From NCBI GenBank assembly GCA_019118465.1, contig DWYX01000026.1, positions 1-64,000 of the forward strand: a stretch of 64,000 bases of DNA, in the 5' to 3' direction. This DNA comes from Candidatus Limosilactobacillus faecipullorum (lineage in GTDB: Bacteria > Bacillota > Bacilli > Lactobacillales > Lactobacillaceae). The translations under genes and the position numbers were made by a program. Numbering within the stretch: position 1 is the stretch's first letter; the number at the start of each line of letters is the position of its first letter. The notes under the pieces are model-generated. The model made no database searches. It had not been told where the DNA came from and saw only the letters and a program-made list of their open reading frames with translations. Positions 1 to 64,000 of the stretch are shown here, piece after piece.

Positions 1-288
1 TGAAAATCATGGCGATCATAACTAGACTTAAAGTAGCTTAACAAGGCAAAGACTCCTTTTTTAGTCTACTTTGAGTCTAACCTTGTTAGGCTTTTTTTGT
101 TAAATGTTACGAACTAGCAAATCGCGTATAACTACTATACCCCGCTTAGCAATGGAATGAAACAAGGGGTAGAAAAACGATCTGCTTAATCCGACATAAT
201 TTTTACTCGAAAGAAGGTTAATGAGTGGTGGCTAATTTTCTTGAGGAGGTGGTTCCGATGAACTACCCTTACGAAAGGAGTTTAGTCC

Positions 289-365
289 GTGAGTACTTAC
301 CAAGCTTGGCATTGGGCATGTTTTTAGTAGCCTTGCTGACGTTTATTTTTACCTTTTTGGGTTAA
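289..365 (+). pseudogene. Decayed Hol-Tox-like small membrane toxin (type I TA), frameshifted by a 13-nt deletion relative to the copy at 1800-1889
   Basis: Same leader (gaggaggtggttccgatgaac), same start gtgagtacttaYcaagc and same 3' end (tttttagtagccttgctgacgtttatttttacc) as the 1800 copy, but lacks 'actcatgctaatg'; the frame runs into TAG after MSTYQAWHWACF. Confidence 0.75.
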
Positions 366-367
366 AT

Positions 368-416
368 AAAATAGCCGTCCCATACACTTTGGCGAGTCGC
401 GGGACGACTATTTTTT
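368..416. terminator. Bidirectional terminator hairpin of type I TA copy 1
   Basis: aaaatagccgtccc...gggacgactatttttt inverted repeat. Confidence 0.8.
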
Positions 417-599
417 AACTATTTCAATACTAAGCCACCGCCTTTAAAGCGGCCCTTACTACGTACAGTTTAGCATAGCGCGCGGGTGGGACTCCAGGAT
501 TCTCCCCCCGCATTTTTAGTTTTTTACCCAACGGTAGGCTGTGAGCACAATTGGGAATGTTATAATATCCATAAAACGCTTACAAAGGAGCTAAGTATA

Positions 600-1544
600 A
601 TGACAAAGAAAATTATTCTCGACTGTGATCCAGGGCACGATGATGCTTTAGCATTGACTTTGGCGGTAGCGTCACCCAAGATCGATTTATTGGCAGTAAC
701 GACTTCAGCGGGAAACCAGACCCCGGATAAAACCTTGAACAATGCGATGCGGATGTTAACCTTGCTCCACCGGCAAGACATCCCGGTGGCCCAAGGAAAT
801 CAAACGCCACTTGTTAAGCCGTTAGAAACGGCACCTGAAGTCCATGGGGAAACGGGTCTTGACGGGGCTGATTTACCAGATCCAGATTTTACCGTTCAAG
901 CATGTCCGGCGATTGACTTAATTGCCAAAACGCTAGAAGCTAGCGATGAAAAGGTAACCCTTGTAGTAACCGGGCCAATGACGAACGCCGCCTTGTTCTT
1001 ACGGGTTTATCCGGATTTGGCGCGGGAAAAGCTTGATCAAATCGTCTTCATGGGTGGCGCGATGGGCCTTGGTAATTGGCGGCCATCGGTTGAATTTAAC
1101 ATTTTCGTTGACCCCGAAGCAGCTAAAATTGTGATGAACTTTGGCTTGCCACTGGTGATGGCTCCCTTAAATGTGACTCACCAAGCGCAAATTATGAAGG
1201 AAGAAATCAAGGCGATTGGTGAAATCACGAACCCGGTTGGTCAAGCTTTCTACGGCCTCTTAAACTTCTTTGAGCAGTACCACGAAGATCCAAAATGGGG
1301 CTTTACCGGGGCACCCCTTCATGATCCATGCACGATTGCCTGGTTGATTGATCCAACGATGTTTAAGACCGATCAAATGAACGTCGATGTCGAAACTCAA
1401 GGTGAACTAACTCGGGGTGAAACGGTCTGTGATTACTACGGTTTAACCGAAAAGACAAAGAATACTACGGTTCTCTTAGGAATCGATCGGGAACGGTTTA
1501 TCAAGTTGATTATGGATTCCATCCGGAGTTTTGGGGAAGAATAA
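600..1544 (+). CDS. Nucleoside hydrolase (IUNH family, RihC-like)
   Basis: N-terminal DCDPGHDDALAL motif; ATG at 600 preceded by aaaggag; the ORF-track start at 486 is too early. Confidence 0.92.
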   Translation: MTKKIILDCDPGHDDALALTLAVASPKIDLLAVTTSAGNQTPDKTLNNAMRMLTLLHRQDIPVAQGNQTPLVKPLETAPEVHGETGLDGADLPDPDFTVQACPAIDLIAKTLEASDEKVTLVVTGPMTNAALFLRVYPDLAREKLDQIVFMGGAMGLGNWRPSVEFNIFVDPEAAKIVMNFGLPLVMAPLNVTHQAQIMKEEIKAIGEITNPVGQAFYGLLNFFEQYHEDPKWGFTGAPLHDPCTIAWLIDPTMFKTDQMNVDVETQGELTRGETVCDYYGLTEKTKNTTVLLGIDRERFIKLIMDSIRSFGEE

Positions 1545-1546
1545 GT

Positions 1547-1588
1547 AAAAGTCCCACTACCAAGGGGTTAACTGGTGGTGGGACTTTT
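1547..1588. terminator. Rho-independent terminator after nucleoside hydrolase
   Basis: aaaagtcccactac...gtggtgggactttt hairpin with T-run. Confidence 0.85.
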
Positions 1589-1799
1589 CTAACCTTGTCG
1601 TTAAGGTGGGTAACGTTTTTTGTTTTGTCGTTACTTTTGTATGACAAAATTAATTAGAAATATGCTTATTTACCAAAGTTTTATTTGATTTTGGTGATGA
1701 AATTTGCTATAGTTTTTTCGAGAGAAGTTTTATGGGCGGTGGCTGATTCTTTGGAGGAGGTGGTTCCGATGAACTACACTTGCGAAAGGAATTTAGTCC

Positions 1800-1889
1800 G
1801 TGAGTACTTATCAAGCACTCATGCTAATGTTGGCATTTGGCACGTTTTTAGTAGCCTTGCTGACGTTTATTTTTACCTTTTTAGGTTAA
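1800..1889 (+). CDS. Hol-Tox-like small hydrophobic toxin, type I TA, 29 aa (MSTYQALMLMLAFGTFLVALLTFIFTFLG)
   Basis: GTG start after a gcgaaagga RBS; single TM peptide followed by the conserved bidirectional terminator; below ORF-track length cutoff. Confidence 0.75.
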   Translation: MSTYQALMLMLAFGTFLVALLTFIFTFLG

Positions 1890-1990
1890 ATAAAATAGCC
1901 GTCCCATACACTTTGGCGAGTCGTGGGACGACTATTTTATAGTTGTTCTATCACTAAGCCACCGCCTTTAAAGCGGCTCTCATTACATAT
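1890..1990 (-). ncRNA. Candidate antisense antitoxin RNA of TA copy 2
   Basis: Conserved gccgctttaaaggcggtggcttagt on the minus strand downstream of a tattat -10; ends in the shared terminator hairpin (1892-1939). Confidence 0.55.
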
Positions 1991-2104
1991 ATATAATACC
2001 ACTTAATTATGAGAAAATGAAAGTTATTTGGGTGAATTATATCTTGCATGGGAAGGCCAGCCACTGTTGATAAGTGACGGGGCTTTTTTCATTGTTTTGG
2101 AACT

Positions 2105-2210
2105 AAAAATAGCCGTCCCATACACTTTGGCGAGTCGCGGGACGACTATTTTATAGTCTAACGTAGTCAAGCCACCGCCTTTAAAGTGGCTCCTGTTACA
2201 TATAATAACA
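2105..2210 (-). ncRNA. Orphan antitoxin-RNA/terminator copy (copy 3), no toxin ORF
   Basis: Same aaaatagccgtccc...gggacgactatttt hairpin and ccaccgcctttaaagtggc segment with minus-strand tattat -10; no toxin-coding homology upstream. Confidence 0.6.
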
Positions 2211-2286
2211 CTTAAGTTTCATTCATTGTTAATATAGAATGTAGGCATAAGGGAACGACAAAAAAGCTAACTACGGAGGTGAAATA

Positions 2287-2460
2287 ATGGATAAGGGGAA
2301 GGAATTTTACCAATGGTATCAATCAAAGACGCCTTATGAACTGATGCAGATGGGTGATCAAGCAAAGGATTTGAAAGAAAAGGCTTTCTATTTTGACTTG
2401 ATGAATGCAAAGGTAAGAGATGAACAGAAAAAAATTATTAACGGAAAGTTTGTGATGTAG
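2287..2460 (+). CDS. Small 57-aa protein, candidate antitoxin partner of the zeta-like kinase
   Basis: ATG after acggaggtgaaata RBS; MDKGKEFYQWYQSKTPYELMQMGDQAKDLKEKAFYFDLMNAKVRDEQKKIINGKFVM; stop overlaps the next start (gatGTAGTGaaa). Confidence 0.7.
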   Translation: MDKGKEFYQWYQSKTPYELMQMGDQAKDLKEKAFYFDLMNAKVRDEQKKIINGKFVM

Positions 2461-3032
2461 TGAAAACTTATATCCTTTTAGCGGGTGTTAATGGTGCTGG
2501 GAAGAGTACGACCTATCAAACAATTACCAAAGCAGTACCTGATTCTGTTTTTATCAATGCTGATAACGTACTACGGGCTCACCACTGGGACTGGCATTCA
2601 CAACACGCTAATATTAAGGCAATGCGTCTAGCGTATCAAAATTTGCTGACAGCCATGAATCAAGGAAGAAATATTATCCATGAAACAACTTTGGCTTCAA
2701 GTGTAAACGGAACTTTGCGTTTAGTTAATCGGGCAAAGAGTTTGGGGTATCGGGTTGAATTACAATATATTGGCGTTAATAGTCCAGAGATTGCGCTTCA
2801 CCGAATTACTGAACGGGTAAAGAAAGGTGGGCATGGCATCCCAGAAGCAGTTGTTCGAAAACGATACGGAATTAGTTTACAACGGCTGGCAGAACTAGTA
2901 CCTGAGTTTGATGCTGTTTATCTGTGGGATAATAGTTTTAACGATGCAAAGCTAATTTTCTATCGTGATGGTCAAGAAAAACTAAGTTATCTTTCGCCAG
3001 AATATGCATGGGTGCCAGATGTTTTTGAATAA
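2460..3032 (+). CDS. Zeta toxin family P-loop protein
   Basis: Walker A AGVNGAGKST, HETT motif, zeta-like length; translationally coupled to the upstream small ORF. Confidence 0.8.
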   Translation: MKTYILLAGVNGAGKSTTYQTITKAVPDSVFINADNVLRAHHWDWHSQHANIKAMRLAYQNLLTAMNQGRNIIHETTLASSVNGTLRLVNRAKSLGYRVELQYIGVNSPEIALHRITERVKKGGHGIPEAVVRKRYGISLQRLAELVPEFDAVYLWDNSFNDAKLIFYRDGQEKLSYLSPEYAWVPDVFE

Positions 3033-3138
3033 ACAGACTGAAACTTGTAAGCGCCAAATGATGGGGATTCCCCGTCATTTGGCACTTTCTAGATAAAAAA
3101 TCAAAAAACGCAAAATTTCGAAGAAAACGATACCAAAG

Positions 3139-3418
3139 AGACTGGTAAGAAACGTGTGTTTCTTACCAGTCTTTCTCGTACCTCCGAATGTTACACAGAA
3201 ACGACGATCGAGGCAGTAGCCAAGTGAATATCGCCTTCCCTCCAGTCGGCACGATCCGACTTGGCCTTGCGTGGGCTCACAAACGACAAGTACGCTGGTT
3301 GGTTCGCTCTAAACCACGGCCCTAGCGGATAAGTTTGAACAAAAGAACGATTCGTACTAATCAACCTTCGTCCGCCTGATCCTGGCCAGGCCGTCGAGAA
3401 GGTTTTCTCTCGACCTCT
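3139..3418. repeat. Dispersed intergenic repeat family, full-length copy A
   Basis: Shares ctcgtacctccgaatgttacacagaaac...gtcgaggcagtagccaagtgaatat...ccagtcggcacgatcc...gtcgagaaggttttctctcgacctc with 17545-17805 and with 27491-27729 (inverted). Confidence 0.9.
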
Positions 3419-3433
3419 ATATTTCCCTGGAAA

Positions 3434-6205
3434 TTATTTGGATTTGGTAGTTTGCTTTGCTAGGTTTGAGTTAACAAAACGAATTGCAGACATTGTTGGG
3501 AAACATTTACTACCGAAGTTAAGGTCACCATACCAACATGTTTTATGATCAAAGATACAAAGTTGATTGCCGATTTGTTTGCTCCATTGGATGTTAACTT
3601 TTGGTGATAGTAAATGCTCGAGTGACTCATTATTTTGATGGATGTCGTCAGCTTCTTTGAGGTTTAAAGAGATACGTTTGTTCTGACTGGCTTGGTCATT
3701 TAGAATTTGGATTAATTGCCTTGATAAAGTTCTGACTCGGATAAAGATATCAGTTGCTTGGTCAATGTCGTGAATCCAAGTGGCTTCGTAAGTTTGCCAA
3801 TCAAAATATTGAGCGGCGTAATTGTTATGATTGGTCGGCGGGACGATTTCGTATCCTAACTTGCGATAAACGTTGCTTCGCTTCTTAAACATTTTTGCAA
3901 AAGTATCGTCAGCAATGTCAACGTAATCGTAAACGCGTAACTCATCTTTATCTGAAAGCCCTCGTTCGAGCCGGCCTAAGTACTGTTGGGTATTACCTCG
4001 CCAAGCAAATGGTAAGGTAAAGAAAAGGGTATCAAGACTGGGCATGTCAAAACCTTCACCAACGTACTTACTAGTTGAGAGGATAACATAAGGCTTGGTT
4101 TCATCTTTGATATTTAACTTTTCTTTGGTACTCCCGGTGATAATTTGGATTTGTGCATCTGGATGTTGCGCTTTTAATTCTTGATACAAGATCTTTAAGT
4201 GCTTTACTCGTTCACTCAAAAGTAAGATATGACGATTCTCGCTTAGTGCAACGATAACATCATTGATAATTTGCAAATTGCGTTCTGGATCCTCAACAAG
4301 TTCTGCTAGCTTTTGAGGATAGTTTTCATTAAGAGAAAGTTGCTGATATTCACCAACACCGTTATAACGAGGGTATAGATAACGATGAATTAAGTTGTTT
4401 TCAGAAGGTCGGCTTTGATAATAAATTTGACCACATCTTAAATACATAAATTTTTCAAGGCCATCGTTTCTTTCCGGAGTAGCCGTAAGACCAACGATGA
4501 AGCGGGTGTTTGCCTCCAAGAGAACCTTTTCGAAAGTAATGGCCGCAATATGATGGCATTCATCAATAATGATTTGACCGTATGATTGATAAAATTTTTC
4601 TCTTTCCTTAGAGGTTAAGTGGGTGAGTTTGCGAATATTAACAATGTCAACCAAGTGGGACGGGTGATTTCGAGTTCCTGAAATAACTTCAACAGTCGAC
4701 TTTTTAATCTTCCGCCTTTTAGGAGAAAGTTCTTCGTCTGGCAAATCCTCGATCTTGAGAAAGGTTTGAGCGCTACTTTGCCACTGCTTAGCAATACTTT
4801 GAGTGGGAACGACAATTAGTGTACGTTCTTTTCGTTTAGCGATTAAGGCACATCCGACGACGGTTTTGCCAAAGCCAGTGTGAGCACAGATCATTCCTAG
4901 TGAATGTGGATTAAGTTTAGTGATTGCTTCTGATTGTTCTGCACGTAATTCACCCTTGAATGTGACATTAAGTGGTTTGGCATCGGTAAATTCTTCTGTT
5001 AGTTGGCAGTTGGTACTTTCGACTAAGAGTGGGAGAACGCCACGAGGAAGGTGCAAGAATCTTGAATCATAGCTGGCAGCAGTCAACATTGATGGAATGT
5101 TCCAAACTGGGGCTCGCATCCACTGCTTTTTGTTAAATTCAGGATTTGTAAAAGTTACTAAACTTAGTAGGGCTAATTGTTCACGATGAGTCAAGTCTTG
5201 GCGATTAATTAAAAGCTCACCCCTAATAACGCCAGTAATCTTTTTTGGTAAGTAGGTTATGCTTAATGTACCTAGTATTTCATTGTCGCTGTTTAAGATT
5301 CCACGGTCAGCTTTGATTTTATCAATTAGATATGATAGTTCTTTGGTAGTGTATTGTTTGGTCTGTTCTAGCTGATCAAACAGTTTAGCTGGTGGAAGTG
5401 GAGAGAGATCATCATCGGTAAAAATAGACCGTTTTTGTTGGACATCACCCCATTTGAGCGGGAGCGCAATTAAATTCCCAAAACCATTATTGGGTAAGCG
5501 GTCTTGATTTGGAATCATTCGGTCAAAGCAATCAAGGGTTACATCACTACTATTCAACATTGCTTCTGCCAAGATTAGTTTTCCGAGTAAACGGGCACTT
5601 TTTGCGGGTACAGGTTCACTAAAGAAAAGCCAAATGTGGTAGCTATTCCCCGAAGAAGAGATTTCGGGAAGACAATTGATGTGGTATTTATGCAAAGCTA
5701 CTAGAATAGCTTTTGTTGTATCTCGGGGATCAGGACCACCATGCTGGTCAAGATCAAAAACTAGGAGCTTGGTTAAATCGCCAGGCAGTAAAGGATAAAT
5801 TCCGAAACGATGATAACCATCATCCTTAGTAATTTGGTCGAAAATCGTAGTGGTGGTGTAAGGAAGATACTCTTTGGTTAATTTGTTTTGGGCAGCTTTA
5901 TTATTTCGAAGATTATAGAAGTCCCACCAATTTTTGAGAGCTGGACTATAGCCCTTGCCGTTTGACCATTTTTGGGCATAGACATCAAGACGACCGCTAA
6001 AGTAGCGGAGATAAAGGGCGAGCTTTTCCTCTGTTGAACGAGGCTTTTTAAGTAGCTCAGCTAATTCTTCCCGAGAAATAATATAGTTTTGATTATTGGC
6101 AGTCTTGATTAAAAAATCTGTTTGATCTGAATGGTAGTGATGAAACTCTTTCAGTACGATGATCTGTTCACCGTTATTGAGGCGATATCCTTGATTGAAT
6201 TCCAT
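3434..6205 (-). CDS. AEP primase-like + SF2 helicase + PLD-nuclease-like fusion (TOTE conflict-system-like)
   Basis: AEP-like GIYPLLPGDLTKLLVFDLDQHGG..SGNSYHIWLFFSEPVPA..RMIPNQDRLPNNGFGNLIALPLK; helicase AHTGFGKTVVG, DECHH, GLTATPERNDG; C-terminal CIFDHKTCWYGDLNFGSK; RBS ggaggg before ATG at 6205. Confidence 0.85.
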   Translation of the reverse strand: MEFNQGYRLNNGEQIIVLKEFHHYHSDQTDFLIKTANNQNYIISREELAELLKKPRSTEEKLALYLRYFSGRLDVYAQKWSNGKGYSPALKNWWDFYNLRNNKAAQNKLTKEYLPYTTTTIFDQITKDDGYHRFGIYPLLPGDLTKLLVFDLDQHGGPDPRDTTKAILVALHKYHINCLPEISSSGNSYHIWLFFSEPVPAKSARLLGKLILAEAMLNSSDVTLDCFDRMIPNQDRLPNNGFGNLIALPLKWGDVQQKRSIFTDDDLSPLPPAKLFDQLEQTKQYTTKELSYLIDKIKADRGILNSDNEILGTLSITYLPKKITGVIRGELLINRQDLTHREQLALLSLVTFTNPEFNKKQWMRAPVWNIPSMLTAASYDSRFLHLPRGVLPLLVESTNCQLTEEFTDAKPLNVTFKGELRAEQSEAITKLNPHSLGMICAHTGFGKTVVGCALIAKRKERTLIVVPTQSIAKQWQSSAQTFLKIEDLPDEELSPKRRKIKKSTVEVISGTRNHPSHLVDIVNIRKLTHLTSKEREKFYQSYGQIIIDECHHIAAITFEKVLLEANTRFIVGLTATPERNDGLEKFMYLRCGQIYYQSRPSENNLIHRYLYPRYNGVGEYQQLSLNENYPQKLAELVEDPERNLQIINDVIVALSENRHILLLSERVKHLKILYQELKAQHPDAQIQIITGSTKEKLNIKDETKPYVILSTSKYVGEGFDMPSLDTLFFTLPFAWRGNTQQYLGRLERGLSDKDELRVYDYVDIADDTFAKMFKKRSNVYRKLGYEIVPPTNHNNYAAQYFDWQTYEATWIHDIDQATDIFIRVRTLSRQLIQILNDQASQNKRISLNLKEADDIHQNNESLEHLLSPKVNIQWSKQIGNQLCIFDHKTCWYGDLNFGSKCFPTMSAIRFVNSNLAKQTTKSK

Positions 6206-6236
6206 AATCCATCCCTCCGTTTTATTTCCCAGGAAA

Positions 6237-7067
6237 TTAAAGCCGATTCTGCTGACGATAGGCATTAGGACTGGCTCCGGCATACCTTTTAAAGGCTTTT
6301 GAAAAGGTATAAGTATCGCTATATCCAACCCCGCTGGCGATTTCTTTAATGGGGAGGGCGGTAGTAATTAGTTGTTGTTTAGCGTCTTCCATCCGTTGGC
6401 GAGTTAGAAATTGCTGTGGGGAAGAGTTGGCATAGCGTTTAAAAAGATCGTAGACGTAACTTCGTGAAAGGGCAAGGTGGTGGGCCAAATCGGTAATAGT
6501 ACAACCAGCTTGGTAGTTGGTTTTTAAATAATTGACGGCCGCTTGGAATTGAAGTTCCGTTTGATTATGGCTAGGGGATTTACTACCGGGAAATTCATTA
6601 AGGAGGTTAAAGAACATTTCAAAAGTAAGAGCCTTAATGTGTAAATCATTGGCTAACCCATATTCGTGGTGGAGGGCTTGGTAAAGTTGGGTGAGGGTGT
6701 TAGCAAACCGAGACCCTTGAACGTCTTTTAGAAAATAACGCTGCGCCAACTTCGTTTTTTCAAGGATTGTATCGATATTTAGTCCGTTAAAGCCAATCCA
6801 GAAATAGGTCCACGGTTCACTTTGGTCAGCTTGATAGAAGGCTGGTTTACCCTTCGGTAATAAGAAAATATCACCCGCGTGGAGGGTCGTAAGGTGCTGG
6901 TTGGCAACCGCAAATTCTCCTTGACCTTGCAAAATAAAGTGGAGTACATAATTACTGCGGATATTATTACCACGAAAAACGTGCCCGGGGCGACAACGCT
7001 CTAAACCATAAAATAAAATGTCTGCTTCAATACTATCAGTTGCTAGCGTGCGGTACTCACCATTCAT
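6237..7067 (-). CDS. AraC family transcriptional regulator with cupin-like N-terminus
   Basis: C-terminal double HTH (CTITDLAHHLALSRSYVYDLFKR...IKEIASGVGYSDTYTFSKAFKRYAG); divergent from the sugar transporter. Confidence 0.93.
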   Translation of the reverse strand: MNGEYRTLATDSIEADILFYGLERCRPGHVFRGNNIRSNYVLHFILQGQGEFAVANQHLTTLHAGDIFLLPKGKPAFYQADQSEPWTYFWIGFNGLNIDTILEKTKLAQRYFLKDVQGSRFANTLTQLYQALHHEYGLANDLHIKALTFEMFFNLLNEFPGSKSPSHNQTELQFQAAVNYLKTNYQAGCTITDLAHHLALSRSYVYDLFKRYANSSPQQFLTRQRMEDAKQQLITTALPIKEIASGVGYSDTYTFSKAFKRYAGASPNAYRQQNRL

Positions 7068-7230
7068 CTTTTTGCCACCTTTTGATGTCATTATGTAAAT
7101 TCAATAAAAATTTATCACTGTTGTTAAGCTGATTATAGAAAATAGCTGTCAATTTGTCTAGTGAACAAATTGACATCAATTCATGGGCTATTGCCATTCT
7201 TATTTCCGGATAAACTCGATATATTATTTT

Positions 7231-7244
7231 TGTAAGCGAATACA
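7231..7244. promoter_or_regulatory. CcpA cre site
   Basis: TGTAAGCGAATACA matches the cre consensus; located upstream of the sugar transporter gene. Confidence 0.7.
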
Positions 7245-7277
7245 TAGCTTACGAAGATACGAAAGGCGGAATTAACA

Positions 7278-9194
7278 ATGGCAAAAAAGAAAGGTGTCAT
7301 GACCGTAAAAGAACAATTAGCCTATAGTTTTGGGGCTTATGGGAATGACTCATTTTACTCTTTGTTATCTGGTTATCTAATTGTCTTTATTACTTCTCAC
7401 TTATTTGATTCGGGAAATAAGGCCTTAGATGCCAAAATGATCGGGTTAGTTACAGCAATTATTATGATCTTACGGATCGCTGAATTATTCATTGACCCCT
7501 TCATTGGTAACTGGATTGACCGGACTAAGACGCGGTGGGGCCACTCCCGGCCATGGATTGTAGCTGGTGGGACGGTTTCAACACTGCTATTAGCAGCCCT
7601 CTTTACGCCCCTCGGCAATTTGTACCAATCCAATGCGATGGCTTACCTCGTGGTCTTTGCGATCATGTACATCACGATGGATATTTTCTACTCCTTTAAG
7701 GACGTTGGTTTTTGGTCGTTACTTTCTTCATTGACGACGAACTCCGAAGAACGGGAAAAAACGGCGACCTTTGCCCGGATCGGTTCAGCCATCGGGGGTT
7801 CCTTAGTTGGGGTGGTAGTTATGCCAGCCGTAATTTTCTTCTCTGCCACCAAGACTTCAACTGGTGATACCCGGGGCTGGATGATCTTTGCGGCCATTAT
7901 CTGTTTCTTATCCCTCCTTTCGGCTTGGGGTGTGGGAATTTTTAACCGCGAAGTAGATTCTGATATTCGGCATAACGAAGAAGATACCGTTGGGGTGATT
8001 GGCGTTTTCAAAGCCGTGGCGAAAAATGACCAATTACTTTGGGTAGCTTTAGCCTACTTAGCTTACGGGATTGGTAATAACATCACCAACTCCTTGATTA
8101 TCTACTTCTTTACTTATATTGTTGGGAAAGCGACGGCCTTCTCCGTGCTTTCAACGATTAACATTTTCGCAGGGATGGCAGCCACGGCGCTTTTCCCAAT
8201 TCTTTCCAAGAAATTCAGTCGTCATCAAATGTTTGCAGGTTGTTTGTTAGTAATGGTGCTTGGTTTAGGGCTCTTTGCCTTTGCCGGCCAAAGCGTGGTG
8301 CTTTCCTTAGCTGCCGGCATTATCTATGCCTTCCCTCAACAAATGGTCTTCTTGATTGTCTTAATGATTATCACTGACTCAGTTGAATATGGGCAATGGA
8401 AGTTAGGCCACCGGGATGAATCCCTGTCCTTATCCATCCGGCCGTTGATTGATAAGTTCGGGGGTGCTGTTTCTAACGGGGTCGTTGGTCAAATTGCGAT
8501 CATTGCTGGGATGACGACCGGAGCGACAGCCGCTTCAATTACGGCTACCCAACGGATGAACTTTAAGCTTTTGATGTTGGCAGTGCCAGCGGCTTTGATG
8601 ATCATTGCCATCATTATCTTCTTACGAAAGATTACCTTAACTGAAGAAAAGCACGCTCAAATCGTCGACGAACTCGAACGGACTTGGGGTGAAAACTTCA
8701 AGGATGAAGACGATGCAGCTGATAGTCAAACGGAAGCAACTACCATTACCGCACCAGTTTCTGGGAAGCTCGTGGCCCTAGCCGATGTAAATGATGAACA
8801 TTATGCCAAGGGCGAACTTGGACAAGGTTTTGCAATTAAGCCAAGTGATGGAAAGGTTCTCGCTCCCTTTGACGGGACGGTTCGGTTAACCTTTGACGAT
8901 ACCCGCCACGCAGTTGGTTTGGTTGCGGAAAACGGCATGGCTGTTTTGATTCACGTGGGCTTAGGAACCGTCAAACTAAAAGGAACCGGCTTTGTATCTT
9001 ACGTCAACCGGGGGCAAGCTGTTAAGCGCGGCGATGAAATCCTCGAGTTCTGGCAACCAACCATTCAAAAAGCGGGGTTGGATGATACGGTGATGGTAAC
9101 GGTCACTAACTCTGATAAGTTCAAGGAATTTAAGTTCATTAAAACTAGTGGTGAAGTCGTTGATGCTGGTAATGAAGTTCTAACTGTTAAATAG
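7278..9194 (+). CDS. GPH-family sugar:cation symporter with C-terminal PTS EIIA domain (LacS/RafP-like)
   Basis: 12-TM MFS/GPH protein plus EIIA-Glc-like domain (APFDGTVRLTFDDTRHAVGLVAENGMAVLIHVGLGTV). Confidence 0.93.
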   Translation: MAKKKGVMTVKEQLAYSFGAYGNDSFYSLLSGYLIVFITSHLFDSGNKALDAKMIGLVTAIIMILRIAELFIDPFIGNWIDRTKTRWGHSRPWIVAGGTVSTLLLAALFTPLGNLYQSNAMAYLVVFAIMYITMDIFYSFKDVGFWSLLSSLTTNSEEREKTATFARIGSAIGGSLVGVVVMPAVIFFSATKTSTGDTRGWMIFAAIICFLSLLSAWGVGIFNREVDSDIRHNEEDTVGVIGVFKAVAKNDQLLWVALAYLAYGIGNNITNSLIIYFFTYIVGKATAFSVLSTINIFAGMAATALFPILSKKFSRHQMFAGCLLVMVLGLGLFAFAGQSVVLSLAAGIIYAFPQQMVFLIVLMIITDSVEYGQWKLGHRDESLSLSIRPLIDKFGGAVSNGVVGQIAIIAGMTTGATAASITATQRMNFKLLMLAVPAALMIIAIIIFLRKITLTEEKHAQIVDELERTWGENFKDEDDAADSQTEATTITAPVSGKLVALADVNDEHYAKGELGQGFAIKPSDGKVLAPFDGTVRLTFDDTRHAVGLVAENGMAVLIHVGLGTVKLKGTGFVSYVNRGQAVKRGDEILEFWQPTIQKAGLDDTVMVTVTNSDKFKEFKFIKTSGEVVDAGNEVLTVK

Positions 9195-9205
9195 GAGATG
9201 ATGTG

Positions 9206-11401
9206 ATGGAAACATTAATTACCTTTGATGAGAAACAAAAAGTCTTTCACTTAAGCAACGGCCAAATTTCCTATCTTTTCAGTGTAGAAGCTGGGGCTAC
9301 CCTTAGTCACCTTTACTTTGGTCAAGCTGTCAAAGCCTACCATGGTCAATTACGGTATCCGCGGTTAGACCGGGGCTTCTCTGGTAACCTTCCCGGCTCA
9401 AAGGACCGGACCTTTTCCCGGGACAGCGTTCCAGAAGAATACAGCAGTGCCGGGGAAATGAACTTCCGGACACTGGCAAGCGTCGTTCGCCAGGCTGATG
9501 GCGCCAACGCTTTGATGCTTAAGTATGTTGGTTACGAAATTACCCCGGGAAAACCAAAGTTGACAGGGTTACCAGCCGCGTATGTTGAAAATGACGATGA
9601 GGCCCAAACGTTAACAGTTACTTTGCAAGACGAAAAGAGCCAGGTTGAATTTAAGCTTGCCTACACGATTTACCGCGACTATCCAATCATTACCCGGTCG
9701 GTCCAAGTAGTTAATCACGGGGAAGCAAAGGTAAAGCTTGAAAAAGTGGCATCAATGCAACTAGACTTTGTGGGGCGGGATTTGGATGTGATTTCCCTAC
9801 CGGGAGCCCACGTACGGGAACGCCAAATTACCCGGACCCGGGTAACGCCGGGAATTCACCAATACAGTAGTATTCGGGGATCTTCTAGTCACCAAATGAA
9901 TCCGTTTGTGGCCTTAGTTGATCCGGCAACGACGGAGTTTAGTGGGGAGGCCTATGGCTTTGCCCTTGTTTACTCTGGTAACCACGCCTTTGAAGTTGAA
10001 AAAGACCAATTTGGCCAAACGCGCTTAACTGCTGGAATTAATGACTTTAACTTTAATTGGGAACTTCAACCCGGCGCTAGTTTTCAAGCTCCAGAAGTGC
10101 TGCTGACATACTCTAGCCACGGCCTAAACGGGATGAGCCAGGGCTTCCACCACTTAATCCAAGAACGGGTTGTCCGGTCTAAATTCAAGCACGCCCAACG
10201 CCCAATTGTAGTGAACAACTGGGAAGCAACCTACTTTGATTTTGATGAGGCGAAGCTCCAGACCATTGTTGATGAAGCTCAGAATCTCGGGATTGAAATG
10301 TTTGTCCTGGATGATGGTTGGTTTGGTCACCGGAGTAACGATGATTCTTCCCTTGGTGACTGGCAAGTCTTCGCCAAGAAGTTTCCGCATGGTTTAAAAC
10401 ACTTTGCCGACTACGTTCATGGGAAAGGTCTAAAGTTTGGGCTTTGGTTTGAACCTGAAATGATTTCCTATGATTCTGACTTGTACCGGAATCACCCTGA
10501 TTATCTGATGCAAGTACCAGGCCGGGAACCGTCCCCAGCTCGGGACCAATACATTCTAGACTTGAGTCGTCAAGAAGTTGTTGATAATATCTTTGAGCAA
10601 GTTAAGGCGATCTTAACTGCCAATGATGTTGACTACGTGAAGTGGGACATGAACCGGCACCTTTCCGATATTTACTCAGTGGGCTTACCACCAGAACGGC
10701 AAGGAGAAGTTTATCACCGTTACATGTTAGGGGTTTACCAGTTAATGGACCGCTTGACCAGTGCCTTTCCAGATGTGCTCTTTGAAGGTTGCTCTGGTGG
10801 GGGTGGTCGCTTTGACGCTGGCCTGGCTTATTACATGCCACAAAGTTGGACAAGTGATAACACCGATGCGGTAGCCCGGTTGGGGATCCAAGCAGGGACT
10901 AGCCTGGTTTACCCACCGTCCTTAATGACCGCCCACGTTTCGGCAGTGCCAAATGGTCAGACTGGCCGGACGACTTCCTTTGCAACCCGGGGGGCCGTGG
11001 CCATGAGTGCCGTCTTTGGCTATGAACTTGATTTAACCAAGTTAACGACGGAAGAAAAACAGGCGGTCAAAGAGCAAATTGGTAAATATCAAGAAGTTCG
11101 CGACCTCGTAGTAAATGGTGATTTCTTCCGTTTGAAGGATCCGGGTGCTGGAAATAAAGTGGCGTGGATGTTTGTCGCTAAGGATCAAAGTGAAGCCCTC
11201 GTGATGGACTGTCAGTTATTAGCCGAAGCGCAACCGTTCTTTACTAAGACTAAGCTAGTCGGCTTAGATCCAAACCGGAAATACCAAAACGTTGCGACGA
11301 AAGAGATCTTTGGTGGCGATGAACTTATGCACCTCGGTTATTACAATCCGGTGGTTAAAGAGGACTTCGTAGCCCGTTTAACCCACTTTAAAGCCTTATA
11401 A
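9206..11401 (+). CDS. Alpha-galactosidase, GH36
   Basis: VDYVKWDMNRH, LFEGCSGGGGRFDAG and SDNTDA motifs; adjacent to the raffinose/melibiose-type transporter. Confidence 0.95.
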   Translation: METLITFDEKQKVFHLSNGQISYLFSVEAGATLSHLYFGQAVKAYHGQLRYPRLDRGFSGNLPGSKDRTFSRDSVPEEYSSAGEMNFRTLASVVRQADGANALMLKYVGYEITPGKPKLTGLPAAYVENDDEAQTLTVTLQDEKSQVEFKLAYTIYRDYPIITRSVQVVNHGEAKVKLEKVASMQLDFVGRDLDVISLPGAHVRERQITRTRVTPGIHQYSSIRGSSSHQMNPFVALVDPATTEFSGEAYGFALVYSGNHAFEVEKDQFGQTRLTAGINDFNFNWELQPGASFQAPEVLLTYSSHGLNGMSQGFHHLIQERVVRSKFKHAQRPIVVNNWEATYFDFDEAKLQTIVDEAQNLGIEMFVLDDGWFGHRSNDDSSLGDWQVFAKKFPHGLKHFADYVHGKGLKFGLWFEPEMISYDSDLYRNHPDYLMQVPGREPSPARDQYILDLSRQEVVDNIFEQVKAILTANDVDYVKWDMNRHLSDIYSVGLPPERQGEVYHRYMLGVYQLMDRLTSAFPDVLFEGCSGGGGRFDAGLAYYMPQSWTSDNTDAVARLGIQAGTSLVYPPSLMTAHVSAVPNGQTGRTTSFATRGAVAMSAVFGYELDLTKLTTEEKQAVKEQIGKYQEVRDLVVNGDFFRLKDPGAGNKVAWMFVAKDQSEALVMDCQLLAEAQPFFTKTKLVGLDPNRKYQNVATKEIFGGDELMHLGYYNPVVKEDFVARLTHFKAL

Positions 11402-11455
11402 CAGCATGTACTAAATCAAATTTGCAAATACTAAAATCAATTCTTACCGAAAAAA

Positions 11456-11487
11456 GGGACCAAGCAGGCGCATGCTTGGTCCCTTTT
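11456..11487. terminator. Terminator between convergent genes
   Basis: gggaccaagcaggcgcatgcttggtcccttttgg. Confidence 0.85.
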
Positions 11488-11516
11488 GGGGTATTTAATG
11501 ATGATTTCCCGGGAAA

Positions 11517-12233
11517 TTATTTCCGGGCGTGGAGACGAACCGTTAACAAATGTAAAATCGTGGCCAATAAGGCAAAGAAGATGATCACAAAGGAAAAGTA
11601 GGTCCACCAAAAACCAGTAATAGGAACTAAGTGGCTTAAACCAACCTGGATGCCCATGGTAATTAAGGTCATAATTGCGACAATCGCAAAAAGTTCAAAG
11701 TACCGTTTCACGGTTTGATCATCCTTTCTTTGGCTTTGATTAATCTTTTCACTGAGCTTTTTTAAACGGGTAATTTTCTTTTCAGGCAGGCCTTGAGCTT
11801 CGTGATCCCAGGTGCCAGCTTGAACGGCTTCACCAAGTTTGATTAGGCCAGCAGTACTGAGAACCCGATCGACAGTTTGGAAGGTTGGATCGGTAGCTGG
11901 ACTGAAGAAGTTGGCCCACGCCTGCTTATAACAAGAAGTTAAGGTAACGTAATGCTTATTTTTAAAACGACCCGGATGCATCCCACCCCGGTGATCAATT
12001 CGGACGAGGTAGTGCCGCAAGATATCAAAAAATTGCTTTAGCGTCCCACTTTCTTGCCCCCAGTAAGTCGGGGTGGCGATGACCCAAACGTCGCTTTTAA
12101 TTAAAAGCTGAACCAGTTTCCCCAAATCCCGGTTTGGATGCTGGGGCCCAGCGGGATGGAGATTAAAGTCATTTAGGTTGATCGTAACTGCCGTATTTGG
12201 GGCTTTTACATTATCCATTACCGTCGCTAACAT
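11517..12233 (-). CDS. Flavodoxin-fold NAD(P)H oxidoreductase/FMN reductase with C-terminal TM region; start uncertain
   Basis: KSDVWVIATPTYWGQESGTLKQFFD; the coding frame continues upstream as IQVLGIFAGTNPEGITAQ without a canonical start. Confidence 0.75.
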   Translation of the reverse strand: MLATVMDNVKAPNTAVTINLNDFNLHPAGPQHPNRDLGKLVQLLIKSDVWVIATPTYWGQESGTLKQFFDILRHYLVRIDHRGGMHPGRFKNKHYVTLTSCYKQAWANFFSPATDPTFQTVDRVLSTAGLIKLGEAVQAGTWDHEAQGLPEKKITRLKKLSEKINQSQRKDDQTVKRYFELFAIVAIMTLITMGIQVGLSHLVPITGFWWTYFSFVIIFFALLATILHLLTVRLHARK

Positions 12234-12407
12234 TTGCGCCGTAATGCCTTCTGGATTAGTACCAGCAAAAATTCCTAAAACTTGAATACGATCACAACCT
12301 TCTTAATTAAGTTAAATCCACTATACCATAGATTGAAAACGCTAATTGAGTTTGATTCTTATCAAGACGAAATTTAGTTATAAGGTAGGCCTGCCAAATA
12401 AGCACGC

Positions 12408-12449
12408 AAAAAACCGCCAAGCATGACGAGATCATTGCTTAGCGGTTTT
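12408..12449. terminator. Terminator hairpin
   Basis: aaaccgccaagcatgacgagatcattgcttagcggtttt. Confidence 0.8.
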
Positions 12450-12457
12450 ATCAAGAT

Positions 12458-12853
12458 TTATTTTTCTTTAAGGTATTTACTACGGACCAGTAATTCCCGG
12501 GATTGCTGGTCCATTGGTCGGTAACCCTTCGTAAAGAGGTGGCGGAAATACATCATGTTGTAAATGAAGGTAAATAAGACGGCCGGCCACGGGAAAGTTA
12601 AGAGGTCCCCAAGGTGAAACATCAGGGCAAAGAGGACGTAAATCGCATCCCAAACTAGCATCAAAGCAAAGTTGTACCAGTCGCCGCGAAAGACAGCCGG
12701 GAGGGGGCCGAACCAAAACGTGGTCCAAGAAATCCCGACCTTGGCAATCCGAATATCGCCCGCATCGTTAATTACCTTAGCGTAATTCGGTGGGACAGGA
12801 AGATTCTTTAAGAAATCTTGGTTGTTATTTTGATTACCAAATGGGTTTTGCAC
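12458..12853 (-). CDS. Membrane protein, DUF2628-like
   Basis: 131 aa, ISWTTFWFGPLPAVFRGDWYNFALM pattern. Confidence 0.6.
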   Translation of the reverse strand: MQNPFGNQNNNQDFLKNLPVPPNYAKVINDAGDIRIAKVGISWTTFWFGPLPAVFRGDWYNFALMLVWDAIYVLFALMFHLGDLLTFPWPAVLFTFIYNMMYFRHLFTKGYRPMDQQSRELLVRSKYLKEK

Positions 12854-13118
12854 TGGTTAGCCTCCTTGATTAAACGTATTTGTAACCAATTAAGTGTAAC
12901 ATAGGTTTGGGGATAGGAGCGAGCAATCTTACTTAATGGAAAATTTTGCGTGTAAAATTGAGAAAATATGCTATAGCTTTTAGCTATATTCATGAATTTA
13001 ATGAATAAGAAACTGATTCAATGAAAAGCCTAGTTTCTAAACCGATTTACCAATTTTTTGGAATAAAAATTAAGAAAAATGTTGACAAAGATTAGAAAAT
13101 GATGATAGAATTTTGACA

Positions 13119-13396
13119 ATCAAATGAGCGAAGTAAACATTTAGAAAAGCAGAGTAACTGATGGCGGTTATCACAGAGAGCTCTTGGCTGGTGAAAAAGA
13201 GTTAACCTAAGTTAGTGAAGATGGGCTTGGAATGGCACTGGCGATTCGTTAGTCAGTGACGGGGTTGCACCCGTTACCAATGCAGGGTTATTCAAGAGAG
13301 TAACTCAGCAAGATTTCACTTGTGAGGGTGGAATGAATCTAAGGTGGTAACACGAGCAATCGTCCTTGATCGAAGAAAACTTCGGTTAAGGGCGAT
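13119..13396 (+). promoter_or_regulatory. T-box riboswitch, probably Met-specific
   Basis: aatctaaggtggtaacacg T-box sequence, terminator atcgtccttgatcgaagaaaacttcggttaagggcgatttttt; ggaatggcac gives a plausible ATG specifier; precedes metQNI. Confidence 0.8.
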
Positions 13397-13450
13397 TTTT
13401 TGTTTTTTCGCTTATGTCGTCAAGATGAAAAAAGAAAGGAAGTTATCATT

Positions 13451-14302
13451 ATGCGGAAGAAGAAACAAAAACGGTTGGTTATCTGGTTGGTTTTAGCGGT
13501 TGTTGTCGTTGTTGGTGCGATCTTTAGTTTTGGCCTTACCGGGCAGAAACAAAACAAGACGGTGACGGTAGGGGTGGTTAGCCCAAGTACTGCTGACGAA
13601 AAGATTTGGAATCAAGTTGCCAAAACGGCAAAGGATAAGTATGGAGTTACGGTTAAGACAAAGACCTTCACCGACTACACTCAACCCAACAAGGCCTTGG
13701 CGAATGGTTCGATTGATCTAAACGCCTTCCAACACTACGCTTTCTTAGGTGCTTGGAACAAGGCAAATAAGGGAAGCCTGGTTGCCATTGGTAAGACGTT
13801 TATTACTCCAATCCACCTTTACTCTAACAAGTACAAGAATATCAAGGATTTACCGGACGGAGCGACAATCGCCGTTCCAAACGATACTTCGAATGAAAGC
13901 CGGGCCCTCTTCGTCTTGAAGAATGCTGGTTTGATCACCTTAAAGAAGTCGGCTGGAACTTTAGCAACGGTTGCGGATATCAAGAGTAACCCCCACAACT
14001 TAAAGATTAAGGAATTGGCGGCTGAACAAACGGCCCGGTCACTTGATGATGTTGACGCGGCGGTTGTAAACACTAACTATGCGGTGGCCGCAAAGTTGGC
14101 TGATAACAAGATTCTTTACACGGAACCAGTTAACAAGGATTCGCAACAATGGATCAACATTATCGTAGCAAACAAGAAGGACAAGAATAAGGAAGCTTAC
14201 CAAGACGTGGTAAAGGCTTACCAAACGACGCAAGTTAAGCACTTGATCCAAAAGTACTACGGAGATAAGGAAATCGCTGCTTGGGATTTGAAGTTGAAGT
14301 AA
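13451..14302 (+). CDS. metQ: MetQ/NlpA-type substrate-binding protein
   Basis: [59 protein letters not shown]; followed by ABC ATPase and permease. Confidence 0.9.
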
Positions 14303-14321
14303 TTTACACGGAGGGATAACT

Positions 14322-15365
14322 ATGTCACACATCATTGATCTGGATCACGTTTCGGTAACTTTCGGTGATCTCCACGCCGTTTCAGACGTGACCATTAAAG
14401 TCGATAAAGGCGATGTTTACGGGGTCGTTGGTTATTCCGGGGCGGGGAAATCTACCTTGGTGCGGACAATTAACCTCCTCCAATTACCAACGAGTGGAAC
14501 GATTGAAATTGCTGGTACAACCTTCTTTAAAGACGGTGCTGCTCAAATTTCAGGCAAAGAACTTCAAGCTAAGCGGCGGAACATCGGGATGATTTTCCAA
14601 CACTTTAACCTCTTAAACGAAACAACGGTCATTGAAAACGTTGCTTTTGCCTTAAAGCACAGCGACCTTGACGATGACGCCATTGAAAAGAAATGCTACG
14701 AACTCTTAGACTTAGTTGGTCTCAAGGATAAGGCGGAAAACTATCCGGTTCAACTTTCTGGTGGGGAACAACAACGGGTTGCGATTGCCCGGGCGTTAGC
14801 CAATGATCCGGAAATCTTAATTTCAGACGAAGCCACTTCCGCCCTCGACCCACAAAACACTAACCAAATTTTGGACCTCTTAAAACGATTGAATAAGAAA
14901 TTAGGCTTAACGATCATCTTAATTACTCACGAAATGGATGCAGTTAAGAAGGTCGCCAATAAAATCGCCGTCATGGAGCACGGGAAGGTAGTCGAACAAG
15001 GCAACCTCCGGGACGTCTACCTCCGACCACAAGCGGAATTAACCCGTCAATTCGTCGGCGGTTCCTTAGCCGCTGCCGATACTCTCCGTTCTTTCAATTT
15101 AGGTGGATTGAACGATAACGAACAACTTTACCAAGTGGTCTTTAGTGCTACTAACGTTACGAAGTCGATCATCCTTGAATTATACAAGCAAGTTGGCGTT
15201 GATGTTTCGATGCTTTATGGAAATATTGAAGTGCTCGGGGATGAACCCGTTGGGACGATGTTTATCCTGGTTACCGGGACCCCAGAACAACAAGCTAAAG
15301 TTACGGAACTATTGAAGAGTTTTAATGTTGAAGTTAGTCAGGTTGATGGAGGAATCTTAGCATGA
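14322..15365 (+). CDS. metN: Methionine ABC transporter ATP-binding protein with NIL domain
   Basis: [31 protein letters not shown]-terminal NIL-like region. Confidence 0.95.
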
Positions 15366-16063
15366 GCGAGTTAATTTCAAAATATTTACCAAACGTTACC
15401 AGCCTAGGTTGGACTGGTGATAGTGGTTGGGGCACGGCGATTTTTCAAACCATTTTTATGACCTTTTGGCCAGCGGTTGTTGGCGGGATCTTAGGGCTAG
15501 TCTTTGGCCTCGCCCTGGTGTTAACTAAAGACGGGGGGATTTTAGCCAACCGGGTTTGGTTTAACATCTGCGATAAGATTGTTTCCTTCTTCCGGGCGAT
15601 TCCGTTCATTATCTTGTTAGCCTTTATTGCCCCCTTTACCCAATTGATTGTCGGTACCCAAATTGGGACAACGGCCGCTCTTGTTCCGCTTTCCTTAGGG
15701 GTCTTTCCTTTTTTTGCCCGCCAAGTTGAAGTGGCCTTAGAAAGTGTTGATCGCGGTAAGGTTGAAGCTGCTCAAGCCCTTGGTTCTACCAATTGGGATA
15801 TTATCTTTGATGTTTACCTAAGTGAGGCGCGGGCGGAACTCGTCCGGGTTTCAACAGTAACTTTGATCAGTTTGATTGGTTTAACCGCCATGGCCGGAGC
15901 GATCGGGGCTGGTGGTCTTGGGAACACCGCAATCGCCTACGGGTACAACCGGTTTAATAACGATGTGACGGTGGTTGCCACCCTCTTGGTTTTGATCTTG
16001 GTTTTGATTGTCCAATTAGTTGGGGACTGGTTAGCCAAGAAATTGAACCATCAAGTTCGGTAG
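15362..16063 (+). CDS. metI: Methionine ABC transporter permease
   Basis: [22 protein letters not shown]; overlaps metN stop. Confidence 0.95.
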
Positions 16064-16312
16064 AGCAAATAACATGAAATATTAAAGAGGGCAGGAATAA
16101 TTAGGGCCACTAACTTAATAGCTAGAACGAACACAACTTTGAGAGCATTTCTATTACTCAGATATTGTGGTGAAAAGCAGTAGCTGAATGGTAGTTGCTT
16201 GCACCAACCTTATTCAGCTTTGCGTGGGTTTGCGAACGCCAAACAAGTTGGCTGGTTTGCGCCAACATTCCCTGGCCAATGGTTGCGACGTTATACTAAA
16301 GGGAGGATCAGC

Positions 16313-17464
16313 ATGGAAAAAACTGAGAAATTGAAGATCTTAACGGACTTAATTGCTATTCCGACGGTTAACCAAAACGAAGCGGCGGTTGCTAATTACC
16401 TTCAGGATTTATTCCAAGCTCATGGCCTTACGGCTACAGTTGATGAATTCACTCCGGGACGAGCGAATTTAATTTTAGAAGTTGGTGCAGGCGATCACGT
16501 TCTCGGCATAACTGGTCATATGGATACCGTTGCCGTTGGTGAAGAAAAGTTCTGGCAGCATCCGCCGTTTGAAGCCGCAATCGATGGTGATCGGATTTAT
16601 GGGCGAGGGGCTGCTGATATGAAAAGTGGTTTGGCCGCTCAGGCAATTGCCCTAATCGAATTACATGAAGCAGATTTGCTCCATGGGCGGGTTCGTTTTC
16701 TTGCGACTGCCGGTGAAGAGTTGGGGACTCCTGGCGCTAATCGGCTCTTAGAACAAGGACAGGCGGATGACTTGGATGCTTTGTTGGTTGGGGAAGCAAC
16801 TGGTGGGGATGTCATTTATGCCCATGCTGGAAGCATTAACTACCGCCTAGCAAGCACTGGGAAAGCAGCGCACTCTTCAACTCCGGAGGTGGGGGTGAAT
16901 GCCTTAACACCGCTGGTTAAATTTTATCAAGAAGAGGCGAAATTGTTTCAGAATCTCCCCCAAGATCCAATTTTGGGCCCAGTAAAACACAGTGTGACCG
17001 TGATTAAGGGTGGCGATCAGGTTAATTCAATTCCGGCGCAAGCAGAATTAATGGGCAATGTTCGTCCGACTAAGGTAGTACCAAACACCGAGGTAATTGA
17101 ATGGTTGCAACAGTTAGTTGCCCATTTAAAAGACGATTTCCCGGGAAATAAACTTGAGTTAACCATTATTCATGATTTTTATCCGGTTAGTACCGCTCCT
17201 CAAGACGAGTTTATCCAAACCGTCTTAACCGCAAGCCAGCAATGTTTTGGCGAAATCAGAGAGCGGCCGCTTCCCCAATTAAGGACCATTAACGGCGCAA
17301 CTGATGCTAGTGTCTTCACTAAGGCAAATCCTGAGTTACCCGTCGCTGTTTTGGGTCCCGATGCCTGGGAAAGCTCCCACCAAGTTGATGAATTTACAAC
17401 GATTAGTTCATATCTAGCAACGATTGAAACTTATAAACGAGTTATAGAAAAAGGCCTTCGATGA
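16313..17464 (+). CDS. M20 family metallopeptidase (ArgE/DapE-type)
   Basis: GHMDTVAVGEEKFWQHPPF, GRGAADMKSGLAA; RBS gggagga before ATG at 16313. Confidence 0.9.
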   Translation: MEKTEKLKILTDLIAIPTVNQNEAAVANYLQDLFQAHGLTATVDEFTPGRANLILEVGAGDHVLGITGHMDTVAVGEEKFWQHPPFEAAIDGDRIYGRGAADMKSGLAAQAIALIELHEADLLHGRVRFLATAGEELGTPGANRLLEQGQADDLDALLVGEATGGDVIYAHAGSINYRLASTGKAAHSSTPEVGVNALTPLVKFYQEEAKLFQNLPQDPILGPVKHSVTVIKGGDQVNSIPAQAELMGNVRPTKVVPNTEVIEWLQQLVAHLKDDFPGNKLELTIIHDFYPVSTAPQDEFIQTVLTASQQCFGEIRERPLPQLRTINGATDASVFTKANPELPVAVLGPDAWESSHQVDEFTTISSYLATIETYKRVIEKGLR

Positions 17465-17544
17465 GAAGAAAAAAACGTCGTGAAAGCTGGTTTTAGCCGG
17501 GTTTCACGACGTTTTCTTTTATCTAGAGCATAATTTTGTAAGTG

Positions 17545-17805
17545 AGACTTGCTTAGCAGTATCCAAATGGGAGCAAGGAATTAGTTCTCGTACCTTCGAA
17601 GATTACACGGAAACTACGGTCGAGGCAGTAGCCAAGTGAATATTGGCATCCCGCCAGTCGGCACGATCCTGCTTGGTCTTGCGTGGGCGCACAAACGCCA
17701 AGTAAGTAAGTTGGTTCGCTCAAACCACGAAAGCACGATTCTTGCAAGGCAATTTTCGTCCGCTTGATCCTGGTCAAGCCGTCGAGCAGGTTTTCTTCTG
17801 ACCTC
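17545..17805. repeat. Dispersed intergenic repeat family, copy B
   Basis: Aligns along its length with 3139-3418, including gtcgaggcagtagccaagtgaatat and ccagtcggcacgatcc. Confidence 0.9.
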
Positions 17806-17806
17806 T

Positions 17807-19003
17807 TTACTTAGTGCCTGTTTGGTGATCCTTAATGAAGGTTTGTAGCCGTTGGATGGCGGCTTTAAGAGTAGTCAAATCAGTCCCATAACTTAACCGC
17901 ACGTGGCCGTCCATACCAAAAGCCTTCCCGGGAACGAGGGCGACATGGGCTTCTTGTAAAACAGCGGCGACAAAGTCATCGGTAGAAGCAAATCCCGTTG
18001 CTTTGACGGCTTCACTAACATCGGGGAAGAGGTAGAAAGCCCCACTTGGTTTAGTAGCGAGCGAAATACCAGGAAGATCATTAATTAATGGGAAAATCGT
18101 GTTTAACCGTTCTTCATAGACTTGGCGCATTTCTGCGACGCAAGTTTGATCGCCCGTCATGGCAGCCAAGGCCGCATATTGACTGGCGGCGTTGAGGTTC
18201 CCGGTGGTGTTGCCGATAAAGTTCCCCAGTCGTTGGATTAGTTCTGCATTGGCGATTACGTAACCAACCCGCCAACCGGTCATCGCATAGGCCTTGGAGA
18301 AACCATTCACCAAGATGGTGTGGTCTTTAATTGCTGGTGTCAGATCCAAGAGGGAGGTGAAGGTGGTACCATTGTAAACCAAGGCGCCATACATATCATC
18401 GGTAATAATCGTTAAGTCTTTAGCAACTGCCCATTCCCCAAGGGCGAGAAGTTCAGCCTTGGAGTAGACTTCGCCAGTGGGGTTGTTAGGAGAGTTAAGG
18501 ATCAAAACCTTGGTTTTAGGGGTCCAAACTGCTTCTAGGTCCGCTGGGGTAACTTTTAATTGGCCGGCTGGAGGGGTCGCGAAAACGGGGGTTCCACCAG
18601 CTAATTTAACTTGTTCGGAATAGCTGACCCAGGCAGGAAGGGGGATTAGAACTTCGTCGCCAGGATTCAAGAGGACCTGACTTAAAGCGTATAAGGCAAA
18701 CTTACCCCCAACGGTCATGACGACGTTTTCAGCAGTAAAGTTGGTCCCATGTTGTTGGTTATTAAAATCAGCAACGGCTTCCCGAAGAGGTAAAATCCCG
18801 GTCGCTGCCGTGTAGGAATCAGCTTGGTTATCATTAATGGCGGTAATGGCGGCTTGATGAATATGAGCGGGGGTATTAAAATCCGGTTCCCCAACGGTAA
18901 GATTCAAAACATCAATTCCTTGCGCTTGCATGGCTTTTGCTTTAGCGGATAAAGCGAGGGTGGCTGATGGTTGTACATTTAAAATACGTTGTGAAAACTG
19001 CAT
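17807..19003 (-). CDS. PLP-dependent class I/II aminotransferase (aspartate/aromatic type)
   Basis: LNSPNNPTGEVYSKAEL, NGFSKAYAMTGWRVGY. Confidence 0.93.
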   Translation of the reverse strand: MQFSQRILNVQPSATLALSAKAKAMQAQGIDVLNLTVGEPDFNTPAHIHQAAITAINDNQADSYTAATGILPLREAVADFNNQQHGTNFTAENVVMTVGGKFALYALSQVLLNPGDEVLIPLPAWVSYSEQVKLAGGTPVFATPPAGQLKVTPADLEAVWTPKTKVLILNSPNNPTGEVYSKAELLALGEWAVAKDLTIITDDMYGALVYNGTTFTSLLDLTPAIKDHTILVNGFSKAYAMTGWRVGYVIANAELIQRLGNFIGNTTGNLNAASQYAALAAMTGDQTCVAEMRQVYEERLNTIFPLINDLPGISLATKPSGAFYLFPDVSEAVKATGFASTDDFVAAVLQEAHVALVPGKAFGMDGHVRLSYGTDLTTLKAAIQRLQTFIKDHQTGTK

Positions 19004-19123
19004 GTTAAACTCCCCTTTTTTCTGAATGATTTGCGTCGAACTAGAGAAATTGTATCATGATTTACAACCATTTGTGGAAAATGGATTAAAAAATAGTAAG
19101 GAAAAACGATTAAAGGCGAATGA

Positions 19124-19942
19124 TCATGCGACGAAGTTTGCGAGGAGTTGATAAAGTTCAGGAAGTTCACGGTCAACCCGAAGCAAGCGCCCATCCTTCG
19201 TAAAACAATGTTCCGATTCACCAAGGCATACCAAGTTCCCTTCGCAGGTCATTTCATAACCCAAAGTTAATTTAACGCGGTCAAGGTGCTTAACCGTCAA
19301 TTTAATATCAACTTGGTCACCAAAAGTTGTGGTTTGCTTATACCGGCAGTTAACGCTAACCACGGGAGAAATGATGCCAGTCTGTTCTAATTGACCGTAG
19401 TCCCAACCAATCACCGCAAAAAAGCGGGTTCGAGCTTCTTCCATCCACCGGACATAGTTAGAATGGTGGGTGATCCCCATCCGGTCAGTTTCGTAATATT
19501 CGACTTGGTGGGTGTAGAATTGCGCCGGATTTTCAATTTGAATCTGGGTTAAGTCAACCTCAGCTAATTTAGCCAGGACAGGTTTAGCGGCCGGAAGCCA
19601 ATTCAGTTCGGCTAGTTCGTTCGGAGTTCCCCAGCGAAGTTCCGTGTGCGCGTTTGCTTTGAGCTCGGTATTGGTTAGGCGTGCATAGAAGATTTGCATA
19701 TGAACTTCGCCCCACGGATATTGGTGGACCACAGTGGGGAGGACCCGTTCTCCAACCATCGAGTTGCTGCCGAGTTCCTCCTCTAACTCACGTTGAAGGG
19801 ACACCCGGGGGTCTTCACCAGCTTGGATTTTTCCTCCTGGTAATTCCCAAGCGCCGGAACCTAAGCGACCGCCTTCCCGTTTTCCAGCCAAGATTTGATC
19901 GTCCTTAATGATAACTGCGGCTGCCACATTGATTTGCTTCAT
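19124..19942 (-). CDS. Fused Nudix hydrolase + hotdog (4HBT-type) thioesterase
   Basis: N-terminal Nudix box GGKIQAGEDPRVSLQRELEEELG; C-terminal YYETDRMGITHHSNYVRWMEEAR; one uninterrupted frame. Confidence 0.88.
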   Translation of the reverse strand: MKQINVAAAVIIKDDQILAGKREGGRLGSGAWELPGGKIQAGEDPRVSLQRELEEELGSNSMVGERVLPTVVHQYPWGEVHMQIFYARLTNTELKANAHTELRWGTPNELAELNWLPAAKPVLAKLAEVDLTQIQIENPAQFYTHQVEYYETDRMGITHHSNYVRWMEEARTRFFAVIGWDYGQLEQTGIISPVVSVNCRYKQTTTFGDQVDIKLTVKHLDRVKLTLGYEMTCEGNLVCLGESEHCFTKDGRLLRVDRELPELYQLLANFVA

Positions 19943-20464
19943 GATAAAAGCCTTCTTTCGTTAATTTCCTTTAGGATACCAGAAAATTAGTAATTGGGAT
20001 CCATTGAATATTGATTAATTTTTAACGGTGCGATTTTTTCGTTGCGACTTTGCAACGAAAGCCAATTTGGGGATTAGTAATGTAGGAATTGATAATCCTT
20101 AGACATTGAGAAGTGAATCAATGGTTTTCTTCAACCAGTTCTGTACTATCACTTAGAAATTAATCAACCAGACCAAATAACTACGCTAACGGTCTTCAAA
20201 GGGACTGATTCCCCATATCGATAGCTTATAAACGAGATGATTCCGCTTCAATCGAAGTTAGTTCGTTTAATGATGTTTGACCGGAAATCCTGTGATTTTA
20301 GTCATGGAAAGGGGCGGAGTACAAAATGCCAATTAAAATCAGTAAATGCTTTTAATTTCAATTAGATTAGGATGATTAGCATTGAATTAAAAATCGCTAA
20401 TTTTAATGGTTGACTATCTCCTGAAACCATGGTTTAATAACATCAACTTAATTAAAGTTTTCTA

Positions 20465-20690
20465 ATGATTCCGTGGAGTCAAGTAGGAGTTTCGTTCCCT
20501 GGCCAAGAGAGTTGGTGGTGCTGAGAACCAACGTAAAGCGTAACTGCGAATTACGCTCCATCCCAATAAAGAATCGCGGTCGGCCGCTGTATTGGCTAAG
20601 AGGTATGGGTAACCATACGAAACTGGGTGGTACCACGGAATCATTCGTCCCTCATCTGAGTAATTCAGGTGGGGGATTTTTTTATTTACA
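20465..20690 (+). promoter_or_regulatory. T-box riboswitch upstream of an NhaC-family transporter
   Basis: aagagagttggtggtgctgagaaccaac stem I elements; aaactgggtggtaccacgg T-box; terminator gtccctcatctgagtaattcaggtgggggattttttt. Confidence 0.85.
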
Positions 20691-20816
20691 ACGTTAAAAA
20701 AGAGAGGGGTAATTTTTATGCAAAAGGAGTGTTGGAGCGGACGAATTAGTGGTCGAAATCGATATTATTGCGGGGAATAATTGGCGGTCACTGATTACTA
20801 AAAGGAGAAAAATAGG

Positions 20817-22226
20817 ATGAGTAAGTTAAAAAATCGGGTCGAACCCGTCTTTAGTTTCACGGAAAGTGTCATTGTTTTAATTGTTATTTTGAGTTTGCTG
20901 GGCTTCTTGATTATCATCGAGCACCAAGAACCACAAGCTCCACTACTAATTGCTTTTGTTCTCTTAATGCTCTACGGCCGCATCCGGGGCTTTAAGTGGT
21001 CAACGATCATGGACGGGATGCGGACTGGGCTCCGGGCCGGGGTCGATCCGCTAGTGATTTTCTTGACGATCGGGGTCTTAATCGCCACTTGGATTTTCTC
21101 CGGGACGATCCCAACAATTATGTACTTTGGTTTTAAGATCATTTCGGTGAAGTTCTTCTTGCCAACGGTCTTTCTAGTTTGTACCTTAGTTGCCATTGCC
21201 TGTGGGAGTTCCTTTACCAGTGTTTCCACGATGGGGATTGCTTTTATCGGGATTGCGGCAATTTTGCACATTAACCTTGGTTTAGCGGCCGGGGCGATTG
21301 TTTCCGGGGCTTTCTGTGGGGCGAATATTTCGCCGCTTTCCGGGACAACAAACTTGGCGGCTTCGACTGGGCAAATTGATATCTACCGTCACATTCGGGC
21401 CTTACTCTGGACGGATTTGCCAGCCTGGGCAGTTTCGCTAGTCTTCTTTACGGTTACCGGTTTGAATGCTAAGACGGCAAGTCTGGCTGCCATTCACAAG
21501 ATGATGCAAGGCTTGAACCAAGGTTTTTGGATTTCACCAATTACTTTATTACCAGTTTTGCTGCTGATCATTTTAGCCTTCTTTAAAGTCCCGGCGATTC
21601 CTTCCTTGGGGTTAGGGGCCATGTTTGCGATTGCTTTAGGTTGGTTACACGATCCAACGACGACGATTAGTAAGATTAGTAACTTAATTATGAATGGTTA
21701 CGTTGCCCACACCCCAAACAAGACGATCAACGTTTTGCTTTCAAAGGGTGGAATTAGTAGTATGTTAACCTCAGAAGCCTTGATTATCTTTGCTTTAACG
21801 CTTGGGGGCCTGCTGATTAAGTTTAAAATCATCAGTGTTATCATTGAATTGATTGAAGCTAAAGTGAAGGGGGCTGGTGGTTTAACGGTCGCCACTGCCT
21901 TAACTTGTATTGGGGTTAACCTTCTAGTTGGGGAACACTACTTGGCCATTATTTTACCAGGGGAATCCTTTAAGGAAGCTTTTGATCACCATGATTTGCC
22001 ACGGCAATGCATGACTCGGATTTTGAATGATGCCGGAGCAGCCGTTAATGCGATTGTGCCTTGGAGTGTTTCCGGGGTCTTCATCGCAACAACCTTGCAA
22101 GTCTCGACAATGGCCTACATTCCATTCGCTGTCTTCCCAACGATTGTCACGATTGCCTGCGTCATTGCTGGCTTTTCTACTCGCGCCAATCGGGCCACTC
22201 GAGCAGATGAGTTGGTGATGAACTAA
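20817..22226 (+). CDS. NhaC family antiporter/transporter
   Basis: Multi-TM protein, GAFCGANISPLSGTTNLAAS. Confidence 0.85.
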   Translation: MSKLKNRVEPVFSFTESVIVLIVILSLLGFLIIIEHQEPQAPLLIAFVLLMLYGRIRGFKWSTIMDGMRTGLRAGVDPLVIFLTIGVLIATWIFSGTIPTIMYFGFKIISVKFFLPTVFLVCTLVAIACGSSFTSVSTMGIAFIGIAAILHINLGLAAGAIVSGAFCGANISPLSGTTNLAASTGQIDIYRHIRALLWTDLPAWAVSLVFFTVTGLNAKTASLAAIHKMMQGLNQGFWISPITLLPVLLLIILAFFKVPAIPSLGLGAMFAIALGWLHDPTTTISKISNLIMNGYVAHTPNKTINVLLSKGGISSMLTSEALIIFALTLGGLLIKFKIISVIIELIEAKVKGAGGLTVATALTCIGVNLLVGEHYLAIILPGESFKEAFDHHDLPRQCMTRILNDAGAAVNAIVPWSVSGVFIATTLQVSTMAYIPFAVFPTIVTIACVIAGFSTRANRATRADELVMN

Positions 22227-22598
22227 AAGTTTTAGTTTAAGTTCGAGGCCGCTAGCTCGTTTTGAGCATGGTTGAGCTAAAAATATCATCCAAAGGAAGT
22301 TGGACTAATTGTCAGCTTCCTTTTTTACTGTATTAAGATTAAATTTAAGCGAGTCAATCTGGTTTTTGAAATTTATACAAAATGGGAAAGTAGCAAACTT
22401 ATGAATTGAAATTTTGTTTTAAAATTATCGAAAAATTGAGCATGATTCTTTGATGAAATGCTTTCTTTCGCTACAATTAAGAGGTCGGTAAGGCTACAAA
22501 AAGCTAATTTGATCAGCTTTTTTGATAACCGTTCAGCAAATTGGACCGTATCAATTTTCAAAAAGGTTGACTTTTTGGCAAAATGCTTTATCATGATA

Positions 22599-22624
22599 AT
22601 CGTAAATTGCTTGAGATTTACGAT
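22599..22624. promoter_or_regulatory. Operator-like inverted repeat in the phosphoketolase promoter
   Basis: ATCGTAAAT-8nt-ATTTACGAT, just downstream of ttgact-N16-tatcat. Confidence 0.45.
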
Positions 22625-22679
22625 GCGTTAAAGTCAAACACGTAGTTATTTCTTTACACAAAAAGGAGTGTTAAATTAA

Positions 22680-25079
22680 ATGGCAGTAGATTACGATTCC
22701 AAGGCATACTTGGAAAATGTTGATGCTTACTGGCGTGCTGCTAACTACCTTTCAGTTGGTACGCTTTTCTTGATGCACAATCCATTGTTACGTCGGGAAT
22801 TAAAGGCTGAAGATGTTAAGCCTAAGCCAATTGGTCACTGGGGTACGATTGTTCCTCAAAACTTCATTTACGCCCACTTAAACCGGGTTATCAAGAAGTA
22901 TGGGGTTAAGATGTTCTACATCGAAGGTTCTGGTCACGGTGGTCAAGTTATGGTTAACAACTCATACCTTGACGGCTCATACACTGAACTCTACCCAGAA
23001 ATTACCCAAGACGAAGAAGGGATGGCAAAGCTCTTCAAGCACTTCTCCTTCCCAGGTGGAACTGCTTCACACGCTGCTCCTGAAACTCCAGGTTCCCTTC
23101 ACGAAGGTGGGGAATTGGGTTACGCCCTTTCTCATGGTGTTGGGGCAATCTTAGACAACCCAGAACAAATTGCCGCTGTTGAAATTGGTGACGGAGAATT
23201 CGAAACTGGCCCATTGGCTGCTTCATGGTTCTCTAATCGTTTCATCAACCCAGTTACTGATGGTGCAGTATTGCCAATCATTCAAGTTAACGGGTTCAAG
23301 ATTTCTAACCCAACGATGATTTCTCGGATGAGCGATGAAGAAGTTACGAAGTACTTTGAAGGTCTTGGTTGGAAGCCTTACTTCGTTTCTGCTTACAAGG
23401 ACGGCGAATTTGACGGTCTTAAGGACCACATGGAAGTCCACGAAGAAATGGCTAAGGTTATGGACAAGGCCATCGAAGAAATCCAAGCTATCCAAAAGCA
23501 AGCTCGTGAAAACAACGATGGTTCAATGGCTCAATGGCCAGTTATTGTCTTCCGAGTACCTAAGGGTTGGACTGGTCCTACAAAGGATCTTGATGGTAAC
23601 CCAATCGAAAACTCATTCCGTGCTCACCAAATTCCTATTCCGGTTGCTCAAGATGCAATGGAACACAAGGACATGTTGGTAGACTGGATGAAGTCCTACA
23701 AGCCAGAAGAACTCTTTGATGAAAATGGTTACCCAGTTGCTGCTGTTTTAGCTAACGTTCCAGCTGCTGACTTGCGGATGGCAATGAACCCTGAAACAAA
23801 CGGTGGGGCTAACCAAAAGGCGCTTCGGATGCCAAACTACCGTGACTTTGCGGTTGACGTCAAGGATCACGGTACTGAAAAGCACCAAGACATGATCGAA
23901 TGGGGTAAGTACATCGCTAAGATGATGGAACTTAACCCTAACAACTTCCGTGGTTTCGGTCCAGACGAATCCAAGTCTAATCGTCTTTACGCAGCTCTTG
24001 ATGGCTCCAAGCGGACTTGGACGGCTTCAGTTCACGAACCAAACGATGAAGACTTGGCAGTAGACGGTCGGATCATTGATTCTCAACTTTCCGAACACCA
24101 AGCTGAAGGGTTCCTTGAAGGTTACACTTTGACTGGTCGTCACGGTTACTTTGCAACGTACGAATCATTTGGTCGGGTTGTTGACTCCATGCTTACGCAA
24201 CACATGAAGTGGATGCGGAAGGCTAAGGAACAATACTGGCGGAATGATTACCCAGCATTGACTTTCGTTGATACTTCAACGGTCTTCCAACAAGACCACA
24301 ACGGTTACACTCACCAAGATCCAGGTCTGTTGACTCACCTTTACGAAAAGGAACGTCCAGATATGATCGGTGAATACTTGCCAGCTGACACCAACACGCT
24401 GTTGGCAGTTTCTGACAAGATCTTCCGTGAAAAGGAAAAGATCAACGTCTTAGTTACTTCCAAGCACCCACGGCTTCAATGGTTCTCCATTGATGAAGCT
24501 ACTGAATTAGTAGCTAATGGTCTTGGTTACGTTGACTGGGCTTCTACTGACCAAGGTGCAGAACCAGATGTTGTCTTTGCTGCTTCTGGTACTGAACCTA
24601 CTGAAGAAGTTTTCGCTGCAGTTGAATTATTGCACGATGCCTTCCCAGAATTGAAGATCCGGGTTATCAACGTGGTTGACGTTATGAAGATGATGACGCT
24701 TGACAAGAACCCTGACGGGATGTCAGATGAAGAATTTGACCGTTACTTCACTGCCGACAAGCCAGTTGTCTTTGCATGGCACGGTTTCCGTGACATGATG
24801 CAAAGTCTCTTCTTCCCACGTCACAACCGCAACGTTCACATCCACAGTTACATCGAAAACGGGGACATCACGACTCCATTTGACATGCGGGTATTGAACG
24901 AACTTGACCGGTACCACTTGGCTAAGGACGCAATCCTTAACATCAAGGGTTACGAACAAAAGGGTGCTGCCTTCGCTCAAAAGATGGATGACATGGTTGC
25001 AAAGCACAACCACTACATCCGGACTTACGGTGATGACATGCCTGAAGTTAGCGAATGGTCCTGGAAGGGTCTTAAGTAA
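22680..25079 (+). CDS. xfp: Xylulose-5-phosphate/fructose-6-phosphate phosphoketolase
   Basis: 799 aa; [47 protein letters not shown]. Confidence 0.98.
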
Positions 25080-25112
25080 TAACTATTGACAAACGCGTCA
25101 TAAATAACTAAC

Positions 25113-25152
25113 AAAAAAGGGCTCTGCGCTGGATGGCGCAGGCCCTTTTTGC
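25113..25152. terminator. Terminator
   Basis: aaaaaagggctctgcgctggatggcgcaggcccttttt. Confidence 0.85.
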
Positions 25153-25159
25153 GTACAGA

Positions 25160-25903
25160 TTATTTTAGAAATTCCGTAACGGTTTGCATAATTGTTGGTA
25201 ATTTTGATCCTTCTAACCGGTGATGCTCCCCTTCAAGTAGGTAGAGTTTACTGTTTGGTAAGATCACGTTGTACTTCCGGGAGGCTTCCGGCGAAACGAT
25301 CTCATCAGCTAAGCCGTGAATGATAAGGGCTGGACCGGTAAAGTGTTGAGCGGTCTCATAAATTGGCAGGAGCTGAGCTGTTCGGAAATATTGACCACTT
25401 ACAACCCGATCGTGGACGGGAACTTGGAGGGGAATGTGATTTGAATCATAGGTGCTCCCTTGGCAAATTCCTTGGAGGGCATCATCCTTAAGCGTCGCAG
25501 CTGGGGCTAACAAAACTAGCTTCTTAATGATGTCCCGGTAGTAACCAGCGAGCATGGATGCGACAACGCCACCTTGGGAGTGACCGATTAAAGTAATGTC
25601 TTTTGCACCAAGCTGAGTGCGAGCATAGTCGATAATTGCCATGCCGTCTAAGAGTTCTCCAAGAACTGTCATCTCATGATACCGACCATCACTATCGCCG
25701 CAACCAGCGAAATCAAAGCGTAGGGTTGGAATCCCAGCTCGGTTTAAGTAGTGGGATAGGTCGTAGAGTAGTTCACCCTTCTCACGACCCCGGTTTCCTT
25801 GAAAACCGTGCATCAAAATAGCAATTTTTTGGTTTTGTAAATGGTCGGTGCCTTCGAGAACGCCTCGGAGGGTTAGGCCTTCACGTGTTACAGTTACATC
25901 CAT
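25160..25903 (-). CDS. Alpha/beta hydrolase, feruloyl/cinnamoyl-esterase-like
   Basis: HGFQGNRGREKGELL..FDFAGCGDSDGRY..GHSQGGVVASMLAG; pattern recalled from lactobacillar feruloyl esterases. Confidence 0.8.
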   Translation of the reverse strand: MDVTVTREGLTLRGVLEGTDHLQNQKIAILMHGFQGNRGREKGELLYDLSHYLNRAGIPTLRFDFAGCGDSDGRYHEMTVLGELLDGMAIIDYARTQLGAKDITLIGHSQGGVVASMLAGYYRDIIKKLVLLAPAATLKDDALQGICQGSTYDSNHIPLQVPVHDRVVSGQYFRTAQLLPIYETAQHFTGPALIIHGLADEIVSPEASRKYNVILPNSKLYLLEGEHHRLEGSKLPTIMQTVTEFLK

Positions 25904-26019
25904 TCTTTTCACCTCAAATTAATTAATATCTACATTGTACCGGAAAAATAATTGACACCGCTACCATTGAAAATGGATAATTAACTTAGGAAGAAGGACA
26001 CTATCGAAAGGAGTAGGGT

Positions 26020-26334
26020 ATGCTAATTACTACAACAGAACGAATCCCGGGCCATGAATACGAAGTGCTGGGGGAAGTTTTTGGGGTAACGACCCAATCT
26101 CGAAATATGGTTAGTGATATTGGGGCCGGCTTAAAGAGTCTCGTTGGTGGGGAAGTTCGTGAATACACGAAAATGTTGCAGGCTTCCCGGGAAGAAGCGA
26201 TTGAGCGGCTACGACAAGAAGCGCAGGCAAAAGGGGCGGATGCGGTAGTTATGATGCGTTTTGATTCGGGTTCAATCGCTGGTGATATGCAGTCAGTGGT
26301 GGCTTACGGAACCGCCGTGAAGTTTACGGATTGA
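26020..26334 (+). CDS. YbjQ/UPF0145 family protein
   Basis: [27 protein letters not shown]...[14 protein letters not shown]. Confidence 0.88.
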
Positions 26335-26509
26335 TCGTTCAGTGATTTTTGGCAACTAGGTTGAAAGTTCTTCTTTCTGCCTAGTTGTTTTTGATCTAGA
26401 ACAATTTTGGGGCTTAACTCTAAAAATATTCGGTTCTTACTTGACTGATGCCGAATTTCTGGTATAGTATCTTTTGGTTTGTTGCTTAGAACCGAAAGGT
26501 GGTTAATTT

Positions 26510-27484
26510 ATGCCAACATTTGATTACGATGACATCCAACTAATTCCTAACAAGTGCATTATCAAAAGCCGGAAGGAAGCTGACCCGAGTGTCCAATTTG
26601 GTCCCCGGCGCTTTAAAATTCCGGTAGTGCCCGCCAACATGGCAAGTGTGATTGATGCAGGCTTGGCGGAATGGTTAGCGACCAATGGTTACTACTACGT
26701 TATGCACCGCTTTAATCCAGAAAGCCGGGCGGATTTCATTGCTCGAATGCACGAGAAAGGGCTTTTTGCCTCAATTTCCGTTGGAATTAAGGATGCGGAA
26801 TATGAGTTTATTGACCAGCTGAAGGCCAAGCAACTGGTTCCGGAATACATTACGATCGATGTGGCTCACGGGCACTCGGATTTCGTGATCCAAATGATTA
26901 AGTATATTAAAGAGCAACTACCAACGGTCTTCTTAACCGCCGGTAACGTTGCGACCCCGGAAGCTGTACGGGACCTTGAAAATGCGGGAGCGGACGCAAC
27001 CAAGGTTGGGGTTGGCCCAGGTAAGGCCTGCATCACGAAGCTAAAGACCGGGTTTGGGACCGGGGGTTGGCAACTTGATGCTTTGCGTTTATGTAGTAAA
27101 ACAGCCCGTAAACCCTTAATTGCCGATGGTGGGATTCGTCATAATGGTGATATTGCTAAATCAGTCCGCTTTGGGGCTAGCATGGTAATGATTGGCTCCC
27201 TACTAGCGGGACATCAAGAATCACCAGGCCATGTGATTACGATTGATGGGAAGCAATATAAACAGTACTGGGGCTCCGCTTCTGAAGTTCAAAAGGGCGC
27301 TTACCGGAACGTGGAAGGTAAGCAAATGCTAGTGCCTTACCGGGGTTCAATCAAGGATACCCTCCAAGAAATGGAAGAAGACTTGCAGTCCGCAATCTCC
27401 TATGCTGGGGGACGTGATTTAGAATCCTTAACAAAGGTTGACTATGTAGTGGTTAAGAATTCAATTTTGAATGGTGATTATTAA
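26510..27484 (+). CDS. guaC: GMP reductase
   Basis: [36 protein letters not shown]. Confidence 0.95.
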
Positions 27485-27490
27485 AAAGAT

Positions 27491-27729
27491 GAGGTCGGGG
27501 GAAACCGGCTCGACGGCCTGACAAGGAGAACGAAGGTTGTTTAGTAAGAATCGTGCTTTCGTTCGAGCTTATCCGCTAAGGCTGCGGTTTGGCGTTTGTG
27601 AGGTCAAGCAGGATCGTGCCGACTGGAGGAAAGGCAATGTTCACTTGACTGCCTCGACCGTAGTTTCTGTGTAATGTTCGAAGATACTAGAAAGGCTGGG
27701 AAGAAACACAAGTCTCTTCCCAGCCTTTT
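27491..27729. repeat. Dispersed intergenic repeat family, copy C (inverted relative to A and B)
   Basis: Reverse complement aligns with copies A and B; ends in terminator-like ggctgggaagaaacacaagtctcttcccagcc. Confidence 0.9.
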
Positions 27730-27745
27730 AACTATCCGCAAGAAT

Positions 27746-27901
27746 TTATTTTTCTTTGATAATGTCATAAATACTATAGCCTAACCAGACAAGCCAGATA
27801 ACTAATACATCGTAGTGTTTTAGCTGCCAGGCTCTGATACTAAGGATAATAAAAATTATTATAATTATATAAGTGGAAGGCTTTTTTAAGTGATTTTTCA
27901 T
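27746..27901 (-). CDS. Putative bacteriocin immunity-like small membrane protein (module 1)
   Basis: MKNHLKKPSTYIIIIIFIILSIRAWQLKHYDVLVIWLVWLGYSIYDIIKEK; close paralog of the 30796-30960 product; gaggtt RBS before ATG at 27901. Confidence 0.65.
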   Translation of the reverse strand: MKNHLKKPSTYIIIIIFIILSIRAWQLKHYDVLVIWLVWLGYSIYDIIKEK

Positions 27902-27973
27902 AGATATAACCTCGATGAAGATAGCCATAAAGAAGATAATTTTTACTGGCTAATTCGGTTGATTATTTCAAAA

Positions 27974-28117
27974 TTAACGAATGTGTAGGTATTTTTTGAA
28001 ATCTTTAATGACTTGAGCGCCAACGTTCCTATTAAAAGGAAATGGGTGAAATGCAGATTCAGATTTGCCACCAAAAATGCGCTTTAATTTTGTGGGAGTG
28101 ATAACTTTCTTACGCAA
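27974..28117 (-). CDS. Double-glycine-leader peptide (pheromone or bacteriocin precursor), module 1
   Basis: TTG start after aaaggag; MRKKVITPTKLKRIFGG|KSESAFHPFPFNRNVGAQVIKDFKKYLHIR. Confidence 0.6.
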   Translation of the reverse strand: MRKKVITPTKLKRIFGGKSESAFHPFPFNRNVGAQVIKDFKKYLHIR

Positions 28118-28146
28118 AACGATAATCTCCTTTCTGAACTGGTTTG

Positions 28147-28184
28147 AGTATAGTAGTAGAGAAAATAAAAAAGTTGAAAATGTC
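28147..28184 (-). promoter_or_regulatory. Module 1 promoter: GACATTTTCAACTT-N18-TATACT
   Basis: Same architecture and exact 18-bp spacing as at 31154-31191. Confidence 0.6.
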
Positions 28185-28212
28185 GTCAATCGTTAAATTT
28201 CAATCTTGAAAA

Positions 28213-28959
28213 TTAGTTACTAGCTGTTATTAGCTTTTTAACTTGATGATATTTAGCTAAAGGGAAGGTGCAACTGTAATCTTCTGGAAAGTAAATTAAG
28301 CGCTGTTTAAAGTCAACGGCTTTGATTTTTTTTGGATTGATCAGAAACGACTTGTGAATTCTAATGAGTTCAGGGTAATCAGCGGCCAATTGGCCTATTT
28401 TGCCATAAAATTCATACATTATTTGTTTCCCATAGAGAATAATTTTGTGAGGTGTTGTTGATGTCTCGAGAAAATAGATGGAAGTAAGATCGACTAAGAT
28501 TGTTCGCGCACCAATCGTGAGTTTTAAATGGCGGCTTGGCTGGGGAGTCTGGTCAATTGCGGTTGTTCGGTTTAATGAATCTAAGATCCCTTTAATTTGT
28601 GCATCCTCGGTTTTATTATCTTTAACAATATAATTAAGTGGTGAAATTTGGCGTTTGAGAGTTTCGATTGCTAGCTCCTGATGGGAGGTAATAAAGACAA
28701 TTTGGGCAAATTTATTTTGTTGACGGATTTTTTGAGCAATTTCAATTCCGTTAAAACTGCTTTTGAGGTCAATGTCCAGAAAATAAAGACTATTTGTTGT
28801 TAGGTGTGTATCTAAATAATGAATGATATCTTGAGCGTTTGAAGCACTTAGAACTAAATTCATATCATAATTATTAATCATAATCCAGTTTTTAATAACT
28901 GATGTATAGTGCTTTAACAAGATGCTTTCATCTTCGCAAATAAAAACCGGCAGGGTCAT
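28213..28959 (-). CDS. AgrA/PlnC-type LytTR response regulator (module 1)
   Basis: ICEDE..YFLDIDL..FITSHQE receiver; LytTR (RIHKSFLINPKKIKAVDFKQRLIYFPED). Confidence 0.92.
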   Translation of the reverse strand: MTLPVFICEDESILLKHYTSVIKNWIMINNYDMNLVLSASNAQDIIHYLDTHLTTNSLYFLDIDLKSSFNGIEIAQKIRQQNKFAQIVFITSHQELAIETLKRQISPLNYIVKDNKTEDAQIKGILDSLNRTTAIDQTPQPSRHLKLTIGARTILVDLTSIYFLETSTTPHKIILYGKQIMYEFYGKIGQLAADYPELIRIHKSFLINPKKIKAVDFKQRLIYFPEDYSCTFPLAKYHQVKKLITASN

Positions 28960-30227
28960 TGCAATTCCTCCTTGGAGATGATTAGGCTAGTCCCGAAAAT
29001 TCCATCTTCAATGTAATGGGTAAGTTCAAGGTGTGGGGATGCTCTTACAATTTCGTTAACAGTGTTCAGTCCTAGACCTTGATGTTGGTTTTTTTTACTA
29101 TAACCCTCTTGACGCATTAAATTTAGAGGTGGTAGTTTGCCTGAGTATGAATTCTCAATGATGATCTCATAAGTTTGTGCATTAATAAAGAGAATCCTTA
29201 GTTTTTTGTCAGTTGATGAAATCGCAGCTTCAATTGCATTGTCGATCAAGATTCCCAGAATGCGAACGAGCTTAACATCAGCTAAATTAAAATCAGAAAT
29301 GGGCTGTAGACATTCAAAATGAGGAGTAAGCCCTTGTTGCTTAGCTAATAAAAGTTTAGCGATGATGATTGCTTTGATGGCATCACGCTTTATATTGCTA
29401 GCTTGGGCAAAAGAGCTGAAGCTGTTATCGAGTATATGATGGGAATAATCTATAACTTCATTAAGATAGGCCTGATTAAGCGTTTTAGACGTAGTTTGTA
29501 AACCAAGAAGGAGATTTTTGTAATCGTGTCTAAATTTTCTGAGTTTGCGATAATTAGCTTCGATTTCTTTGGTATAGATCATCATCATTTTCATTTGTTC
29601 CTGTAAATGCCAAAGCTCGGTTCGTTCCCGATTTTTGCGGATGAAAACGTAAGTTAGTAAAGTGCTAAAGGTAAATTGACTAATTAGCACAAAGAGCATA
29701 AATAATTGGAATTTTCCAAGAAGGCTGAAATTTCGCAGAATTTCGGAAAATATCAGTGAAAAAAGCATAAAAATTAGGAGTTGGATGCAAATGATGTTTT
29801 TATCAGTGGGGGTTAAAGTGTAATGCCGATAAATAGCTTTAATGATATAGGCAATGGTAACCGTAAGGCACCAAGTTATAACGGTGTAACATACCACGAA
29901 TGTTATCTGATGATAAGAAGGGCGATTTAATTGAAGATTAAATAGTTTTAAAAGAATAGAACTCGTTAGGAAGGGGATAACCTCATAAAGAATCAATGCT
30001 GTTGTAATCATTAAGGCATCATCGGTTTTAGTAATAGTTGAGTTTTGCCAAGTGGACCACTTTGGAATGACAATAACAAGTATTAAACCAATGATTCCTA
30101 GGGGAACGTTGGAAACTAAAATTAGTGCTAACGGGAAACCAATGGCAACTAAGAAAGCAAAGTACATTCTTTTGCTATTAGTAGTTAAGATTTGAATGAT
30201 GGATACTAGTAACCAAAAATCAAACAA
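28956..30227 (-). CDS. AgrC/PlnB-type (HPK10-like) sensor histidine kinase (module 1); start uncertain
   Basis: FRHDYKNLLLGLQ H-box; ILIDNAIEAA N-box; GLGLNTVNEI. Confidence 0.92.
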   Translation of the reverse strand: MFDFWLLVSIIQILTTNSKRMYFAFLVAIGFPLALILVSNVPLGIIGLILVIVIPKWSTWQNSTITKTDDALMITTALILYEVIPFLTSSILLKLFNLQLNRPSYHQITFVVCYTVITWCLTVTIAYIIKAIYRHYTLTPTDKNIICIQLLIFMLFSLIFSEILRNFSLLGKFQLFMLFVLISQFTFSTLLTYVFIRKNRERTELWHLQEQMKMMMIYTKEIEANYRKLRKFRHDYKNLLLGLQTTSKTLNQAYLNEVIDYSHHILDNSFSSFAQASNIKRDAIKAIIIAKLLLAKQQGLTPHFECLQPISDFNLADVKLVRILGILIDNAIEAAISSTDKKLRILFINAQTYEIIIENSYSGKLPPLNLMRQEGYSKKNQHQGLGLNTVNEIVRASPHLELTHYIEDGIFGTSLIISKEELQ

Positions 30228-30795
30228 TTCTAAAAGATATAGTGTTAACGGTGAAAGAACAAAAATATTATCAACATCCTAGCGTTATAATTTCAATTGT
30301 ATTGTAACAAAGATGTCAATAAATTGATAATGTGAACTATTTGTCGCTTGAATCAAGATCCAAAATTGATGCACCGCAACTCGTTGCTTGTTCTTCAAAT
30401 TAAACATAAAGGCATCACTTTCGATGGTTAGGTGTTTAGGAACCTTTGGCTTTTCGTTTAGCCGCCCAAGATATTCAGTCCTTAATTAAGTACCTGCTTA
30501 AAAACAACTTCTTCAATCTCAAAAAACTACCAACTTTGCCTTGAGTTCTGTGATAAAACTGTCCATGGGAGAGAACTGCCTTTGCTTGTATTTTACAAGG
30601 CTACCGGTCTGCTCCTTTTTTTCAAATCGGTCTAGAAAAGGAATACATAACTAGCAGGGAAAAAACTTTTTTACTGGTTACCTTGAAGTTGATGCCAAGC
30701 TAGAAGAGTCCGAGAAAGTTTTCTCCCGCCTGATTTCTTTAACGATAGTAAAAAGCCCCAGCTTTGCAGATTACATCAAAACTAGGGTGAATCTA

Positions 30796-30960
30796 TTAAT
30801 TGAACTTTTCTTTAACAAGGTCGTAGATGCTATAACCTAACCATCCAAGCCAAATAACTAATACGTCGTAATGTTTGAGTTGCCAGGCTCGGATACTAAG
30901 AACCAAAAATATTAACAAAATATAGGTATTAGGATTCTTAAAATAGTTTTTCATATTCAT
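30796..30960 (-). CDS. Putative bacteriocin immunity-like small membrane protein (module 2)
   Basis: MNMKNYFKNPNTYILLIFLVLSIRAWQLKHYDVLVIWLGWLGYSIYDLVKEKFN; 4-bp gap from the bacteriocin stop codon. Confidence 0.65.
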   Translation of the reverse strand: MNMKNYFKNPNTYILLIFLVLSIRAWQLKHYDVLVIWLGWLGYSIYDLVKEKFN

Positions 30961-30964
30961 TAAA

Positions 30965-31129
30965 TTACCCACAAATTCCAATTGCTTGACAAGCACCGTG
31001 TGCAAATCCCCGGGCAAAATCATAAGCGTTGTTGGCTGATTGCGCCCGGCGCCGAATGCATTGTGTGGAGTAACATTTCATGCCACCAATAATTTTTTTG
31101 AGTTCAAATGATGTAATTTTCTTGATCAT
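30965..31129 (-). CDS. Class II bacteriocin-like precursor with double-glycine leader (module 2)
   Basis: MIKKITSFELKKIIGG|MKCYSTQCIRRRAQSANNAYDFARGFAHGACQAIGICG; RBS aaaggagg; 54 aa, absent from the ORF track. Confidence 0.8.
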   Translation of the reverse strand: MIKKITSFELKKIIGGMKCYSTQCIRRRAQSANNAYDFARGFAHGACQAIGICG

Positions 31130-31153
31130 AATTTTAAGCCTCCTTTAACTATC

Positions 31154-31191
31154 AGTTTAGTAGCTTTACAAGAAGACAAGTTAAAAATGTC
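31154..31191 (-). promoter_or_regulatory. Module 2 promoter: GACATTTTTAACTT-N18-TAAACT
   Basis: Matches module 1 promoter architecture. Confidence 0.6.
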
Positions 31192-31222
31192 ATGAAGTGG
31201 GTGAAATCGATCTTGAAATGAA

Positions 31223-31961
31223 CTAATGGATAAGGTTCTTTAAAGTGCGAACTTTTGAGAGTGGAAATGAACAAGTATAATTTCCTGGGAAATAAATTAA
31301 GTGTTTTTTTAAAGTCAATCGCTTGAACTTTGTTAGGGTTAATTAAAAACGACTTGTGGACGCGAATTAATTCCGGAAAATCTTTTTCTAGTTGGCTAAT
31401 CTTTCCGTAAAATTCGTACATAATGTCCTTTCCATAAAGGATAACTTTATGAGGAGTAGGAGAAGTTTCAAGAAAGTAGATACAAGAAAGATTTACTCGG
31501 ATTTGGCGAGAGCCAATTTTAAAGGTTAAGTGACGTTGCGACGAAGTGAGAATATCGATGTCGGTAGTTTTATTCAGACCATCAAGAATTCGTTTTATTT
31601 GTGTTGCTTCCGTTTGGCCGTCTTTAACGATGTAATTAAGCGGGGCAATTTGTCGTTTTAAAGTTTCCAGGGCTAGCTCTTGGTGAGAAGTAATAAAAAC
31701 AATTTGGGCATACGAATTCTTATGCCGAATTTGTTGGGCTAATTCGATTCCTTCTAAGTAATGGCCGAGATCGATATCTAAGAAAAAAAGGCTATTAGTT
31801 AGTTGATGATTTATTAAATAGTTGGTTATCTTATCCGCCGTATTAGTAGCTAATACTACTTGCATATCATAGTCGTTAATCATAATCCAATTTTGAACGA
31901 TTTGGCGATAATGACTTAGGAGTAGGGGTTCATCGTCGCAGATAAAAATGGGGAGGGTCAT
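31223..31961 (-). pseudogene. LytTR response regulator (module 2) with +1 frameshift in an A7 tract; zero-frame ORF runs to 31152
   Basis: Removing one A from the T7 tract (31314-31320, plus strand) restores DFKKHLIYFPGNYTCSFPLSKVRTLKNLIH*, colinear with the paralog's DFKQRLIYFPEDYSCTFPLAKYHQVKKLITASN*. Confidence 0.8.
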
Positions 31962-31962
31962 T

Positions 31963-33228
31963 TTAAAGGTCCTTTCTAATTATGAGACTCGAATAGAAAT
32001 GGTTATTTTCAAGGTAATGGGTTAGCTCGACTTGGGGATATTTAGCCAGAATTTCATTGACATTACTAAGACCAATTCCCCGATGCCCGGGCTTACTAGT
32101 AAACCCGGGGCGATGCATTTTTGCGATCGTTGGAATTTCACCTTGGTAAGTATTTTCAATACTAATTTCGATTCCCTTAGGAATGGTAATAAAAAGGACA
32201 GTTAATTTTCGGGTGCTTGAATTGACTGCAGCTTCAATCGCATTGTCAAGCAGAATTCCCATGATCCGGACTAAAGTAACGGTTGGTAGGTTAATTTTAG
32301 TAATTATGCGAAGACATTCAAATTTTACGTTTAGTTTTTGTTGTTCAGCTTGGAGAAGTTTGGTAATCACTAAGGACTTAATTGCTGGTAATTTTAAGTT
32401 ACTAAGTTGAGCGAAGGGGGTTACGCTGTGATTTAAAGTTTGATTAGAGTATTTAATAATCTCGTTTAGATAGGCTTGGTTAGCCTGGTTATCTTGGACT
32501 TTAATGACTGCCAAAAGATTTTTGTAATCATGACGGAATTTACGCATTTCGCGGTAGTTTTTTTCGAGATTAGTAGTATAGAGGTTTGTCATTTTGATCT
32601 GTTCTTTAAGATGATCAATTTCGAGTCGTTCTCGATTTTTGTGAATAGAAAAGTAGGTTAAGAAAAGCGAAAAAACAAGTTGGAAGATGAGGATTCCGGC
32701 AATCAAGAATTGATAGGTCCAAAAAATTTTTAAGAAGCGAAAAACTTCGGCAAAAATAATAGTGAATAGCAAAAAGAACGCAAATTGAAGGGTTAGAATT
32801 TGTTGGTCTTCAACCGGAAGGTGAAGATGATCTAACCACTTGCGAACTAGGAGGGCAAGTGAAATTGTGACGAGCCAGGTAAAGAACATATAGCCTACGA
32901 TTATAAAAGAGTCAATGTGACTACCAATCCGAAAGAATCGGAAAAATAAAAGGCTAGTGGTAAATGGAATAATTTGGTGGATTACTAAGGCAAGTGTAAG
33001 CATTAAGTGCTGATTGTTTAAGCAGTTAGGTGAAGGTTGATGCCGTTGAAGTAATAAAAAGGGGACGGTAAAGATAGCGATGATATTAGCAATATCGTGC
33101 CAAAATAGTAATAATGTAATTGGAAAACTTAAGATAAATAGGGCCATAAAGTAAAATTTATTTTGAATTCGTGTTAATAGTTTAATAATTACTAATAGGA
33201 GCCAAAGATCGGTTAATTCAATCCCCAA
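31963..33228 (-). CDS. AgrC/PlnB-type sensor histidine kinase (module 2); start uncertain
   Basis: FRHDYKNLLAVIK; ILLDNAIEAA; GIGLSNVNEI; paralogous to 28956-30227. Confidence 0.92.
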   Translation of the reverse strand: MGIELTDLWLLLVIIKLLTRIQNKFYFMALFILSFPITLLLFWHDIANIIAIFTVPFLLLQRHQPSPNCLNNQHLMLTLALVIHQIIPFTTSLLFFRFFRIGSHIDSFIIVGYMFFTWLVTISLALLVRKWLDHLHLPVEDQQILTLQFAFFLLFTIIFAEVFRFLKIFWTYQFLIAGILIFQLVFSLFLTYFSIHKNRERLEIDHLKEQIKMTNLYTTNLEKNYREMRKFRHDYKNLLAVIKVQDNQANQAYLNEIIKYSNQTLNHSVTPFAQLSNLKLPAIKSLVITKLLQAEQQKLNVKFECLRIITKINLPTVTLVRIMGILLDNAIEAAVNSSTRKLTVLFITIPKGIEISIENTYQGEIPTIAKMHRPGFTSKPGHRGIGLSNVNEILAKYPQVELTHYLENNHFYSSLIIRKDL

Positions 33229-33317
33229 AAAGGTTAGCGGACCGAGGTAAATAATATGATCACTTCCTCTACTTGTTTAATAATATTATTAACGAAATTA
33301 ATGTTTTTAATAAATAT

Positions 33318-33735
33318 TTAGTAAAGGGTATTATTTAGCCACAGTTTGTAGTAGAGCCCCTGTTGATTAATTAATTCTTCGCGATCCCCTTGCTCAATTA
33401 ACTGGCCATGATCCAAGACCATAACTTGGTCATACTTTTTTGCAATTGGAAGGTAGTGGGCAATGAAGATGATGGTTTTGTTCGGTAATTTGGTTTTGTA
33501 ACTGGGGATCGAGGCCGCTTGTTACCTCATCAAAAATTAAGACCGGGGTATCTCTTAACAATGCGCGGGCAATGGCTAAGCGCTGCTTTTGACCACCAGA
33601 TAGGTTGTGACCACCTTCTTCAAGTGGCGAATCATATTGTAATGGTAACTTCTCAATAAAGTTACTAATTTGGGCGATTTGGCAAGCAGATTCATTGATG
33701 ACGGACCTCGAAAAAATAATAGTTATGCTAAAGAG
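33318..33735 (-). pseudogene. Remnant of an exporter-type ABC transporter NBD (possibly bacteriocin exporter)
   Basis: [47 protein letters not shown], then a frame change to [53 protein letters not shown]. Confidence 0.8.
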
Positions 33736-33903
33736 TTGCCTTATGTTTAACGGCTTGCGGCACAAACTTTAAAGAATGACTGTCAAGAAGATAATATTAA
33801 AAGTTTGCTAAAAAATAATTTCTAAGCAAAAAGATGGTCCACCCCATTTTCGTTTAGTATACTCTAAATAAGTTGGAACAAAGTGGAAAGGAAGCATGAT
33901 CAA

Positions 33904-34428
33904 ATGAGTTTAGAAACAGCGATTTTTGCCGGTGGATGTTTTTGGTGTATGGTGCAACCGTTTGATACCTATCCGGGAATTGAAAAGGTTGAATCTGGCT
34001 ACACGGGTGGTCATGTCCCTAACCCAACTTATGAACAAGTTTGCTCGGGAACAACCGGTCATACTGAGGCTGTCCGGATTACCTATGATCCATCCAAGGT
34101 TTCCTATGGAAAATTAGTTGCGATTTACTGGCGGCAAACTGATCCGACTGATGCGAGTGGCCAGTTCCAAGACCGGGGAGATAGCTACCGGCCAGTTATC
34201 TATGTCAAGAATGAATACCAACGTCGGATTGCGGAAGCTTCAAAGCGAGCGCTCCAATCTAGTGGCGAATTTGGTAATGCCAAGATCGTGACCCAAATTG
34301 AAAATGCTAAGCCCTTCTACTTAGCTGAAGATTATCACCAAGACTTTTACAAGAAAAATCCCGCCCGTTATGCGATTGAAGAGATGGGTGGCCGCGCCCA
34401 GTTTTTGGAGAAGCATTGGGGAAAATAA
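33904..34428 (+). CDS. msrA: Peptide-methionine (S)-S-oxide reductase
   Basis: [31 protein letters not shown]. Confidence 0.95.
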
Positions 34429-34514
34429 AGGCTTCACCGAAAATCCTACGATGATAAGCAAGATGGATGTAGAAGCTAGTTTTAAGGCCATCAGCTTAAG
34501 TTCAAATGAAAAAT

Positions 34515-34570
34515 AGGGACACTAATTTAAGAGGTGGAATGTATCTAACACAACTTAAATTAGTGTCCCT
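34515..34570. repeat. Perfect 17-bp inverted repeat with 22-nt loop, related to other intergenic sequences in the window
   Basis: agggacactaatttaag ... cttaaattagtgtccct; related cactaa...aacacaactt at about 16105 and 53200. Confidence 0.8.
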
Positions 34571-34650
34571 TATTAAAATCAAGCTTTGGAGCCCATTGCG
34601 TACTGCGTTGTTCATAAGTATCGATTGCATGTGTAATAATAATAGTGAGT

Positions 34651-35889
34651 TCAAAGTGTTAATTTAAATCGATTTAGCATTGCTTTTAATGGTGATTCAT
34701 TGCTGTAAGAGAAGACGTTATTTTTGTATACTTTGGCTGAAAAAAGATACATTGCTATGGCGAATGCAATTGTAATTAACAGTGAGATATAACCATCACT
34801 ATAAGAAGCAGCCCCCCTTGCAATACGGACGGGCATCAATCCTTGGCTCATATATGGGAGATAAGACAACACTTTGGAGATTGTTAAGTTAGGATTGCTC
34901 TGAGTTAAAAAGCTCAAGAAATAGGGAATTAGCATTAAACTTGAGACACTACTTGTTGCTTGTGAAATGTCTTCAGCTATTGAAACGAACGATGCAAAAA
35001 TAGCTGCTAAAAAGACATATAATGCTAATGATGCAATTGTTAACATTGCTACTATCACAATGTATTGAATACTTATACCACTTAAGTACTTGTTTAAATC
35101 AATTAAGTTTTTATGGAACTTTGAAAGAATTAGATAACCAATTCCTCCAATAATGGTGTAGATAAATACTTGAAAAAATATTAAATATGCTATACCAAGC
35201 ATTTTGCCGGCGAAGTGTTTGTCTGCAGGAATAGCGGCTATTAAGCCTTCAATTAAATGATTGCCTTTTTCATTTCCAATCTCAGCTCCTGTGATACTGA
35301 TATAACTTGTAAGAAAGAAAAAGGCAATAATAACTGCAAATTCACTAAAATACTGAGCAGACTCTGAATCATTTAACTTAATAGTGTTCCCATTATAGCT
35401 AACATTTTCCTTATATAAGTGGACTTCTTGCGTGATGTTTTGCCATTGGCTTTCGCTGAGCCCTGCAATACTTGCCATATATTGGGATCTAATAACTGTC
35501 AAATTCTGCTTTAGTTCATTGATCGGATTGTCGGAATTTGTGTTCGCATTGTATTTATATTTCACTTTAGAGAAATCGTTATTAACGTACAAGATACCAT
35601 CGACTACATTATCAGCCAAATCTATTTTTAGTCTTTCCTTATTTGTAGTATTAACTTTGGTGTTTATTTTATATGTTGAAGCTTTCTGGTTTTGTAAGGC
35701 GGCTTTAATATTTTTATTGGCTACTACTGCAATTAATGCTTTATGAGATGAGTTTTGATTATCAATATATTTAGTAAATCCTATGCCAATAATTAATAAG
35801 ACAATTGGCGCCAGTATCATCCAATAATATGTTGGAGAGAGAACTCTTTTTTTAAAGACCATTTTTGCTACCACAAGTATTTTATGCAT
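34651..35889 (-). CDS. ABC transporter permease (ABC-2/NatB-like)
   Basis: 412 aa, N-terminal TM, long extracellular domain, C-terminal TM cluster; coupled to ATPase. Confidence 0.85.
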   Translation of the reverse strand: MHKILVVAKMVFKKRVLSPTYYWMILAPIVLLIIGIGFTKYIDNQNSSHKALIAVVANKNIKAALQNQKASTYKINTKVNTTNKERLKIDLADNVVDGILYVNNDFSKVKYKYNANTNSDNPINELKQNLTVIRSQYMASIAGLSESQWQNITQEVHLYKENVSYNGNTIKLNDSESAQYFSEFAVIIAFFFLTSYISITGAEIGNEKGNHLIEGLIAAIPADKHFAGKMLGIAYLIFFQVFIYTIIGGIGYLILSKFHKNLIDLNKYLSGISIQYIVIVAMLTIASLALYVFLAAIFASFVSIAEDISQATSSVSSLMLIPYFLSFLTQSNPNLTISKVLSYLPYMSQGLMPVRIARGAASYSDGYISLLITIAFAIAMYLFSAKVYKNNVFSYSNESPLKAMLNRFKLTL

Positions 35890-36794
35890 TCTTCATATTC
35901 TCCTCATTGATAACTTTTCTAAATATATCGTCAAGAGTAGGCTCTAATAAGCGATAACCTGTTAAAGATGATTGCTTTTTCGCTACATTAATCGCTAACC
36001 TTGCATTTTTTTCGGAGTCAAAGGTGAGGACTTTCCCTGGATAGTCATTTTTTTGGTGGAGCACGCCGTTGAAATTAATAGGGGAGAGGTGGTCAAAAAT
36101 GCCTTCCAAATATACTTTATTTTTTTTCAAATTGAGATCTAATTTGATTGATTGGTCCATAAAGTCTTTGCTCTCCATTTACTAACATAAGTATTTTGTC
36201 CGAAACTGCTGTCACATTATTCATATTGTGAGAAGAGAAGATAACTGCAACTCCATCTTGTTTTAATTGCTTTACAACTTTGATTAGAAGACCAATATTT
36301 ACCGGATCTAATCCTGAGAATGGTTCATCAAGAATTACTAATTTAGGTTTATGAATTAATGTTGTAATTAATTGAACCTTTTGTTGGTTACCCTTTGATA
36401 GATTTTTAATTAGTGTTCTTTCAGTACCTTTTACGGATAACTTTTCTAACCAGAGAGGTAATTCTTGACTAGCTTTTTCCTTGCTGTAATTGTGCAATTG
36501 TGCAAAATACAAAACCTGTTGTTTAATTGTCATGTCTAAATATAAACCACGTTCTTCTGGTAAATATCCAATGTTATCCAAGAACTTATTATTTAGTTTT
36601 TGAGAATTTATTGTTATTGCTCCAGCATCTGGAGCAATAAAATTCAAAATCATTTTAAAAGTTGTAGACTTGCCAGCCCCATTTTGACCAACCAGACCAA
36701 TTACTTCTCCTGGATTAACCTCAAAGCTTAATTGTTTAACTGCTGTAACGTTAGAAAATTTTTTAGTTATCCCTTTTACTTTTAGCATTGTCAT
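35882..36794 (-). pseudogene. ABC transporter ATP-binding protein (NatA-like), frameshifted at an A8 tract
   Basis: ORF 36117-36794 ends QFEKK*; ORF 35882-36178 continues KNKVYLEGIFDHLSPIN...; removal of one A at T8 (36120-36127, plus strand) fuses them. Confidence 0.8.
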
Positions 36795-36929
36795 TTCCTA
36801 TTCTCAGAATGTAATTTTTAAACGTATTTGATAATTATTCAGCCTATCATAATTTTGCTAAATAAAAAGTTAATTGTAGCAACATTAAACAGCCTTAGTG
36901 TTGTCAAATGCATTGAGCTTATTGAGACT

Positions 36930-37060
36930 CCCGGAAGGTGTAAAATCATATCTCTGCAACGGTAGGCACAGTCGCCTTCCAGTTGGTACTGGTCTTGCGT
37001 GGGTCGTAAACGCCAAACAAAATTGGATGACTCTCCAACGTTCCCCACATTCTAAATCTG
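36930..37060. repeat. Divergent partial copy of dispersed repeat family
   Basis: Shares cttgcgtgggtcgtaaacgccaaacaaaattgg with the corresponding segment of other copies. Confidence 0.5.
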
Positions 37061-37504
37061 AATCGTCAACACATCGCACGGAGCAAATCGTTCAACATAG
37101 GCCGTGACGGAACCTACTAAAACGCGTTCAAGCGCAGTTAGTCCGGTCCGCCCCATAACAATTAGGTCAGGGTGGTGATCTTGGGGAAAGTCTCGAGCAA
37201 TGATTTGCTTAGGGTTTCCAAAACGGATGTGGATATCAACTGATTTGACTCCGGCTTTTAAAGCTTCGTTTTTTAAATCCTTTAGGCGTTCGGTAACTAA
37301 CTCGACCAGATCAAGGGTTTGATCCTCGCTTAAAGCTAAAATATCGGCGTAGCCATCGGCAATTTGGTTAACTTGGGCAACGTTTAAAATATCCAAGTGA
37401 GCATCATTTAACAAAGCGACTTTAATGGCGGTCTCCATAACCTTAGGAGTGGCTTTAGAACCATCGATGGGAACAAGAATATTACGGTATGAGTTACTGA
37501 TCAT
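37052..37504 (-). CDS. Universal stress protein family
   Basis: ILVPIDGSKATPKVMETA, DLIVMGRTGLTALERVLVGSVTAYVERFAPCDVL. Confidence 0.93.
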   Translation of the reverse strand: MISNSYRNILVPIDGSKATPKVMETAIKVALLNDAHLDILNVAQVNQIADGYADILALSEDQTLDLVELVTERLKDLKNEALKAGVKSVDIHIRFGNPKQIIARDFPQDHHPDLIVMGRTGLTALERVLVGSVTAYVERFAPCDVLTIQI

Positions 37505-37611
37505 TTTGGGGCCTCCCTTTTTTTCTTACTATAATTATACCAAGGAAAATTGTACTTTCCGTAGGGAGTTTAGTAGAATGAAAACTGAAGTTAAAATAAA
37601 GGATGAAAATA

Positions 37612-38016
37612 ATGAAAGATCAAGCAAATATTAAGAAGGTCATTGCGACCTCCTTAACGGCGATTATCGCCACGATCATTGTGGAAATTGCCATGTATGC
37701 CCAAATGGGTGTTGCTTTAACGAGCGGGCCGGTGATGGCTCGGGTAGGGATGATGGTGGTCCTCGCCATTGTCATTGTGGTTTTAGCCCTTTTTGATTTA
37801 CGGTTTGATGGCTACGTCACGATTCTGGCAATGATCTTATGTGCGATTGGTGACTTTGGGGGCTTTAGTCAAATTGCAGACCGGACGAGTGTAGTTGGCC
37901 TGTTAGTACAATTAGTCGCCATCACTGGCTTTTTGGCCAGTTTAGCCGGAATTTGGTATGGGATCATGCAACGGAAAAAGTATTCTGATCGGAAGTTGAA
38001 GGAACGGTTGAAATGA
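37612..38016 (+). CDS. Hypothetical 4-TM membrane protein
   Basis: Hydrophobic ORF, RBS aaagga before ATG. Confidence 0.7.
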   Translation: MKDQANIKKVIATSLTAIIATIIVEIAMYAQMGVALTSGPVMARVGMMVVLAIVIVVLALFDLRFDGYVTILAMILCAIGDFGGFSQIADRTSVVGLLVQLVAITGFLASLAGIWYGIMQRKKYSDRKLKERLK

Positions 38017-38477
38017 AATTAACGAAGGATCAATATTTAGCCCAAATTGAAGAACACTTACAAACTGAACAAGTTGAATTAACGGCCTCGCAAGTCCAAC
38101 AACCCAAAGCTTTAAAGCCTGGGGTTGCCTTTTGTTTAACGCAACTAGAGAGTGGGTACCTTGGCCAATATGAATGGACGGTTCGCCTGAAGAAGGGCGA
38201 TCCGGTTAGGGTTCGGCTAGAGGAGAACTTAATTAACGTCCCCGTTAAGGATGCGGCTCGCTTGGATGGTAAGTTGTTGGATAACGAAACTGAGTATGGG
38301 GTTAATCTTTACATGGTGATTGAAGGAGACCAGGTTAATCAATCTGGTTTACGGATTGATCTTTTAGCCGACGAAGGAGCTTTGGCAAGGGGAGATGAAG
38401 GAACCTTGGTTAAGAAGCTCCAAGAATGGTTAGCAACTCAACTTGCCCAAACGGTTGAAAACAGGAGCGCCGAATAA
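38013..38477 (+). CDS. Hypothetical protein, coupled to the preceding gene
   Basis: ATGA overlap with the upstream ORF. Confidence 0.7.
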   Translation: MKLTKDQYLAQIEEHLQTEQVELTASQVQQPKALKPGVAFCLTQLESGYLGQYEWTVRLKKGDPVRVRLEENLINVPVKDAARLDGKLLDNETEYGVNLYMVIEGDQVNQSGLRIDLLADEGALARGDEGTLVKKLQEWLATQLAQTVENRSAE

Positions 38478-38513
38478 ATTTTACTTTCGATTCAAATCGT
38501 GTTACATTGGACC

Positions 38514-38713
38514 ATGCGATGAGTCGAGAGGTATGGTAGCAACCCAAATTGCTACCCCACATTGTGGTAAAACTTCTCATGAGGCCCGTTAACCTGCCGG
38601 ATTGCAGGGGGCCTGGTTAAGGTTGGTAGTGGACGACTGATCTTAGCCTGAGATCTGATAGATCAATACATTAAAAACACCCAAACCAAGGCAACTTGGG
38701 GAGGGTGTTTTTT
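38514..38713 (+). ncRNA. Candidate ~200-nt structured small RNA
   Basis: TTTACT-N17-TACATT promoter (38480-38508), several stems (gtagcaacccaaattgctac; cctgccggattgcagg; gatcttagcctgagatc), Rho-independent terminator 38675-38712, no ORF. Confidence 0.65.
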
Positions 38714-38934
38714 GGCCCTTAATAGTTTGAATTAGCAAGTCAACGTTTACGGGATCAGTCCGGGAAAAGGTTCATTGATATTGAGTGATTCAAGTGAAAT
38801 GATCTCCGATCCCTGTTAGTCTCCCCATCCTTCCCCCTTAACATTTCTTTAAACCCCAGTCATTTAATACCGTTCGCCAGGTAAATCTGGTTATAATAAG
38901 AACAGAGTAATTCGTAAAAAGGGGTGCACTGTCA

Positions 38935-39624
38935 ATGAAAATTTTAGTGGTTGATGATGATAAGGAAATTGTTCAATTATTGGAAATTTATGTCCGGAAT
39001 GAAGGGTACGAACCGGTTGCGGCATACAATGGGAAGGATGCCTTGACCAAGTTGAATACCACACCCGATATTGGCTTAGTCATCTTAGATATTATGATGC
39101 CGGAAATGGACGGGATGGAAGTTGTTAAACAAATTCGGAAAGACTCTTCAATTCCAATCTTAATGCTTTCGGCCAAGACGGCGGACATGGATAAGATCCA
39201 AGGTTTGATTTCGGGGGCAGACGATTACGTAACTAAGCCATTTAATCCACTGGAAGTTATGGCACGGGTGAAGTCTCTGTTGCGGCGGAGCCAAGGTCAA
39301 GTTACTAATGACCAACCCGACATTTTAAACGTGGGACCACTTCAAATTAACAAGGATTCCCACGAAGTTAAGACTATCAAGGGAGACTTGATCCAATTAA
39401 CCGCCCTTGAATTCGGTATCTTGTACCTTTTAGCCAGTCACCCGAACCGGGTCTTCTCAGCTGACGATATTTTTGAACGGGTTTGGCAACAAGAAAGCGT
39501 GGTTTCGGCCAAGACTGTCATGGTGCACGTAAGCCACTTACGGGATAAGATCGAAGCTGCCACCGGTGGTGAAAAGGTTATCGAAACCGTTTGGGGCGTT
39601 GGTTACAAGGTTGGATCGCACTAA
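38935..39624 (+). CDS. OmpR-family response regulator
   Basis: VDDDKEIVQLLEIYVRNEGYE, LDIMMPEMDG, winged-helix C-terminus. Confidence 0.95.
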   Translation: MKILVVDDDKEIVQLLEIYVRNEGYEPVAAYNGKDALTKLNTTPDIGLVILDIMMPEMDGMEVVKQIRKDSSIPILMLSAKTADMDKIQGLISGADDYVTKPFNPLEVMARVKSLLRRSQGQVTNDQPDILNVGPLQINKDSHEVKTIKGDLIQLTALEFGILYLLASHPNRVFSADDIFERVWQQESVVSAKTVMVHVSHLRDKIEAATGGEKVIETVWGVGYKVGSH

Positions 39625-39627
39625 ACA

Positions 39628-40788
39628 TTGAGGAAAAGTATGTTAAAACTAACTGGGCGCGAAAAAGGTGCGCTTTTTTTTGAAGGTGTTGAAACAGTAG
39701 CATTATTAATCTTAATTAACGTGGCCTTAATTGTAATTATTCAAGCTTTTATCCAGTCAAATCCGGGACTGGCTAGTGGAATCTTCATCATTAAACAATC
39801 TCTTTGGTTTGGGCCTTACCATACCCAAATTTGGTCCTACCAACGAATTGTGATCGGAATCTTTGTCATCATCGATGCCTGGGTGGTTTGGTGGCGATTA
39901 CGCCGCCGGTATTACCAATACCAGATGGACCACATTCTCGCCGAACTACATTACATTGCTCAAGGACACCTTGATCACCGGATTCCCTTCCGTTTGAAGG
40001 GTAACCAACAACACGTGATTACTAGCGTGAACGCCCTCGTTGACAGTGCCGTTCAATCAATGAATGATGAACGGCAAATCGAAAAGTCCAAGGATGAATT
40101 GATTACCAATGTTAGTCACGATTTACGGACCCCCCTAACGTCAATCATTGGTTATCTCCGGCTGATTGAAGATAAGCAATATCATTCCGAAGAAGAAATC
40201 GTCAAATATGCCCACATTGCTTACGAAAAGTCGAAGCAAATGAAGAACTTGGTGGAAGACCTCTTTGAATTTACCAAGGTTCAACAACACGGGGCGCCGG
40301 TAAATATTATGACCGTTGACCTTTCGCAATTGTTAGAACAAGTCAGTGCTAGTTTTGAACTAGAAGGGCAAAAGCGGGGGATTGAAGTTACTTCGATGAC
40401 GGAACCAGAGCCATTAAAGCTCAGTGCCGACCCTGAAAAACTTGGGCGGGTCTTTAGTAATTTGGTCGCTAATGCTTTGAAGTACGGGAATGGAGCAAGT
40501 TACATTAAAATCGAAGCTCACCAGCATGGTGACCAGGTTCAGATTCAAGTTAAAAACGACGGGACTAAGATTCCTGCGGATTCTTTAAGTCACCTCTTTG
40601 AGCGCTTTTATCGGGTTGAATCTTCCCGTTCCAAGGCAACTGGAGGAACGGGGCTGGGGCTAGCGATTGTCAAGAGTATTGTGGACCTTCACTATGGGAA
40701 AGTTAGCGTTACTTCCGATGATAATGAAACCGTCTTTACGGTTACCTTACCAGTTGAACAGCCAACCACAAGTAAAAGTGAAACGTAG
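39628..40788 (+). CDS. Sensor histidine kinase
   Basis: NVSHDLRTPLTSIIGYLRL; GGTGLGLAIVKSIV. Confidence 0.95.
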   Translation: MRKSMLKLTGREKGALFFEGVETVALLILINVALIVIIQAFIQSNPGLASGIFIIKQSLWFGPYHTQIWSYQRIVIGIFVIIDAWVVWWRLRRRYYQYQMDHILAELHYIAQGHLDHRIPFRLKGNQQHVITSVNALVDSAVQSMNDERQIEKSKDELITNVSHDLRTPLTSIIGYLRLIEDKQYHSEEEIVKYAHIAYEKSKQMKNLVEDLFEFTKVQQHGAPVNIMTVDLSQLLEQVSASFELEGQKRGIEVTSMTEPEPLKLSADPEKLGRVFSNLVANALKYGNGASYIKIEAHQHGDQVQIQVKNDGTKIPADSLSHLFERFYRVESSRSKATGGTGLGLAIVKSIVDLHYGKVSVTSDDNETVFTVTLPVEQPTTSKSET

Positions 40789-40827
40789 TTGTTTATGATT
40801 ATAGCTAAATATGAAGCTAAGATACAA

Positions 40828-40965
40828 AAGGCTGGGAAGAAATTTGTGTTCTTCCCAGCCTTTCTCGTACCTCCGCATGTTACACAGAAACTACGGTTGA
40901 GGCAGTAGCCAAGCAAGTTGGCTGGTTCGATCCAAGCCACGGCCTTAGAGGATTAGGAGCTATTG
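40828..40965. repeat. Partial copy of dispersed repeat family
   Basis: ggctgggaagaaatttgtgttcttcccagcctttctcgtacctccgcatgttacacagaaactacggttgaggcagtagccaag. Confidence 0.85.
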
Positions 40966-41242
40966 TATGTAAAGAAGTTGAGTAGACTCCCAGCCTCTGT
41001 AAGTATGGATACGTAGCCCATGCACTTATATGCTAGTTACATTTTCCGGACTCCCGGCCCCCTGCTACTTAAAAATCCTAAGAAAATTTAGGGAGCTAAG
41101 TAGAAAGCGTCAATTTCAGTAAAGTTCAGCGATCATTTCGGGATAGTGGTCCCCAGATAAAAGTAAATATGTTACCATAGAAGATAGCGGTAAATGCGAT
41201 TACCTAATTCTGACGACTTCAATTTGCAAATTTTTGGAGGAA

Positions 41243-42100
41243 ATGTTCTTGCAACAGAAAGCACATCAATTTAATCCAGAGAAGCAACGTTGGCTTGAGG
41301 TGCTGGGAATCTCGATGCCATTGTGCTTAAGTTACCTACCAATTGGGGTGGCGTGTGGGATTTTACTACATGCAGCCGGAATGAACTTTGTTTTGACCTT
41401 TCTAATCTCAATTATGGTTTTCTCTGGTGGGGCCCAATTTATTTTGGCTTCACTTTTAGTGATTGATGCCCCCATTAGTACGATTTTTATGACTTTGTTC
41501 TTCCTGGAACTTCGGTATGCTTTGCTCGGTTCTAGTCTGTCGAAGTATTTCCGGACATCGTCACAAAAATTTATTTTGTTGTTCTCAGCTTCAATGAACG
41601 ATGAAAATTATGCTGTCAACTACTTAAAGTTTGCGACGGATAAAAAATGGACCCCGAAAGACGCCTTGTTAGTTGAACACTATTCCTTAATCTCTTGGGC
41701 TAGTGGAAACTTGATCGGGGGGTTAATCGGGAGTGCTGTTTCGATTGATCTTGAAATTGTTGACTTCGCACTAACAGCCTTGTTTATTTACATGATTGTG
41801 ATGCAAATGCGGAGTCATTTAAGCTTGATCATCTGCATTACCTCAGCTATTTTGGCTCTCTTCTGCTTAACTTTGACTAAGAACACTTTAGGGATCATTA
41901 TTGCAACCCTGATTGCTTCTTTGATTGGGTTTATGATTGAAGATCAAGTTCGCAAACATTCAAAGGATCCGAAGAATGCCTGGATATTAAAACGGCTCTT
42001 TAGACCGGCAATGACGCGACATACGGTAGAAGACCGCAAGATGCTAAATGAAGCGGCAAAAGCCGAAGCGGCGAAAGCAACGAATAATGGTGAACAATAA
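41243..42100 (+). CDS. azlC: Branched-chain amino acid exporter large subunit, AzlC family
   Basis: SMPLCLSYLPIGVACGILLHAAG; FSGGAQFILASLL. Confidence 0.92.
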   Translation: MFLQQKAHQFNPEKQRWLEVLGISMPLCLSYLPIGVACGILLHAAGMNFVLTFLISIMVFSGGAQFILASLLVIDAPISTIFMTLFFLELRYALLGSSLSKYFRTSSQKFILLFSASMNDENYAVNYLKFATDKKWTPKDALLVEHYSLISWASGNLIGGLIGSAVSIDLEIVDFALTALFIYMIVMQMRSHLSLIICITSAILALFCLTLTKNTLGIIIATLIASLIGFMIEDQVRKHSKDPKNAWILKRLFRPAMTRHTVEDRKMLNEAAKAEAAKATNNGEQ

Positions 42101-42513
42101 TGGATACGGTATTAGCTAATCTTACGGTGGCCTCACTTATTCCAAGCCATCACAATATGACATATCATTTAATTGTTATTATTGTCGCAGCGGTAGCGGC
42201 TTTTATCCCCCGGTACTTTCCAATGCGGTTCTTTACGAATCGGAAAATTCCGGATTGGTTTAACGAATGGATGAAGTATGTGCCGGTTAGTTTGTTTACG
42301 GCGCTGGTGGTAAAGGCCCTCTTTGTTGATGGTAAGTACCACTATTTCTTTGACCACGTTACTTTAATGGGTTCACACGTGGTGGTTTTTGGGCACTTGA
42401 GTTATTTAATTGCGGCGGTCTTGGTAGCAATTGTCGCTTATGTGACCCGATCGATGTTATTATCAGTGATTGTCGGGTTGGTAGCAGTGTGGATCTTAAC
42501 ATTTATTATTTAA
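42100..42513 (+). CDS. azlD: AzlD family small subunit
   Basis: Small multi-TM protein overlapping the azlC stop; ATAFIPRYFPMRFF-type motif. Confidence 0.9.
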   Translation: MDTVLANLTVASLIPSHHNMTYHLIVIIVAAVAAFIPRYFPMRFFTNRKIPDWFNEWMKYVPVSLFTALVVKALFVDGKYHYFFDHVTLMGSHVVVFGHLSYLIAAVLVAIVAYVTRSMLLSVIVGLVAVWILTFII

Positions 42514-42526
42514 TTCAGAGTGGAAA

Positions 42527-42627
42527 GAGGTCGAAAGAAAACCTTTTCGACCGGAGCTTCTGTGTAATATTCGATAGTACGAGAGAGGCTGGAAAGAAAC
42601 ACAAGTTTCTTCCAGCCTCTCTTTTTT
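42527..42627. repeat. Internally deleted copy of dispersed repeat family (orientation as copy C)
   Basis: gaggtcgaaagaaaaccttttcgac joined to cttctgtgtaatattcgatagtacgagagaggctggaaagaaacacaagtttcttccagcc. Confidence 0.85.
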
Positions 42628-42761
42628 GTATCTTCAATGATGGGCAAGAATTGCAATAAAAATTTATTTAATGGTCATTACCGTGTTAAAATTATAAAAA
42701 AGATACTTTTTATATGATAAATAAATTAACTAGACTTTGGATTCCGAAGGGAGGGGGACAA

Positions 42762-43964
42762 ATGCGAACATGGTTTAGCCGCCATCAACTGGTGACGAAA
42801 GGCTTGTGGTCGTTACTCATTCTCTTCGTTTTTTTGTTAGGGAAAGCAATCCCTCTACCATTTTTAGATGCTCACCAGGATATCGTGGCTGAGGGGCGGC
42901 TGAATAATCTCAGTGTGGTAACTGGGGGCGATCTAAGCCAGCTGTCACTCTTTAGCCTTGGGATTGGTCCGTGGATGACAGCCCTAATTATTTTTAGTTT
43001 TTTAGGCCAGAGCCGTCGCTTTGAAAAGGTTGCCCCGCAACGCCTTGATCATTACCAACGGATTACCACCCTCGTGATTGCAATTTTACAAGCGTACGTA
43101 ACGGTAATGAGCTTAACCTTTACTACTAAAAGTCAAGTCATTGCCCGGGAAATTAATTTAGTGATTCTTGTTGCGGGAGCTTGTTTGGTGATGTGGTTAT
43201 GCAACCAAAATGCCCGTTTAGGGATCGGTGGGGCCTTTTTCTTAATGCTGGTTAATATCTTAAAAACGATTTGGCAGGCAGGACTCGATGCATTACGACC
43301 CTTTAATAAGGCACCGGGGAAGTTAATCGTCGTGTTAATTTTGAGTTTAGTGGTAATTATTTTGTTCATGGCACTGAACGTTTTTCTCGATCGCGCTGAG
43401 CGGCGGGTGATGATTAGGCGAATTACCATGGAAAGCAAATATCTAAACCAAGCTTATTTGCCGCTTAAGTTTGTTCCGGCAGGAGGAATGCCGGTGATGT
43501 ACGCAATGTCTTTAATGATGATTCCAATTTACTTTAACCAACTTCTTCGCCTCGTTTGGCCCCATAACCATCTCTTTGCCCACTTAGCACGGGTAATGAC
43601 CCTTACCAATCCGGTTGGAATTGGGATCTACTTAGTGATTTTACTGGCTCTTTCCTTCCTATTTGCATACCTAAGTCTTGATCCACAAATGCAGGCTGAA
43701 CGATTCCAACACCAAGGTGACTATTTACCTGGTTATCAACCTGGAAGAAGGACAGAAAAGCATCTTCAACGGCTTGTGAGCGGTTTTGCCTTAATCGGCG
43801 GCCTTTACATTATGCTTTTTGCCGGGGTACCGCTCTTATTAATTCATCAAGAAAAATTAGCTTTAATCCCGGGTGAATTGATGATGATGGTCGGGTTAGC
43901 TTTAATGGCGGTTGAACAGGTACGGAGTTTGTGGATCGGACGTCAATATCAAACCTTATTATAG
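42762..43964 (+). CDS. secY2: Accessory Sec translocase channel SecY2
   Basis: SecY-like TM protein (FLGKAIPLPFLD..) at the head of an asp/secA2 operon; RBS gggaggggg. Confidence 0.88.
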   Translation: MRTWFSRHQLVTKGLWSLLILFVFLLGKAIPLPFLDAHQDIVAEGRLNNLSVVTGGDLSQLSLFSLGIGPWMTALIIFSFLGQSRRFEKVAPQRLDHYQRITTLVIAILQAYVTVMSLTFTTKSQVIAREINLVILVAGACLVMWLCNQNARLGIGGAFFLMLVNILKTIWQAGLDALRPFNKAPGKLIVVLILSLVVIILFMALNVFLDRAERRVMIRRITMESKYLNQAYLPLKFVPAGGMPVMYAMSLMMIPIYFNQLLRLVWPHNHLFAHLARVMTLTNPVGIGIYLVILLALSFLFAYLSLDPQMQAERFQHQGDYLPGYQPGRRTEKHLQRLVSGFALIGGLYIMLFAGVPLLLIHQEKLALIPGELMMMVGLALMAVEQVRSLWIGRQYQTLL

Positions 43965-43975
43965 GGGGTAGCAGA

Positions 43976-45535
43976 ATGAACTATTTAATTCCTGCGTGGT
44001 CCACAGACTTAAAAACTTGGGCGATCGCAAGACGCTCGACTAATCGCAAACTCGAATTTGACGATACGATTAACCAAGCGCGGATGTTTAACCAAGTTGG
44101 GGTTGCAACGACTTTACTTGTTCCGGTTTATTTTCCAAATTACCGTCATTTTGCTTTGCGCCAACAGTTGACTGGTGTTCCAGTGGTAAATCTATTTGAT
44201 TACCTACAAGGGATTCCGGAAGATCTCCCTAGCCAACCCCTTGATCCAAGAAATTTTGCTTGGCCAACAGATGCTGATTTTGTTTATACGCCAGAAAAAG
44301 TTTTAGTTTATCGGCAAGGCCGTCAGTATGCCCGTCTTAACTTTGGTCAGGAAGGTAATCTCCTAACAATTGAAAAGTTTGATGCTGAAGCACAGTTGAC
44401 CACGATCTTGTGGCTTGATGACCGCGGCTTTCTTTCTCGGGTTGATGATTACCAGGCCGGTGAGTTAGTCCAGGTAAATTACCTTGATGTTGCTGGAAAA
44501 GTACAATTACAAATTAAGGCTGATGGTTCCGTTACCTTTTTGGGAGCGGGACGACTAGGAGTTAAACAAGAAAATTTTCCGAGCTTAACGGCTTTAATGA
44601 CAACACTCTTCAAGCGTTACTTACACACTTACGTTCAAAAAACAGATCGCCTAATCTTAGCTTTTGCCTTAGGAATTAACCAAACTCTTGGATCATTGAT
44701 TGCTCCTCACCAGTTAGTAGTCTCGCTTTTTGGTGACCGGGCACCGGTCTCTATAGGCCTTCCATTAGCTAAAAAAGCACGATTAACCTTGGTTGATCAG
44801 GATGCCTTAAAGCAAGCTTTAGCTGATGCGGGAGCTCAACATATCCTTGAAATACCGCCCTTTGATACCCGGCTGGGATTAGGAATAAGTAACCAGCAAA
44901 AAGGGTTAGAGATTTTCTGCTTAGTTGACGGTTTAAGCGATGCTGACGTGACGAAGGTTTTGGAACAAGTTTTACCAATAATAATAGCAAATCCCTTAGT
45001 TGAATTTACTTGTGCTAGCTACCACTACCAAGACTACACAGTGAAAGCGCGGTTACAGTCAATGTTAATGACGGTTCAAGCAAACCATGATTGGCAAGTT
45101 AAATTTACCTTTGAAGCTTCCAAAAATGATGGAGAAAATCAGTTAACGCCAACTCCCAAACAACGTTATTTAAGCTTTAAATTCTTGAATTCTGAAAATA
45201 CGGTTATTCAAGACCTGCAGCCGGTACGGTTAATCCTAAATCTTGGACCCACCCCAGACCTGTTTCTTCAAATTGCGGCGATCAGTGCCGGAATTCCGCA
45301 AGTTTTAACGGTACCTTCTCAGTACGTTGAGGCAGGGAAAAACGGACAAATCGTTAACGACTTAACAACCTTGCCCCAAGTTATTAACTACTATTTAGGT
45401 GGCCTAAGGCATTGGAACGAAGCTTTGATGTATACAGCTAACCAAATTAAAAAGTATACGGGGCCGACGATTGTAAAGCAGATTTTAGCAGCGATTAGTG
45501 ATGATTTCCCGGGAAATGAAAAGGAGGGGACATGA
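43976..45535 (+). CDS. asp1: Accessory Sec system protein Asp1
   Basis: MNYLIPAWSTDLKTWAIARRSTNRKLEFDDTINQARMFNQ; synteny. Confidence 0.9.
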   Translation: MNYLIPAWSTDLKTWAIARRSTNRKLEFDDTINQARMFNQVGVATTLLVPVYFPNYRHFALRQQLTGVPVVNLFDYLQGIPEDLPSQPLDPRNFAWPTDADFVYTPEKVLVYRQGRQYARLNFGQEGNLLTIEKFDAEAQLTTILWLDDRGFLSRVDDYQAGELVQVNYLDVAGKVQLQIKADGSVTFLGAGRLGVKQENFPSLTALMTTLFKRYLHTYVQKTDRLILAFALGINQTLGSLIAPHQLVVSLFGDRAPVSIGLPLAKKARLTLVDQDALKQALADAGAQHILEIPPFDTRLGLGISNQQKGLEIFCLVDGLSDADVTKVLEQVLPIIIANPLVEFTCASYHYQDYTVKARLQSMLMTVQANHDWQVKFTFEASKNDGENQLTPTPKQRYLSFKFLNSENTVIQDLQPVRLILNLGPTPDLFLQIAAISAGIPQVLTVPSQYVEAGKNGQIVNDLTTLPQVINYYLGGLRHWNEALMYTANQIKKYTGPTIVKQILAAISDDFPGNEKEGT

Positions 45536-47016
45536 TGGATAACTTTTTAATAATTACTTATCAACTATGGTCACTTCCTAAGCAAGGGAAGAATAAGTGG
45601 TACTGGGCGGCTCCAGGGGAGATCAAGCAGATTTTTGATCAACTTCCTAAAGCAACCACTTTTGCCGGGGTGGTTTTTGCGGATCTGCCGACGGATGAAG
45701 ATTTGGTGACCTTAACTCCAGTAGTTGATGCTTGGCGGGTGATTGCTTGGCCAAAGGTACATCCCCAAAGCCCCACTGGCTACCGCTTTTGGCGTCAAAA
45801 ACTTGTCCAAACCCATTCACCAATGGCACCAAGCGAAACCGTTGCATGGCTAACTACCCACTTTTTTGGCCCTCAAGAAGGAAATAAACTCGATGTTCGC
45901 TCTTTTCAGGTCAATCCTTGGTACCACGGGAAAATCTCTTACCAAGGGACGGTTTGGTTAACCCTTACGGCAGATTTTGGGCCGACTTTTCGGCCGGTTG
46001 GTAACTTTGTTTACTCCTTGTATGAATACCGTCAACTTGAAATCTGGCCTGAATTTCGGACGACTGGGGATGTGGAAGTCCAAATGGTGGTTTATGAACT
46101 TACGGCTGGTGAAAATGACCAGGCTGCCTTTCAGCAAACTTATTCCCAAGTTGATTTGCAAAAAGAAATCGTAATTCCAGCCCGAACACCGGGGGGCCAA
46201 TTGGCAGTTAGTTTTGCAGTCCGGGGGAAAGGAAGTTTTGCTCTCGGTGACATCCATTTTCGCTGGACCCGGCGGGGAAGTGGTAAGTTGCTTCCTGGCG
46301 GGCAACGAATTGTTAATCCAGATCGGGGAGAACTCCACTGGTACTTTAATCCCGGAAATTTAAAACCACCGCTCAATGTTTACTTTTCTGGTTACCGGAC
46401 ACGAGAAGGCTTTGAAGGTTTCTATATGATGAAGGGGCTTCACCATCCTTTTATCTTAATTACTGATCCCCGGCTTGAAGGGGGTGGCTTTTATCTCCAG
46501 TCACCAGAAACAGAAAAGCAAATCTGCCAAAAAATCCGCACTATCTTAGCTTGGCTGGGCTTTTCAAATCAAGAAATTACCTTTGCGGGGCTTTCAATGG
46601 GGACGGCTGGGGCCCTGTATTACGGTTCCTTCTTTAAACCCCACGCGATTGTTTTAGGAAAGCCCTTGATGCGATTGGGGCAGGTAGCTAAAAATGAGCG
46701 GGCCCGTTTTAATACCTTTGCGACTTCCTTGGATGTGGCCCGTCTGTTTGAAGATCAAACGGGTCCTTATCCAGATGACGAAGTTTTGACGAGCGCTCTT
46801 GATCAACGGCTGGCGAAGCGCCTAGCTCAAGCCGATCTAACCCAAACGAAGCTGATCGTTGCCTATATGAACCAGGATGACTATGACGAATTGGGTTTTG
46901 CAACGCTTGTTGGTTATCTTAACCAGCAAAAGCACTTTCCATATTTAATTCGCCGGGGCTTTGAAGGGCACCATGTTGATCAGCCAGCAGCTGCTAACGG
47001 TTGGTTTATTCATTAA
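45532..47016 (+). CDS. asp2: Accessory Sec system protein Asp2
   Basis: FSGYRTREGFEGFYMMKGLHHPFILITDPRLEGGGFY; GLSMGTAGALYYG; synteny. Confidence 0.9.
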   Translation: MMDNFLIITYQLWSLPKQGKNKWYWAAPGEIKQIFDQLPKATTFAGVVFADLPTDEDLVTLTPVVDAWRVIAWPKVHPQSPTGYRFWRQKLVQTHSPMAPSETVAWLTTHFFGPQEGNKLDVRSFQVNPWYHGKISYQGTVWLTLTADFGPTFRPVGNFVYSLYEYRQLEIWPEFRTTGDVEVQMVVYELTAGENDQAAFQQTYSQVDLQKEIVIPARTPGGQLAVSFAVRGKGSFALGDIHFRWTRRGSGKLLPGGQRIVNPDRGELHWYFNPGNLKPPLNVYFSGYRTREGFEGFYMMKGLHHPFILITDPRLEGGGFYLQSPETEKQICQKIRTILAWLGFSNQEITFAGLSMGTAGALYYGSFFKPHAIVLGKPLMRLGQVAKNERARFNTFATSLDVARLFEDQTGPYPDDEVLTSALDQRLAKRLAQADLTQTKLIVAYMNQDDYDELGFATLVGYLNQQKHFPYLIRRGFEGHHVDQPAAANGWFIH

Positions 47017-47056
47017 TACCAAGCAATGTTGGACCAAGATTATGGAGGTGATTAAG

Positions 47057-47668
47057 GTGTGGAGTTTATACCTTGAAGGCATGACCGCCCTTTATCCCCA
47101 TGGGATCGATAATGATGTTAAAACCAAAGTCAATTCGGGTTACCGCTATTCCGGAAGTACGGTCCAAGCCCTTGCCCACACTTACTTGAATGGCACTAAA
47201 CTAACGTAATTTGCCAAAGATGATGTGACTTTTGAAAATCCTTGGTTACCAGCGGGGGTAGTGATAACCCGATGGGACCTGGCTTACCTATATACGACGG
47301 GACGAATTGTTCCAGCGCTCCCAATTTTGAAACCTGGACATTGCTATGCCTTAAACTTAGTAGCGAAATTGGATCAACCAGTGGGGGTCTTCTTGCGATT
47401 GCTCTTCTTTGATTACAGTGGTCAACTATTGCACCAAAAGGTGATCAAACCTTTCCGGGGGGCCTTTCAATATCCCACTGAGGCAGCCTTTTATGCCTTA
47501 GAAATGGTTGCGACTGGGATGAAGCAGATGCGGTTTCACCGGATCGACATCGTGCCCTTAGCCACTCCAGAGACTGAACTGAAGTCGATAGATTTTAACG
47601 ATCAATTTCAAGTTAATCAGCGACTGCTTACCCAGCGCCAAGCCATAATTAACCATTACCTAAAGTAA
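47057..47668 (+). pseudogene. asp3: Accessory Sec system protein Asp3, interrupted by in-frame TAA at 47207-47209
   Basis: GTG start after ggaggtga; both ORF segments in the same frame (…NGTKLT*FAKDDVTFENPWLPAGVVITRWDLAYLY…). Confidence 0.85.
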
Positions 47669-47674
47669 GGAGGG

Positions 47675-50062
47675 ATGAAAATGCCGAACTTGTTGAATCG
47701 GGTTTATTTACATCAATTTCGTCAACGCTTGATTAAAATTAACCAGTTAGCGCCAAAGATGAGACGATTATCGGACGCTGAACTCCAGGCTTATACGCCA
47801 CGATTAAAGGCTAAGTTAGTAGCTGGGATCAAGGTTGATGATCTGGTTGAAACGGCCTTTGCGGTGGCTAGAGAAGCTGATCGACGGGTGCTCGGTTTAT
47901 ATCCCTATGATGTCCAGGTGTTGGGAGCTCTAGCCTTAGAAAAGGGGATGGTGGCCGAAATGAAGACCGGAGAAGGGAAAACCCTAACGGCTACGATGCC
48001 CCTTTACTTAAACGCGCTTACGGGGCAAGGGGCGATGCTTGTGACCCCAAACGAATACTTGGCCGAACGGGACGGCGAAGAGATGGGGAAAGTTTACCAA
48101 TGGTTAGGTTTGAAGGTTGCGGTAGGTTTTCCGACTAGCCAACATCTTGCTGAAAAGGTTGATGAATTGAGTCCCGCGGAAAAACGGGTTCGGTACCAAG
48201 CCGATATTTTGTATACGACCAATGCCACGCTTGGATTTGACTATTTGATTGACCATCTGGCAAGTGAGGCTAAGTATCAATTTTACCGGCAATTTGGCTA
48301 TTGTATTGTCGATGAAGCCGATGCGGTTTTGTTGGACACCGCTGTTACACCCCTTGTGATTTCGGGGACACCGCGGGTGAAGTCAAATTATCTAGGACCC
48401 AGTGATGAAATAATTACTATGTTAGTGCCTGACCAAGATTATCGGTTTGATGAAGAGGAAAAGGCGGTTTGGCTTACTTCAAAAGGAATTCAACGGGTTG
48501 AGCAGTTCTTCAGCCAGGATCATCTCTATGATGGTCATCATGATGAGCTAATTCAGCGGGTTACCTTAGCGCTAAAAGCCCACGTATTGTTGGAACGGGA
48601 TCGGGACTATGTCGTAACCCCGGCCCAAGAAGTGACCTTACTTGACCGAGCAAATGGGCGACTATTACCGGGGATGAAGTTAAATGGTGGCCTTCACCAG
48701 GCTTTAGAGATGAAAGAACAGGTCAAAATTAGTGATGATCAACGGGCAATTGCGACGATTACCTACCAGAACCTTTTCCGCCAGTTTAATCACTTGGCAG
48801 GGATGACCGGGACAGCGGCCGTAGCGGCTGAAGAGTTTAGTAAGGTTTATAACTTAACGGTTTGCCAGTTGCCAACCAACCGACCAATGATTCGCCGTGA
48901 TTATCCCGATCAGCTCTATGTGACGCTTCCCGAAAAAATCATGGCCTCACTAGCCGTCGTGAAACAACTGCACGCTACGGGGCGGCCAGTTTTGTTGGTA
49001 ACCGGTTCCGTTGAGGTTTCTGAAATTTATTCGGAACTGCTCTTGCAGGCGCAAATTCCCCACAGTGTTTTAAATGCTAAGAATGCCGCTAAGGAAGCGG
49101 CAATTATTAAAGAAGCCGGGCAAAAGGGAGCAGTAACGGTGGCTACCAGTATGGCGGGGCGGGGGACTGATATCCGTCTGGGACCCGGAGTAGCCGAACT
49201 CGGTGGTCTAGCCGTGATTGGCACCGAAAAAATGGCGAGCCAACGGATTGACCAACAACTGCGGGGACGAGCGGGACGGCAAGGTGATCCCGGTTCAAGT
49301 CAGTTCTTTGTTTCGCTAGAAGATCCCGTAGTCCAACATGAGGGAGCCCGGTGGTTGCGCCGATATTTTGAACAACACCGGGATCAAACCAGGAGTGAGC
49401 CATTAAAGGGAGCAAGGTTTTACCGGGCAGTTGAGCAGGCGCAGATCGTTAGTGATGAACATGCGGCCCAACAACGACACCAAGCTTTTTTAATGGACGA
49501 AAGTGGTCACTTACAACGACAAGTAGTTTATCGAGCGCGGCAGCAGTTACTCCAGGGCGACTTACGAGCTTTTGACTTTGAGCATATTATGACGGCTGAA
49601 TTTCAGCGCTTTTACCGGGCTAACCAGCCAATAACGCCAACTAAATTAGCTCGTTACATTCGCCAAACCTTAACCTACCGTTTTGAAGACCAGCCCCAAG
49701 CCCAAGACGTAGTTGATGAAGCAACGGTGGTGAACTACCTCCAGCAAATTGCGCAAAAAGAGCTAGCTTATAAGCGAACCCAATTTAAGCAACTGGAAGA
49801 TGAAAAGCGTTTTTACCAGTTAGCGATCCTTAAGGCGATTGATACTTGTTGGGTGGATGAAGTCGATAGCTTGGAACAACTGCGTCAAGCGGTAATTTCT
49901 CGGGCAGTGGCCCAGAGAAATCCGATTGCGGAATACCACCGCGAAGCCTACCGCTCCTTTAAGCAGATGCAAGTTGCTATTCGCCAGGCAATTACGAAAA
50001 ACCTTTTGTTAAGTCAACTGGTAGATGGGCCAGCTGGGAAACTAGAAATTTACTTTGATTAG
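47675..50062 (+). CDS. secA2: Accessory Sec translocase ATPase SecA2
   Basis: EMKTGEGKTLTATMPLYLNAL; AGMTGTAAVAAEEF; ATSMAGRGTDIRLG; lacks the C-terminal zinc domain. Confidence 0.96.
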   Translation: MKMPNLLNRVYLHQFRQRLIKINQLAPKMRRLSDAELQAYTPRLKAKLVAGIKVDDLVETAFAVAREADRRVLGLYPYDVQVLGALALEKGMVAEMKTGEGKTLTATMPLYLNALTGQGAMLVTPNEYLAERDGEEMGKVYQWLGLKVAVGFPTSQHLAEKVDELSPAEKRVRYQADILYTTNATLGFDYLIDHLASEAKYQFYRQFGYCIVDEADAVLLDTAVTPLVISGTPRVKSNYLGPSDEIITMLVPDQDYRFDEEEKAVWLTSKGIQRVEQFFSQDHLYDGHHDELIQRVTLALKAHVLLERDRDYVVTPAQEVTLLDRANGRLLPGMKLNGGLHQALEMKEQVKISDDQRAIATITYQNLFRQFNHLAGMTGTAAVAAEEFSKVYNLTVCQLPTNRPMIRRDYPDQLYVTLPEKIMASLAVVKQLHATGRPVLLVTGSVEVSEIYSELLLQAQIPHSVLNAKNAAKEAAIIKEAGQKGAVTVATSMAGRGTDIRLGPGVAELGGLAVIGTEKMASQRIDQQLRGRAGRQGDPGSSQFFVSLEDPVVQHEGARWLRRYFEQHRDQTRSEPLKGARFYRAVEQAQIVSDEHAAQQRHQAFLMDESGHLQRQVVYRARQQLLQGDLRAFDFEHIMTAEFQRFYRANQPITPTKLARYIRQTLTYRFEDQPQAQDVVDEATVVNYLQQIAQKELAYKRTQFKQLEDEKRFYQLAILKAIDTCWVDEVDSLEQLRQAVISRAVAQRNPIAEYHREAYRSFKQMQVAIRQAITKNLLLSQLVDGPAGKLEIYFD

Positions 50063-50072
50063 GGGGTTAGTG

Positions 50073-50243
50073 ATGAAAAAAGAAGATCCGTTAAGCCAAG
50101 ATATTCATAATCGCCTCCAAAATGTTCGGGATCAGCGTAATTTTAAGAAACCCCGGTCAAATCCACAACAGTGGTTAGGAATCATTATTGTGGTGGCAGT
50201 GGTGCTAGGGTTGTTATTTTCTTTACTAATGTTATTGATTTAG
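50073..50243 (+). CDS. Small single-TM protein, Asp4/SecE-like position
   Basis: MKKEDPLSQDIHNRLQNVRDQRNFKKPRSNPQQWLGIIIVVAVVLGLLFSLLMLLI between secA2 and gtfA. Confidence 0.6.
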   Translation: MKKEDPLSQDIHNRLQNVRDQRNFKKPRSNPQQWLGIIIVVAVVLGLLFSLLMLLI

Positions 50244-50252
50244 GGGGATAAA

Positions 50253-51761
50253 ATGACGGTTTATAACTTTAATTTAGGAATTGGTTGGGCCAGTAGCGGG
50301 GTCGAATATGCCCAGGTCTACCGGGCGGCAATCTTGCGGATGATCAAGCAACCCGCCAAGTTTATCTTTACCGACTTCATTAGTTACGAAAACATTGCCT
50401 ATTTGACGGAAAATATTGGTTTTTTAGACCAAGAAGTGATTTGGCTCTACCTTAGTTTTACTGATTTTCCGGTCGGACCAACGACGGTAACTCTAAAACA
50501 GCTTCAAATGACCTTCTCGAGAACTGGGAAACTGATTCAAGATAACGAGAAAAAAGTGCGGTTTGAGTTTGCACCGGGAGACTGGGCAGCTGCCTATTTG
50601 AAGGCCTCAGGGAGTGACTTGGTGGAACGGGTTGAGTATGTCCATCAAAACATTTTGTACCGCAAAGATTACTTTACGACGGGGCGTTTTTTAAGCGAAT
50701 ACTATGCGCCGGTGGAAAATAGTGCCCACCTATACTTACGACGTTTCTTTAACCAGGATGGAACAATCGCTTATGAAGAAATTTTGGACGGCAACAGCAC
50801 GCCTTGTTTCAAGTTCCCGGATGGCTTGATCCTATCCAAAGAAGCTGTGATTGCCCGCTTCATTGACCAATTGCATTTAACCGCTAATGATGTCTTGATC
50901 ATGGATCGGGATGAGGGGATGGAACAGGCCGTCCTTGAACACCGGGGGGAGGCCAAAATTGGTGTGATTGTCCACGCGGATCATTATTCCATAAACGAAA
51001 CCAATGATGATCACATTTTGTGGAATAATTATTACGAGTATGCTTTTGATCATGCTAAGGCGATTGACTTTTTCGTTACCGCTACTCCAGCCCAACATAA
51101 CTTATTAGCAAAGCAGTTTGCTAAATACACGGGCAATACGCCGAAAATCGTCACCATTCCGGTGGGAAACTTAGCAGGATTAAAACGGCCCCAAACTTCC
51201 CGTCGACCACTAGGATTAGTGACGGCTTCGCGGTTGGCTAGTGAAAAGCATGTTGATTGGCTAATTGCGGCGGTGGCTCAGGTTCATGAAACCTACCCGG
51301 AAGTGACTCTGGATATCTACGGTCAGGGGGGCGAAGAAAAACGGCTTGAACAGGCGATTAAGGAGTATCAAGCAACCACCTATATTCATTTAATGGGCCA
51401 TCAGGACCTAACGGACGTCTATCAAAAGTATGAAGTCTACGTGGCCGCTTCGACGAGTGAAGGCTTTGGCTTGAGTTTGATGGAAGCAGTTGGCTCTGGT
51501 TTGGCAATGGTGGGGTTAGATGTACCATATGGCAACCCCACCTTTATTCAAGATGGTAAAAACGGGGCCTTACTACCTTACCAAACAGGGGAGGATCAAA
51601 AGGTAACAATTGCTCACCTCGCTGAAGGAATTGAGCGGGTCCTGGCTGGTGATCGCGCGGCCCAAGAAGCGACTTCCTACGAAATTGCTAAGGCCTATTT
51701 GAAACCAGCTGTGGCCAAACGGTGGCAAGCGTTATTAAAAGCGGAGGTAGACCATGATTAA
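50253..51761 (+). CDS. gtfA: SRRP glycosyltransferase GtfA
   Basis: MTVYNFNLGIGWASSGVEYAQVYRA..; GT4 C-terminal EGFGLSLMEAVGSGL. Confidence 0.92.
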   Translation: MTVYNFNLGIGWASSGVEYAQVYRAAILRMIKQPAKFIFTDFISYENIAYLTENIGFLDQEVIWLYLSFTDFPVGPTTVTLKQLQMTFSRTGKLIQDNEKKVRFEFAPGDWAAAYLKASGSDLVERVEYVHQNILYRKDYFTTGRFLSEYYAPVENSAHLYLRRFFNQDGTIAYEEILDGNSTPCFKFPDGLILSKEAVIARFIDQLHLTANDVLIMDRDEGMEQAVLEHRGEAKIGVIVHADHYSINETNDDHILWNNYYEYAFDHAKAIDFFVTATPAQHNLLAKQFAKYTGNTPKIVTIPVGNLAGLKRPQTSRRPLGLVTASRLASEKHVDWLIAAVAQVHETYPEVTLDIYGQGGEEKRLEQAIKEYQATTYIHLMGHQDLTDVYQKYEVYVAASTSEGFGLSLMEAVGSGLAMVGLDVPYGNPTFIQDGKNGALLPYQTGEDQKVTIAHLAEGIERVLAGDRAAQEATSYEIAKAYLKPAVAKRWQALLKAEVDHD

Positions 51762-53088
51762 TTTGTTTGAAAATTATACGCGGGAGACTAAGGACCTCCA
51801 CATTTCGCTTTTAATGGGCGGAATTAAGGTACCAACGGTGGTAATTAATGACGATGGTTTTTTACCCAACGATGTGACTTCTCCGCTCCAATTCTTCTTA
51901 AAGCAAGCGGGGGCTCGCTTGTTCGGCAAGCCGCGTTACTTTAACCAAGTACCGGTCTCACAGTATTGGGCGATTCAAGCGACTGCCCGGAGCGGAAAGA
52001 TCCTTGATCACGGGGTTGAAAGGGCCAGAATTGAATTTGCGGCGCCAGATAATACTCGCTCTGTTAAGGCGGTTACTTGGTTGGATGCTCAAGGCACTCC
52101 CCGGGTGATCGATCGTTACAATCAGTGGGGCTGGCAGTTTGCTCAGATAATTTGTAATCGAAAGGGTAAGCCGGTACTGACTACTTACCGGACGGATACG
52201 GGTAAAGAGGTTTTGGTTCATAATCATTTAACCGGTACTGTGGTTGCTAATCAGGCAGATGGCAAGGTAAAACTGTACCCGGATTGGCCGAGTCTAGTAG
52301 CAGACTACCTCCAGCAAGCTCACTTTAACTTGGATCAAGTTAACTTCAATACCCTTAATTTCCCGTTTTTTACCTTAAATCGGCTAGGGGATGGAGTTGG
52401 CCTTAAACGCCTTTTTTGGCAAGAACAGCTTCCTGATGGAATCCCGGGCAATATGCAATATCTGTTGGACGGCAAGGGTGGTCAATATGAGATTAAGGTC
52501 CAACACCGCCAAGTCTTTACTCGCCTTCAGCAACTACTATCAAAGAAAGCTTTGCCAGTGGCTTATCTCGGTTATGCGTACGCTTTTAAACGCTTAAATC
52601 AGCGACGAGCCCACGCCTTGATTTTGACTAATTCCGATCAAATTGAGCAATTAGAAGCTATCATAAAAGGGTTACCGGAAATGACCTTTGCGATTGGAGC
52701 AATTACAGAGATGTCTTCGAAGTTACTAGCTTTTGGACGGTACCCGAATGTTCACTTGTATCCGCAAATTCGACCAACCCAAGTCGGAAGGCTAGTTGCT
52801 TGGGCAGATTACTATTTGGATATTAATCATCAAGATGAGATCTTTGATGTCGTTCGGATGGCCTTTGAAAATAATATGTTGATTAGCGCTTTTAAGAATA
52901 CACTGCACCAACCACGTTATGTAGCCCCGCAAAACATCTATGAATCAGCAAAGGTTAATCAGTTGATTATTAATCTCCAGCAAACACTACATTCACCAGT
53001 GATTTTAGAAAAACGTTTGCAAGCTCAATGGCAAGCCGCAGATCGCAGTTTTCCAAAAGATTACCAAGCTTTAAATTTGAAAGGATAG
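51754..53088 (+). CDS. gtfB: SRRP glycosylation co-factor GtfB
   Basis: NLFENYTRETKDLHISLLMGGIKVPTVVINDDGFLP; overlaps gtfA. Confidence 0.9.
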   Translation: MINLFENYTRETKDLHISLLMGGIKVPTVVINDDGFLPNDVTSPLQFFLKQAGARLFGKPRYFNQVPVSQYWAIQATARSGKILDHGVERARIEFAAPDNTRSVKAVTWLDAQGTPRVIDRYNQWGWQFAQIICNRKGKPVLTTYRTDTGKEVLVHNHLTGTVVANQADGKVKLYPDWPSLVADYLQQAHFNLDQVNFNTLNFPFFTLNRLGDGVGLKRLFWQEQLPDGIPGNMQYLLDGKGGQYEIKVQHRQVFTRLQQLLSKKALPVAYLGYAYAFKRLNQRRAHALILTNSDQIEQLEAIIKGLPEMTFAIGAITEMSSKLLAFGRYPNVHLYPQIRPTQVGRLVAWADYYLDINHQDEIFDVVRMAFENNMLISAFKNTLHQPRYVAPQNIYESAKVNQLIINLQQTLHSPVILEKRLQAQWQAADRSFPKDYQALNLKG

Positions 53089-53199
53089 AAAGAGGCAAGC
53101 AAATCTATTTGGTACTTGCAAGTTTTCGTAAGTAAGCCAATTGTGTAATGTTAGAAGCTGGAAATTTAAAACGAGCAGTCTAGGAAGAAACTACAAAGA

Positions 53200-53480
53200 C
53201 CACTAATTTGAAGGTTGGAACGTAGCCAACACAACTTTGAGAGTATACAGATATCGTGGCAAAAAGCAGTAGCTGGATGGCCTACAAACTATTCAGCCTT
53301 GCATGGGTTCACAGTCCTTATAGATAAAACAGCCGGAGAAAATTTGCTTTGCAAATTTCACTCCGGCTGTTTTCTTATCTCACAGGACCGTCTAAAAGCT
53401 TTCTTGCCAACTTACTTTCCAAAGTTTGGTCTTGTAAGGGCTCACAGACGCCAAGTAAGTTGGCTGGAATTTTTTCCATC
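53200..53480. repeat. Decayed intergenic repeat segments between gtfB and the adhesin gene
   Basis: cactaatttgaaggttggaacgtagccaacacaactttgagag and gtggcaaaaagcagtagctggatgg match 16105-16200; cgccaagtaagttggctgg matches the main repeat family. Confidence 0.6.
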
Positions 53481-53681
53481 CTCCGCTCTTGATTAATTGA
53501 ATCACGGATTAGAAATAAATACCAAATTGGCGCTAGATAGCTGGATCGTAAAGGATCTAAAATCATTCAAACAAGCGAAATATAAATTGTTAAGGCTTTT
53601 AATTATACATATCAATAAATAATGGTTATAATAATGATAAGTGTATAACGGGTGATAAGATAGCCGTGCTAGGAAGTATTT

Positions 53682-56483
53682 ATGGGGATGACGCTTATGA
53701 GGAAAATGAGTAGACAAAATATTTATGCTGAAGGCGATCGCTCCGTTCATGTCAAACGGTATAAAGCTGGTAAAAAGTGGATGCAAGCGTCGCTCTCACA
53801 GATTGACCTGATTAAGCTAGGTGGTCAAGCAGAAGTAACACCGGGAGAACCTGATGAACATTATGTTGACTTTGTTAAAGGGTTGGTTACCGCAGTGGCT
53901 ACTTTAGGTGGAGTTGCGGGGGCTGTAGCACCGGTAATGGCCGACAATGTTGTCCAGACAAAACAAACGGAAGCCATTAATAGTACCTTGGCGACTAATA
54001 ATACAGTTACCTTAAACTCTGGAAGCACTAGTGAAAGGACAATGATAAGTAGCTTAAATACTACTTCAACTAGCACTGAACCGGCTAGTTCACAGACCAG
54101 TACAGCTTCGATTAGTCAGACGCCTGAAAAGTCAATCATTAGTGAATCAACGGCTTCTCAAACTGCAACAGAAGCCGCCAGTTTTAGCGTGGTTTCAAAT
54201 GCTACAACCAGTGAGACGGCTTCGCAAGTTTCTAGTTCAACGAGTGATAGTGGCTTGCTAGGAGCGACAACGACGCTTGATGTCACAAATATTATGGGGC
54301 AAGCGAATTCACAAATGTTAATGAAGCAGTTGAAGGCGACGCAACTGCTAACAGATTCTAATTTAGTTAGCTTGTCTAGATCGCAGAGTACAGTTGATTC
54401 AATATCTGTTGAAAATTCGAATTCACTGAGTGAATCATATAGTACTGCTACAACAAGTGGGATAACTTCTGAGACAGCTTCTAAATCAATGAGCAATTGG
54501 TATTCAGTTTTGGATTCTAAGATTGATGTTGATTCAATATCAAATAGTAATTCATATAGTTTTGCAGTGTCTAAGTCTATTGCAAATTCGATCTCGTTAA
54601 GTAATTCATTTAGTACGGTTACGCTAAATTCAGAAGACAGTAATAGTGATGTGAAATCAATTTCTAATAGTGACTGGGCATCTGTTTCAACCTCATGGTA
54701 TCGGGTGGGTTCCATGTCAACTCAGAATAGTAATAGTTGGTCTTTACTTTCAAATACGAGTCAGTCAATCTCAGAGAGTGGGTCAGGCTCGGTCAGTGCT
54801 TCTGAATCAACAAGCAGTTCGACCTCAGAGAGTGGTTCAAGCTCAGCTAGTGCATCGGCCTCAGAAAGTGCATCGAGCTCAGAAAGTGCATCTGTCTCAG
54901 AGAGTACATCAGCCTCAGCAAGTGCATCGGCCTCAGAAAGTGCATCAGCCTCAGAGAGTACATCAGCCTCAGCAAGTGCATCAGCCTCAGCAAGTGCATC
55001 AGCCTCAGCAAGTGCATCGGCCTCGGAGAGTAAATCAATCTCAGAGAGTGCATCGGCCTCAGAGAGTAAATCAATCTTAGAGAGTGCATCGGCCTCAGAG
55101 AGTACATCAGCCTCAGAAAGTAAATCAATCTCAGAGAGTGTATCAGCCTCAGAGAGTAAATCAATCTTAGAGAGTGTATCGGCCTCGGAGAGTAAATCAA
55201 GCTCGGAGAGTGTATCAGCCTTAGAGAGTAAATCAAGCTCAGCCAACGCATCTGAATCAATAAGCAGTTCAACCTCAGATAGTGAGTCGACTTCAGTTTC
55301 AGCTAGTACATCTATTTCAGACAGTATTAATAATGGTCGCTATGATAGTGAAGTAAGCCAGAATTCTGAAGATAATTCAACTTCACTTAGCCGTTCAATA
55401 AGTGAAGCAAGTTCACAATCAATCGAAAACTCAAGAGTATTTAGTAGGTCTGAGAGTCAAGAGACTTCAAACTCAATTGAAAGCAGTAAGTCATTAAAGA
55501 GTTTATCTGGCTCAGAATCGACCAGTAACCCAATGAGTAAGTCGTTAAGTGACCATGAATCAACTTCGCTTTCGGAGTTTGAATCAGTAAGTGTATCGGA
55601 AAGTGTTGTGATCTCAAATAGTATTAGTAATCTCAGTTTGGTTAGCCGCTCGCAAAGTGAAGTTACAAGTAATGTAAATTCAAAATGGGTATCGGAAAGC
55701 GAATTAGTATCAACATCTAGGAGTATTCAAAGTTCAGCTAGTGCATCTGAATCAACGAGTGGATCGATCTCGATGAGTACGAATGAATCCGAATCAACTT
55801 CAATGAGTGAGATAAACTCCAAGAGTACAAGTGAATCGGTAAGTAAAGTAACTAGTGAAAGTGAGTCGAACCACCAAACTAGTGAACCATCCAGTGTTTC
55901 TAAGAGTACCTTAGAAAGTATCATGGCAAGTCAATCTGGTTCGCATTCCACGAGCTTATCACAAGTAGACTCGGTAACAATGTCTGAATCACAGAGTGCC
56001 TCCCAAAGTAAAGAGACCAGTAAGTCAATCAGTAGTACTAGCATCTCAGTTGTTAACTCGCAAAGCAAGTCAAAGCGTGAGTTAGCCTTAGCTTCTCAAA
56101 GTACATCACGGAGTACATCGATTAGCGTAAGTGAGTCAGTAGCTGATGATCTAGCTAGTGTAAATACGAGCCTTTCCGAAAGTGAATCGGCTAAAGATGC
56201 AATGGACAGCCTAGACGGCCCAAGCGAGAGAATCAGCCATTCACTTGCGGATAGCGAAGTGGCCGATAATGCATGGGATTCAGTTGTTGCTACCCAGAGC
56301 ATGGTAGATGAATCTAGTCAAACAAGTGTTAGGGCATTGTCACCGGTTGCTTTAACTCATCAAGCAAGTGAGTTACCCCAAACTGGGAATGATCAATCAA
56401 CGGCCACGGCTGCAACTGGAATTTTAGGGATGGTACTAACGGCAATTACCGGTTTCTTTATGCGGAAGAAACGGAGTAATTAA
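53682..56483 (+). CDS. Serine-rich repeat LPXTG surface adhesin (SRRP)
   Basis: KxYKxGKxW-type signal (VKRYKAGKKWMQASLSQ), extensive SASES repeats, C-terminal LPQTGNDQS...GFFMRKKRSN. Confidence 0.95.
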   Translation: MGMTLMRKMSRQNIYAEGDRSVHVKRYKAGKKWMQASLSQIDLIKLGGQAEVTPGEPDEHYVDFVKGLVTAVATLGGVAGAVAPVMADNVVQTKQTEAINSTLATNNTVTLNSGSTSERTMISSLNTTSTSTEPASSQTSTASISQTPEKSIISESTASQTATEAASFSVVSNATTSETASQVSSSTSDSGLLGATTTLDVTNIMGQANSQMLMKQLKATQLLTDSNLVSLSRSQSTVDSISVENSNSLSESYSTATTSGITSETASKSMSNWYSVLDSKIDVDSISNSNSYSFAVSKSIANSISLSNSFSTVTLNSEDSNSDVKSISNSDWASVSTSWYRVGSMSTQNSNSWSLLSNTSQSISESGSGSVSASESTSSSTSESGSSSASASASESASSSESASVSESTSASASASASESASASESTSASASASASASASASASASASESKSISESASASESKSILESASASESTSASESKSISESVSASESKSILESVSASESKSSSESVSALESKSSSANASESISSSTSDSESTSVSASTSISDSINNGRYDSEVSQNSEDNSTSLSRSISEASSQSIENSRVFSRSESQETSNSIESSKSLKSLSGSESTSNPMSKSLSDHESTSLSEFESVSVSESVVISNSISNLSLVSRSQSEVTSNVNSKWVSESELVSTSRSIQSSASASESTSGSISMSTNESESTSMSEINSKSTSESVSKVTSESESNHQTSEPSSVSKSTLESIMASQSGSHSTSLSQVDSVTMSESQSASQSKETSKSISSTSISVVNSQSKSKRELALASQSTSRSTSISVSESVADDLASVNTSLSESESAKDAMDSLDGPSERISHSLADSEVADNAWDSVVATQSMVDESSQTSVRALSPVALTHQASELPQTGNDQSTATAATGILGMVLTAITGFFMRKKRSN
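54770..55260 (+). repeat. Tandem imperfect repeats encoding Ser/Ala/Glu-rich units (18/36-nt periodicity)
   Basis: Iterated gcatc(a/g)gcctcagcaagt / gcatcggcctcagagagtaaatcaatctcagagagt. Confidence 0.9.
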
Positions 56484-56486
56484 AAT

Positions 56487-56526
56487 AAAGGCTGTTGTAA
56501 TCGATATCTCGGTTAACAACAGCCTT
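56487..56526. terminator. Terminator after SRRP gene
   Basis: aaaggctgttgt...acaacagcctttgg. Confidence 0.8.
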
Positions 56527-56565
56527 TGGTGTATAATAATATAAAATAATTTGTGGAGATGGTTG

Positions 56566-57563
56566 ATGATGCGCGTTAACATTACGAATCTGTATGGGAT
56601 GAGTCCAAATGTAACGGCTATGGTAGCTCAAAATAAGACCGCACAGCTTGCTCGCCAGATGGGCTTTAATGAGCTAGGAATTTACTTTTATCCGGCAATT
56701 AAGGAATCAGCGAACGAAAAAATGCGCGCCTTGATGGGATTATTGCCTCCTTACAAGTGGGCGATATTGTGATTTTTCAGTCGCCAACCTGGCTAGGAGT
56801 TGAATTTGAAAATCAATTTTTAGATAAGTTACAAACCTACCAATGTAAAATTATTGTGTTTATTCAAGATGTAATTCCGTTAATGTTTAGAGAAAATTAC
56901 GATGATTGGATTCAACCATATATAAAGCTTTATAATCGAGCAGATGTTTTAATTTTGCCAAGCCGGCAAATGGAAGCGAGACTCCGTCAAGAAGGACTAA
57001 CGACTGAGAAAATTGTTTACCAAGGAATGTGGGATCATCCGACTGACTATGTTCCCCAAGTTGCTCAATTTGCACGCCAGGTCTTTTTTCTTGGCAGTGT
57101 GCAGCGATTTCCTTTCTCGCAGGAATGGCGGTATCAAACACCCTTAGAATTGTTTGCTGAAGAAGCCATTGATAATCAAGACCTCAATGTTCACTATCAT
57201 GGATATGTTCAAGATGAACTATTACTCCATCAACTCAGCCAAGGTTTTGGCTTGTGTTGGTCAACAGGAAATCAAGAGCTGTATTCGCAGTTGAATGCTT
57301 CATATAAGCTTAGTACGTATCTAGCTGCCGGAATTCCAGTAATCGTTAAAAAAGGGATTTCATGTGAGAAGATTATTCAGAAACAAGGACTTGGCTATGT
57401 AGTAGAGAGTCTTGAAGAAGCTGACCGACTAGTTCAAAAATGTACGCCTGAAGAATATCAGGTAATGGCCCAAAGAGTGCATGATTATGGTTTTTTGATT
57501 CGGCAAGGTTACTTTACTCGGCGTGTTTTTGAAGAAGCGATTTTTAAAGCGCTGGAAGTTTGA
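56566..57563 (+). pseudogene. SRRP-locus glycosyltransferase (Gtf3/GtfC-like), frameshifted near 56724-56730
   Basis: N-terminal [33 protein letters not shown]..; C-terminal [19 protein letters not shown]..; one missing base in atgcgcgcc would give [24 protein letters not shown]. Confidence 0.8.
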
Positions 57564-57566
57564 CTA

Positions 57567-57620
57567 TATGTAAAAACCACCCCCACAACTCACAACGAGT
57601 TATGGGGGTGGGTTATTTTT
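57567..57620. terminator. Terminator between convergent genes
   Basis: aaccacccccacaactcacaacgagttatgggggtgggtt with T-run. Confidence 0.85.
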
Positions 57621-57624
57621 TTTA

Positions 57625-58008
57625 CTAAGCCTTTTTCTTGCGGCTTAGTAAGGTTTTAATGTTCCGGATAAGGTTTTGACTAAAGGTCAAGGCCCGGACG
57701 ACATGATTTGGATCGATGTGATTAGTCATTGCTTTTAAGACCCGCTTTGGTTGTTGGGCCGCAAAAGTAAAGCTTCCGTCGCGTTTAGTTTGAATCCGAA
57801 AACGAGGAATCCATTTCCCGCCAAAGAGGAGGGACGCCACGACAATGTCAATTTCATCCCATGGGATTTGAACGTAGTTTTCGATGTTACGATTATCGTA
57901 AAACTCAAAGCCCTTTTCGCCCACCAAAATTTTCCCGTAGGCGCTAAAGGCGGTGAAATAAGTCCCTTTTTCCACTAATTCAACCTGAGCATTTAACGCT
58001 TCAACCAT
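57625..58008 (-). CDS. DUF956 family protein (ManO-like)
   Basis: Position after the man-PTS genes; VEKGTYFTAFSAYGKILVGEKGFEFYDNRNIENYVQIPWDEI. Confidence 0.85.
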   Translation of the reverse strand: MVEALNAQVELVEKGTYFTAFSAYGKILVGEKGFEFYDNRNIENYVQIPWDEIDIVVASLLFGGKWIPRFRIQTKRDGSFTFAAQQPKRVLKAMTNHIDPNHVVRALTFSQNLIRNIKTLLSRKKKA

Positions 58009-58031
58009 CTCATCAATCCTTTCTCAAAGTA

Positions 58032-58955
58032 CTAACCCAAGAGCCCAATGACGTGACCGAGGATCCCGACGATGAAGAGCCCAAGGATAATTACGATTGG
58101 GGAAACCTTCTTCTTCAATAACCACATGCAAAGCAGAGTCAAGAGCAGTGCGGCTAATCCTGGAATTAAGGAGTCCAAGTTGTCTTGTAAGGTCGTAACC
58201 TTGTATTCCGTTAAGGAAAGACCTTTCCCCATGTTCCATTGTTGTAAGGCGTCCCGAATTGCGGTTGGGTTGTTTGGCAACTTGTTCCAGTCGATGTAAG
58301 CCCCAGATGATTGCTTAACCCGGGAAACAACTGGCGTGAACTTGATGGTAACCCACCGTTCAATCAAAGTCCCAAGGACGAACATCCCCATCATGGCTGC
58401 CCCCCGGGTAACCTTTTGGAGCAAACCACCGGAAACGTCATCGGTGATCTTGGTCCCAGTCTGGTAACCAAATTCTTGCGTGTACCACATGAAGGCAATC
58501 CGCATTACGTTCCAAAGAACGAAGAAGAGGATTGGTCCAAGGATGTTACCAGAGATGGCTAATGATGCCCCTAAACCGGCAATGATTGGTCGAGCTGTGT
58601 ACCAGAACACTGGGTCACCAACCCCGGCAAGCGGCCCCATCATCCCAACTTTAACCCCAGACATCGTGGCGTTGTCGATAGCTGTCCCGTTAGCGTTATC
58701 TTCTTCAAGGGCCAGACTAACCCCAATAATAGGGGAAGCTAAGTATGGGTGGGTGTTGAAGAATTCAAGGTGCCGCTTCAAAGCTGCTGCCCGGTCTTCC
58801 TTCGTCTTGTACAACTTCTTGATTGCAGGAATCAAAGAGAAGGCGTAACCCCCGTTTTGCATCCGTTCGTAGTTCCATGAACCTTGGAGGAAGGTTGACC
58901 GCCAGCAGACACTCCAGCGATCCCGCTTTGTTAATCTAATTTTCTTTTCTGCCAT
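58032..58955 (-). CDS. PTS mannose-family IID component
   Basis: LTKRDRWSVCWRSTFLQGSWNYERMQNGGYAFSLIPAIKKLY. Confidence 0.96.
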   Translation of the reverse strand: MAEKKIRLTKRDRWSVCWRSTFLQGSWNYERMQNGGYAFSLIPAIKKLYKTKEDRAAALKRHLEFFNTHPYLASPIIGVSLALEEDNANGTAIDNATMSGVKVGMMGPLAGVGDPVFWYTARPIIAGLGASLAISGNILGPILFFVLWNVMRIAFMWYTQEFGYQTGTKITDDVSGGLLQKVTRGAAMMGMFVLGTLIERWVTIKFTPVVSRVKQSSGAYIDWNKLPNNPTAIRDALQQWNMGKGLSLTEYKVTTLQDNLDSLIPGLAALLLTLLCMWLLKKKVSPIVIILGLFIVGILGHVIGLLG

Positions 58956-58975
58956 TGTTAATGTGCCTCCAAATT

Positions 58976-59782
58976 TTAGTAATCATTCAAAATGTCACCG
59001 AGTGGATCGCCAGAACCACCGTTACCACCGTTTCCGCCACCGTTGTTGGCCTTGGATTCAAGTTCAAGGTAGATCAAGGTGAAGGCTAAACCAAGCGTCC
59101 CAATGGCAATCAAAGTCAATTGCGTAACAGCAGCGAGTACGAAACCAATGGCGAAGAATGGCCAAACTTCCCGGGTAGCGATCATGTTAATAACCATGGC
59201 ATACCCAACGGCCACAACCATCCCACCACCGATGGTCATCCCTTGGGTTAACCATGCTGGCATTGAATTCAAGAAGTTTTGAACTTCCTTAGCTGGGATA
59301 ATCAAAAGGGCGATGGCAGGGATCGCAATCCGCAAACCTTGTAAGCAGATGGCAATGATTTGCCAAGTGTCAATGGCCCGTAAGTTACCTTTTGCGGCTT
59401 CCTTATCCATGATGTGAATGATCGCAACCGAGATCGTCCGTACAATCATCGTTAAGAAAAGTCCGGCAACGGCCAAAGGAATAGCAATGGCCGTGGCAGT
59501 CCCCATGTTCTTGGCCGCTGCGCCACTTTGAACAAAAATAATTGCAGAAGCGATAGATGCGAGCGCAGCGTCAGGAGCAACCGCAGCCCCAATGTTAGCC
59601 CAACCAAGGGCAATCATTTGTAATGAACCACCAAGCATAACACATGGGATCAAGTGGCCCGTTACTAAACCGATTAGCGTACATGCAACCAGGGGTTGGT
59701 GGAATTCAAATTCATCCAAGATCCCTTCTACCCCGGCTAAGAACGCTACAATTACAACTAAAATCATTGAAATCGCAGACAT
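58976..59782 (-). CDS. PTS mannose-family IIC component
   Basis: GEFHQPLVACTLIGLVTGHL-type motif, GGSLQMIALGWANIGAAVAPDAALASIASAI. Confidence 0.96.
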   Translation of the reverse strand: MSAISMILVVIVAFLAGVEGILDEFEFHQPLVACTLIGLVTGHLIPCVMLGGSLQMIALGWANIGAAVAPDAALASIASAIIFVQSGAAAKNMGTATAIAIPLAVAGLFLTMIVRTISVAIIHIMDKEAAKGNLRAIDTWQIIAICLQGLRIAIPAIALLIIPAKEVQNFLNSMPAWLTQGMTIGGGMVVAVGYAMVINMIATREVWPFFAIGFVLAAVTQLTLIAIGTLGLAFTLIYLELESKANNGGGNGGNGGSGDPLGDILNDY

Positions 59783-59793
59783 AATAATCTCCT

Positions 59794-60795
59794 TTAGTTC
59801 TTTTGCTGGTCAATTAGCGTTTGTGCTTTCTTCAAAAGGTCATCCATATTTTCAGCGGAACTGGATGGCACCTTCCGAACGTTAAACTTAATGCCTAACT
59901 GCTTTAGTTCCTTGAAAGTATCAACATCTTTTTGGTCCATAGCAAGCACTTGGTTAACGTTAACCTTGCCGTCACTGTAAGCCATGGAACCGATGTTAAG
60001 TTCCTTGATATCAACCCCACCCTTGATGGCTTCTAAGGCATCTTCAGGGGTTTCAAACAAGAGCATGGCCTTGGTGTTCCCAAAACGAGGGTCCTTGGCA
60101 ACTTCAATCATCTTCTTGATTGGCACCGTGTTGGCGTGAACCCCACTTGGCGCCGCTTGAGCGATCATGTTCTTGCGCAACTTGTCCTTGGCAACGTTAT
60201 CGGAAACCACGATAATCCGGTTAGGATTCGTGGCCTTGGTCCAACCAGTCGCAACTTGCCCGTGAAGTAAACGGGTGTCGACCCGGGCGAGCACATACTT
60301 GATCTTCCCGTCACCGATCACCGTACCTTCAGGGATCGCACCCTTTGGCGTGTCATCTTGAACTGGCGCCTTTTCAGCGGCGGCATCCTTTGGCATGATG
60401 CTTTCTGGCATCGTCTTTACGCCTTCCTTAGCAGTTGCCACGATGTGGGTCGCAATCTCGCGAGCCGTGTTCATGGTAAAGCGGGAAGCGTAGGCTTCGA
60501 TAACCATTGGCAGGTTCATCCCAGTGACAATTGCCCAAGTATCCTTGTGTTGGTCAAAGAGGTCGCTCGCTTGGTTAAATGGCGTCCCACCCCAAAGGTC
60601 AACTAAGAATAAAACTTGTTCCTGATCATCGAGGCTCTTAACGGCATCTTCCATCTTCTTGTGGATGTCTTCTGGGCCTTCGTCAGGTTTTAAAATTACG
60701 TGCGCCACGTTTTCTTGTTCACCGAAGATCATTTCCCCGGACTGGAAAATTCCATCGGCAAAACCACCGTGGCTGGCTAAAACAATTCCTACCAT
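59794..60795 (-). CDS. PTS mannose-family IIAB component
   Basis: MVGIVLASHGGFADGI; KYVLARVDTRLLHGQVATGW. Confidence 0.96.
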   Translation of the reverse strand: MVGIVLASHGGFADGIFQSGEMIFGEQENVAHVILKPDEGPEDIHKKMEDAVKSLDDQEQVLFLVDLWGGTPFNQASDLFDQHKDTWAIVTGMNLPMVIEAYASRFTMNTAREIATHIVATAKEGVKTMPESIMPKDAAAEKAPVQDDTPKGAIPEGTVIGDGKIKYVLARVDTRLLHGQVATGWTKATNPNRIIVVSDNVAKDKLRKNMIAQAAPSGVHANTVPIKKMIEVAKDPRFGNTKAMLLFETPEDALEAIKGGVDIKELNIGSMAYSDGKVNVNQVLAMDQKDVDTFKELKQLGIKFNVRKVPSSSAENMDDLLKKAQTLIDQQKN

Positions 60796-60839
60796 TGCTT
60801 TCCTCCTTAATGAGAATGGATAGCGTATCCTTTTTGTGA

Positions 60840-60853
60840 TGGAAGCGAATACA
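60840..60853. promoter_or_regulatory. CcpA cre-like site upstream of the man-PTS operon
   Basis: TGGAAGCGAATACA, near-identical to the cre at 7231. Confidence 0.6.
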
Positions 60854-60991
60854 TTTTGTAGTATACCATAATTGATAAACGATGGAACTGAATTATTAGT
60901 AAAAACCGAAAAAATGTAACGTTAAGCGGTAAATATTCGGTTTCTTATGGTTTTACCTAGTTATTCGATCAATAAATAATAACGAAAAAAA

Positions 60992-61029
60992 GATCGTTAA
61001 AAGCGAATTTAGTTCAGCTTTTAACGATC
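60992..61029. terminator. Terminator hairpin
   Basis: gatcgttaaaagc gaatttagttca gcttttaacgatc. Confidence 0.8.
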
Positions 61030-61040
61030 AAAAATCAAAA

Positions 61041-61907
61041 TTATTCAGCCAGATAGACTTGTTCATCGATTAAATCGAAACTGGTTAATGCTTGGTTAAC
61101 ATCCTTTAAATCAGCGGGTTGGCTTAGTTGGGCCTGGTTCCAGAAACGCTTAGAGTTTGTAGCGCCATTTTGTTCCCCAATCACCAAAAGCCGAACATCA
61201 GGAAATTGTTCACGAAGTAATTGCAAGATTTGATAATCGTTTTCATCTTTATCAGGTGCCCATGACATAATAATATATTTTACCTGCTGACCATATTTCT
61301 GGATTGCGGCAATCGCATCTAAGGCCTCAACCTCGGTTACCGGATGTTTACCGGTCTCATTTTCCTTTACCCAAGCCTTACTATCGGTGGTGTAGACCGT
61401 CTGCAATGGATTTTTATCTCGCAGACCTTTGGAAATATAGCCATTGCCGGCCATAATTTCAAGGACGGGTTGACCAGCTAAATATTGGGAAAGGGCGTTG
61501 ATGAAGGCAAAATTGGTATACGACCACATTCCATAAGTATTTTCAAGGTAGTCGCGGAAGTCGCGGAGCAGTTTATCTAACTTCGGCAAGGCCGCTGAAT
61601 ACTTTTCCCAGAGGGCATCACCCCGGCGGTCACCTTGGGGGTAACGATCATTTAAAAATTGGAAAATGATATCTTGAATATTATCTGGTAAAAGTAACTT
61701 TGGTAGTGGTTGGGGGAGGAGCCCCTGCTTTAGTAACCGGTCGGCTTCGATCACGTTATTAGTTAAATACTTAATTTGGGGAAAATCACTAAATAGCTCG
61801 GCGTAGTGGGTGATTTGCCCGATATAAGAAGTTGGCGTTGGCCGCAGGGGTGAATTTTGGTTCTTTTTGATTTGCTTTTTTAAGCGTTGGAGTTGTTTTT
61901 TCTTCAT
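61041..61907 (-). CDS. SAM-dependent methyltransferase-like protein
   Basis: PVLEIMAGNGYISKGLRDKN motif I-like; overlaps the upstream XRE gene stop. Confidence 0.65.
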   Translation of the reverse strand: MKKKQLQRLKKQIKKNQNSPLRPTPTSYIGQITHYAELFSDFPQIKYLTNNVIEADRLLKQGLLPQPLPKLLLPDNIQDIIFQFLNDRYPQGDRRGDALWEKYSAALPKLDKLLRDFRDYLENTYGMWSYTNFAFINALSQYLAGQPVLEIMAGNGYISKGLRDKNPLQTVYTTDSKAWVKENETGKHPVTEVEALDAIAAIQKYGQQVKYIIMSWAPDKDENDYQILQLLREQFPDVRLLVIGEQNGATNSKRFWNQAQLSQPADLKDVNQALTSFDLIDEQVYLAE

Positions 61908-62323
61908 TAGTCTTTAAATTTTAAATTTAATTCTTCTTGGAGACTATCAATATTGGTTGTGGAACGGCGATTATCCTTGCCTTTTAAGTAGCCATCGATT
62001 AACTGGAAAATTTCGTAGCGGTCTTCGGTAGTTAAAACGGTATGGTTGAAACTAAGGTCGCGGCTAGAGAAAAAGAGCTTACCGAGGTCATAGTCATTAT
62101 GGTCGGATTTCCCGCTTAAATAATCCATGCTAACGTCGAAAAATTCCGCTAATTTACGGACTTCAACGTAGGAGGGGGTCCGAATTCCGCGCTCCCAATT
62201 GCCAATTTGCGAAACGGAGTTGGGCTTTTCATTCGGTCCCAAGTTTTTATTTAATTCATTAGCGAGTTCCCGCAAAGTAATTTTTTGCCCCCGGCGAAGG
62301 GCACGTAATCGTTCTGGAAACAT
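61907..62323 (-). CDS. XRE family HTH regulator
   Basis: LRALRRGQKITLRELANELN...SVSQIGNWERGIRTPSYVEVRKLAEFFDVSMDYLSG. Confidence 0.93.
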   Translation of the reverse strand: MFPERLRALRRGQKITLRELANELNKNLGPNEKPNSVSQIGNWERGIRTPSYVEVRKLAEFFDVSMDYLSGKSDHNDYDLGKLFFSSRDLSFNHTVLTTEDRYEIFQLIDGYLKGKDNRRSTTNIDSLQEELNLKFKD

Positions 62324-62441
62324 GTCGTCACATCCTTTACCTTATTATTTTAACATTAACAACCACGGAACGTGGAAAATATGCGAATTTTCTTAAATTA
62401 TGGTAAACTAACGAAAGTTTTGAGAGAAGGATTTTGAGGAA

Positions 62442-63404
62442 ATGGAAAAAACGAAGAAAACCCACCGGTGGTGGAAATGGCTACTCGGCCTAGTCGCGTT
62501 GTACGTCATCTTAAATTTGGCTGCCGGTGCTTACTTTTTTAATGTCGCCATGGTGCCAAGTCATAAGTCCTTTGTTAGTGACCCGAACCAAGCTTTGAAG
62601 AAAAGCGATCCGCTGTATCACCAGAAGCGTTGGTTTAAAATCGCTAAAAAGCAAACTTGGCACATCACTTCAGCCAGTGGCAATTACCGCTTGGTTGCCG
62701 ACTATATTCCGGCGGCCCAGCCAAGCAAGAAGAGTGTCTTAATTGCCCACGGTTTTATGCAAAATAAGGAAAGTATGGGGGCCTACGCTTACCTTTTCCA
62801 CCAACTGGGCTACAACGTCTTGATGCCCGATGCCCGGGCTCACGGCCAGAGCCAAGGGAAATACATTGGTTACGGTTGGCCCGAGCGTTTTGATGAACGC
62901 AAATGGATTAATCGATTAATTCAAAAGAACGGTCAAAAGAGTCAGATTGTGATGTTCGGCGTCAGCATGGGAGGGGCCACCACGATGATGACGAGTGGAA
63001 TCAAGCTCCCAAGTCAAGTGAAGGCCTTTATTGAAGACTGTGGTTATACTAGTCTTCAAGCCGAACTTGACTACGAAGCTGGCAACTTGTACCACATTCC
63101 TAATGGGGTTCGGCAGCCAATTGAATGGGCTTTGAGCGGTATTAACCGGATGAAGAACGGTTTTTTTACGCAAAGCGCCTCGTCCGTGGCTTCCCTGCAG
63201 CACAATCATCGACCAATGCTCTTTATTCATGGGGCCGAGGATACTTTTGTGCCCACCAAGATGGTTTACCAAAATTACGCTGCTACTAAAGGTCCCAAAC
63301 AACTTTGGGTGGTACCGAAGGCCAAGCACGCTTCATCTTATGATACGGCCCAGAAGGCTTATCAAAGCCATATCGCTAAGTTCTTAAATCAATACGTTAA
63401 ATAA
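62442..63404 (+). CDS. Alpha/beta hydrolase with N-terminal TM anchor
   Basis: IAHGFMQNKESMGAYAYLFHQLGYNVLMPDARAHGQS; FGVSMGGATTMM. Confidence 0.93.
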   Translation: MEKTKKTHRWWKWLLGLVALYVILNLAAGAYFFNVAMVPSHKSFVSDPNQALKKSDPLYHQKRWFKIAKKQTWHITSASGNYRLVADYIPAAQPSKKSVLIAHGFMQNKESMGAYAYLFHQLGYNVLMPDARAHGQSQGKYIGYGWPERFDERKWINRLIQKNGQKSQIVMFGVSMGGATTMMTSGIKLPSQVKAFIEDCGYTSLQAELDYEAGNLYHIPNGVRQPIEWALSGINRMKNGFFTQSASSVASLQHNHRPMLFIHGAEDTFVPTKMVYQNYAATKGPKQLWVVPKAKHASSYDTAQKAYQSHIAKFLNQYVK

Positions 63405-63431
63405 TTTCCCGGGAAATAGAAGGAGAAAATC

Positions 63432-63806
63432 ATGTTTGCTAAAAATACTTCTGTCATGTTATATGTTGATGATCTCGCCGCTGAATGTACTTTCTGGCGG
63501 GCCATTGGCTTCCAAATTATTACCGATGAATGTGATGGCCCGGTCCCATACTTTGCCATGAAGACGGCCCCCGAAGCGACCTTGACCTTGATTGTTTACG
63601 ACCGGGACTTTATTAAGAAGACTTCTCCAGAAGTCGTGGATAATCAACCAAGCATTCTCTTTGAAGTCGCCGATCTGCAAGCCGTTTACCAACGGATTAA
63701 GGAAGTTAGTGACTTGGTTTCGCCAATTAACAACGAGCCGTTCCCAAACTTTGCTTTTCAATCTCCGGCCGGGAACTTCTATGCGGTAAAGGAAGCTAAT
63801 AATTAA
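63432..63806 (+). CDS. VOC (glyoxalase/bleomycin resistance) family protein
   Basis: SVMLYVDDLAAECTFWRAIGFQI; C-terminal FAFQSPAGNFYAVKE. Confidence 0.85.
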   Translation: MFAKNTSVMLYVDDLAAECTFWRAIGFQIITDECDGPVPYFAMKTAPEATLTLIVYDRDFIKKTSPEVVDNQPSILFEVADLQAVYQRIKEVSDLVSPINNEPFPNFAFQSPAGNFYAVKEANN

Positions 63807-63813
63807 ATAAAGA

Positions 63814-63862
63814 TAGCGATCAGAGTTAGTTCGGTGTTCGAGCTTAACTTTGATCGCTTTTT
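63814..63862. terminator. Terminator
   Basis: agcgatcagagtta...taactttgatcgctttttt. Confidence 0.8.
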
Positions 63863-64000
63863 TGGTTTCAATGACCCGGTTTGTAAAATTGGTATTTCGG
63901 ATAAATTTGTCTAACTTTCCGTAACTTAACCTTATTAGCGGTGGATACCGATGATACTAAAACAGCCATGCCGGAAGTGGTGAAATTGACGTAAGCGAAT

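Follow-up and report, generated by a model that had tools for sequence, protein, structure and literature searches.

Gene content of the locus

A gene for a 54-residue precursor lies on the minus strand (31129..30965) of the window, the 64,000-nucleotide stretch of DNA analysed here; the plus strand is not open at this place (Table 1). The preliminary description had given the exact coordinates of this reading frame and proposed a class II bacteriocin-like precursor with a double-glycine (GG) leader; it did not name the strand. Both points were borne out. The leader, MIKKITSFELKKIIGG, is preceded by a perfect ribosome-binding site (RBS); the mature part after it has 38 residues, a predicted pI of 9.2, a charge of about +3.5 and a computed monoisotopic mass of 4137.91 in the reduced form and 4133.88 with two disulfides. 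A GG leader joined to a small cationic mature peptide, which is a class IIb criterion, is therefore present. Two cysteines lie near the N-terminus and two near the C-terminus (Cys3, Cys8, Cys31, and Cys37), as first described, and the YGNGV box of pediocin-like class IIa peptides is indeed absent. A GxxxG-type helix contact motif occupies the same place as in plantaricin F (PlnF).

When the window was scanned for an RBS followed by a GG leader, 4 candidates were returned, 2 of them convincing, against a mean of 0.8 per window in 40 Markov-1 simulated windows that kept its dinucleotide composition; no simulated candidate had at least four cysteines in its mature part. The precursor is therefore more than a product of chance, and it is a real small bacteriocin gene of a lactic acid bacterium. 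The source clearly belongs among relatives of the Lactobacillaceae; phosphoketolase, genome sizes and 43% GC hint, tentatively, at a heterofermenter such as Limosilactobacillus. The AlphaFold model of the peptide (pLDDT 56) was too weak to interpret, and a direct phmmer search of the PDB with the window peptide gave zero matches.

Table 1. Features of the two cassettes and their surroundings in the window.
Feature	Coordinates	Strand	Remarks
54-aa GG-leader precursor	30965..31129	-	PlnF-like candidate β; four Cys; GxxxG is GFAHG; mature MKCYSTQCIRRRAQSANNAYDFARGFAHGACQAIGICG
RBS AAAGGAGG	31139..31146	-	9 nt before ATG of precursor gene
Small membrane protein, 52 aa, candidate immunity protein	30796..30954	-	78% identical to 27746-27901 protein
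RR1, LytTR response regulator	31152..31961	-	65% identity with RR2 in residues 1-226; frame lost beyond
HK1, AgrC/PlnB-type histidine kinase	31963..33228	-	
Transporter remnant, C-terminal ATPase end of peptide cleavage/export ABC transporter	33339..33690	-	frameshifted
HK2, paralogous histidine kinase	28956..30227	-	43% to HK1
RR2, paralogous LytTR response regulator	28213..28959	-	intact
Second GG-leader peptide, PlnA-like candidate pheromone	27974..28117	-	TTG start; mature KSESAFHPFPFNRNVGAQVIKDFKKYLHIR
Paralogous small membrane protein, second candidate immunity protein	27746..27901	-	

The precursor gene belongs to one of two minus-strand cassettes (33228-30796 and 30227-27746), each arranged as histidine kinase, LytTR regulator, GG peptide and small membrane protein. 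The kinases and regulators of both are AgrC/AgrA-like. Conservation between the paralogues is much higher for the small membrane proteins (78%) than for the kinases (43%). No direct repeats that could serve as operators were found upstream of either peptide gene. RR1 loses its frame after an A-run at 31304-31310, and the remainder does not match RR2; this could be a real mutation, a phase-variable tract or an assembly error. The transporter remnant lies upstream of HK1. Further upstream, positions 34651-36794 encode a two-gene ABC exporter (ATPase and permease) that is not of the C39 type and might act as a pump for resistance or immunity.

Homologues and their gene clusters

The mature sequence had at first been left unrecognised. 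Its assignment to the bacteriocins stands, whereas the picture of an isolated novel peptide does not, since homologues exist and a relationship to PlnF was found. Searching with tblastn recovered homologues in plasmids of Lactiplantibacillus plantarum, so the peptide is not a one-off; those in Companilactobacillus formosensis, C. nantensis, Lentilactobacillus kisonensis and genome G036 were obtained by profile or whole-genome searches. A single-sequence scan of genome contigs gave no match, which the alignment-based scan overcame. The homologues are 37-51% identical. All four cysteines are kept in the four further species in the invariant pattern CYxxxC...GxCQxxGxC, and Tyr4, the GG and Gln32 are likewise invariant. 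In window numbering, C3, Y4, C8, R12, F22, G29, C31, Q32, G35, and C37 are kept in all complete members of the Cys type. The G036 homologue is truncated and has lost the second cysteine pair. Searches of phages and viral contigs gave no match for the peptide, and it is absent from the 53 other genomes of the genus, which gave weak matches only.

In C. formosensis, C. nantensis and the L. plantarum plasmids, an α-like GG-leader peptide with the motif GKRxGR or GERVGR (also GKRxGRVAV) directly precedes the β gene, and a gene for a small membrane protein follows or overlaps it. The 52-residue protein of the window resembles its counterparts after β, with z 7.2 for C. formosensis and z 6.5 for C. 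nantensis. Export genes (PCAT and HlyD) lie near β in C. nantensis and in the plasmids. Next in the plasmid clusters come genes for a homologue of the disulfide isomerase PedC/BrcD, a C39 transporter and an HlyD protein. The G036 cluster comprises PedC, the truncated β and a C39 transporter; an α gene was looked for in this genome and none was found. In L. kisonensis, the α gene is broken by a stop. The PedC/BrcD homologues of the plasmids and G036 match TIGR01295 with E values of 1e-26 and 5e-22, under the curated cut-off, and the plasmid one is annotated as hypothetical. Among the 13 L. plantarum plasmid records that carry the Cys-type β, none lists a gene for it; the gene table is incomplete. 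Cys-type pairs may therefore be overlooked and escape genome miners. In records L031 (6001-6177) and L090, for example, β is unlisted and its PedC neighbour is described merely as a hypothetical protein.

Relationship to plantaricin F

A second, Cys-free branch has Ala at the first two cysteine positions (HAYNAAAIRRNN...GFFHGFF); in L. plantarum 16, L. pentosus KW1 and genome G178 it is encoded together with an α peptide and a CPBP-type protein. Such pairs lie at L033 5806-7029, L034 4822-6039 and L006 344-1300; one chromosome of G178 holds four β matches, perhaps because an assembly end was duplicated. The window peptide is a homologue of these Cys-free cousins (z about 8), which themselves resemble PlnF (z about 9; PDB 2rlw, E 0.11) and whose α peptides resemble PlnE (z 5.3-5.9). 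The cousins link the Cys-type family to PlnF. The window peptide itself aligns to PlnF with z 6.4, a score reached by 0/3000 shuffles, and the Cys-branch and PlnF profiles match in hhalign over residues 1-30 (probability 95%, E 3e-8). The extension ACQAIGICG, which runs past the end of PlnF, carries the second cysteine pair.

State of the cluster in this strain

A profile search for an α partner in the window and in its own 88% complete genome returned only a spurious match (E 3.2). An adjacent gene for the complementary peptide, another class IIb criterion, is found in three relatives and not in the window. Neither a C39 peptidase/transporter nor PedC was found in the same 88% complete assembly. 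No close kinase occurs in the 53 other genomes of the genus (best 30%); the cluster was probably acquired horizontally. With no α, C39 transporter or PedC found, and with frameshifts in the transporter remnant and in RR1, it is probably silent or decaying here, unless the missing parts are unassembled. Absent expression or activity in this strain is quite possible and would be compatible with a bacteriocin; it would not refute that identity, because the α, C39 transporter and PedC of the relatives' clusters were not found here.

We give an even chance to the gene being a mere relic without a product in this strain, which is compatible with its identity as a β subunit gene. The frameshifted RR1, the transporter remnant and a genome in which neither C39 peptidase nor PedC was found point that way, but the reading frame, RBS, leader and all four cysteines of the peptide are intact, the genome is merely 88% complete, and the single A-run frameshift could be an assembly error.

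A putative β subunit with a cysteine pair at each end

The window gene most probably (about 0.7) encodes the precursor of the β, PlnF-like subunit of a class IIb two-peptide bacteriocin, from a lineage with a cysteine pair at both peptide ends. This reading, drawn from sequence comparison, is supported by the order of genes in the relatives, where β stands between a GG-leader α immediately before it and a small membrane protein, by the export and PedC-type genes nearby, and by the PlnF homology, the shared GxxxG and the invariant cysteines. Against it count the α peptide not found here or in G036 and broken in L. kisonensis, so that α-β pairing is not universal; the absence of PedC and C39 from what was found in this genome; family models that score under their cut-offs; and the weak direct similarity to PlnF of the Cys-type β peptides other than the window's.

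In gallocin A, a thioredoxin-like gene is important and activity is lost on reduction (PMC10100652). This precedent, and the PedC-type proteins adjoining the relatives' genes, suggest that the four invariant cysteines form disulfides, paired 3-8/31-37 or crossed; in the genome of the window, no PedC was found. A complete system would work as follows. Quorum sensing of the PlnA/B/C kind would switch the bacteriocin on; a C39 ABC transporter would cut the GG leader and export the 38-residue peptide; and a PedC-type protein would help to form two disulfides. The GxxxG helix (GFAHG) would then pack against the GxxxG of α (GKRVG), α and β together would permeabilise the membrane of related bacteria, and the adjoining small membrane protein would give immunity.

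The retention of β in three genomes where α is missing or broken (the window, G036 and L. kisonensis) could instead mean that the peptide acts on its own, as a one-peptide (class IId) disulfide bacteriocin freed from its need for α, with the cysteine pairs taking over the stabilising role of the partner. We consider this unlikely: α adjoins β in the best preserved clusters, and decay is the better fit to a G036 β without its second cysteine pair and to a damaged window cluster. Its evolutionary form, in which a PlnF-derived peptide turned stand-alone through two terminal disulfides and α was lost independently in three genera, seems to us improbable. It is also doubtful that α is encoded apart, as the second-cassette peptide. 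Its cassette is paralogous, the small membrane protein there being nearly identical, and the peptide has the letters SAF and RxVG in common with α. It lacks GxxxG, however, shows no significant similarity to any α in local alignments (p 0.09-0.97) and significantly resembles the pheromone plantaricin A (z 4.9, p 4e-4). The same resemblance, and the kinase-regulator-peptide order of both cassettes, could make the window peptide, which directly follows HK1 and RR1, the autoinducer of that pair. This is very unlikely, as the plasmid homologues do not adjoin kinases and the mature part resembles PlnF, with GxxxG and four cysteines kept. Known GG pheromones of this type are also shorter.

The exact peptide strings had no match in the openly accessible literature searched. 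A Lactobacillus pan-genome survey lists, in its class IIb table, a different pair for L. nantensis and not the Cys-type one. The four-Cys PlnF branch, with its invariant cysteines, PedC helpers and Cys-to-Ala cousins, offers a natural comparison for asking if two-peptide bacteriocins can have disulfides in place of flexible ends.

Comparison with known bacteriocins

GxxxG helix contacts and membrane pores are established features of class IIb bacteriocins (PMC5471241), and most of their peptides, plantaricin EF included, are stated to be cysteine-free (PMC10100652). Lactococcin G β and enterocin 1071B (NF038034) share with the window peptide a short AYDFxxGxAxG segment with GxxxG (z 7.4), but the similarity is confined to 11 residues, the cysteines are absent from them, and the family model gives 22.3 bits against a cut-off of 37. 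The transporter remnant is most like the exporter of pEF1071 (enterocin 1071). Gallocin A, brochocin C, thermophilin 13 and ABP-118 (PMC10100652) form a disulfide subgroup of class IIb and are likewise two-peptide bacteriocins with cysteines, and gallocin A has a thioredoxin-like helper gene; in these systems, however, two cysteines per peptide hold a longer helical hairpin with few charges, whereas the window peptide is short, cationic, of the PlnF type and has four. With plantaricin EF the window peptide shares a GG leader, a cationic N-terminal half, a C-terminal RGFxHG with GxxxG, and, in the relatives, pairing with an α that is PlnE-like in the Cys-free branch. It differs in that α was not found in the window genome, and in its four conserved cysteines, with CYxxxC replacing AYxxxG at the N-terminus and ACQAIGICG added at the C-terminus; the neighbour of β is a small membrane protein in the Cys branch and a CPBP-type protein in the Cys-free one.
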